From Armatimonadota bacterium (lineage in GTDB: Bacteria; Bacteroidota; Ignavibacteria; OLB7), in the NCBI GenBank assembly GCA_020850315.1, contig JADZEY010000135.1, forward strand, positions 1 through 37,986: a DNA stretch of 37,986 bases, written 5' to 3'. The number at the start of each line of letters is the position of its first letter. Within the stretch, counting starts at the first letter, position 1. This document shows, one piece after another, positions 1 through 37,986 of the stretch. The position numbers and the translations under genes are program-made. Below the pieces are notes generated by a model, which saw only the letters and a list, made by a program, of their open reading frames with translations, was not told where the DNA came from and made no database searches.

Positions 1-14
1 CTGATGCAGGAATA

Positions 15-117
15 CCCTCTCTTCTTCCCCCCTCTCTGTGTCCTCTGTGCCTCTGTGGTTTTTCCCAAGAGAATGAACCACAGAGACACAGAGAGCACAG
101 AGAGAAGAAAGAGAGGG
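15..117. repeat. Long imperfect palindrome of CTCTGTG/CACAGAG type
   Basis: The arms at about 15-60 and 76-117 are near reverse complements, closest at the inner ends (CTGTGCCTCTGTGGTT against AACCACAGAGACACAG), with a loop of about 15 bases at 61-75. The arms are built from short CTCTGTG-like units. The shape is that of a non-coding hairpin or MITE/REP-like repeat; short open frames across it look like chance. Similar CACAGAG-rich palindromes are seen dispersed in environmental bacterial genomes (general knowledge, not searched here). Confidence 0.6.
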
Positions 118-178
118 AGGCTATCCGGGGGGGGGCGCTCCCATTACAGGCGAACTCTATCTGAGCCGAACATTGAAG

Positions 179-224
179 AACCAGAGGTGGGATGGAGTTC
201 CGACTCTCCGTCCCACCTCTGGTT
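179..224 (-). terminator. Hairpin downstream of the acyl-CoA synthetase gene
   Basis: A perfect 14 bp stem is formed by 179-192 (AACCAGAGGTGGGA) and 211-224, with an 18-base loop. It lies 20 bases beyond the stop codon of the minus-strand acyl-CoA synthetase gene. The T-tract that follows on the minus strand is weak (TTCTTC), so it is a probable rather than certain intrinsic terminator. Confidence 0.6.
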
Positions 225-244
225 GTTATTGGCCTCCACACTGG

Positions 245-2107
245 TTAATCGAACTCCATCCCCTCGTACATTTTTTCAATCCGCTGGCCGTAGATTTTCT
301 CCACTTCCTTCCGTTTCACTTTCAGCGTTGGGGTCAGCATGTGGTTCTCCACGGTGAACGGTTCGGGAAGCAGATCGAAGCGGCGCACCCGCTCGAACGC
401 CGACAAATCCCGCTGAAGCCGCTTGATGTCCGCCTCCACCGCCAGCACCGCCGCGTCGTGATCCAGAATTTCCTCACGGACAACCATGTTGTGAATATCC
501 CCCACCTTCATTCCTTGCGATTGCAGCACCTCCTTCAGCACGTCGAAGTCGGGAACAATCAGCGCGGTCAGGTAGGGGCGGTCGTCGCCGATCAGCATGA
601 TCTGGTCAATCAATGGGCTGTGGAGCAATGCCGACTCAATCGGCCCCGGGGCAATGTTTTTGCCGCCGCTGCTGACCAGAAGGTGCTTTTTCCGGTCGGT
701 GATTTTCAGGTAGCCCTCGGCATCAATCACGCCGATGTCACCGGTGTGAAGCCACCCTTGCGGGTCAATGGCCTCGGCGGTTGCTTCGGGGTTGTTGTAG
801 TAGCCCTGCATCACGTGCGGCCCACGCGTCAGGATTTCACCATCGGGGGCAATCATCACTTCTATATTTGGAAGCGGTTTCCCGACCGTTCCCAATCGTG
901 GTTTGGTGTAGGGGTTGGCACTGATAACCGGGGAAGATTCGGTCATCCCGTAGCCTTCAATCACCGGAAGCCCTGCGGCAAAAAAGAACTGGCCCACGCT
1001 GTGGGGAAGCGCGGCCCCGCCGCTGACAAAAAAGCGAATCCGCCCCCCCATCTTCTCCCGAATTTTTGCAAACACCAGTTTATCGGCCAACGCGTACTTC
1101 CCGGAAAGCACCAGTCCCGGCTTTTTTCCGGCTTGCTCCATCTGGAATTTTTCAATCCCAATCTCCAACGCCCATTGGAACACTTTCCGGTTTTTCTCGG
1201 GCCCTTCGGCAACCTGTTTTTCCACCCCGGCTTTAATCCGCTCGAACAGGCGTGGCACGCTGGTCATCAAGGTTGGGCGGACTTCGGTAAGGTTGGTGCG
1301 GACGGTGTCAATCGAATCGGCAAAGGCAATGGTGGCCCCGCACGCCATGCAGGTGTAGTATCCCCCAAGCCGCTCGTAGGAATGGCAGAGCGGCAAGTAA
1401 CTGAGCACCACATCCGTTTCGGTGATGGCAGGGAAGGCCGCGGCGGCACCTTGGATATTGGCCACAAGGTTCCCGTGCGAGAGCACCACCCCTTTCGGGT
1501 GGCCCGTGGTTCCGCTGGTGTAGATCAGCGTCAGCATATCGGCGGGCTCAATCTCGGCAATCAAATTCTCCAGCTGGCCCGGAACCGCAGTGGCAAGCCG
1601 TGCGCCATCGTCAAGCATTTGTTGGAAGGAGACAATTGTTCGCCCAGCCGCTTCTGGCTGGCGTGCGGTAAGCTCCGGCTGCATCACAATAATGTGGCGC
1701 AGGGTTGGGATGTTGGCAACCACTTTCAACAATTTGCTTAGCTGAAGTTGGTTGGAGCAGACCACTGCTTTCACCCGTGCGTCGTTGAAGATGTACTCAA
1801 TCTGGGCAGGGGTCAGGATTGGGAAGATGGGGACATCGGCAACGCCGCTACACGCGCAGGCAAGATCGGTGACAACCCACTCCAGTCGGTTTTCGGACAT
1901 CAGCCCGATGTGGTCGCCACGGGAAATTCCCAACGAGCGGAGTGCCAGCGCGAGGGCCTCCACCTGTTGATGAAGCTCACCGTAGGCGATGTCCACGTAC
2001 TTACCATTAACCTTCCGTTGGAACGCCGGTTTGGTGCTGTTGCCAAAGCGCGTAACCACCTGGGCAAACATCTTGGCAATGGTGTTGAAGTTGATCAGCA
2101 GCGGCAT
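245..2107 (-). CDS. Long-chain fatty-acid--CoA ligase (AMP-dependent synthetase)
   Basis: This 620-residue protein belongs to the ANL adenylating superfamily, closest in layout to the FadD15/FAA1 type (COG1022). It should activate long-chain fatty acids to acyl-CoA with ATP, at the inner face of the membrane. The phosphate-binding motif YTSGTTGHPKG is at residues 196-206, the adenine motif GYGMTES at 385-391, and the ribose-binding Asp lies in WLHTGDIG near 456. The catalytic Lys of the C-terminal lid is probably K483 in SSGGKNIAPGPIE. The start at 2107 is preferred over an in-frame start at 2233 because a clear GAGGAGGG sits 10 bases upstream, and the extra 42 residues would run into the preceding gene. 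The upstream neighbour is the SANT-repeat gene; no functional link is evident. Confidence 0.93.
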   Translation of the reverse strand: MPLLINFNTIAKMFAQVVTRFGNSTKPAFQRKVNGKYVDIAYGELHQQVEALALALRSLGISRGDHIGLMSENRLEWVVTDLACACSGVADVPIFPILTPAQIEYIFNDARVKAVVCSNQLQLSKLLKVVANIPTLRHIIVMQPELTARQPEAAGRTIVSFQQMLDDGARLATAVPGQLENLIAEIEPADMLTLIYTSGTTGHPKGVVLSHGNLVANIQGAAAAFPAITETDVVLSYLPLCHSYERLGGYYTCMACGATIAFADSIDTVRTNLTEVRPTLMTSVPRLFERIKAGVEKQVAEGPEKNRKVFQWALEIGIEKFQMEQAGKKPGLVLSGKYALADKLVFAKIREKMGGRIRFFVSGGAALPHSVGQFFFAAGLPVIEGYGMTESSPVISANPYTKPRLGTVGKPLPNIEVMIAPDGEILTRGPHVMQGYYNNPEATAEAIDPQGWLHTGDIGVIDAEGYLKITDRKKHLLVSSGGKNIAPGPIESALLHSPLIDQIMLIGDDRPYLTALIVPDFDVLKEVLQSQGMKVGDIHNMVVREEILDHDAAVLAVEADIKRLQRDLSAFERVRRFDLLPEPFTVENHMLTPTLKVKRKEVEKIYGQRIEKMYEGMEFD

Positions 2108-2117
2108 AGCGAGTATT

Positions 2118-2125
2118 CCCTCCTC
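2118..2125 (-). promoter_or_regulatory. Strong Shine-Dalgarno that fixes the acyl-CoA synthetase start
   Basis: The minus strand reads GAGGAGGG ending 10 bases before the ATG at 2107. It directly follows a run of eight T (plus-strand A at 2126-2133). It is one of only two strong ribosome-binding sites noticed in the window. Confidence 0.65.
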
Positions 2126-2153
2126 AAAAAAAAGTAGATAGGCCTGATGGATT

Positions 2154-2188
2154 GTGCTGGCAGTAGGGCGCAAGCATACGGCCAGCAC
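2154..2188 (-). terminator. Hairpin just after the SANT-repeat gene
   Basis: Arms GTGCTGGC (2154-2161) and GCCAGCAC (2181-2188) form an 8 bp stem with a 19-base loop, four bases past the stop of the SANT-repeat gene. The run of eight T on the minus strand lies about 20 bases further on, too far for a standard intrinsic terminator. It may instead be a processing or leader structure of the downstream gene. Confidence 0.35.
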
Positions 2189-2192
2189 GCCA

Positions 2193-3191
2193 CTACTCGG
2201 TCGCTGGGTTGGCGTTGCTGCGCGGCCTTGCAACCTTCAGATGTTGGGCGCGGGCAATCACCGCAAACTGGGTGCGGTTAATCGTTTTTCCGATCTCGGC
2301 TGCGGTCTTCTTCCCGTATAATTTTCGGACGACGGCATCTTCCTCCTTTGTCCAAACGCGCGGCATTTCGCGCGGAGTTGTTAGCCCTAATTTTTCGGCC
2401 CGCACCCGCACCGCTGGGATTGTCCGATCCAGCAGCTGGCCAAGCTCGCGTGCGGTGGTTGTGGGATAAAGTTGGCAAAGTTGCTCATCTTCCTCCGGGG
2501 TCCATGGGCGATTGTTCGGGCGGGGATAGTAGCCAAGCTCGCGTGCGGCTTTCAGCACCTGGGAATGTGCCAACCCCAATTGGATGGACATGTTCAACAT
2601 ACTGATCTCCCCCAAGTTTTTGGCAATCCACTTCCGCTCCTGCGCGGTCATTTTTCTGCTTGACTTGCTTAGGCCAATTCTTCCGGCTTTAATCTCCACG
2701 GCATCAATCGTGCGGTCCAGTTCGGCGGCAAGCTCGGATGAGGTGGCGGTTCCGTAGTGCTTGCGTAGCCACTCAATTTCCTGCTTAGTCCAGGGGCGTG
2801 TTGTGGCATTGGTTAGTTTCAGGGTAATCAGCCGTTGCCGGACTGACATTTCGGAGCGACCCAATTTGTCGGCGATATACTTGGCTGTTCGCTTGGCGTA
2901 GTTGTGCTTCACAAAAACATCTTCACGGTAGCTCCAGCGTTTCCCCCGCCCGTTCACCCCCAAGCGCAATGCGCGTTGTTGGATGCTGGCGCGTGGGCGA
3001 TCCAGAAGCTGCATCAAGAAAGTTGAGCCTTTGGTGGGATACCATTTCTTCACGTGTGCATCTTCTTCGGCGGTCCATTCGCGGCGTTCGCGGGGGCCGG
3101 TTGGTTTCCGCGAGCGGGCGTTTTCCCACGTGTTCGGTTTCAGCGTTTGTGGCTGGGTAGCGCTGGTTGAGCGTTGGCGTTGTCGTTGCAC
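2193..3191 (-). CDS. Protein of six tandem SANT/Myb- or GcrA-like HTH repeats
   Basis: Of 332 residues, nearly all are six tandem units of about 48 residues, beginning near W39, W86, W134, M181, W230 and W280. The shared pattern is W-[ST]-x-x-E-[DE], then a tyrosine near position 12 to 14, then [ILA]-A-x-x-[LI]-x-R-[TS]-x-x-[AS]-[VI], ending R-A-x-x-L-x-[LV]. This is a three-helix SANT/Myb-like or GcrA-like DNA-binding unit; the fourth copy is the most diverged. The N-terminal 35 residues are Gln/Arg/Pro-rich and probably disordered. No catalytic domain is seen. The start is a GTG at 3191; there is no in-frame ATG between it and the upstream stop, and no Shine-Dalgarno. It follows serA by 91 bp on the same strand, so it may be cotranscribed with the serine genes. 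DNA binding is inference from the fold pattern; the target is unknown. Confidence 0.75.
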   Translation of the reverse strand: MQRQRQRSTSATQPQTLKPNTWENARSRKPTGPRERREWTAEEDAHVKKWYPTKGSTFLMQLLDRPRASIQQRALRLGVNGRGKRWSYREDVFVKHNYAKRTAKYIADKLGRSEMSVRQRLITLKLTNATTRPWTKQEIEWLRKHYGTATSSELAAELDRTIDAVEIKAGRIGLSKSSRKMTAQERKWIAKNLGEISMLNMSIQLGLAHSQVLKAARELGYYPRPNNRPWTPEEDEQLCQLYPTTTARELGQLLDRTIPAVRVRAEKLGLTTPREMPRVWTKEEDAVVRKLYGKKTAAEIGKTINRTQFAVIARAQHLKVARPRSNANPATE

Positions 3192-3282
3192 TGTTTTGGT
3201 ACTGCTTTGAATTGGATTCTGAATAGAAATGTTGCTGATCGTCCGGGGGTGAAGGAGAACTCACTGGGTGAATGAGAAATCA

Positions 3283-4878
3283 CTATCCCATCCGCACGAC
3301 TTTCACGGTTTGAACCACTGGCAGATTGCGGAGCGCGTCCAGTGCCTCGGGGGATATGTCGCCATCAATTCGGATAACGGTTAAGGCATCGCCGGAATCT
3401 TGACACCGCCCCAACGATACGTCGCTGATGTTGATGTTTTGCTGGGCCAGCACGCCCCCCATTGCTGCCAGCACGCCAGGGCGGTCGGCACCGCGAAGCA
3501 ACAACAGCACGCCGGAAAGAGCCACATCTAACCACAGGTTATCAAACATCACCAAGCGGACATCGTCGCGGCCAAACAAGGTTACGGCTGCGTGGTGCGA
3601 TTGGCTGCCGTGCTGCTGGCTGGCGACCACTTCGGCAGCAATCAGCGTTTGGTAGCGGGGGTGTTCCCCTTCCCCAACCGCTTCCACGGTAATGCCAGCC
3701 GACGCAGCAATCCGTGCGGCGTTAATCTCATTCACCGCTCCGTTTTGGCGTTGGCACAGCACCCCGGCCAGCAGTGCGGCCTCTAAGCCTTGCATGATTT
3801 GGGTGGCATCTGGGCCGTGGGCAATCAAGTTGAAGTGGTTAGCATTGGGGCCGCCAAGTTGGGCAAGCAGATTGCCAAGCAACCGCGTGGCGCGCATCAT
3901 TGGGCGGGCGGCACTCATCAGGCAATCTTCCATTCCGTGGGCATTGACCACGCCACGCGCACCGCGCCCTTCAAAAAATTCTGACATCTGCACGGCGATA
4001 TCCACCGCAACGCGCTCCTGGGCTTCGTGGGTGCTGGCGGCAATGTGGGGCGTGGCCACCACGTTCGGATGCTCCATCAGTGCCACCGGAAACGTTGGCG
4101 GTTCGCTGCTGAAAACATCTAACGCTGCGCCGGCAATCTGGCCGCTGTTCAGTGCTTCCAGCAAGGCGGCTTCATCAACAATTCCGCCGCGGGCGCAGTT
4201 GATGATGAACGCTCCGTGTGGCATCCGTGCCAGTTCAGCAGTGCCAATCAGCCCACGGGTGGAGGCCATCAGGGGGATGTGGATGGTGATAATCTGGCAC
4301 GACTCCACCATCTCCTCGAAGGTGGTTGACTCAATCCCCAGCGCACGAATGGCTTCGGGGGAAAGGACCGGGTCGTAGCCAACAATCTGCGCCTGAAACG
4401 AAGCGATTCGGGCAGCGACTTCGCGCCCTATTCGCCCCAACCCCAACACACCAACCCGTTTGCCGAACAGTTCGGTTCCCACAAACGTTTTCCGATCCCA
4501 CTGCCCCTGGCGGATGCTGGCGTTGGCGGCAGGGATTTTCCGCAGCAAGGCCATCAGCATGGCAAGGGTGTGTTCGGCGGCGGAGATGGTGTTTCCCCCT
4601 GGGGTGTTCATCACCAGGATTCCCCGCTCGGTTGCGGCAACAACATCAATGTTATCAACGCCAGCACCGGCGCGACCAATGGCCAACATCCGTGGCATCG
4701 CCTCAATCATTTCCCGGTCAACCATCACCGCGCTCCGGACAATCAGCCCTTCGTAGTCGGGAAGCATTGCTATCAGCTCCTGGCGGGAAATTCCACCAGC
4801 CCGAACGGTTTCGATTCCGTGCGTGTTCAGCACCGCATCGCATTGGCGGCTGACGTTATCGGCAAGTAGCACCCGCAT
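3283..4878 (-). CDS. serA: D-3-phosphoglycerate dehydrogenase
   Basis: SerA oxidises 3-phosphoglycerate to 3-phosphohydroxypyruvate with NAD, the first step of serine synthesis. At 531 residues it is the long form: catalytic and Rossmann domains (motif GLGRIG at 146-151), an intervening domain, and a C-terminal ACT domain from about 460 that usually senses serine. The catalytic triad of the D-2-hydroxyacid dehydrogenase family is visible as R230 (NCARGG), E259 (SSEP) and H278 (TPHIA). The gene begins 3 bp after the class V aminotransferase stop codon, so translational coupling and a common serine pathway are likely. Feedback inhibition through the ACT domain is family knowledge. Confidence 0.96.
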   Translation of the reverse strand: MRVLLADNVSRQCDAVLNTHGIETVRAGGISRQELIAMLPDYEGLIVRSAVMVDREMIEAMPRMLAIGRAGAGVDNIDVVAATERGILVMNTPGGNTISAAEHTLAMLMALLRKIPAANASIRQGQWDRKTFVGTELFGKRVGVLGLGRIGREVAARIASFQAQIVGYDPVLSPEAIRALGIESTTFEEMVESCQIITIHIPLMASTRGLIGTAELARMPHGAFIINCARGGIVDEAALLEALNSGQIAGAALDVFSSEPPTFPVALMEHPNVVATPHIAASTHEAQERVAVDIAVQMSEFFEGRGARGVVNAHGMEDCLMSAARPMMRATRLLGNLLAQLGGPNANHFNLIAHGPDATQIMQGLEAALLAGVLCQRQNGAVNEINAARIAASAGITVEAVGEGEHPRYQTLIAAEVVASQQHGSQSHHAAVTLFGRDDVRLVMFDNLWLDVALSGVLLLLRGADRPGVLAAMGGVLAQQNINISDVSLGRCQDSGDALTVIRIDGDISPEALDALRNLPVVQTVKVVRMG

Positions 4879-4881
4879 CGG

Positions 4882-6039
4882 TTATGCCCCCCCTTGCCGC
4901 TGCCGTGCGGCTTGGTTAAACACCCCTTGTGCCGCAGCCAAACCCGCCCCTTCTGGATGCTGATGCCCGATGTCACTTAAGGCACTCTCGATTGCGAACA
5001 GGATACTCAGCATATCAGCTTCGTCGTAGTATCCCAGATGAGAGACACGGAAAATTTTCCCTTTCAAGCTCTCCTGTCCGGCAGCCACCGTCACACGGTA
5101 TTGTTCTTTCAGCAGCTTCATAAACGCACCTCCATGTTCAGGGAGGGTGATGGAGGTGACGGCATTGGAGGAGGGGGAAGCGAACAACCGCAATCCCAAT
5201 GCCAGCGCGCCAGCACGCAATGCTGCGGCCAACCGGCCATGCCGCGCCCAAACGTTTTCAACCCCCTCGTGACGGATCATCTGAAGTGCTTCGTCCAGCC
5301 CAAGCATCAAGGTGATTGCCGGGGTCCAGGGGGTGTCGTCGGCTTTCAGCGAATCGCGTGCTTCGGCAAGGTTGAAGTAAAATTTTGGAAGAGTGGAGGT
5401 TTGGTTGAACTCCCAAGCGCGTTGGCTTAGGGCAATAAACGCAAGGCCTGGGGGGATCATCAGCCCTTTTTGCGAGCCAGTGACAACAACATCAATATCC
5501 CAATCATCGAACCGCATTTCGTGGGCACCAACGGCGGTGATTCCATCAACCATCACAAGCCCTGGGTATCCCTGCTGGCGGAGCGCGGCGGTGATTGCTT
5601 GAACATCGGTGAAGACCCCGGTGGAGGTCTCGCTGTGGGTTAGGCAGACGGCGCGAGTTGCCGGATGCTGCGCCAGCATTTCCAGGATCTGCTGCGGGGT
5701 TGCGGCGGTTCCCCACGGAACGGCAAGTTGGTGGGGGGTTAGGCCGTAGGCCTGTGCTATTTCCCCCCAACGTTCGCCAAACTTCCCGCCGTTTACGAAC
5801 ACCAGTTCATCCCCCGCCGACAGGGTGTTGACGATTGCAGCCTCCATTGCCCCGGTTCCGCTGCTGGTAAGGGTTAGCACTGGCTGGGCGGTGCAGAACA
5901 GGTACTTCAGGTTATCGCTAACGCGGCGGATAACGTCACGGAACTCATCGGTTCGGTGATGGATAATCGGCTGCGCCATCCGCAGCATCACGGGTTCGGG
6001 CACGGGCGTTGGGCCGGGCGTAAACAGTCGGGTTTTCAT
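4882..6039 (-). CDS. Class V aminotransferase, probable phosphoserine aminotransferase
   Basis: This 385-residue PLP enzyme belongs to the alanine-glyoxylate/serine-pyruvate aminotransferase family. The N-terminal LFTPGPTPVPE motif, the glycine-rich SSGTGAMEA at 59-67, the cofactor-binding D165 (VMVDGITAVG) and the Schiff-base K191 (TGSQKG) are all present. Members of this branch use serine, alanine, glyoxylate or 3-phosphohydroxypyruvate. The 3 bp spacing to serA argues that here it makes O-phosphoserine, as proposed for serA-linked members in several phyla; that assignment is inference. A glyoxylate aminotransferase is the alternative. The last 20 or so residues are Ala/Gln-rich and not conserved. 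Confidence 0.85.
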   Translation of the reverse strand: MKTRLFTPGPTPVPEPVMLRMAQPIIHHRTDEFRDVIRRVSDNLKYLFCTAQPVLTLTSSGTGAMEAAIVNTLSAGDELVFVNGGKFGERWGEIAQAYGLTPHQLAVPWGTAATPQQILEMLAQHPATRAVCLTHSETSTGVFTDVQAITAALRQQGYPGLVMVDGITAVGAHEMRFDDWDIDVVVTGSQKGLMIPPGLAFIALSQRAWEFNQTSTLPKFYFNLAEARDSLKADDTPWTPAITLMLGLDEALQMIRHEGVENVWARHGRLAAALRAGALALGLRLFASPSSNAVTSITLPEHGGAFMKLLKEQYRVTVAAGQESLKGKIFRVSHLGYYDEADMLSILFAIESALSDIGHQHPEGAGLAAAQGVFNQAARQRQGGA

Positions 6040-6142
6040 GGATGTCTAATCCGGTGGTTTATCTGGTTATGCAGCAAACAGTCGTTGATGCTTTCTCCTC
6101 ACCCCCCCTCGCTCTTTCCCTTCAGACTCCCATTCTTTCGGC

Positions 6143-6748
6143 TCAAACCTCCCCTTTCCCTTTCAGCCAAAGCTCCAGCGTGGCAAGCAAGGCCGGAAGA
6201 TTATGCTTTGTTTGGCTAGAAAAGGGGATAATATCCACGCAGAAGCGGAAATCAGCAAGCAAGGTTTTCACCTCTTGGCGGCGAAGTTCGGCTTGTGCTG
6301 CGGAGACTTTATCGTGCTTGGTTAAGACCACCACAAAAGGGCGGCTGATAGATTCCAGATACTGGAACAGCTCGCGATCCAGCGCGGTTGGCTCGTGGCG
6401 GATATCCACCAGCGAAGCTATCAGCCGAAGCTGTTGGCGGCTGCGGACGTAGGTATCAATCAGCTTTCCCCACTCCTCCCGTTCGGTTTTGGCAACTTTT
6501 GCGTAGCCATATCCCGGAAGATCCACAAAGTGGAAGCGGGCGTTGACGCGGAAGAAATTGATCTGGCGAGTTTTCCCAGGGGTTGCGCTGACTTTTGCCA
6601 GCTTGCTTCGCCCCGTTAGCGTGTTGAGCAGCGAGGATTTCCCAACGTTCGAGCGGCCAGCAAACGCAACTTCGGCAAAGCTGGTGTTGGGAAATTGGCT
6701 GGGGGCAGCCGCGCCGATAATAAACTCGGATGTAGTAATGCGAAGCAT
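6143..6748 (-). CDS. engB: Ribosome biogenesis GTP-binding protein EngB/YsxC
   Basis: EngB (YihA/YsxC) is an essential small GTPase acting late in 50S subunit assembly. The 201-residue protein has the full motif set: G1 GRSNVGKS at 31-38, the characteristic G2 TPGKTRQ at 56-62, G3 DLPGYG at 76-81 and G4 TKHD at 143-146. The length is normal for the family. It lies between the RRM protein gene upstream and the serine genes downstream, with 103 bp to the aminotransferase start, and is probably transcribed from its own promoter after the hairpin at 6770-6796. Confidence 0.96.
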   Translation of the reverse strand: MLRITTSEFIIGAAAPSQFPNTSFAEVAFAGRSNVGKSSLLNTLTGRSKLAKVSATPGKTRQINFFRVNARFHFVDLPGYGYAKVAKTEREEWGKLIDTYVRSRQQLRLIASLVDIRHEPTALDRELFQYLESISRPFVVVLTKHDKVSAAQAELRRQEVKTLLADFRFCVDIIPFSSQTKHNLPALLATLELWLKGKGEV

Positions 6749-6769
6749 TCAATAAGCCTGTGAACAAAC

Positions 6770-6796
6770 GCTGCCGCGCCACAGCAACGCGGCAGC
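6770..6796 (-). terminator. Probable terminator of the RRM protein gene
   Basis: GCTGCCGCG (6770-6778) pairs perfectly with CGCGGCAGC (6788-6796) around a 9-base loop. On the minus strand the stem is followed by GTTTGTTC. It lies about 75 bases past the stop of the RRM protein gene and 22 bases before the engB start. Confidence 0.6.
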
Positions 6797-6870
6797 ATAA
6801 CAATGACTCCAAAGAAAGTGGTAGCTATGAGTTTGGAGAGAAAGGCCAAGCCGCAAGGGGTTGGTTTTAG

Positions 6871-7359
6871 CTACTCGTCGTCGTCGCCCCAGCCACCGCG
6901 TCGGCTATCGGAGCGGTCGTAGCGGTCGCCGCCGCTGTTGCCGCGTCCACCACGGTCGTTGCGGTCACGGCCACGGCTGCGGTCGCCACCACGCCCGCCA
7001 TCCCCGCCGCCATAACCTCCTCCACCTCGGTTGCCGTCGCGATTACCATCACGGTTGCCATCGCCTCTTGATTCTCCCCATCCACCACGGTATCCACCGC
7101 CAGAGCGTGGGCGTTCCTCGCGTGGACGGGCTTCATTGACGGTTAGTGCGCGGCCGCGCCATTCCTTGCCGTTCATTTCTTGGATTGCGTGCTGGCCATC
7201 CTCATCCTGCTCCATTTCAATAAATCCGAACCCGCGCGAACGCCCGGTTTCGCGATCCATCACAATGCTTGCCGATGTTACTGGGCCGTACTGTTCAAAT
7301 GCTTCGCGAAGTTCCTGATCGGTAACTGCAAACGCGAGGTTTCCAACATAGATGTTCAT
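6871..7359 (-). CDS. RRM-domain RNA-binding protein with Gly/Arg-rich tail
   Basis: The 162-residue protein has one RNA recognition motif, with RNP2 IYVGNL at residues 3-8 and RNP1 RGFGFIEM at 42-49. A tail from about residue 83 is rich in Gly, Arg and Asp, with RGG/RGD/GNRDGN repeats, ending WGDDDE. This is the architecture of bacterial cold-inducible RNA-binding proteins (Rbp of cyanobacteria and relatives), which bind single-stranded RNA. The frame stays open upstream to 7833, but that part overlaps rplQ; the ATG at 7359 directly precedes the RRM and is chosen as start. It is transcribed after the terminator-like hairpin following rplQ, so it is probably a separate unit. Cold or stress induction is family knowledge, not shown here. 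Confidence 0.9.
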   Translation of the reverse strand: MNIYVGNLAFAVTDQELREAFEQYGPVTSASIVMDRETGRSRGFGFIEMEQDEDGQHAIQEMNGKEWRGRALTVNEARPREERPRSGGGYRGGWGESRGDGNRDGNRDGNRGGGGYGGGDGGRGGDRSRGRDRNDRGGRGNSGGDRYDRSDSRRGGWGDDDE

Positions 7360-7615
7360 TCTGCCAAGGGAGTATGAAAGTTGATTGAGGAGAAATTTGC
7401 TGGGCTGACTGGTCTTATCACAAAGTAGTCTGGTAACACTGCGAAGCAGCTGAGCGAACAGCAGAACACACGAACACGACCACCAATGATTTAAGCGAAG
7501 CCTGCAAACGACCAAGCCTTCCATACGGTAGCGTAGGAAGGCTTGGCGGCAAAAATTGGAATGTTTTACAACTTGGCCAAGCAGTTTTTTTGCAAAGCCA
7601 TCTTCTTGTTCTGAA
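7360..7615. other. Intergenic region between rplQ and the RRM gene
   Basis: This 256-base stretch holds the hairpin at 7512-7546 and presumably the promoter and 5' leader of the RRM protein gene. Long leaders are known for cold-shock-type mRNAs, but no conserved element was recognised. No convincing gene was seen. Confidence 0.4.
7512..7546 (-). terminator. Hairpin after rplQ, probable end of the ribosomal cluster
   Basis: CCAAGCCTTCC (7512-7522) pairs perfectly with GGAAGGCTTGG (7536-7546). An inner TACG/CGTA extends the stem after a one-base bulge, leaving a GTAG tetraloop. On the minus strand it is followed by TCGTTTGC, a weak T-tract. It lies about 70 bases beyond the rplQ stop. Confidence 0.6.
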
Positions 7616-8272
7616 TTATCCCTTTGCCTGATCGCCATCGGCTGCGGTTTCGGCAGCTGGAGCTTCAGTAGTGGGCTGTTCTTCGGTGGCAGCGTCGGCA
7701 ACCGGTGCTGTTTCTGCGGCAGTTGTCTCAATAACTGCTTCTTCAGCCGGAGCTTCTTCTTGCGCCACTGCTGGCGTTTGCTTGGCTTCCAGTTCGGCTT
7801 GCTTTGCACGGCTGCGGGCAACGCGTTCAGCACGCGACATCATCCGTTTTGCACGGCTGCGGACGGCGTTCTCGTCACGTTCGGTGTTGTAGTCCACCAA
7901 TTCAAGGATTGCAACGCGGGCCCCATCGCCAATGCGTTGGCCAAGCTTCACCACGCGGGTGTAGCCGCCGGGCCGACCAGCAACTTTCTGGGCAATCTCG
8001 CTGAACAGCTCTTTCAAAATGGCGGCATCGTTGATGTCGCGGGCAACCACACGGCGGGCGTGGATGTTGGTTGCGCTGCCAGCTTGCTCGGCCAAATAAG
8101 CGTTCTTGGCACGTGTGATGATTGCTTCGGCAAAGCGGCGGGCTTCCTTGGCTTTAGCCTCGGTAGTCCGGATCCGTTTGTGACGCAGCAGCGACACCGT
8201 CAGCGCACGCAACAACGCACGGCGGTGGCTTGCTGTCCGCTTTAGTTTTCTGCCTTCTACGTTATGTCTCAT
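7616..8272 (-). CDS. rplQ: 50S ribosomal protein L17 with long C-terminal extension
   Basis: L17 is an early-assembling protein near the peptide exit tunnel. The core (residues 1-128, beginning MRHNVEGRKL and ending near ILELVDY) is typical. The protein runs to 218 residues, against about 115-130 in most bacteria: residues 135-165 are a basic helix rich in Arg and Lys, and about 166-218 are Ala/Glu/Thr/Pro-rich and acidic, probably disordered. Extended L17 forms are known in the Bacteroidota. It is the last gene of the alpha part of the cluster and follows rpoA by 63 bp. Confidence 0.96.
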   Translation of the reverse strand: MRHNVEGRKLKRTASHRRALLRALTVSLLRHKRIRTTEAKAKEARRFAEAIITRAKNAYLAEQAGSATNIHARRVVARDINDAAILKELFSEIAQKVAGRPGGYTRVVKLGQRIGDGARVAILELVDYNTERDENAVRSRAKRMMSRAERVARSRAKQAELEAKQTPAVAQEEAPAEEAVIETTAAETAPVADAATEEQPTTEAPAAETAADGDQAKG

Positions 8273-8335
8273 GGGTATGCTCTGGAAAAAAAATGCGTTT
8301 GCTGTCCGCAGTTGTATGCAGCGCAGTTGCGTGGG

Positions 8336-9343
8336 CTATTTACTCTCTTTGTCTTCTTTCAGGTAGCGGTCAATATCCATTCCGAAGACTAGGCCGAACT
8401 CCTGAATGATCTCTGTCAATTCTGCCAGAGACTTGCGCCCAAAGTTGCGGAACTTTAGCATCTCACTCTCTTGCCGACCCACAAGGTCGGCAATGGTGTT
8501 GATGTTGGCGGCCTTCAGACAATTATGGGAGCGAACTGATAATTCCAATTCATCCACTGTTGTCAGAAGGATTCGGCGAATCCGGCTGATCTCGGCTTCT
8601 TTGGACTCTTCTTCTTCGGCAATCTGTGCTTCTTGGGCATCAAAATTCAAGAAGAGTTGGATATGGTCGCGCAAGATTTTTGCAGCGGTCGCCAACGATT
8701 CTTCTGGCGAGATAGAGCCGTCGGTAGTGATTTCGAGCGTGAGTTTTTCGTAGTCAGTTTTTTGGCCGACGCGGGTTGGCTCAACGGTATATCGAACGTT
8801 CAATACCGGCGTGAAGATGGAGTCAATCGGGATCATCCCGACTGGCATATCGGGTTGGCGATTTTCTTCGCTTGGGACGTAGCCTTTGCCACGCCCAATC
8901 CGAAGCTCCACGCTCATGGTTACGCCACTGCTAAGCGTAGCGATGCGGTGTTCGGGGTTCAGCACCTCGAAGGCATCGGTAGCGGCTTGGATATTGGCTC
9001 CGGTAAAATCGCCAGCACCGCGAACGTCGAAGGCGATTTTGTTGGTCTTTTTGTCAATCTGCTTCAGCCGAATTTCCTTCAGGTTCAGGATGATTTCGGC
9101 CATATCCTCGGTGACACCGGTGATGGTCTGGAACTCATGAAGCACGCCATCAATTTTAATGGCAGCAATGGCGCATCCGGGGATGGAAGCTAACAACACC
9201 CGGCGGAATGCGTTCCCAATCGTGGTTCCGTATCCTTCTTCCAGTGGTTGCAGAACGAACCGTCCGAACGTCTCGCTCCGTGTAGCTTCATCAAGCTGAA
9301 CCCGTTCGGGCATCTGCATCAGCGCACTGATTGGCGCAGTCAT
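8336..9343 (-). CDS. rpoA: DNA-directed RNA polymerase subunit alpha
   Basis: RpoA nucleates core RNA polymerase assembly. The N-terminal dimerisation domain is recognisable from EGYGTTIGNAFRRVLL, and the C-terminal domain from LELSVRSHNCLKAANI onward, including RNFGRKSLAEL of the helix-hairpin-helix that contacts UP elements and activators. The ATG at 9343 is preferred; a TTG four codons upstream (9355) is also in frame. The length is normal (335 residues). It lies 178 bp after rpsD, a gap holding an inverted repeat. Confidence 0.97.
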   Translation of the reverse strand: MTAPISALMQMPERVQLDEATRSETFGRFVLQPLEEGYGTTIGNAFRRVLLASIPGCAIAAIKIDGVLHEFQTITGVTEDMAEIILNLKEIRLKQIDKKTNKIAFDVRGAGDFTGANIQAATDAFEVLNPEHRIATLSSGVTMSVELRIGRGKGYVPSEENRQPDMPVGMIPIDSIFTPVLNVRYTVEPTRVGQKTDYEKLTLEITTDGSISPEESLATAAKILRDHIQLFLNFDAQEAQIAEEEESKEAEISRIRRILLTTVDELELSVRSHNCLKAANINTIADLVGRQESEMLKFRNFGRKSLAELTEIIQEFGLVFGMDIDRYLKEDKESK

Positions 9344-9421
9344 TTGATCTGTCAAGGCTAACCTCTGCGTTCAGGTTCGTGGGGAAGTGTCAGCGGCTGC
9401 GAATTACTCTTCTATTCCGTT

Positions 9422-9492
9422 CAATCGCGCCAACGGGGGAACACACAGATTCTGGCAAAGCATAGCATGTGTGCGGGCCATGGGCGCGATTG
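9422..9492. repeat. Spaced inverted repeat between rpsD and rpoA
   Basis: CAATCGCGCC (9422-9431) and GGCGCGATTG (9483-9492) are perfect 10-base complements separated by 51 bases. They lie in the intercistronic region of the cluster mRNA. They could close a stem around the rpoA leader or act as partial termination or processing signals. Function is unknown. Confidence 0.4.
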
Positions 9493-9521
9493 TTGTTTGG
9501 CTGAGCTTAGTAAGATCAGCC

Positions 9522-10157
9522 TTACTTGGAGTACAACTCGACGACCAACTGTTCGTTGGCGTTCATCGGGATGTCGGCACGTTCCGGTGTGTTCAGGTAC
9601 GTTCCTTTCAGTGCGGCTTTGTCAAGCTGCAACCAGGCCGGGATTTGGCGTTCGGAGACGCGTTTCAGCGACTCGGCGATAACCTCCATCTTGCGGCTTT
9701 TTGGGCGCACCGTGATAACGTCGCCTGGCTTCAAGATATAGCTGGGGACATTGACCAACGTGGTGTTCACCATGATATGGCAATGGAGCACAAGCTGGCG
9801 TGCAGCCGCACGCGAGCTGGCAAAACCCAAGCGATAGACCATGTTATCCAAGCGGCTTTCCAGACGCTTCACAAGATTTTCGCCGGTGACACCACGCTGG
9901 CGCGAGGCTTTCTCGAAGGTCAGGCGGAACTGCTTCTCTAGCAGATTATACATCCGCTTGATCTTCTGCTTCTCGCGAAGCTGCGTGCCGTACTCGGTCA
10001 CTTTGGCGCGGCGTGCGTTGCCGCTGCCATGCTGACCTGGCGGATAGTTGCGGCGCTCAATCGGACATTTTTCCGTGAAGCACTTCGCCCCCTTTAGAAA
10101 CAGCTTCTGGCGCTCGCGGCGGCAAAGCTTGCAGACTGCATCGGTATATCGAGCCAT
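9522..10157 (-). CDS. rpsD: 30S ribosomal protein S4 (zinc-binding form)
   Basis: S4 starts 16S rRNA assembly and in many bacteria represses its own operon. The 211-residue protein is the C+ form, with four cysteines at 9, 12, 26 and 31 (CKLC and CFTEKC) that bind zinc. An S4 RNA-binding domain follows from about residue 98 (RLESRLDNMVYRLGFA). It sits between rpsK and rpoA, the standard alpha-operon place. Confidence 0.97.
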   Translation of the reverse strand: MARYTDAVCKLCRRERQKLFLKGAKCFTEKCPIERRNYPPGQHGSGNARRAKVTEYGTQLREKQKIKRMYNLLEKQFRLTFEKASRQRGVTGENLVKRLESRLDNMVYRLGFASSRAAARQLVLHCHIMVNTTLVNVPSYILKPGDVITVRPKSRKMEVIAESLKRVSERQIPAWLQLDKAALKGTYLNTPERADIPMNANEQLVVELYSK

Positions 10158-10238
10158 TGAGAAAAACTATGATGGAAGGACTTCTTCGTTCTACTGTTCC
10201 AGTGCAACCAATGATTGGTGTGCGGTGCTGATGTTGTT

Positions 10239-10628
10239 TTATACGCGACGACGTTTTGGCGGGCGGCAACCGTTGTGTGGCAACGGGGTTGTGTCGGTGA
10301 CGGTCAGCACTTCCAGCCCGGCTTGCTGCATGGCACGCACGGCAGCTTCGCGGCCCGCCCCCGGCCCCTTCACAAACACATCAAGTTTGCGAAGCCCCAT
10401 GTCGTAGGCTTCCTTGCAAGCATTCTCGGCACAGACTTGTGCGGCGTAGGGGGTGTTCTTACGCGAGCCACGGAAGCCGTTGCGCCCGGCGGAACTCCAG
10501 CTTAAGGTGTTGCCATAGATATCCGTCACCGTTACGATGACGTTGTTGAAGGTTGCCTTGACGTAGGCTTTGCCATGAACGTCGGCAACAACTTTTTTCT
10601 TCCGTTTCTGCTGCGTTGTCTTTGCCAT
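10239..10628 (-). CDS. rpsK: 30S ribosomal protein S11
   Basis: S11 forms part of the platform of the small subunit near the mRNA exit. At 129 residues it has the normal length, a basic start (KRKKKVV), the conserved [12 protein letters not shown] and [11 protein letters not shown] stretches and the C-terminal [11 protein letters not shown]. It lies 81 bp before rpsD and 121 bp after rpsM, longer gaps than usual for this pair. Confidence 0.97.
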
Positions 10629-10749
10629 TCGTGTATCGTCAGAAAGAGGATCGTAAAACGTTTGCTATTGACGGAACAGTCCTTGCCGCGTGGGGTGCTT
10701 CGCGCGCTTTTAGGCCGGAAGCACCCGTTGCTGAGGCAAGGGTTATCAC

Positions 10750-11130
10750 TTACTTCTTGCCGGCTTTCTTCTTGCCTGCAACCGTCTTGCGGCGGCCCTT
10801 ACGGGTACGCGAGTTGGTGCGGGTACGTTGGCCACGAACTGGCAGCCCACGGCGGTGGCGCAATCCGCGATAGCAGCCAATATCCATCAATCGCTTGATG
10901 TTCAGCTGAACTTCGCTGCGAGCAGCGCCCTCCACTTTGTAGTCATTCTGGATAAGCAAGCGGATGCGATTCACCTCTTCGTCGCTTAGCTCACCGATCT
11001 TTTTGGAAGGCTCAACCTCAACGCTCTGCAAAATTTTCATCGCAGTTGTTGGGCCAATGCCGTAGATATAGGTTAGCCCAATGCGTGCGTGCTTGTTACG
11101 CGGCAGATCAACTCCAGCAATACGTGCCAT
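10750..11130 (-). CDS. rpsM: 30S ribosomal protein S13
   Basis: S13 sits in the head of the 30S subunit, contacts S19 and bridges to the 50S. The start [13 protein letters not shown] and the helix-two-turn-helix region [10 protein letters not shown] are typical, as is [22 protein letters not shown]. The C-terminus is a lysine-rich tail ending KKKAGKK. The length of 126 residues is normal. Confidence 0.97.
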
Positions 11131-11234
11131 GAAATTCGGACAGTAGTTATGTAGTTCTCAGATTCTTGTTCGATTGCATTTCCCGCCAACAATGGCTGAT
11201 TGCAGCAACTGCGCGGGCTCAGTGTTCGGGTAGA

Positions 11235-11351
11235 TTACCCTTGACGCTGTTTGTGTTTGGGGTTCTTCTTGCAGATAACGCGCACCACCCCTTTGCGCTT
11301 GACGATCTTGCAGTTGTCGCAGATCTTCTTGACCGAGGCTCGGACTTTCAT
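11235..11351 (-). CDS. rpmJ: 50S ribosomal protein L36 (zinc-binding form)
   Basis: A 38-residue frame begins [14 protein letters not shown] and ends NPKHKQRQG. It carries the zinc ligands of C+ L36: C11, C14, C27 and H33. It lies in its standard place between infA (75 bp upstream) and rpsM (104 bp downstream). Confidence 0.96.
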
Positions 11352-11426
11352 GGTCTGGTCTATCGTGTAGAATGAATGGTTCGATTACGTTCTCACCTAC
11401 AGCCCCCCCTCGCACCGGAAGCAAAG

Positions 11427-11645
11427 CTATCTGTAGCGGTAGGTGATGCGCCCCTTTGTTAGGTCATACGGCGACAACTCTACCGACACCTTATCCCCTT
11501 GGAGAATCTTGATGTAGTTCATCCGCATTTTTCCGGAGATGTGCGCCAGCACCTCGTGGCCGTTTTCCAAGCGAACCCGGAACATCACGTTCGGAAGGAC
11601 TTCCGTCACAACTCCATCAACTTTGATTGCGGACTGCTTCCCCAT
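11427..11645 (-). CDS. infA: Translation initiation factor IF-1
   Basis: IF-1 occupies the 30S A site during initiation. The 72-residue protein is one S1/OB domain, with [15 protein letters not shown] and [16 protein letters not shown] typical of the family, ending [10 protein letters not shown]. The start MGKQ at 11645 is chosen; the frame is open upstream to 11807, but that part overlaps map. It follows map by 38 bp. Confidence 0.97.
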
Positions 11646-11683
11646 AGGCAGGTGTTTTCCCTTGTCTTCTGATTGATTGTTTT

Positions 11684-12502
11684 TTATGCCTGTGCTGCTT
11701 CTTCGATTCGTGTGTGCCGCGTCAGGACTTCGGCCTGGCCGTGGCGCACAACCACTGTGTGTTCGTAGTGTGCCGATGGCTTCCCGTCGGCGGTCACCAC
11801 TGTCCACTCGTCCTCTTCTGTCTCCACTTTGTAGGTTCCTGCGTTGACCATTGGTTCAATGCAGATCACCATCCCTTCTTGCAGCGGCGTGTTTCGGTAG
11901 TTGTGCCGTTGAAATGGCCCCGGAACAAAATTTGGAATCGCTGGCTCTTCATGGACTGTTGTTCCAATCCCATGCCCCACCAAATCGCGCACGACGGTGA
12001 AGCCGTTTGCCTGAACATGCTGCTGCACCGCTTTGGATATGTCGAACACCCGGTTGCCAGCAACGGCTTGCTCAATTCCCAGCCACAACGCTTCGTGGGT
12101 TACTTCCATCAGCTTCTGCTGAAGCGGGCTTGGCTGGCCGATCATGTATGTGACCGCGCTATCGCCATAGTAACCGTTTTTTTTCACCCCAACATCTAGC
12201 GAAACCAAATCGCCATCGCGCATTTCGCGGTTGTTCGGCAAGCCATGGACAACCGCATCGTTCACCGAAACACAGAGGGTGTTCGGATAGGTTAAGCCAT
12301 GAACAACATGCCCTTTGAACGCTGGTTCGGCCCCACGTGAGTGGATGAACTCCTCGGCGATTTCATCTAACCGCAGCGAGGTCACACCCGGTGTCATGTA
12401 GTCTTTCAGCAGAGCCAGTACATCCGAGACGATAGCACTTGCTTCGGCGATCAGTGCGATTTCCTCGGCAGTTTTTATCATCCGTGTGGTAACAAAGGCC
12501 AT
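11684..12502 (-). CDS. map: Methionine aminopeptidase, type I
   Basis: Map removes the initiator methionine from nascent proteins. The five metal ligands of the pita-bread fold are present as D103, D114, H177, E216 and E247. Spacing matches the E. coli enzyme except for about six extra residues between the His and first Glu (loop near [11 protein letters not shown]). At 272 residues it is slightly longer than the minimal form because of a C-terminal tail. It lies between secY (21 bp) and infA (38 bp); no adk gene lies between secY and map. Confidence 0.96.
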
Positions 12503-12523
12503 GCGTTATTGACTTTGGTAACG

Positions 12524-13882
12524 TTATCCTGGAATTTGACCGCTCGCTTGCCGGCCACGCAGTTTCCCGCTTTTCATGAAGCCATCGTAGTGGCGCATGA
12601 GCAAGTAGGATTCAATCTGCTTCAAGGTGTCCAGCGCAACGCCAACGATAATCAGCAAGCTGGTGCCGCCAAAAAATGCACTGAACTCGCCACTAACGCC
12701 TAAGCCTAGCACAAATGCTGGAAGAATAGCGATCAGCGCAAGGAAGAGCGAGCCCGGGACGGTGATCTTCGTCAGGATATTGTCAATGTACTCCTCGGTT
12801 GGCTTGCCGGGGCGAATACCGGGGATATATCCACCATTTTTCCGCAACCGTTCGGCAACATCTTTTGGGCTGAAGACAATCGCGGTGTAGAAGAAGGTGA
12901 AGAAAATGATCATCACCGCTAACACCACTGAGTAGATCATCCCTTGATGCTGGAAGTGGGTGTTGATATAATCACCCAGACTTGTTCCTGCAAACGCTTG
13001 CCCCAGCAATTGTGGCAGGAACATCAGTGTTTGCGCAAAGATAATCGGCATCACGTTGGCAGTGACCAGTGAGATTGGGAGATACTGCGTGGGGGTGCTG
13101 TACGACTTGTTCCCCACCTGCCGCTTTGCATACTGCACTGGAATTTTCCGCATCGCTTGGGTGAACAACACCACTGCGGCGATAATCGCCAGCAACATGG
13201 CCACGATAACAATCTCGATCACAACACGGCCTGGGCTGGTGGAGGCCAGCGCAAACTCATGTTGGATAGCAATCGGCAATCGTGCAACAATGCCGATAAA
13301 GATGATGAGCGATACACCATTGCCAATTCCCCGTTCGGTGATCTGCTCACCGATCCACATCAGGAAGATGGTTCCAGCAGTCATGATAAATGCTGCCGTC
13401 AAGATAAACAGAGGGCCTTGCAACGATATGGGAACCACTGGAACGCCGCCGCCAGCATCAATGTTTTGGATGCTGATTGCGATCGCAATCCCTTGGGCAA
13501 AGGCCAGTGCTACGGTGATGTAGCGGGTAATCGTGTTAATCTGGACGCGCCCTTGCTCCCCTTCTTGTTGAAGTTTCTGGAAGAACGGAACCACCGCTGT
13601 CATCAACTGGATGATGATCGAAGCGGAGATATAGGGCATAATCCCAAGCGAAAAAATTGAGGCGTTGGAGTACGCCCCCCCCACAAATTGGTTGAAGAAG
13701 CCAAACAGGGTGTTGGCATCCCCAGCAACATTTGCTTGGTCAATTGCTGCAACGTCAATGCCGGGGACAGCAATGAAGGAACCAACGCGAACAACAAGAA
13801 GCATCAGCCCAGTAAAGATGAGCCGCTGCTTCAGTTCTTCAATTTTGAACGCGTTGCGGACAGTATCTATGAACCTAGCCAT
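12524..13882 (-). CDS. secY: Preprotein translocase subunit SecY
   Basis: SecY is the channel subunit of the SecYEG translocon. The 452-residue protein has about ten membrane segments. It begins with the family start (FIDTVRNAFKIEELKQRLIFT), contains GIMPYISASIIIQLM in the second segment, and has the KDVAERLRKNGGYIPGIRPG cytosolic loop. Its start codon overlaps the end of rplO by 8 bp, so the two are translationally coupled. Confidence 0.97.
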   Translation of the reverse strand: MARFIDTVRNAFKIEELKQRLIFTGLMLLVVRVGSFIAVPGIDVAAIDQANVAGDANTLFGFFNQFVGGAYSNASIFSLGIMPYISASIIIQLMTAVVPFFQKLQQEGEQGRVQINTITRYITVALAFAQGIAIAISIQNIDAGGGVPVVPISLQGPLFILTAAFIMTAGTIFLMWIGEQITERGIGNGVSLIIFIGIVARLPIAIQHEFALASTSPGRVVIEIVIVAMLLAIIAAVVLFTQAMRKIPVQYAKRQVGNKSYSTPTQYLPISLVTANVMPIIFAQTLMFLPQLLGQAFAGTSLGDYINTHFQHQGMIYSVVLAVMIIFFTFFYTAIVFSPKDVAERLRKNGGYIPGIRPGKPTEEYIDNILTKITVPGSLFLALIAILPAFVLGLGVSGEFSAFFGGTSLLIIVGVALDTLKQIESYLLMRHYDGFMKSGKLRGRQASGQIPG

Positions 13883-14339
13883 TGGTGGTTACCGTTCCGC
13901 CGGCTTGCTCAATTTTTGCTTGAGCCGATGCCGAAATTTTGTGGGCAGTGACGGAGAGCTTCGCAGTGATATCCCCATTACCAAGAATTTTGATCGGTTG
14001 GCTCCGTTTGGAAACGGCACCGATTGCAAAGAGTGACTCGGGGGTAACAACGCCATCGGCAAGCTGGCCAGCATCGGCAAGCTCTTGCAGCCGAGCAACG
14101 TTCACCACTTGGTATTCAACACGGAACGGGCTTTTGAAGCCGAATTTTGGGACGCGGCGTGCAAACGGCATCTGGCCGCCCTCAAAATTCATTTTCCCTT
14201 CGTAGCCAGAGCGTGACTGATGCCCTTTATGACCGCGCGTGGAGGTTCCCCCCCGACCCGACCCCTGGCCGCGTCCGACACGTTTCTTCGCCTTGGTGGC
14301 TCCGTCTGGGGAGCGGAGCATTCCTAAATGGTTCGACAT
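13875..14339 (-). CDS. rplO: 50S ribosomal protein L15
   Basis: L15 is a 23S rRNA-binding protein of the large subunit core. The 154-residue protein has the Gly/Arg-rich extension (KKRVGRGQGSGRGGTSTRGH) followed by the globular domain with KILGNGDITAKLSV. It ends inside the secY start (ATGGCTAG overlap). Confidence 0.97.
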   Translation of the reverse strand: MSNHLGMLRSPDGATKAKKRVGRGQGSGRGGTSTRGHKGHQSRSGYEGKMNFEGGQMPFARRVPKFGFKSPFRVEYQVVNVARLQELADAGQLADGVVTPESLFAIGAVSKRSQPIKILGNGDITAKLSVTAHKISASAQAKIEQAGGTVTTNG

Positions 14340-14412
14340 CGTAGCTATCCGTATTGAAGCGGGTTAGAAAATGCTTTGGAAAATTCTTCGGTTGAACAGG
14401 CCGTTGGCCTGA

Positions 14413-14598
14413 TTAACCGTTCACTGGCTCAACTTTCACAAGGTGGCGAACCACTGTCAACATTCCGCGAAGTTGCGGTGTGTCGTTGTGAACACGGGAG
14501 TAGTGTGGGCGGCCAAGCCCAAGCGCAGCAATCGTCCGCTTTTGCTTTTCTGGGCGATCAATAATGCTGCGTATCTGCGTGATCTTTACTTGTGCCAT
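14413..14598 (-). CDS. rpmD: 50S ribosomal protein L30
   Basis: This is a 61-residue L30 of the short bacterial type: VKITQIRSIIDRPEKQKRT, then ALGLGR and a C-terminal VRHLVKVE strand. It stands in its usual place between rpsE and rplO. Confidence 0.96.
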   Translation of the reverse strand: MAQVKITQIRSIIDRPEKQKRTIAALGLGRPHYSRVHNDTPQLRGMLTVVRHLVKVEPVNG

Positions 14599-14666
14599 GA
14601 CTGCGTTACTGAAACAGAGGGGGAGAGAAGATGTGGTCTCTCTCTACTCTGGTGTTGTCGTGATAA

Positions 14667-15170
14667 TTATCCTTTCAGCACCTTGCTGACCGGGATGCCG
14701 CGGCGCATACTGACCGACTGGGCGTCGTCCAAGTTCATCAATGCTTGCAGCGTGGCCTTGACGGCGTTGTGCGGATTGGAAGAGCCCTGGTTTTTGGTCA
14801 GGATGTCCTGGACACCAGCGGCTTCCAGCACCGCACGCACACCACCACCAGCAATCAAGCCGGTTCCGGGGGTAGCTGGTTTCAGAAGAACCTTGCCAGC
14901 ACCATACTTCCCGAAGACCTCGTGCGGGATTGTGTGCCCCAAGAGATTAACAGCCACCACATTCTTTTTGGCGGCCTCGGTTGCTTTGGTGACGGCTTGC
15001 GCCACTTCGCGAGCTTTTCCCAACCCGACACCAACGTGCCCGGCTCCGTCGCCCACCACCACGATTGCGCTGAAGCCGAATCGGCGGCCACCCTTCACGA
15101 CTTTTGCCGTGCGGTTGACTTTGACAACCCTGTCCTTCAGTTCCAGTTCAGATGTTTTCGGTTTTACCAC
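14667..15170 (-). CDS. rpsE: 30S ribosomal protein S5
   Basis: S5 is part of the mRNA entry helicase and of decoding accuracy. It shows the double-stranded RNA-binding-like N-domain ([20 protein letters not shown]) and the C-domain with [15 protein letters not shown]. Start: GTG at 15170; the frame is open further upstream but has no ATG before a stop near 15275. A non-ATG start is therefore likely. The gap to rplR is 137 bp. Confidence 0.95.
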
Positions 15171-15307
15171 TGCCTGTGTGCTGTTAAATGTCTTGCGTAA
15201 GAGTTGTTCGGCACTTTGCTTTGCCCCATTTGCCTTGGAAAGCGGGGGGCAAAGATAGGGTGAATTGACTAAAATTCAGCCTAATCCACCACTGCCGGCG
15301 ATCATCG

Positions 15308-15673
15308 TTACAGTTGAAGCCCTGCTTCCCGTGCTCCGTCGGCCAATGCTTTCACACGTCCATGATAGAGATAGCCGTTGCGGTCGAACACGGCACGTTC
15401 CACGTTCTGTTCTTTCAGCCGCAGGGCAATGGCTTTGCCAACAGCCACGCTGACCGATTTTTTTCCACCTTCGCCGGTGGTTGCAACACCAGCATCGTTC
15501 AAGCTGCAAGCCGAAGCAAGGGTACGTCCGTTCAGGTCATCAATGGCCTGGACGTAGATATGCTTCAGGCTACGGAACACGCTCAAGCGCGGACGTTCCG
15601 GCGTGCCACGCAATTTTTTGCGGATGTGAACTTTGCGCCGCGAATGACGCTGTTGTTTGCTCTGTGCGCTCAT
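15308..15673 (-). CDS. rplR: 50S ribosomal protein L18
   Basis: L18 binds 5S rRNA with L5 and L25. The 121-residue protein has the basic start, the conserved [20 protein letters not shown] and the C-terminal [20 protein letters not shown] signature, and it ends AGLQL. Confidence 0.97.
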
Positions 15674-15754
15674 GGTCTCTATCTACTCTACTTCTTGAAA
15701 TTCTCTCTGTGCGTCGGTTGGATTGCTGGATCAACGCTGGGGAAACACTATCTG

Positions 15755-16294
15755 TTATTTGCCAGCCGATTTGCCAGCCTTGCGGCGGATCTGCTCGTTC
15801 TCGTACTTAATCCCCTTCCCCTTATATGGCTCGGGTGGACGGAAGGAGCGAAGTTTAGCAGCAACCTGGCCAACCAGTTGTTTGTCAATGCCCTTGATAA
15901 CAATGACCGTTGGCTGCGGAACCTCTATCGCGATTTCCGACGGAGGGAAGAAGAATATTGGATGGGAGTATCCAATATTCATCTGCACTGCCTGCCCTTT
16001 CAGCTCGGCACGATAGCCAACGCCAACGATGTCAAGGCGACGAGAATAGCCTTCGGTAACGCCCTGAACCATGTTGAAAATTAAGGTGCGCATCAGCCCG
16101 TGCGTAGCACGGCTGACCGCCAAGTCGTTAGGGCGGGTTACCACCACTTCGTTGTTTTCGATGGCCACATTCACCGCTGGATGCAGCGGGGTGGACAACT
16201 CCCCTTTCGGTCCTTTGACCATGATAACGTCGTCGGTCATTTTCACCGTAACGCCGTTGGGGATTGCGACTGGTTTTTTGCCAATACGTGACAC
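15755..16294 (-). CDS. rplF: 50S ribosomal protein L6
   Basis: L6 lies near the factor-binding site of the large subunit. The 179-residue protein has both L6 folds; the C-terminal signature region around KLRSFRPPEPYKGKGIKYE is clear. The family start SRIGKKPV follows a GTG at 16294, so this gene uses GTG. It lies between rpsH (120 bp) and rplR (81 bp). Confidence 0.96.
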   Translation of the reverse strand: MSRIGKKPVAIPNGVTVKMTDDVIMVKGPKGELSTPLHPAVNVAIENNEVVVTRPNDLAVSRATHGLMRTLIFNMVQGVTEGYSRRLDIVGVGYRAELKGQAVQMNIGYSHPIFFFPPSEIAIEVPQPTVIVIKGIDKQLVGQVAAKLRSFRPPEPYKGKGIKYENEQIRRKAGKSAGK

Positions 16295-16414
16295 AGCTTC
16301 TACCCTTTACTATCTACAAGGTTCAGGAAAAATTCGTGCGCTTGTGCGCGCCCTCTCTCTACTTTCTGGTGCTCTGTATCCATCTATCCGGTATTGAGCC
16401 GGGCAATGGTTTGT

Positions 16415-16804
16415 TTACCAGACGTAGCAGAGGACTTCACCACCGATGTTACGACGGCGAGCTTCTTTGTCGGTCATCAACCCTTGCGAGGTGCTGATGA
16501 TAGCGATGCCCAGACCATTCTGCACGCGGGGCAATTCCTCTGCCGAGGCGTACTGGCGCAAGCCTGGGCGGCTAACGCGGCGAAGCCCCAAGACGGATGG
16601 TTTGCCATTGACATAGCGAAGCGTTAGGCGTAGCCACCCTTGTGGCCCTTCCTCTAACTTCTCAACGTCGGCAATAAATCCTTGATCCTTCAGGATTTCT
16701 GCCAAGCCTGCCTTCATTTTGGAGGCCGGGATCTCCACCACCTTATGCCGCGAGTCGGCTGCGTTGCGGATACGCGTGAGGAAGTCTGCAATCGGATCGG
16801 TCAT
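16415..16804 (-). CDS. rpsH: 30S ribosomal protein S8
   Basis: S8 binds helix 21 of 16S rRNA and in E. coli represses the spc operon. The 129-residue protein begins [15 protein letters not shown], the family start. The frame remains open upstream to 16996, but that part would overlap rpsN, so 16804 is chosen. The C-terminal signature [18 protein letters not shown] is intact. Confidence 0.97.
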
Positions 16805-16895
16805 TGTTCTCGGAAAACTTTCTGTTGATGATCGCGAACAAGATACGTCTGTGGTTCCCCTGCATGGGGAATAGCACCTGTTGTAGCGGGAATGA

Positions 16896-17165
16896 TTACC
16901 AGCTTGCTTTACGGATTCCTGGGATTTTGCCATCCAGTGCAAGTAACCGAAGCTGGTTACGGCACAATCCAAATTTGCGGTAGTATGCGCGTGCACGCCC
17001 AGTTAGCGAACAACGGTTGTGCAGGCGAACTGCCGAACTATTCCGGGGCAGCTTTGCAAGCGCCTCGTAGTCTCCTTCGGCTTTGTACTTGGCGCGGAGC
17101 TCGGCGTATTTTTCCACCATCTGCTTCCGCTTTACTTCCCGTGCGATAAGGCTTTTACGTGCCAT
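16896..17165 (-). CDS. rpsN: 30S ribosomal protein S14 (long, zinc-free form)
   Basis: S14 stabilises the 30S head. At 89 residues this is the long C- form: it lacks the CxxC pairs of the short zinc form and carries [20 protein letters not shown]. It is the only S14 in the cluster. By contrast, S4 and L36 here keep zinc ligands. Confidence 0.96.
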
Positions 17166-17243
17166 AACTGTTATGCGATCTCTATCGGTAATGCCGTGAA
17201 GGTTCTTCTGTCTATCTACCTCGGGTTGCCTAACGCTCTTTGC

Positions 17244-17882
17244 TTAGGCTTCGGCTCCTTCGCGTTTGCGGAAGGGGAATCCCATCTCCTTCAGCAGTGC
17301 GTAGGCTTCTTCGTCGGTGTTAGCAGTGGTGACGAACGAGATGTCCATCCCATCAATGCGAAGCACTTTGTCCACATCAATTTCTGGGAAGATGATCTGT
17401 TCTTTCACCCCCATGGAGTAGTTGCCGCGTCCGTCGAACGAGCGGTCGGGGAAACCACGGAAGTCGCGGATACGTGGCGCAGCAACAGCCACAAAGCGGT
17501 CGAAAAATTCGTACATCCGCCCACCGCGCAGCGTGACACGGGCACCAATGGCAACCCCTTCGCGCAGCTTAAAGTTGGAAATGCTGTTCTTTGCTTTTGT
17601 CACCGCTGGGCGCTGCCCGCTGATAAGCTGCAGCTCGTCCACTGCGGTTTGCAGCAGTTTCTGGTCGCCAGTTGCATCGCCAACGCCACGGTTCAGCGTG
17701 ATTTTTACCAAGCGTGGAACCTGCATGATGTTGGTATAGCCAAATTGCTTCATCATGGCCGGGACAACTTGCTCACGGTATTTCTGGATCAGGCGTGGGG
17801 CAACAGCCTCGACGGTTGCCACAACATCTGGACGCGAGCCGCCCCCTTGTGATTCCTGCTTCTGTTTTTTCTCTTTTGCCAT
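17244..17882 (-). CDS. rplE: 50S ribosomal protein L5
   Basis: L5 binds 5S rRNA and contacts the P-site tRNA. The core from [20 protein letters not shown] is typical, including [15 protein letters not shown] and [16 protein letters not shown]. An N-terminal extension of about 28 residues, rich in Lys, Gln and Gly, brings it to 212 against about 180 in most bacteria. It follows rplX by 35 bp. Confidence 0.97.
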
Positions 17883-17917
17883 TGCTCTCTATCTATCAAT
17901 CAATGGATTGGCAGCGT

Positions 17918-18277
17918 TCAGTTTTTGAAATCGGTACCGGAGGCTTTCGCGTAGCGTGTGCGGATGGTTTTGCCATCTTTTTGCTCAACACGCACGCCAA
18001 CACGGGTTGCCCCGCCATCTTTGGGGTCGGCCAACATGACGTTGCTGATGTGAATCGGCATGGTCTTGTCGTGAATGCCCCCTTGTGGGTAGCTAGAGTC
18101 AGCGTTCTTGCGGTAGGCCCGGCGGGCAACGTTGATCCCTTCCACCAACACACGCCCGGTTTTTGGATAGACCGCAATCACACGGCGTGGGCGTTCGGGG
18201 TCGGCATCGGCACCAGCGATGACGATGACCTCATCCCCTTTTTTTATGCGGGTGGTTACTGCTTTTGTGTTCTTCAT
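17918..18277 (-). CDS. rplX: 50S ribosomal protein L24
   Basis: L24 is an assembly initiator of the large subunit near the tunnel exit. The KOW motif is near the N-terminus (RIKKGDEVIVIAGAD), followed by GRVLVEGINVARR. It is 119 residues long and starts 3 bp after rplN, so translational coupling is likely. Confidence 0.96.
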   Translation of the reverse strand: MKNTKAVTTRIKKGDEVIVIAGADADPERPRRVIAVYPKTGRVLVEGINVARRAYRKNADSSYPQGGIHDKTMPIHISNVMLADPKDGGATRVGVRVEQKDGKTIRTRYAKASGTDFKN

Positions 18278-18280
18278 GGC

Positions 18281-18649
18281 TTACAATACCTCCGGCGCAA
18301 GGGAGATAATTTTCATATAGTTGCGGTCGCGAAGCTCGCGGGCAACTGGGCCAAAAATGCGGGTTCCGCGTGGTTCGCCTTGGTTGTTCAGCAGCACCGC
18401 AGCGTTTTCGTCGAAGCGGATGTAGCTGCCGTCGCGACGGCGGGTTTCCTTTTTGGTTCGCACAATCACTGCCTTGGAAACATCCCCTTTCTTGACGTTC
18501 CCCCCAGGGATCGCGCTTTTTACTGCCACGACGATTACATCGCCAATGCCAGCATAACGGCGGTCGTGGCCGCCCAGCACACGGATGCACCGGACTTTGC
18601 GTGCGCCGGAGTTATCGGCGACGACGAGATTGGTTTCTTCCTGAATCAT
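18281..18649 (-). CDS. rplN: 50S ribosomal protein L14
   Basis: L14 is a beta-barrel protein at the subunit interface. The 122-residue sequence carries the signature [18 protein letters not shown], then [13 protein letters not shown] and [20 protein letters not shown], ending APEVL. The gap to the upstream rpsQ is 207 bp, the longest inside the cluster. Confidence 0.97.
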
Positions 18650-18856
18650 TGTTGCCTCACAAAGTCTGCTGTCGTTTGGCTATCGGGTTTCTGCAAGAAT
18701 GTTGTGTAGTTCCTCTTACTGGAAGCTCACCATTCTGCCGCCCCCCCGATGCTCCAAGCATTGCTTGCCGCGTTGCCTGAATGAGATAATCTGTCGTTGT
18801 ATTGTTGAGAGAATCGTTGCCCCTCACACAGTATGCTGCTTGTAATCAGCGCAATA

Positions 18857-19222
18857 TTACTTGGCGCGTTCAACGATAGTGTCCACTGCCCAACGTTTGC
18901 GGGCACTTAGCGGGCGGGTCTCGATGATGCGGACGGTATCGCCAACTTTGCAATCGTTGGTTTCGTCGTGCGCCATGTACTTCTTGGTTTTGTTGAAGTA
19001 CTTTTTGTACAGCGGATGGCGAACGCGACGCACCACCGCCACCACAATGCTTTTCTGCATTTTGTTGGAGACCACCGTGCCAACGCGGATTTTGCGACGG
19101 CTTTTCGGTTGCAGGGCAGCGGCAGTGATCTTTTCGTGGATCGCAGTCGTCTGCTCGCCCATCAAATTCAGTGGGTCGTGCGTTGCTGTTTCGGTTGTCG
19201 GCTGATCCATTTCTTCGGACAT
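18857..19222 (-). CDS. rpsQ: 30S ribosomal protein S17 with N-terminal extension
   Basis: The S17 OB-fold begins near residue 43 ([20 protein letters not shown]) and contains the signature region [20 protein letters not shown] non-conserved, Thr/Glu-rich N-terminal extension of about 40 residues makes it 121 long against 80-90 usually. An internal methionine (NLMGEQ, residue 21) could be an alternative start. Confidence 0.95.
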
Positions 19223-19273
19223 AGCGTCAATTCGGAAAACGTGATAATGCTCTTCGGAGTCGAATCAATGCTT

Positions 19274-19483
19274 TCAGCCTTTTGCTGCAAGCTGGCGTTC
19301 GCGCTGAATAGTTTTCAGCCGGGCAATGTCGCGGCGAACCACACGGATGGTAGCGGGTTCTTCCAACTGGCCCACCGCTTTGCGAAAACGCATATTGGTT
19401 AGTGCCTCTTCGCTCCGCTGGATTTGATCCTGTAATTCGCTATCGGTCAGTTGCCGCAAGTCGGCTGGTTTCGTCGGCTTCAT
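19274..19483 (-). CDS. rpmC: 50S ribosomal protein L29
   Basis: L29 is a two-helix protein near the tunnel exit. The 69-residue sequence has DLRQLTDSELQDQI in the first helix and IRVVRRDIARLKTIQRER in the second. It lies between rplP (85 bp) and rpsQ (51 bp), in standard order. Confidence 0.96.
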   Translation of the reverse strand: MKPTKPADLRQLTDSELQDQIQRSEEALTNMRFRKAVGQLEEPATIRVVRRDIARLKTIQRERQLAAKG

Positions 19484-19568
19484 GGTTGTTCAGTCTTCTC
19501 GGTCTCTTCGGATGTTGATCGTTGCGTCGCTGTGGCCAGAGAGAGCATCTCTAGCCATTCCCCATGAA

Positions 19569-19991
19569 TCACTCCGCCTGATAATCAGGACGTGTGACGA
19601 TTTTGGTTTTGCATGGCAGCTTGAAGCTGGCAAGACGAAGTGCGTCCAGTGCGATGTCGTTGGCGACGCCGCCAACCTCGAACATCACTCGGCCTGGCTT
19701 GACCACTGCCACCCAGAATTCTGGGCTACCTTTACCCGATCCTTGACGGGTTTCGGCTGGCTTTTTGGTGACAGGCTTATCGGGGAAGATGCGTATCCAG
19801 ATTTTTCCGTCGCGGCGCATCCGGCGGCTAAGCGCGATACGAGCCGATTCGATCTGGCGGCTGGTAATCCACGTTGGTTCCATTGCCTTCAGGCCATGTG
19901 TTCCAAAGTCAATGCTGGAACCACGATAGGCCTTGCCGGTCATACGCCCGCGCTGGGTCTTGCGATATTTGACTCGTTTCGGCAGTAGCAT
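19569..19991 (-). CDS. rplP: 50S ribosomal protein L16
   Basis: L16 helps position the A-site tRNA. The 140-residue protein begins [17 protein letters not shown] and has [20 protein letters not shown] and [20 protein letters not shown], all typical. The start is 39 bp after the rpsC stop. Confidence 0.97.
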
Positions 19992-20030
19992 GATAAGTAT
20001 CCGTAGTCGGTAGTTCTTCGCTGAATAATC

Positions 20031-20675
20031 TTACACGTTGATTGGCTGCTGGCCAATGACATGCCCTTTGCAAATCCAAACCTTCACCCCGATTGCCCCT
20101 TGCTTGGTTTGTGCTGTTGCCTGTGCGTAGTCAATGTCGGCACGCAAGGTGTGCAGTGGCACGCTCCCTTCCTTGTACTGTTCGGTGCGGGACATATCCG
20201 CGCCGCCAAGCCGGCCAGAAAGGAGAATACGAACCCCTTCGGCACCCATTCGCATTGCCGAAGCAAGCGACTGGCGCATGGCGCGGCGGAATGCAACACG
20301 CCCTTCAAGCTGCTGGGCGATGTTCTCGGCCACCAAGTAGGCATCAAGTTCAGGACGCTTGATCTCATGGATCAAAATTTTCACGTCCATCTTTGCTACC
20401 TGGCGGACTTCTTCCTCAAGCTGAGCAATCTCCTTGCCGCTGCGGCCAATCACCACGCCGGGGCGTGAGGTGTGGATTGTCAGGCGCATCAGTTTTGCGG
20501 TGCGCTCGATAACAATACGGCTGACACCGGCCCGCTTCAGACGGTTGCGGAGGTATTTCCGCACCATCATGTCGTCGGTCAGTTTCTGTGCAAAGTTCTT
20601 CTCATCGTACCAGTTGGCATCCCATGAGCGGATAATGCCAAGCCGGAGTCCAATCGGATTCGTTTTCTGTCCCAA
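20031..20675 (-). CDS. rpsC: 30S ribosomal protein S3
   Basis: S3 lines the mRNA entry channel. The 214-residue protein has the KH domain with VIGRSGKEI and the C-terminal domain with ILSGRLGGADMSRTE. The family start is M-G-Q-K-T-N-P-I-G; here GQKTNPIG follows a TTG at 20675, taken as the start codon. An ATG in frame at 20804 would add 43 residues without family similarity and would overlap rplV, so it is disfavoured. Confidence 0.93.
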   Translation of the reverse strand: MGQKTNPIGLRLGIIRSWDANWYDEKNFAQKLTDDMMVRKYLRNRLKRAGVSRIVIERTAKLMRLTIHTSRPGVVIGRSGKEIAQLEEEVRQVAKMDVKILIHEIKRPELDAYLVAENIAQQLEGRVAFRRAMRQSLASAMRMGAEGVRILLSGRLGGADMSRTEQYKEGSVPLHTLRADIDYAQATAQTKQGAIGVKVWICKGHVIGQQPINV

Positions 20676-20784
20676 GACGGTTCTCTGCTGGTTTCGCGTT
20701 GAACGAAGGTTCCTTGTGATCTTTCTATTTCCAAGTGGCAGCAGCACTGTTGTTGCCCCGCCGTCACCTGAAGTGTTTTGCCAA

Positions 20785-21129
20785 TTATTTTGTTCCGACC
20801 ACAATGGTTAAGTGGTTGGAGCGTTTCCGCATCCGGTAGGCGCGCCCTTGCGGGGCCGGAAGCATCCGCTTCATGGTGGTTCCTTGATCCACGAAGACTG
20901 CTTTCACAACGATTGCATCTTCATCAAGGCTTCCACGGTCGTCTTTGTTGATCAGGTTGGCAACTGCTGAACGGAGCGTTTGCTCGGCAGCAAGGGAAGC
21001 GCGGTTTGGCATAAAGCGCAGGATATTCAGCGCTTCGTTGGCGTTCTTGCCACGAATCAGGTCAATCACCAATCGCATTTTGCGGGGTGAAGAGCGGATG
21101 TTGCGTCGTTTTGCGCGTGCTTCAAGCAT
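20785..21129 (-). CDS. rplV: 50S ribosomal protein L22
   Basis: L22 extends a long beta-hairpin into the peptide tunnel. The 114-residue protein has RSSPRKMRLVIDLIRGKN and the C-terminal signature around RMLPAPQGRAYRMRKRSNHL. It lies between rpsS (77 bp) and rpsC. Confidence 0.97.
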   Translation of the reverse strand: MLEARAKRRNIRSSPRKMRLVIDLIRGKNANEALNILRFMPNRASLAAEQTLRSAVANLINKDDRGSLDEDAIVVKAVFVDQGTTMKRMLPAPQGRAYRMRKRSNHLTIVVGTK

Positions 21130-21206
21130 GATTCTATCCTTTCAGAACGCCAGCCGGTGCTGGCCAAATGGTCTGGTTCGTGCTTCTCTGTCTCGTGGAT
21201 TCTTGC

Positions 21207-21476
21207 TTACTTCTTCTTGTCGCCCGAGTGGCCGCGGAAGTTCCGCGTTGGCGAGAACTCACCCAACTTGTGTCCTACCATGTTTTCGGTGACATACACA
21301 GGGATGAATTTTTGCCCGTTGTGCACCGCGAACGTATGGCCCACAAAATCGGGGGCGATTGTGGAAGCACGTGCCCACGTTTTTACAACGCGCTTCTGAT
21401 TCTGGTTGTTCAACGCCTCGACCTTCTTGATCAGATTGGCATCAACGTATGGGCCTTTCTTAAGCGAACGTGCCAT
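21207..21476 (-). CDS. rpsS: 30S ribosomal protein S19
   Basis: S19 pairs with S13 in the 30S head. The 89-residue protein begins [15 protein letters not shown] and carries the signature [15 protein letters not shown]. The frame is open upstream to 21590, but that part overlaps rplB; 21476 gives the normal length. Confidence 0.97.
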
Positions 21477-21505
21477 TGATGATTCGGTAGTTACTGGTTC
21501 TCTGA

Positions 21506-22342
21506 TTACTTCGTTCTGCGGCGGACGATGTACTGGCTGCTTGCCTTCTTCTTCTTGCGGGTTTTCAAGCCCTTGGCGTACTTGCCCCACGGCGACTCGG
21601 GATGCTGGCGGCCACCGCCCGATTTGGAGCGGCCTTCGCCACCACCGTTCGGGTGGTCAATCGGGTTCATCGCCATGCCGCGCGTTTGTGGGCGGATGCC
21701 AAACCAACGCATACGGCCTGCTTTCCCGTAGCTGATGTTCTCATGCTCCGAGTTCCCCACCACACCAAGCGTTGCGTAGCAGTCGTTCCGGACCAAACGC
21801 ATTTCCCCGGAAGGGAGGCGAAGGGTGCTGAACTTTCCTTCACGGGCAACCAACTGGGCGGCGGTTCCTGCCGAGCGGCCAAGCTGGCCACCTTTGCCTG
21901 GTTTCAGTTCGATGTTATGGATGAACGAACCCAACGGCACGCGACCAACTGGCACAGCGTTTCCATCACGGATTTCGGCATCGGGGCCGGCCATCAGTTT
22001 ATCGCCAACTTTCACCCCATTCGGAGCAAGGATGTAGCGTTTTTCGCCGTCGGCATACTCCAGCAGGCAGATGCGAGCAGAGCGGTTCGGATCGTACTCA
22101 ACCGTTGCAACCGTTGCTTCCATGCCGATTTTATTCCGCTTGAAATCAATGATACGGTACATCCGTTTGTGGCCACCACCACGGTGGCGCGAGGTCACAC
22201 GACCGGTGTTGTTGCGGCCACCACTTTTTTTCAGCGGTGCCAGCAACGACTTTTCCGGAGTCGTTGAGGTGATCTCATCGAACGTCGGCGTCGAGTAGAA
22301 GCGACGTGAACTGGTAATCGGTTTGCTAAGACGGATACCCAT
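21506..22342 (-). CDS. rplB: 50S ribosomal protein L2
   Basis: L2 is essential for subunit association and peptidyl-transferase structure. The 278-residue protein shows [19 protein letters not shown] and the C-terminal region [19 protein letters not shown] with the histidine equivalent to E. coli H229. It lies 6 bp from rplW. Confidence 0.97.
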
Positions 22343-22348
22343 GGAGCG

Positions 22349-22651
22349 TTATTCCTCGGTCGGCAGATCGCCAACAATATCTATTGTCTGTCCCTGCTTC
22401 AATGATACAATGGCTTTTTTGCGCCATTTGGTTTTGCCTTGAATCCAGCCCCGACGGGTCATCTGGACGCGGGCTTGCGGGCGAACGGTGATAGTCCGGA
22501 CGCTGGTGACATCCACCCGATAGCGGCTTTCCACCGCTTTGCGGATTTCAATCTTGTTGGCGTTCACATCTACCTCGAACACATACTGGGCTTTGTTGCT
22601 CAGCGCGGTGCTTTTTTCGGTGAGAATCGGACGCTTCAGAACCTGTCTCAT
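22349..22651 (-). CDS. rplW: 50S ribosomal protein L23
   Basis: L23 docks trigger factor and SRP at the tunnel exit. The 100-residue protein has LKRPILTEKS at the start and the signature area VNANKIEIRKAVESRYRVDV. Its ATG overlaps the rplD stop by 4 bp, a coupling arrangement. Confidence 0.97.
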   Translation of the reverse strand: MRQVLKRPILTEKSTALSNKAQYVFEVDVNANKIEIRKAVESRYRVDVTSVRTITVRPQARVQMTRRGWIQGKTKWRKKAIVSLKQGQTIDIVGDLPTEE

Positions 22652-23301
22652 GCTTGGCCCTCCTCGGTTGCGGTTTTTGCACCAAGCTGGCTGATCAGTG
22701 CTTCCACCGAGCTGCGTTCCAGCACCAGCACCTGATTGTTCAGCAGGTCGTACGTGGAAGCGTCGGTTGCTTGCAGCACTTGGCAGCGGGCGATATTGCG
22801 AGCCGAACGGAGGACGTTCTCGTTCTGCGCACCCATCAGCACCACGGCTTTGCGTCCGCTTGCGTTGATTGCCTTCAGCATCTGGGCAAACGGCTTGGTT
22901 TTAATCTCGCTGAACCCAAAGTCCTCCACCACCACCAGTTCGTTCGATTGTGCTTTTAACGAAAGCGCGGAACGGCGTGCAAGCTGGCGCATTTTTTTTG
23001 GCATTGCTTGCGAGTAGTCGCGGGGGATGGGGCCATGGATATTGCCACCACCAACCCAAACGCCGGTACGTGTGGAGCCGGCGCGGGCGGTTCCGCGTCC
23101 TTTTTGCTTCCACGGCTTGCGGCCACCGCCACGGACTTCCGCGCGGGTTTTCGTCTTGTGAGTACCCTGGCGTTGGTTGGCCAAGTACATCTTGACGGCT
23201 TGGTGCATGACGGCCACGTTCGGCTCGATGCCGAAAACTTCCTCCGGCAGCTCGATGCTGCCAGCCGAAGAACCGTCTATTTTGAGAACGTTGAGATTCA
23301 T
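22648..23301 (-). CDS. rplD: 50S ribosomal protein L4
   Basis: L4 lines the exit tunnel and in E. coli controls the S10 operon. The 217-residue protein has the tunnel loop (TRAEVRGGGRKPWKQKGRGT) and the conserved HGPIPRDYSQAMPKKMRQLA. Whether S10-operon autoregulation exists here cannot be judged from the sequence. Confidence 0.97.
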   Translation of the reverse strand: MNLNVLKIDGSSAGSIELPEEVFGIEPNVAVMHQAVKMYLANQRQGTHKTKTRAEVRGGGRKPWKQKGRGTARAGSTRTGVWVGGGNIHGPIPRDYSQAMPKKMRQLARRSALSLKAQSNELVVVEDFGFSEIKTKPFAQMLKAINASGRKAVVLMGAQNENVLRSARNIARCQVLQATDASTYDLLNNQVLVLERSSVEALISQLGAKTATEEGQA

Positions 23302-23393
23302 CGTTAGTCTCTCTTATCGAAAAATCCTGCGTCGTTGGTCGCGCGTGCGGGTCTGGGGGGAAGTTGAAAATATCTTCTGGTCAGAAGCCTGAA

Positions 23394-24029
23394 TTAGGCT
23401 TTCGGCATTCGTATAACTTCCACAATGCTGTTTGGTGCGCCGGGAATCGAGCCTTTGACAATCAGCACGTTCTTTTCCGGAAGGACACCGACAATTTGAA
23501 GATTACGGACGGTGGTTTGTTCACCACCCATGCGCCCTGCCATCCGGGTTCCGGGGAACACACGCGATGGATAGCTTGATCCGCCAATCGAACCTGGTGC
23601 ACGCTGGCGGTCCGACTGACCGTGGGTTTGCATTCCAACACCACCGAAGTGGTGGCGTTTCATAACGCCCTGGAACCCGCGCCCTTTGCTGGTGGCAACA
23701 ACTTTCACTTTATCGCCAACGGTGAACACATCTCCCACGCTGATGACATCCCCAACTTTGTAGTTGGCAGCATCGAAGGTGCGGACTTCGCGCAGCAGTT
23801 TTGGCGTTGCCACACCGGCCTTGGAGAGATGGCCACCCAATGCCTTGTTGACGTTTCTATCTTTGCCGCTGCCGTACCCAAGCTGAAGGGCGGTGTAGCC
23901 GTCGGAGTCCTCTGTTTTCACCTGCACAACGGTGCAGGGGCCGGTCTCGATCAACGTGCAGGGGACGTAAACGCCTTGCTCGTTGAACATTCCCGTCATG
24001 CCAATTTTTCTGCCGATGAGCGTGGACAT
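23394..24029 (-). CDS. rplC: 50S ribosomal protein L3
   Basis: L3 is an assembly initiator reaching the peptidyl-transferase centre. The 211-residue protein starts with LIGRKIGMTGMFNEQG and has the central loop with KGRGFQGVMKRHHFGG and QRAPGSIGGSSYPSRVFPGT. It follows rpsJ by 65 bp and precedes rplD by 92 bp. Confidence 0.97.
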   Translation of the reverse strand: MSTLIGRKIGMTGMFNEQGVYVPCTLIETGPCTVVQVKTEDSDGYTALQLGYGSGKDRNVNKALGGHLSKAGVATPKLLREVRTFDAANYKVGDVISVGDVFTVGDKVKVVATSKGRGFQGVMKRHHFGGVGMQTHGQSDRQRAPGSIGGSSYPSRVFPGTRMAGRMGGEQTTVRNLQIVGVLPEKNVLIVKGSIPGAPNSIVEVIRMPKA

Positions 24030-24094
24030 GGTTGCGTAAGGAAAAATCTCGTTTCTGTCAGAAATTCAGTATCGTGCGTTTGCTGGGCTGGGGA

Positions 24095-24409
24095 TTAGGC
24101 ATCCACTTTGATTTCCACATCAACGCCGGCGGGAAGTTCCAGCCGCATTAATGAGTCAACGGTTTTAGGCGTTGAGTTCAGGATGTCAATCAGCCGCTTG
24201 TGGGAGCGGTGCTCGAATTGCTCGCGCGATTTTTTGTCAACGTGCGGCGAGCGGTTCACCGTATAAACGGTACGCTCGGTTGGAAGTGGAACCGGACCGG
24301 AGACAATCGCGCCAGTTTGTTTGACGGTGCGGATGATCTTCTCAGCCGATTTGTCGATCAGGTTGTGATCGTACGACTTCAGTTTGATTCGGATAACTTG
24401 TGCTGCCAC
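24095..24409 (-). CDS. rpsJ: 30S ribosomal protein S10
   Basis: S10 (NusE) also joins transcription antitermination complexes. The conserved protein starts [18 protein letters not shown], preceded by a GTG at 24409, which gives a normal 104-residue S10. An in-frame ATG at 24454 would add 15 non-conserved residues. The C-terminal [13 protein letters not shown] is typical. It is the first gene of the cluster. Confidence 0.94.
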
Positions 24410-24978
24410 GGTTCTGTATCTGCTCCCTTCTTCTGAAGCGTTGACAAAAGACAATCTATCGACACCAATACTGCTACGAGTTCCCCCCGTTGCTTGGCAG
24501 CATGGTGCTGGATAACGTTTTCGGTTGTTGTGAAATCCCAGTAATTCGTTCTACATCCGGCTGGCACGTGCGCTCCAGATGTTGGGCGCTTCGACGGTGC
24601 GGTGTGTCGAGGTTGTTGTGCACTGCCTTGTGCAAAGGCTCACGTTGCGGAAACTGGCTTCAGGAAGGGTTCCGGCTGGAATCCCTGCCAGGCGTTGCGC
24701 CTGGGCTGTCCCCCGAAGTCCTGCGGTTTCCTTGGAGTCCCCGCCACTTTCTCCGCAATGATGTGATCGGAGAGTTTGCAGGGCGCGACCTGTGCGTTTC
24801 GCAGAACTGTTGGTTTCAGAGCCTGCAAATATAGGCTCCCCTAAGTGGTGATTCCAAACATGAAACCACTAAAAAACAGGGGTATTCTTTCGCGAAATGT
24901 AAACGAGAAGAGAAACGTCTGCCCCGCAACAGCGGAGCAAATCCTAATCCTACGGGGCAGACTTGCTTGGTTTGTCGC
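24410..24978. other. Gene-free leader upstream of rpsJ
   Basis: About 570 bases between the FmdB-type gene and rpsJ hold no gene that I can support; the short frames present lack family features. The region starts, in the direction of transcription, with the terminator hairpin at 24917-24962. It must therefore contain the promoter and leader of the ribosomal cluster. No str-operon genes (rpsL, rpsG, fusA, tuf) precede rpsJ. I could not identify an L4-type leader structure. Confidence 0.5.
24917..24962 (-). terminator. Intrinsic terminator of the FmdB-type gene
   Basis: GTCTGCCCCG (24917-24926) pairs perfectly with CGGGGCAGAC (24953-24962) around a 26-base loop. On the minus strand the stem is followed by GTTTCTCTTCTCGTTT, a pyrimidine-rich tract. 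It begins 16 bases after the stop codon of the FmdB-type gene and insulates the ribosomal cluster. Confidence 0.75.
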
Positions 24979-25311
24979 TTAGTCGGCGGTGGAATTTCCT
25001 GCTGCTCTGGAGGCTTCTCCGCTGCTCCCTTTTTGGTTGCTGCTTGCGGCTGTCCCCCCTTTTTCCGTATCCCCTTTTTGCCCGCTTCCCTCCTTTTTTC
25101 GAGCATAATCGGTTAGATAGAAGCCTTCTCCCTTAAAAACCAACCCCGCCCCACCGCTCACCAAACGGTGCACCTCACCCTCCCCTTTTGCGCCACCATC
25201 ATCCCGAATGCAGATGCCCTCAGTGCAGTGCGTAAGCGCAGCCGAGGTAATGGACTGGAAATGTTCAAACCGCTTGCCGCAAGTGGCACATTGATAATCA
25301 TAGGTTGGCAT
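24979..25311 (-). CDS. FmdB-family zinc-ribbon protein
   Basis: The 110-residue protein begins MPTYDYQCATCGKRFEHFQS, the family start, with the first zinc knuckle C8-x2-C11. The second knuckle, normally CPxC, is here C29-x4-C34 (CTEGIC). The later motif LVFKGEGFYLTDYAR is standard. From about residue 72 the tail is low-complexity, rich in Gly, Ser, Ala and Lys. FmdB-type proteins are named after a regulator of formamidase, but their role is unproven in most bacteria. It lies about 100 bp after the Omp85 gene. Confidence 0.88.
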   Translation of the reverse strand: MPTYDYQCATCGKRFEHFQSITSAALTHCTEGICIRDDGGAKGEGEVHRLVSGGAGLVFKGEGFYLTDYARKKEGSGQKGDTEKGGTAASSNQKGSSGEASRAAGNSTAD

Positions 25312-25408
25312 GGCATGAGTTGGTTAGGTTCACGGAAGATATTGTTCCAAGCAGATTCGGGTTGGCAACATCCGAATCGGTCGAGACACAGGGTTTTTCA
25401 GACTGTAC

Positions 25409-27838
25409 TTAAAAGGCATGGCCGATTGCAAGATACCAGGAGAGATCGCCAAGCGTTAGCGGGCGGTTCCAGAACCAGCGGGTTGGGCCGTGGCGGTCAA
25501 CGGGATCGTAGAATTTGTAGCCGAACCCCACGCGAATCGGGCCGAACGGCGTGGAGTATCCAAGCCCCCCCCCCACCGACCCCGCCAAATTTTCCACGAT
25601 GCTTCCAACGTTCACCAACGAGCTATCGTTGGCGTAATCGCGGAAATAAGCGTTCCCGACATCCACATAGCCCATAAACTGAAGCTGGTTCAGCTGCTGG
25701 TTCAGGGTGGATGATGTTGGCAGATTGAACAGCCAACTGCGGTATTCAGCACTAAGCTCAATCACCCCCAGGCCACCTTGCAGCCGGCGGCTTTCCTGGT
25801 CAATTCCTTCCAGAATCGGAACGGCACACTGGCCAACAATGCTATCAAGAAAACTAGCTAACTGCGCTGGAGCTGTCACCAGAAGGTCGCGCACCCCCCA
25901 GCCACGAATGCTGTTGGCCCCGCCAGCGGTGAATCGGCTGCTGACCGGAGTTAGCGGGAACCCGCCAAACTGCACAATCCACCCCACGTGACCCCGGAAC
26001 GCGAAGCTGGAGCGGAACCCGGAAGGCGTGTGGATGCGATAATCGAACTCTATCTTCGCGAACCCACCGTTGAACGCCCCAGTTAGGCCAAGCTCGAACC
26101 GTGTGTTCAAAAAATCGCCATTGTTTGGCTGGAAGAAATTGTTCCGGGTGTCATGCAGCAGGGTCACTCCACCGGCGTAGGTGCGCTTCAGATCGTTGAA
26201 TTGCTGGCGGGCGGTTGTGTCGGTTCCGGCCAGCAAGTTGATGTCGTCCCCTTGCAGCACCTGAAGCCGATAGATGGAGCTTCGCATGGCGTTCTCGATG
26301 GCTCCGTACAATTGCTCCAACCGGGCCGGCTCCAGAACCTCGAACGCGCAATCATAGTTTACAATCCCCGCCCCGGTTTTGTTGACGGTGGCATCGCTGA
26401 TATAACCAGCCACGCCAGAGTATTCGTTGTACTGGATATTGAGAAAGAATTGGGCACTACTGAAAAAAGTATAGACCGGGAAGCGATACACAGCCTCGCC
26501 CACGGCACGCACACGGCGGTTGCGAAGCGCCCCTTCAACACTGTTTTGATCTACCCATTTTGCTTCCACAACATCACTGTAGCCAACCGAGGCTGAAAGT
26601 CCGATTCGGGTTGAACCAAATGAGGGGATATGCCCGCCCAGGTTTCCTTCCCACTCTAGCCGCCCCCCTTCGGCGGGTCGCCACGCAACGCGCCCACCCA
26701 GAGTGAACCGTTCGGCACGGCCCAGCAAGTTTGTTTTGGCAAGGCTTCCGCTAAGCCCCAACAGCAGCCGCCAGCCTTGCACCCGTTTTTCGGCGGCAAG
26801 TTCCACGGCTCCTTCGGCATCCCACTGTTCGCGAAGCTGGGTGGCAAAGGTGATGTCCACAACGTCGGAGCTATCGCCGTGGGTGGTGCGCTCCATGCGG
26901 ATGCGGTCGAACACCCCCAAGGCATTCAGGTTGGCACGGGTTTGCTCCAGTGCGCGGTCGCTGTACCAATCCCCCTGCTTGTATTCCACTTGAGCCAGCA
27001 CCAATTCGCGGTCCACCGATTCGCCGCCGTGGGGTGCTTCGGCGTGGTAATCGGTAGCCCCGAAGCGATACCGTCTTCCACAATAGACCTGCAACAACAG
27101 CGAGTCGGTGAAGCGGCCTGCGGCGGAGTCACGCTGGGTGATCACCGTCACCCCCTGCCCCAATGCAAAGGCAAAGCCATTGTCGCGAAGTATCCGAACT
27201 GCACGGTCGCGTTCGGAGTTCACAAGGTCCACAGCAAACGGCTCGCCGTTTTTGGCGAACGCCCGTTCGGATAGTTGTTGGCGCACGTCGGGGGGCAAAG
27301 TGTCAACATCCATTCCCTGCCACCCCACGCCTTGGATGGTATATCGCCGACCTTCTTGGATAGCGTACCTCAGCACCACTTTTGTGTTGCCAGTGTCGGT
27401 TCGTATCCCCCAAGCCACCCGCGCATCATGGAACCCACGGTTCTGATAGACTCGCAGGATATTGGCAGTATCAGCAGCGGCACGGGCGGAGTTGTAGTAG
27501 CGGATCGTTCCCCGCAAGCTATCCACGATCTGTTCCAGCATTCGCCGGTAGCGTGGCGCAAACCGGCGGTTGGCTTTCATCAGTTTTGTGTAGGCCTCGA
27601 AAAATCGCTGCAAACTGGTGTTACTGGTCGGCTTGGAGTCTATGTTGTACAACAATTCCGCCGATGGGATCGAGGGGTTTCCAACGAACTCAACATCAAT
27701 AAGCACTGGGCGAATTGCGCCCGGGGTTGCACTAATCGGGGGCTGGCCAGGGCTTTGGGCGATGCTGCGACTTCCGCTGAGAATCAGCAGAGCAATCAGC
27801 AAGGCACAATAGCGGATGGTCATGGATTTGGAAATCAT
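25409..27838 (-). CDS. Omp85/BamA-family outer membrane protein
   Basis: The protein is about 809 residues with a signal peptide (hydrophobic ALLIALLILSG, likely cut after SIAQ). Residues of about 45-330 resemble POTRA repeats, seen as segments with YQNRGFHDARV and the DNGFAFALGQ type. A C-terminal beta-barrel follows, with the lid-loop motif SIRGWG near 646-649 and a terminal phenylalanine as in outer-membrane barrels. The family inserts or secretes outer-membrane proteins (BamA, TamA). I cannot tell which this is; an essential bamA is usually beside lpxD, fabZ or skp genes, which are absent here, so a TamA-like or accessory role is possible. The ATG at 27838 is preferred to an in-frame TTG at 27844; the ATG at 27823 is another option. 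Confidence 0.88.
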   Translation of the reverse strand: MISKSMTIRYCALLIALLILSGSRSIAQSPGQPPISATPGAIRPVLIDVEFVGNPSIPSAELLYNIDSKPTSNTSLQRFFEAYTKLMKANRRFAPRYRRMLEQIVDSLRGTIRYYNSARAAADTANILRVYQNRGFHDARVAWGIRTDTGNTKVVLRYAIQEGRRYTIQGVGWQGMDVDTLPPDVRQQLSERAFAKNGEPFAVDLVNSERDRAVRILRDNGFAFALGQGVTVITQRDSAAGRFTDSLLLQVYCGRRYRFGATDYHAEAPHGGESVDRELVLAQVEYKQGDWYSDRALEQTRANLNALGVFDRIRMERTTHGDSSDVVDITFATQLREQWDAEGAVELAAEKRVQGWRLLLGLSGSLAKTNLLGRAERFTLGGRVAWRPAEGGRLEWEGNLGGHIPSFGSTRIGLSASVGYSDVVEAKWVDQNSVEGALRNRRVRAVGEAVYRFPVYTFFSSAQFFLNIQYNEYSGVAGYISDATVNKTGAGIVNYDCAFEVLEPARLEQLYGAIENAMRSSIYRLQVLQGDDINLLAGTDTTARQQFNDLKRTYAGGVTLLHDTRNNFFQPNNGDFLNTRFELGLTGAFNGGFAKIEFDYRIHTPSGFRSSFAFRGHVGWIVQFGGFPLTPVSSRFTAGGANSIRGWGVRDLLVTAPAQLASFLDSIVGQCAVPILEGIDQESRRLQGGLGVIELSAEYRSWLFNLPTSSTLNQQLNQLQFMGYVDVGNAYFRDYANDSSLVNVGSIVENLAGSVGGGLGYSTPFGPIRVGFGYKFYDPVDRHGPTRWFWNRPLTLGDLSWYLAIGHAF

Positions 27839-28113
27839 CGGCAACGGGAATCAAACCGGGCAAGCAGCATCGGAGCGCGTTCAGCGGAAACATGAGGTTG
27901 CGTGGGACGCTCAAGCCGGCAAGGACAGCCACAACCAGTATCCCCCAACAAACAACAGAGCGGGGAAGCGGCGTGGCCGACAGGCGCAAACACAGCTTCC
28001 CCGATTGATCTTCTTTAGTTGGTGCTTGGCCAGTCGGCGCAGCACATCCGGCAACCAGCACTTATGTTGTGGAAGTGAGTACTGGTCACCTTCCTCCGAG
28101 CCACACGATAAGG
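27839..28113. other. Intergenic region between DUF2795 and Omp85 genes
   Basis: This 275-base stretch contains the terminator at 27961-28003 and presumably the promoter of the Omp85 gene. A minus-strand frame begins at 28061 with a lipoprotein-like start (MLVAGC), but it runs through the terminator and into the Omp85 gene and is not credited. Confidence 0.45.
27961..28003 (-). terminator. Intrinsic terminator of the DUF2795 gene
   Basis: CGGGGAAGC (27961-27969) pairs perfectly with GCTTCCCCG (27995-28003) around a 25-base loop. On the minus strand it is followed by CTCTGTTGTTTGTT. It lies about 110 bases beyond the stop of the DUF2795 gene. Confidence 0.65.
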
Positions 28114-28344
28114 TTAATATTCCTCGTTGTCTTCATCAAAGAACATCGTGTCGTGGTTGGCGGCTTCCGGCCAGATGTCCTCGATGCTATCGAACACTTC
28201 CTCCTCATCATCGCTCAGTTCTTGAAGGTTTTCAATCACTTGAAACGGAGCGCCAGTGCGGTTCGCGTAGTCTAGCAGTTCTTCTTTGGTTGCTGGCCAC
28301 GGTGCGTCTTCCAGCCAATCAGCAAGTTCAGGGGTCCAAAGCAT
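28114..28344 (-). CDS. DUF2795-like small acidic protein
   Basis: The 76-residue protein contains the DUF2795 pattern (LADWLEDAPWPATKEELLDY, then NRTGAP and a downstream helix with VIENLQEL). The function of the family is unknown. After residue 44 the sequence is strongly acidic, with DDEEE and a terminal FDEDNEEY; net charge is about -20. A strong Shine-Dalgarno precedes the ATG. It stands alone between two terminators or gaps, suggesting a separate transcript. Highly acidic partners of this size often bind basic proteins or nucleic acid-binding proteins, but no function is proposed. Confidence 0.82.
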   Translation of the reverse strand: MLWTPELADWLEDAPWPATKEELLDYANRTGAPFQVIENLQELSDDEEEVFDSIEDIWPEAANHDTMFFDEDNEEY

Positions 28345-28350
28345 GGATTG

Positions 28351-28356
28351 TCCTCC
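28351..28356 (-). promoter_or_regulatory. Strong Shine-Dalgarno of the DUF2795 gene
   Basis: The minus strand reads GGAGGA six bases before the ATG at 28344. It stands out because most genes here, including the ribosomal ones, lack such a site, so this small protein may be highly translated. Confidence 0.6.
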
Positions 28357-28522
28357 AATATGGATATAGATTCAATGGTGCTTCAACGGTAGCAACGGTT
28401 GTCGTTCAGGAACTATTTCCCTGCCACACAGCTTTTCCTTTCTGTTTCCGCTGCTGTTTGGGGCGCGAATATAATCGGCAAAACCGTTTATGCAAGAACT
28501 TTTTTCGTGCCAACGCCTTTGG

Positions 28523-29542
28523 TTATTGATACCGCTTGGCAATATTCGGAATCAGGTATTCGCTAAAGGAGCGTTCGGCATCGTAGGCCGGTGTCCAGCC
28601 CCAATCGCGGCGGGCCAACGTGTCGTCAACATCGGCGGGCCAGGTGTCCAAAATCCCTTGGCGTTTCAGGTCGGTTTCGTAGCCAAGCTGGGCGTTGGGG
28701 AAGGCTTGCAGCGTCATAGTCCGAACCTCATCGGCCGATGGCGCAAAACTCCCCACGTTATAGACGTTGGTGGAAAGCGATTCGGCTGGGGCTTTGAACA
28801 GGTTCATCAGCGCATCAATAGCATCGGGCATGGCCATGAACGGGATGCGGGTGTCGGGACGGGCAAAGCAGCTGTACGATTCCCCCTTTGCCGCAGCGTG
28901 CAACATCTCGGGCGCGTAATCGCTGGTTCCGCCCGATGGAACAGTGAACGCACTAATCAACCCCGGAAACCGCAACGACCGGAAATCCACGTGGAAGTGG
29001 TCGCGGTCCGCAGCAAGCTGGCGGTAGTGGAAGTTGTAGTAGCGGCCCAAATGTTCGCACGCTAATTTGTTCACCCCATACATCGTCGTCGGGGTCAAGA
29101 ACTGATCTTCCCCAACTTTCCCCGCCGCATCTTTTGTTGCCACGTTCGGCAGGCCATACACAGCAATCGAGCTTGGGAAGAGGAATTTCACGTTTGCCCC
29201 GGCATTGCGCGATTCCCCAACAGCAAATTTCAGCAGGTTCAGCGTCCCCTGCACGTTCACTTCGTGGGCAACTTCCGGGATAAACTCACCCCGTGTGGAA
29301 AGCATTGCCGCAAGGTGAAAGATCCCCGCCACCTCATACTTGCTGGCGATTTGCTCCAGAAGATTTGTGTCAAGGATATTGCCAACAATCATATCCTCGC
29401 ACATGGCGGCCAGCTCCGGCTCGATTGGACGCAGGTCAAGCGCAAGGATACCGTAGGTTCCTTCGGCAGCGATACGTTGGATTAGCCCGTGGCCGATTTC
29501 GCCACCGGCACCGGTGATAAGAAGAACAGGTTTGCGGATCAT
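28523..29542 (-). CDS. L-threonine 3-dehydrogenase, SDR (epimerase-like) type
   Basis: The 339-residue protein belongs to the extended short-chain dehydrogenases: nucleotide motif GAGGEIG at 11-17 and catalytic pair Y154-x3-K158 (MYGVNKLACEHL). The stretches RSLRFPGLIS and GTSDYAPEMLHAA match the L-threonine dehydrogenases related to UDP-galactose epimerase, known from Flavobacterium and Bacteroidota. These oxidise threonine to 2-amino-3-ketobutyrate with NAD. A general NAD-dependent epimerase is the alternative. It is followed on the minus strand by the DUF2795 gene after 178 bp and preceded by acyP by 62 bp. Confidence 0.88.
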   Translation of the reverse strand: MIRKPVLLITGAGGEIGHGLIQRIAAEGTYGILALDLRPIEPELAAMCEDMIVGNILDTNLLEQIASKYEVAGIFHLAAMLSTRGEFIPEVAHEVNVQGTLNLLKFAVGESRNAGANVKFLFPSSIAVYGLPNVATKDAAGKVGEDQFLTPTTMYGVNKLACEHLGRYYNFHYRQLAADRDHFHVDFRSLRFPGLISAFTVPSGGTSDYAPEMLHAAAKGESYSCFARPDTRIPFMAMPDAIDALMNLFKAPAESLSTNVYNVGSFAPSADEVRTMTLQAFPNAQLGYETDLKRQGILDTWPADVDDTLARRDWGWTPAYDAERSFSEYLIPNIAKRYQ

Positions 29543-29604
29543 CAGGGAAACTGTTGTTTGAAAAAGGAACGCGGGAAGCCGCTACTGAAGGCTTGCAGGG
29601 TTGT

Positions 29605-29874
29605 TCAACGAAGAACGTGGAAATCGGCAAACCGCCGAAGCTCCATCGGTTGGATAGCAACGTGGTCAACCCGTGCGGAAGCTGGGCCAATTTCCACTTG
29701 CTCACGGAACGATTGGTGCTGGTCATCGAACCCGGTGGCAATAATTTCCACACTGCCATCGGGCAGATTTTGCACAGTGCCAGTAATACCAAAGGCATCG
29801 GCAATCCGGCGGACAAACCAGCGGAATCCCACCCCTTGCACCAACCCGGAAACAGTGTAGCGGCGTGTTGTCAT
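29605..29874 (-). CDS. acyP: Acylphosphatase
   Basis: This small enzyme of 89 residues hydrolyses carboxyl-phosphate bonds. The active-site motif GLVQGVGFRWF is present, with catalytic R18 and N36 spaced 18 apart as in characterised acylphosphatases. Length and fold pattern (ferredoxin-like) are normal. Confidence 0.95.
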   Translation of the reverse strand: MTTRRYTVSGLVQGVGFRWFVRRIADAFGITGTVQNLPDGSVEIIATGFDDQHQSFREQVEIGPASARVDHVAIQPMELRRFADFHVLR

Positions 29875-29955
29875 GGCCGCAAATATGAAGGGGAAGCGTG
29901 CGGAACGCCAAATAACAATTAGTGGTTGGCCCCGGTTGCGCCAGCTGTGGCTATC

Positions 29956-30381
29956 TCACACATGCTGCAATGCGTTGGCCTTCCGGCGGCGGAAATCAGT
30001 GTAGCTGTCAATCTCCGAGCGGATCAGATTCCAGAGGGTGGTAAGGATCAGGGCATCATCAATGTAGCCGATACCCGGGATGAAATCGGGGACGATATCG
30101 GTGGGGAGCACAAAGTAGAGAAGTGCCGCGCCAACCAGTGCTTTGGTTTTGGTGCTGATGTTGAACTCATGGTCGCGAATCATCCCGTACAACAGTCCAA
30201 CCCGTTCCAGCATAGAGCCAATCCACTTGGATGCTCCGCGAAGCTCGCGAAGGTCTGGGGAGTTCAGTTTTTCCGGGAGAGTGTGGTGCAGCTGCTCGTA
30301 GTCCCGCTCGGTCATCCGTTCGGCATCGTTCAGCAACCGTTCTTTCATGTAACCAGCCGAGCGCAATCCGTTGTTGGTCAT
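29956..30381 (-). CDS. DUF1232 (YkvA-type) membrane protein, copy 1
   Basis: The signature LLYFVLPTDIVPDFIP followed by GIGYIDDALIL identifies DUF1232, a small domain of unknown function with one short hydrophobic hairpin. The N-terminal 75 residues are helical and charged. Several ATG starts are possible (30411, 30381, 30345); 30381 is a compromise, as none has a Shine-Dalgarno. It lies just downstream of the gamma-carbonic-anhydrase gene (stop at 30476). Confidence 0.82.
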   Translation of the reverse strand: MTNNGLRSAGYMKERLLNDAERMTERDYEQLHHTLPEKLNSPDLRELRGASKWIGSMLERVGLLYGMIRDHEFNISTKTKALVGAALLYFVLPTDIVPDFIPGIGYIDDALILTTLWNLIRSEIDSYTDFRRRKANALQHV

Positions 30382-30475
30382 AGTCTCTGTTCGGTCAAGG
30401 CATTGTGACATGCAGGGGAACCTGGGGTGGGATAACTTGCCGCTGTAAGACCTAACGGAATGTTGGAGTGTTACA

Positions 30476-31018
30476 TCACCAATCGTTCCCATCGGCGCGG
30501 AAGCGGGCCACATAGCCGACGTAGTTGCCGGCCCCTTTTGCCACATAGGCCCGTTCCTCCTGGCTCAACTCCCTGATAATTTTTGCCGGCACCCCCGCCG
30601 CCAACGTCCCCTGCGGAACCCTGAATCCTTCGCGGACAACTGCGCCGGCGGCAATAAGTGAGTCGCTTTCTACAACGGAGTTATCAAGCACTTTTGCGCC
30701 CATGCCAATTAACACGCGATCGCCGATTGTGGTTCCATGCAGCACAGCGCTGTGGCCAACCGTTACGTCGTTGCCAATCACCAGCGGGAATCGCTGGTTG
30801 GTGACGTGGCACATGGTGAGGTCCTGAATGTTGGTGCGCGCCCCAATGCGGATGAAATGAACATCCCCCCGAATCACCACATTGAACCAGACAGAGGAAT
30901 CTTCCCCAATCTCTACATCCCCAACAATGCGCGCCCCCGGCGCAATGAAGACGCTGGGATGAATCCGTGGAGCAACCCCCTCGAACGGAATCAGGGTGAT
31001 ATCGGAACGGTGTAGCAT
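30476..31018 (-). CDS. Gamma-carbonic-anhydrase-like hexapeptide protein (YrdA/PaaY type)
   Basis: The 180-residue protein is a left-handed beta-helix with many [LIV]-G-x4 repeats. The three zinc histidines of the family are present at H71, H89 and H94 (CHVT, GHSAVLHG), with the conserved RGD at 50-52. Such proteins may have carbonic anhydrase or thioesterase activity, but many have neither shown. The C-terminal amphipathic tail ends RADGNDW. Confidence 0.9.
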   Translation of the reverse strand: MLHRSDITLIPFEGVAPRIHPSVFIAPGARIVGDVEIGEDSSVWFNVVIRGDVHFIRIGARTNIQDLTMCHVTNQRFPLVIGNDVTVGHSAVLHGTTIGDRVLIGMGAKVLDNSVVESDSLIAAGAVVREGFRVPQGTLAAGVPAKIIRELSQEERAYVAKGAGNYVGYVARFRADGNDW

Positions 31019-31075
31019 GGCGGGAATCAGGTTTCAGGAATCTATTATGGTAGGCGTGGCTCTTCAGTCTGCGGT

Positions 31076-31825
31076 TCAGCTTTCCAGTTTCTCCATTTCC
31101 TCTTCGGAGACTTCAAGGTTGGAGTAGAGGTCTTGAACATCGTCGTAGTCATCCAGCAGATCCAGCAGTTTCAGGGCGGCAGCGGCTTGTTCGCCCGTTA
31201 GCTCAAGGGTTTGGCTGGGAATATATTGGAGGTTGGCTTCGGCGATGGTAAACCCGGCAGCATCCAACGCGGTGCGGAGCAGTTCGAAATTCTCCATCGG
31301 GGCTTGAACATCGAAGGTCCCTTCCCCGGCGCGAACATCTTCGGCGCCAGCATCCAGAACGGCCATCAGCACGTCATCTTCGGTTTTGTCATCCTGGCGA
31401 ACGGAGATCACGGCGCGGCGAGTAAAATTCCAAGCAACAGCACCGGCATCGGCCATCGAGCCACCGTTTCGGCTAAGGATACGGCGCACATCGGCAACGG
31501 TGCGGTTGCGGTTATCGCTAACGCACTCCATCACTATCCCAATCCCGCCGGGGCCATATCCTTCCAGCATCATCTCCTCCATCTGCTGTCCTTCCAACTC
31601 CCCAGTTCCTTTCTGAATTGCTCTGTTGATGTTGTCGTTCGGCATATTCACCCCGCGCGCTTTTTGCACAGCAAGGCGCAGCCGTGGGTTTGCGGTTTGG
31701 TCGCCACCGCCCAGGCGTGCCGCAATGATAATCTCGCGTGCGATACGGGTAAACACCTTTCCGCGTTTGGCATCAATCGCCCCTTTGCGGTGCTTGATAT
31801 TTGCCCATTTACTATGGCCGGCCAT
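31076..31825 (-). CDS. YebC/PmpR-family DNA-binding regulatory protein (TACO1 family)
   Basis: The 249-residue protein begins MAGHSKWANIKHRKGAIDAK, the hallmark of the family, and has the typical acidic C-terminal domain ending EEEMEKLES. Family members act as transcription factors (PmpR) or, as shown for some, aid translation of proline-rich stretches. It follows recJ by 120 bp and precedes the hexapeptide gene. Confidence 0.95.
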   Translation of the reverse strand: MAGHSKWANIKHRKGAIDAKRGKVFTRIAREIIIAARLGGGDQTANPRLRLAVQKARGVNMPNDNINRAIQKGTGELEGQQMEEMMLEGYGPGGIGIVMECVSDNRNRTVADVRRILSRNGGSMADAGAVAWNFTRRAVISVRQDDKTEDDVLMAVLDAGAEDVRAGEGTFDVQAPMENFELLRTALDAAGFTIAEANLQYIPSQTLELTGEQAAAALKLLDLLDDYDDVQDLYSNLEVSEEEMEKLES

Positions 31826-31875
31826 GTGAAGTCAATCAGAAGTTATTGTGATATTTTGGATGCCTGCGTTCGTAG

Positions 31876-31911
31876 CAATGCCGCAGACCGAGCGATACGG
31901 CTGCGGCATTG
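31876..31911. terminator. GC-rich hairpin after recJ
   Basis: CAATGCCGCAG (31876-31886) pairs perfectly with CTGCGGCATTG (31901-31911) around a 14-base loop, in the recJ-yebC gap. No clear T-tract follows on either strand, so it may be a Rho-independent terminator of poor quality or an mRNA-stability structure. Confidence 0.45.
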
Positions 31912-31935
31912 TTAAAACAACATTGTTAAAACAAC
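31908..31935. repeat. Tandem direct repeat of 14 bases
   Basis: ATTGTTAAAACAAC occurs twice head to tail (31908-31921 and 31922-31935), overlapping the right arm of the hairpin by four bases. Each copy is itself partly palindromic (GTT-AAAA-AAC). Confidence 0.6.
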
Positions 31936-31945
31936 TTGCAGGGCT

Positions 31946-33712
31946 TCACTCTTCCCCTTCAAGCACCACTGCCGCAGGCGTTGGTCGGCTGGTAGTTGCC
32001 GGGTAGATGTCGGGGTTGTGCACCCGAAAATCGTGGATGCGGAACTGCTGTTTCACCTCACCACGGTATTCGTTTTCTTCGATATTAAACACCAGATCAT
32101 ATCGGGTGCGCCCGTTCAGCTCCGGCAGACGATTCCCCATGCCGAACCCAATGGCTTCAATAAAATCGTTCCCGCTGCGGACCCGGAACTTCAGGTGATC
32201 CTTCCCAACCACACGCGGATACCCAACAACTTCAACCCCACGGATCAGAAACTGCGGGCGCGAGTTCCCCGGCCCAAACGGCGCGAATTGCTTGATAACC
32301 GAGAAAAACCGTGGGGTGACTTCCGGCAAGGTGACTTCGGCATCAATCCGAAGTTCCGGCGTGAGCATTTCGTCGCTGATGGCACCAAGCGCAAAGTCGT
32401 TCAGCTGCTGGCGGAACGGAGCGATATTCTCCTCACGGATGGAAAGCCCAGCGGCATATTTATGCCCACCGAACTGCTCAATATGCCCTTCGCATTGCTT
32501 CAGCGCGTTGTGGATATCGAAGCCGGCAATGGAGCGAGCCGAGCCTTTTGCCACGCCATCCAGGGTGGTTAGCAGCACTGTCGGCAGGTAGTATTTCTCC
32601 ACAAGCCGCGATGCCACAATGCCGATCACCCCGGGATGCCACGTTGGATTATGAATCACCAGAACGCGATAATTGCCCGAATCCAACAAGTTCTGGGCAA
32701 TGGCTTGCGCTTCAATGAACGTCCCCTCATCAATGGTGCGGCGGCTTCGGTTGTCGTTCTCAAGCTCTTGGGCTTTTTTGAACGCGCCGACTTCATCTTC
32801 CGCAATCAGCATCTCCACCGCGCGGCGGGCATCTTTCATGCGGCCGGCGGCGTTGATGCGCGGCGCAATGCCGAACACAATCTGGGAAGTGCCAAGATTA
32901 CCACGTTTGATTCCCGCACACTCCAATAACCCACGCAATCCGGGGCGTGGCGAATCGTTCAATCGGCGGAGCCCATGCGCCACCAGCGAACGGTTCTCCC
33001 CTACCAGCGGAACGATGTCGGCAGCCGCAGCAATCGCCACGAAGTCAAGGTACTGATAGACAGTCTCTAACTCATCGCGGCGTATGGCCATTGCCTGGAT
33101 CAGCTTAAAGCCAACCCCACAACCGGAAAGGAATTTGAATGGATAGGAGCAGCCTGGCTTGATAGGATCAAGCAGTGCGTAAGCTGGTGGCAACTCATCG
33201 CCTGGCTCATGGTGATCGCAGACGATGACATCAACGCTGCGCGAAGCAGCATAGCGCACCTGTTCAACCGCGGTGATGCCGCAGTCAACGGTGATAACCA
33301 GAGTGACCCCCTGTTCAGCCAGCCGATCAATGCCGACGCTGGAAACGCCGTATCCTTCGGTGAAGCGGTCAGGAATGTAGAAATCAACGTCGGCACCGAT
33401 GCTCAGGAAGTAGAGATAGAGCATGGCTGCCGAGCTTGTGCCGTCAACATCATAATCGCCGTAAATGGCCACCTTTTCGTTGTTTTGAAGGGCCCGCATG
33501 GCGCGCTCCACAGCACGATCCATGTGATCCATCAAGAAGGGGTCGTGCAGATCGGTCAGGCTTGGCCGGAAGAACTGCCGCGCCCCTTCGAAGGTAGAGA
33601 TGCCACGGGCGACCAAGATTCGGGCAATGGTCGGCGTAACGTTGATTGCGCGTACTAAGTTTTGAACGGAGTTGTCATCTGGTATGGACGATAGGATCCA
33701 ACGATACTTCAA
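31946..33712 (-). CDS. recJ: Single-stranded-DNA-specific exonuclease RecJ
   Basis: RecJ is a 5' to 3' single-strand exonuclease in recombination and mismatch repair. The 588-residue protein has DYDVDG at 86-91, DCG at 143-145 and DHH at 166-168, then the DHHA1 domain with FGGHKYAAGLSI and a C-terminal OB-fold. The start is a TTG at 33712: an in-frame stop lies six codons upstream and no ATG precedes residue 61. The protein start KYRWILSSIPDD fits other RecJ N-termini. Confidence 0.95.
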   Translation of the reverse strand: MKYRWILSSIPDDNSVQNLVRAINVTPTIARILVARGISTFEGARQFFRPSLTDLHDPFLMDHMDRAVERAMRALQNNEKVAIYGDYDVDGTSSAAMLYLYFLSIGADVDFYIPDRFTEGYGVSSVGIDRLAEQGVTLVITVDCGITAVEQVRYAASRSVDVIVCDHHEPGDELPPAYALLDPIKPGCSYPFKFLSGCGVGFKLIQAMAIRRDELETVYQYLDFVAIAAAADIVPLVGENRSLVAHGLRRLNDSPRPGLRGLLECAGIKRGNLGTSQIVFGIAPRINAAGRMKDARRAVEMLIAEDEVGAFKKAQELENDNRSRRTIDEGTFIEAQAIAQNLLDSGNYRVLVIHNPTWHPGVIGIVASRLVEKYYLPTVLLTTLDGVAKGSARSIAGFDIHNALKQCEGHIEQFGGHKYAAGLSIREENIAPFRQQLNDFALGAISDEMLTPELRIDAEVTLPEVTPRFFSVIKQFAPFGPGNSRPQFLIRGVEVVGYPRVVGKDHLKFRVRSGNDFIEAIGFGMGNRLPELNGRTRYDLVFNIEENEYRGEVKQQFRIHDFRVHNPDIYPATTSRPTPAAVVLEGEE

Positions 33713-33862
33713 GTTGTTTTTACTTTGTTAACCTTGCAACTGCCCCCAAGATACAGCCTTCCCCCCAAAAAACAACCCTTGCTCACAATTCAGCCTGGCA
33801 ATAGCCGTTTCCCGTGCTGGCTAGGCCACCCACCATACACAAACAACAACGGCCATCGCTGT

Positions 33863-34123
33863 ATGAAATCCATCGAACAGATCAATCCATCGCTCCTTTC
33901 ACGGCTACGCAAACTGCCCGCATACTTCGCCGACCGCTCAATCCCCTTCTGGAAAAAAGCTGGGGTGGTGGTTGGATTGCTCTACGTTATCTCTCCGGTT
34001 GATGCCGTCAGCGATTTCCTTCCCATCATCGGTTGGCTTGATGACTTGGGCGTGCTAACGGCAATGTACTTCTGGCTGATGCGGGAGCTGGGTGAGTATG
34101 TGAGAGGAAAGAAAAACGGGTGA
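33863..34123 (+). CDS. DUF1232 (YkvA-type) protein, copy 2
   Basis: This 86-residue protein has the DUF1232 core LLYVISPVDAVSDFLPIIGW followed by LDDLGVL. It is the only plus-strand gene in the window; recJ diverges from it and the MBL-fold gene converges on it 24 bp downstream. The ATG at 33863 is chosen; an open frame from 33725 adds residues without family similarity. It is a distant paralogue of the protein at 29956-30381. Confidence 0.85.
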   Translation: MKSIEQINPSLLSRLRKLPAYFADRSIPFWKKAGVVVGLLYVISPVDAVSDFLPIIGWLDDLGVLTAMYFWLMRELGEYVRGKKNG

Positions 34124-34147
34124 CGCAACTCGCGATTCTACGGATTT

Positions 34148-35293
34148 CTACGGAGTAGCTCCTTCCCTTTTTCCCACTTCCCAAACCTCTCCATTTTCCA
34201 ACGCCCGGAAACGGTCGCGGGGGATTGTGAGCTTGTCCAGCGTTGCGTTCAGCAGCTCCACAGGTTCTTTCTCACCATCATCGGCTTGGGCAAATGTTCC
34301 GAAGTGAACCCCCATGCTCCACTCCGTTTTCAGCATCTGGTGAGCCTGCACCGCTTCATCGGGCCCCATGTGGACCGGCGACATGAACCACCGTGGCCGG
34401 TACGCTCCAATCGGCAGCAACGACATCCGAATCCGTGGGAAACGGCGAGCTATCTCCGCAAAAAAATCGCCAAACCCCGTGTCGCCAGCAAAGTACACGT
34501 CACCCGCTTCCGAGCTAATCACAAAGCCTCCCCACAGCGAAGTATCCCGATCGAACAACCCACGGTTGGAGAAATGCCATGCTGGAGTACACGTCACCCG
34601 CAGCCCACTTCGTGTGGTCACGGAATCCCACCAATCCATATCCTGGCCACCGCCGATTCCGTAAGCGTTCAACAGCGCGGTGTTGCCAAGCGGGGTTAGG
34701 ATTTGCGGGCGGTGAACCCGGGAAATCGCAGAAAGCGTGGCAACGTCGCAATGGTCGTAATGGTTGTGGCTTAACAGAATCAGGTCAATCGGCGGAAGGT
34801 CCTGCATCCGCAACCCAACGCCTGCGTGCCGTTTTGGCCCAACCCACGTGACAGGGCTGATCCGTTCACTCCAGACAGGATCGGTCAGGATATTCACTCC
34901 ATCCATCTGGATCAGCACCGTGGTGTGGTTCACGAACGTCAGCCGCAGTTCCCCTTTGCCAACGCGCTTTGGTGGCGGCGCGGCGGGCGTTACCTGGCGG
35001 AACTCACTCCAGTGGCCCGGCTGGCGTTCGTGCATCCATTTCAGCAAATCCAAAAAGCCACGCGCCCCTTCTTTGGGATTGTAAAATCGTTTTCCGTTAA
35101 AGTGGTCGGTGATCTGGCCAACATACCCGGGGGATGAGAACTTCACCCCAAACGCCGTTCCGGTCATCGCGCTTGCGCCGAAGATTCCGCTGGCCCACAG
35201 AAACGCACGGCGCGTCCATCGGCGGTGTTGCTTCGGCGGCGGCGTTTGCGATTCTGGTGCAAGAGTGTTCTGCAGCAATTGTTGATTGTTCAT
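34148..35293 (-). CDS. MBL-fold hydrolase with Tat-like leader (NAPE-PLD/UlaG-like)
   Basis: The 381-residue protein has the metal-binding motif H176-x-H178-x-D180-H181 (SHNHYDHCD), preceded by VNHTTVLIQMDGVNILTDPV and followed by YFAGDTGFGDFF. This is the pattern of the NAPE-PLD/UlaG branch of metallo-beta-lactamase-fold hydrolases. A twin-arginine pair (RRWTRRAFLW) before a hydrophobic segment at about 30-48 suggests Tat export or membrane anchoring. Substrate unknown; N-acyl phospholipid or a lactone are possibilities from the family. It starts 17 bp after the cytochrome b stop codon and so is probably cotranscribed with it. Confidence 0.88.
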   Translation of the reverse strand: MNNQQLLQNTLAPESQTPPPKQHRRWTRRAFLWASGIFGASAMTGTAFGVKFSSPGYVGQITDHFNGKRFYNPKEGARGFLDLLKWMHERQPGHWSEFRQVTPAAPPPKRVGKGELRLTFVNHTTVLIQMDGVNILTDPVWSERISPVTWVGPKRHAGVGLRMQDLPPIDLILLSHNHYDHCDVATLSAISRVHRPQILTPLGNTALLNAYGIGGGQDMDWWDSVTTRSGLRVTCTPAWHFSNRGLFDRDTSLWGGFVISSEAGDVYFAGDTGFGDFFAEIARRFPRIRMSLLPIGAYRPRWFMSPVHMGPDEAVQAHQMLKTEWSMGVHFGTFAQADDGEKEPVELLNATLDKLTIPRDRFRALENGEVWEVGKREGATP

Positions 35294-35310
35294 GGTGGCT
35301 CAATAACGAA

Positions 35311-36729
35311 TTACCCCCCGGTTCCCATGTATCCCCGCAGCGTCAAGAAAAGCAACAGGAAAAATAGGCCATACACCATCCAACGGATTGCCCCGTGCCC
35401 AGCCCCTGCCGAAGCCGGGCGATCGGCCACCGGAAGCAATGCCAGAAACAGCACCGCCGCAACGATGAACGCCATTGCCACCGAAGCCGAACACCACTCC
35501 AACAACTGGTACAATCCCAGCAGATACCACTCGGGCCGAAGCTGAGTAGCAGCCAGCTGAGCTTGCGTTAGATCCACCGGGAAGCCCCCTTCGCCACGAC
35601 CCCACGGGGCGGCAATCGCCAGCGTTAGCAACGCCCCGGACACCAGCAACCAACAAACAAGCTGGCGATAGAGTCCACCGGAAGAATCCCCCGAAACCGC
35701 TGCACCGCCAGCAAGCCGATTCAGCAGCTGCGCCGAACAAACCGGAAGCAACAGCAACGGAAGCAGAAAAAATGGAGATGCAGGATTGAACGAAGCAGCA
35801 ACAAACGGATAGACCAACAACAGAAGAACGCAGCCAGCAACCAGCACCGCCGCAGCATTGAACGGTTTGGAAAAATCACCCACTGGCTTCCCAGACACCA
35901 CCCCCCGCCGCCACCAACTGACGTGGAGGATCAGCACCAGAATCAGCGCAATCGGCAACAGTGCTGTGTGGGCTGCGGCCATTCGCGATAGCGTTCCCCC
36001 GCCAACCTCCTTCCCGCCACGCATCGCTTGCGCCACCCAGTCGCCAACCAACGGAATCCCCTGCTCCGGCAACGACGATCCCACCCACGCAGCCGCATAT
36101 CCAAGCCGATCCCACGGAAGCACCGATCCGGTCCATGCAGATCCCAAAACCAACGCAAGCAACAGCAGTCCGCTAATCCACACCCCGCTGTTCGGTTTCC
36201 GCCAAGCCCCCTGCCACGCCAGCCCGCCGAACCAAATCAGCAGCGAAGCAACCAGCAGCTGCGCCCCCCAAGCATGAACCGAGCGAACCAACGCCCCGAA
36301 CTCCACCTGCCGCAGCACTTGGTGCTCCAAGCTAACCCATGCCGCCGATGGATGCACAGGGCGACCCGTTGCGGAATCGCGAAGCAGTTCAGCAACGCCA
36401 CGAAGCGGGGTTGGGAAATCGGCATTGCCGCCGCTGCTATCGGCCCGAACAGGAACAAGCTGGCCGGGGAGATACTCTACCCCAAGCCATGTTGTGGTAT
36501 CGGTGATGCGGGCAAGCAGCAGCGGGGTGCCATCGGAAGCCGATGCCGGCGCGGGGCTGGGCTGGTAGTGAAACAGCAGCAGAACCCCACTGAGCAACAT
36601 CACTCCAAAAAAGAAGAGAACCAGCCCGCCGAAATACCACAGCAGGCCATCAGTTGCGGGAACCACCCCCCGAAAAAACTGGCGGATAGGCTGCGGCGAA
36701 GGCGTATGCGATTGAGAAGAATCAATCAT
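35311..36729 (-). CDS. Divergent cytochrome b (b6-like) of a Rieske/cytochrome b complex
   Basis: This 472-residue membrane protein aligns without gaps to cytochrome b6 from H152 (RSVHAW) through helix D. Heme ligands: H152 in helix B, H254 and H269 in helix D (15 apart, the b6 spacing). The position of the second helix-B histidine, 14 residues after H152, is W166. The p-side heme pair (H152/H254) is thus intact, but the n-side heme lacks one ligand. The Qo motifs PWD (205-207) and PEWY (399-402) are conserved. Residues of about 61-129 form an insertion in the A-B loop. Two extra hydrophobic segments lie near 292-337 before the subunit-IV-like part, which is fused in the same chain. The gene follows the Rieske gene by 40 bp. 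No cytochrome c subunit is adjacent. Confidence 0.88.
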   Translation of the reverse strand: MIDSSQSHTPSPQPIRQFFRGVVPATDGLLWYFGGLVLFFFGVMLLSGVLLLFHYQPSPAPASASDGTPLLLARITDTTTWLGVEYLPGQLVPVRADSSGGNADFPTPLRGVAELLRDSATGRPVHPSAAWVSLEHQVLRQVEFGALVRSVHAWGAQLLVASLLIWFGGLAWQGAWRKPNSGVWISGLLLLALVLGSAWTGSVLPWDRLGYAAAWVGSSLPEQGIPLVGDWVAQAMRGGKEVGGGTLSRMAAAHTALLPIALILVLILHVSWWRRGVVSGKPVGDFSKPFNAAAVLVAGCVLLLLVYPFVAASFNPASPFFLLPLLLLPVCSAQLLNRLAGGAAVSGDSSGGLYRQLVCWLLVSGALLTLAIAAPWGRGEGGFPVDLTQAQLAATQLRPEWYLLGLYQLLEWCSASVAMAFIVAAVLFLALLPVADRPASAGAGHGAIRWMVYGLFFLLLFLTLRGYMGTGG

Positions 36730-36769
36730 GAGAAAGGATCACGCTGGATGTGAGAAAGGAAGGGCTTTG

Positions 36770-37228
36770 CTATGCTGTTGGAGGTTCATCCGGAACTCCA
36801 TCAACCGGAGGTTCATCAATAACGACAACGTTTCCGCCAATCTCTTCAACGCGCAACCGTTGCAGCGGGCGGGGGGGCGGCCCAGCAATCACCCTCCCCT
36901 CGGCATCGAAGCGGCCACCGTGGCAGGCGCAGTGAAACTCCCGCGAGGCATCCACCCAATGGACAGGGCAACCGGTGTGGGTGCAACGCAGGCTAATGGC
37001 CCTGATCGTGCCATCGGGCATTGGCTGCACCACCGCATCGTTCAGCCCAACACGAACGAGAGTGGTTGGCTGGGAGCGAATTTTTTCGATTGAGCCAGCA
37101 ACGCATCGCGCAGGTTCAGTGACTGGCGGGCGCAAAAACCGGGCAGCAACGTACGCCACCGGAACGGCCACCGCCCCGGCCGCCCCCCACAGCAGCCGTG
37201 ATAGAGTACTTCGGCGAGAAGAGTTCAT
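36770..37228 (-). CDS. Rieske [2Fe-2S] protein, low-potential type
   Basis: The 152-residue protein has a Tat-type leader (SRRSTLSRLL) with an uncleaved-looking membrane anchor at about 12-30. The cluster ligands are C82, H84, C100 and H103, with the disulfide pair C87/C102. The prolines of GPPPRPL (116-122) are present. In CHGGRFD the Ser and Tyr of the bc1 motif CHGSxY are Gly105 and Phe107; their loss lowers cluster potential in characterised proteins and is seen with menaquinol. It is the electron acceptor from quinol in a complex with the cytochrome b encoded next. About 15 C-terminal residues are proline-rich and unconserved. Confidence 0.92.
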   Translation of the reverse strand: MNSSRRSTLSRLLWGAAGAVAVPVAYVAARFLRPPVTEPARCVAGSIEKIRSQPTTLVRVGLNDAVVQPMPDGTIRAISLRCTHTGCPVHWVDASREFHCACHGGRFDAEGRVIAGPPPRPLQRLRVEEIGGNVVVIDEPPVDGVPDEPPTA

Positions 37229-37295
37229 CGGTTGATGAAAAATGGAATGGTAGAATGATTCGGTGCCAGCACGTCCAAACCCACCTCACGATAGA

Positions 37296-37986
37296 TCAGT
37301 ACCAAAGTAGCACCCACAACACACAAAGCGGATAAACCACCGTCAGGACGTAGCTAATTGGGCGGATGCTTACCCCTTGCAGCTGTTCCAGCCGGAACCG
37401 TGAGTTCACCACAATCACTGTGATAAAACTAACCAGCACCACCATAAACGTCACCCAAAACAGCAAATCGGCTTTTGTTAAATAATCACTGCTGGGGGTG
37501 ATGTTCGACAGGGCGATGGAGAAAGTGATAATCCCCAAGAATGTCCCTGCACTAACTTCACCAAGATTTTCGAACGAAATATCGGTGATATACAGCAGTG
37601 AAATTGCCACAAACCCGATAAGAATTAGCGGCAGCACAATCTGCAGAAATGGTCCCAGAAATTTCCGCTCAACCAACAGCCGGAAGGAGAAGTTTTTGAA
37701 CACCGTTGGCTTCCCTTCCCGATTATCGGGATCGCCACGCATGGTGGTGGCGATGCGATTATCTACCGTCACGTAATACTTCAGTTTATTCCATGCCTGG
37801 ACCTTAAATCGCTCAAAAATTTTCGTGTCCTCATCAAGGCTGCTTTGGTCGAAGGAGATTTTCAGCTTGTTGGAAGGTGCAAGTATCTCCACTTTTATCG
37901 CTATTTCTTGTTTATCCAAAGGGTACTCGGCCAAAGCGAAATCGTGGTGAAACGTCCCAGAAACCTTGTAGAGTTTATACTCAATA
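37296..37986 (-). CDS. Pentameric ligand-gated ion channel, C-terminal part (runs off window)
   Basis: The frame is open to the window edge with no start in the window; about 229 residues are visible. The pro-loop motif YPLDKQ corresponds to the Cys-loop (F/YPxDxQ) without cysteines, as in bacterial homologues such as GLIC. Four membrane segments follow: M1 (near LPLILIGFVAISLLY), M2 and M3 within GIITFSIALSN to VSFITVIVV, and M4 ending WVLLWY at the C-terminus. M2 aligns without gaps to GLIC as I recall it, keeping Glu at -2' and Leu at 9', with Glu replacing Thr at 2'. The rest of the ligand-binding domain lies outside the window. Cation selectivity is inferred. Confidence 0.85.
   Translation of the reverse strand, partial: IEYKLYKVSGTFHHDFALAEYPLDKQEIAIKVEILAPSNKLKISFDQSSLDEDTKIFERFKVQAWNKLKYYVTVDNRIATTMRGDPDNREGKPTVFKNFSFRLLVERKFLGPFLQIVLPLILIGFVAISLLYITDISFENLGEVSAGTFLGIITFSIALSNITPSSDYLTKADLLFWVTFMVVLVSFITVIVVNSRFRLEQLQGVSIRPISYVLTVVYPLCVLWVLLWY

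Follow-up and report, generated by a model that had tools for sequence, protein, structure and literature searches.

The Rieske/cytochrome b locus

The window, i.e., the whole stretch of 37,986 nucleotides that was analyzed, carries a cytochrome b gene exactly where a sequence-only reading of this DNA had placed it, at positions 35311-36729, on the minus strand (P0001, running from 36729 to 35311, 472 aa), while the plus strand of the same interval is broken by stops. P0001 matched the Pfam families PF00033 (102 bits), PF13631 (82 bits), and PF00032 (23 bits), the first of them over its curated cut-off (102.5 vs. 27.2 bits), and its closest solved structures are b6 chains. The partner gene upstream, recognized by Pfam and by its ligand motifs, encodes a Rieske [2Fe-2S] protein (P0002, 36770-37228, minus strand, read from 37228 to 36770) and ends 40 bases before the cytochrome b gene. 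In what follows, G000 denotes the genome of the window, G001 a congener, and G004 a member of a sister genus in the same family (f1).

Directly downstream of cytochrome b lies a gene for a metallo-beta-lactamase-fold protein (PF12706, 34148-35293, minus strand) with an RR-type N-terminus. In G004, a relative (63%) is found directly downstream of the pair. In G001, the relative (91%) lies about 4.5 kb off, separated from cytochrome b by a block of other genes of about that length that is absent in G000 (L033, about 4430-8980). This protein was considered as a functional partner and rejected, as it lies near the pair in f1 but not in the other families examined. No CXXCH protein was found among the longer ORFs of the window, which covers the entire contig (C135) to its edge and ends about 750 bases past the Rieske gene, and no electron acceptor genes are encoded near the pair. 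An ORF at the window edge (37296-37985, minus strand) without a Pfam match looks by eye like the membrane portion of Cys-loop ligand-gated channels.

A two-haem wire across the membrane is treated as a near-universal property of bc and b6f complexes and as the basis of the Q-cycle. In P0001, the four-histidine set for two bis-histidine b haems is incomplete, with W166 (codon TGG, 36232-36234; this and all following codons on the minus strand) replacing the n-side ligand of helix B. The sequence-only reading had pointed to this replacement, and both alignment and codon comparison bear it out: P0001 aligns with cytochrome b6 free of gaps from H152 past the KP motif, the b6 histidine falls on W166, and the ordinary relatives all retain four histidines (HHHH). 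Nor does helix B or C offer an alternative ligand, as there is no histidine, methionine, or cysteine between residues 153 and 235. The change from histidine (CAY) to tryptophan (TGG) requires three base changes, and the same TGG is found in G001 at 84% nucleotide identity.

The p-side set is present, comprising the haem ligands H152 (RSVH of helix B, 36274-36276) and H254 (helix D, 35968-35970), together with R149, G48, and G201, and so are the Qo motifs LPWD, after helix C (36109-36120), and PEWY (35524-35535). The earlier description of these ligands and motifs as intact holds, but the Qo region as a whole is altered, in that positions 199, 202, and 212 are unlike those of nearly all ordinary relatives (F199 to Trp, Y202 to Ser, and the aromatic residue 212 to Ala in G000 and G001; G004 is unshifted). 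On the n-side, both G000 and G001 retain the ligand H269 (35923-35925) and the glycines G34 of helix A (36628-36630) and G187 of helix C (36169-36171), whereas H166 and R180 are gone; N180, at the n-side start of helix C (36190-36192), stands where 35 out of 35 ordinary relatives and G004 have arginine. The glycines and the arginine were allotted to one haem or the other on the assumption that general knowledge of bc1/b6f structures applies here.

Two insertions set P0001 apart. The first, at about residues 57-127 (36349-36561), lengthens the connection from helix A to helix B by about 70 residues, presumably on the p-side according to standard topology, and is the hallmark of the clade described below. 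The second, at about residues 281-350 (35680-35889), is hydrophobic and separates helix D from helix E; it was recognized by eye in G001, G004, and G341 as well and is the fastest-evolving part of the protein. When compared with solved structures, the cytochrome b part alone was matched, and the A-B insertion matched nothing. A structure predicted from a two-sequence input (pLDDT 39.6, pTM 0.26) was discarded.

Distribution and phylogeny of long-loop cytochromes b

A profile of the A-B insertion was queried against 391 genomes of the window's class and retrieved matches, some full and some partial, from families f1, f6, f14, f15, f24, and f30, the weaker matches to the profile end alone being ordinary cytochromes b. 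Across a phylum-wide sample, the long loop was found in this class only. H152 and H254 are present in every long-loop cytochrome b. The n-side pair (positions 166/269) is H/H in G004 and W/H in G000 and G001, the two independent genomes with this state (n = 2). Elsewhere, the pair reads W/L, W/V, or A/I in f24, A/V or S/I in f6, Y/A in f30, and W/F, W/L, W/M, L/L, T/L, L/D, or V followed by a gap in f14. The other 23 long-loop sequences of our tree have neither n-side histidine and have lost most of the n-side glycines. W166 had been presented as a single-residue curiosity; the cross-genome search and helix-B alignment proposed at the same time place it instead as one state within a clade-wide change. 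Tryptophan is the commonest replacement at this position (12 of 25 deficient long-loop sequences) and may fill the vacated haem space.

The PWD and PEWY motifs decay in f14, f24, and f6. The shortest long-loop cytochromes b were those of f14 (ORFs of about 320-415 aa at L036, L083, L087, L088, L090, and L094), in which LPWD has become LPDD or LVDD and PEWY has become xWW. The same six loci retain both p-side histidines and an adjoining Rieske protein with all ligands.

Phylogenetic reconstruction was carried out with 26 long-loop sequences and 36 ordinary cytochromes b of the same class, all of which retain HHHH, and the four histidine columns and the insertion were excluded from the alignment. 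Sequences from G313 and G356 were omitted because contig ends cut them before or near the helix-D site. The long-loop cytochromes b form a single clade (100/99, recovered in 100% of bootstraps). When the tree is rooted between the two groups, G004 splits first, G000/G001 second, and the 23 others (99/96) last. This suggests that loss of the helix-B ligand preceded that of the helix-D ligand. Such a succession is not firm, since many branches are long and a clade of G000, G001, and G004 was not rejected (AU test, p = 0.10); a clade of these three with f30 was rejected (p = 0.005).

Site conservation followed the two sides of the membrane. Zero changes were mapped on the tree at H152, H254, R149, G48, and G201, as opposed to 9, 9, 11, 13, and 17 at positions 166, 269, 34, 187, and 180, respectively, and these counts depend little on the branching order of G004 versus G000/G001. 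We also examined 45 positions that are nearly invariant in 35 ordinary sequences (the outlier L030 was excluded). Among the 23 sequences without n-side histidines, the positions that we assign to the p-side haem region (G48, Y55, A130, G145, R149, H152, G201, and H254) are identical throughout, as is W401. None of the 23 retains H166 or H269 on the n-side, where G34 and R180 are kept by one each and G187 by seven.

The Rieske partner

The cluster-binding pattern CxHxxC...CxCH is complete in P0002. Box I, CTHTGC (36968-36985, minus strand), supplies the ligands C82 and H84 and the disulphide cysteine C87, with Thr in place of the ordinary Leu or Met, and box II, CACHGG (36914-36931, minus strand), supplies C100, H103, and the disulphide cysteine C102, with Gly at a position that is Ser in most ordinary partners. 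Rieske proteins complete in their four cluster ligands and two disulphide cysteines were identified in 19 n-side-deficient genomes: G000, G001, G341, G281, G239, G275, G347, G110, G009, G374, G019, G055, G063, G201, G076, and G344, as well as G327, G389, and G090, whose box I reads CTHARC and which were found by tblastn. An apparent loss of the Rieske protein in f14 was withdrawn after the same tblastn search, in which three partners proved to read CTHARC and another to be half masked. This last one belongs to a 20th genome (G368), where box I falls inside the masked stretch and box II can be read as intact. No Rieske-like sequence was detected in the short flanks of cytochrome b, the only regions searched, in G147, G155, G175, G362, G365, G313, and G356. 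The Rieske gene adjoins cytochrome b in f1, f30, and f14. In f24 and f6 it sits at another genomic location, so that the partnership of these unlinked genes is a presumed one.

In 17 long-loop genomes (16 deficient ones and G004), the Rieske proteins branch apart from the ordinary partners (92/95). Box I of the long-loop group, G004 included, carries Ala or Thr as opposed to the ordinary Leu or Met, and the position of the box II serine, conserved in most ordinary partners, is occupied by Gly, Ala, or Asn. The box I change seems to be older than the loss of the haem site, because G004, with its intact cytochrome b, has Ala/Thr after CTH too. In the yeast Rieske protein, mutation of the serine lowers the potential by 130 mV and mutation of a tyrosine by 65 mV (PMC12954380). 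At the position of that tyrosine, the long-loop proteins have Phe. With the serine replaced as well, their cluster is expected to be of low potential.

Respiratory background and selection

No second cytochrome b was detected by a PF00033 search in any of 15 n-side-deficient genomes. Fourteen of them, G000 included, encode exactly one, and the search returned none in G063, whose own long-loop gene falls below the threshold and was found by the insertion profile. G004, with the intact long-loop protein, has an extra b6-type cytochrome b as well. Haem-copper oxidases and one NrfD-family protein were identified in all 16 genomes searched for them (14 long-loop genomes plus G002 and G003, which belong to the same family as G000 and are without the long loop). 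Gene order was read in G000 alone, where the cluster runs from an ActB-like protein (Fer4) through NrfD (ActC), ActD (PF11821), and a monohaem cytochrome c to a protein of 433 aa that occupies the ActF place and matches no Pfam family, followed by the caa3 genes, i.e., an alternative complex III (ACIII) with its oxidase. The presence of ACIII in the remaining genomes is inferred from the NrfD match and from COX1, which mostly lies a few kb away on the same contig. Immediately before the ActB-like gene (L154, 1-5000, on G000:C108), no gene for the pentahaem ActA was seen upstream. Also in G000, a COX1-family ORF of 776 aa with a weak score (158 bits; G000:C91:44844-46187) possibly encodes a quinol-dependent nitric oxide reductase.

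We considered whether ACIII is specific to genomes with a defective cytochrome b. This was ruled out by the detection of NrfD proteins in 18 of 20 genomes with ordinary cytochrome b, in a search by which ActC and other members of the NrfD family are not told apart. ACIII would thus make the loss of the haem site tolerable, but it does not explain the loss.

Comparison of G000 with G001 yielded dN/dS values of 0.20 (NG86) and 0.25 (YN00) for cytochrome b, 0.12-0.13 for the Rieske protein, and, across seven ACIII/caa3 genes, 0.014-0.044. Fully deficient cytochromes b gave 0.18-0.31 in five pairs (a sixth was saturated), and ordinary pairs gave 0.05-0.12 with dS mostly saturated, which makes this contrast a rough one. 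The long-loop cytochrome b is under relaxed but real purifying selection, as far as these ratios go: it is kept by selection, less tightly than the main respiratory chain.

Putative function of the long-loop complexes

Taking together the ligand pattern, its phylogeny, the maintenance of the genes, and the Rieske ligands, we consider it fairly probable that the pair forms a Rieske/cytochrome b complex that works on the p-side only and has no Q-cycle, and that may be devoted to linear quinol oxidation or to sensing. Such a complex would hold one bis-histidine b haem, on the p-side, with the n-side haem site of P0001 partly dismantled. With a single p-side haem and no cross-membrane wire, electrons would be unable to reach the n-side quinone site, and there would be no Q-cycle. 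Electrons would leave menaquinol singly at the p-side site, the first passing to the Rieske cluster and the second being parked on the p-side haem, from which it might later reach the Rieske cluster again or a p-side acceptor. The outcome would be a slow, non-bifurcating linear oxidation that forms a side branch or senses redox poise, with the main electron flow passing through ACIII and the caa3 oxidase.

The earlier wording on bifurcation, which was said to need the n-side haem, was loose, in that the first split at the Qo site uses the p-side haem, which the n-side haem then drains for turnover. The companion claim, that the n-side haem is lost or bound abnormally and a full Q-cycle therefore does not run, finds good support in sequence comparisons, with the proviso that in P0001 a mono-histidine haem is conceivable. 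More tentatively, and at somewhat less than even confidence, we propose that the clade consists of functional complexes obligately equipped with a single p-side b haem, active in non-bifurcating oxidation or in sensing of the quinone pool, with a one-histidine intermediate preserved in the window's genus.

It is less likely, but still deserving of attention, that the pair has ceased to act as a quinol oxidase and is either decaying or non-catalytic, retained for a role in structure, assembly, or sensing. Its dN/dS values (0.20 for cytochrome b and 0.12 for the Rieske protein) are several times those of the ACIII/caa3 genes and, within the limits set by saturation, above those of ordinary cytochrome b pairs. 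The Qo motifs decay in f14 and f24, and the decay in these two families and in f6 argues against efficient quinol oxidation there. Structural retention has likewise been proposed for the 'deranged' bc1 of Acidiphilium and Acidocella, members of the acidophilic Acetobacteraceae (PMC10715153). These Acetobacteraceae, however, also lose the Rieske ligands, unlike the long-loop clade, in which the ligands are retained and the p-side haem residues are invariant in 25 of 25 deeply diverged deficient sequences, neither of which a purely structural role would need.

We regard as unlikely a further alternative, confined to G000 and G001, in which H269 alone holds a five-coordinate, high-spin n-side haem of altered potential that transfers electrons slowly or to an unusual n-side reaction. 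Retention of H269, G34, and G187 is what keeps such a haem in play for P0001, and the n-side half of the protein is not evolving faster than the p-side half within the genus (dN/dS 0.09 vs. 0.20). A bc1 mutant of R. capsulatus in a bL ligand, H198N, does retain a high-spin haem, yet it is without enzymatic activity (PMC8138165). Moreover, a bulky tryptophan occupies the place of the missing ligand, R180, invariant in ordinary relatives, has become Asn, and H269 has gone in the other lineages too. For the other 23 long-loop sequences, a mono-histidine n-side haem appears implausible. A sequencing or assembly error at W166, a pseudogene, or a misalignment has a negligible chance of being the explanation even though both genomes of the genus are fragmented drafts of about 140 contigs each: the three base changes and the shared TGG codon rule out the error that the sequence-only reading had named as its refutation, and the full-length open frames, purifying selection, and ungapped alignment refute the rest.

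Comparison with known systems

ACIII also oxidises quinol in the same genome, but its subunits ActB-ActF are unrelated and non-homologous to the pair. The nearest relatives are the cytochrome b6 and menaquinol Rieske-cytochrome b complexes (PF00033/PF13631 with PF00355), with which the pair shares helices A-D, the p-side histidine pair, LPWD, PEWY, a 15-residue spacing of the helix-D histidines, and an adjoining Rieske gene. In contrast to these complexes, P0001 is one n-side ligand short and has the insertion of about 70 residues between helices A and B and an additional one between D and E. P0002 reads CTHTGC instead of CTHLGC in box I, and no cytochrome c gene was seen adjoining the pair within the window. 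Annotation as 'cytochrome b present' need not equate to a complex III with a Q-cycle, a caution for energy models built from genomes.

Loss of the bH histidines is shared with the 'deranged' bc1 complexes, in which the Rieske protein is absent or without cluster ligands (PMC10715153). Here the loss is partial in G000/G001 and complete in 23 relatives. The long-loop group differs in retaining the Rieske ligands wherever these are readable, in belonging to another bacterial group with another architecture, and in its ACIII-caa3 background, as opposed to bo3 and iron oxidation.

A chloroplast b6 mutant without a bH ligand, reportedly first studied by Malnoe et al. in 2011, provides the other point of comparison. 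According to a later paper, this mutant partly sustains electron flow (cited in PMC10715153). The mutant is like P0001 in that an n-side ligand is removed and the Rieske protein and p-side haem are kept, but it is a laboratory construct and not a fixed natural state, and b6f also carries haem ci. The long-loop group would be a natural counterpart of such bH knockouts, one that would allow a direct test of whether the complex can be useful without a Q-cycle, and the clade may preserve an order of loss from the helix-B ligand to the helix-D ligand and glycines and on to the Qo motifs. No description of the group was found in a literature search that covered mostly sources other than subscription journals. 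Thus, loss of the bH histidines is already known from Acetobacteraceae, and what appears to be new is its combination with retained Rieske ligands, the insertion, and the graded pattern across the clade.
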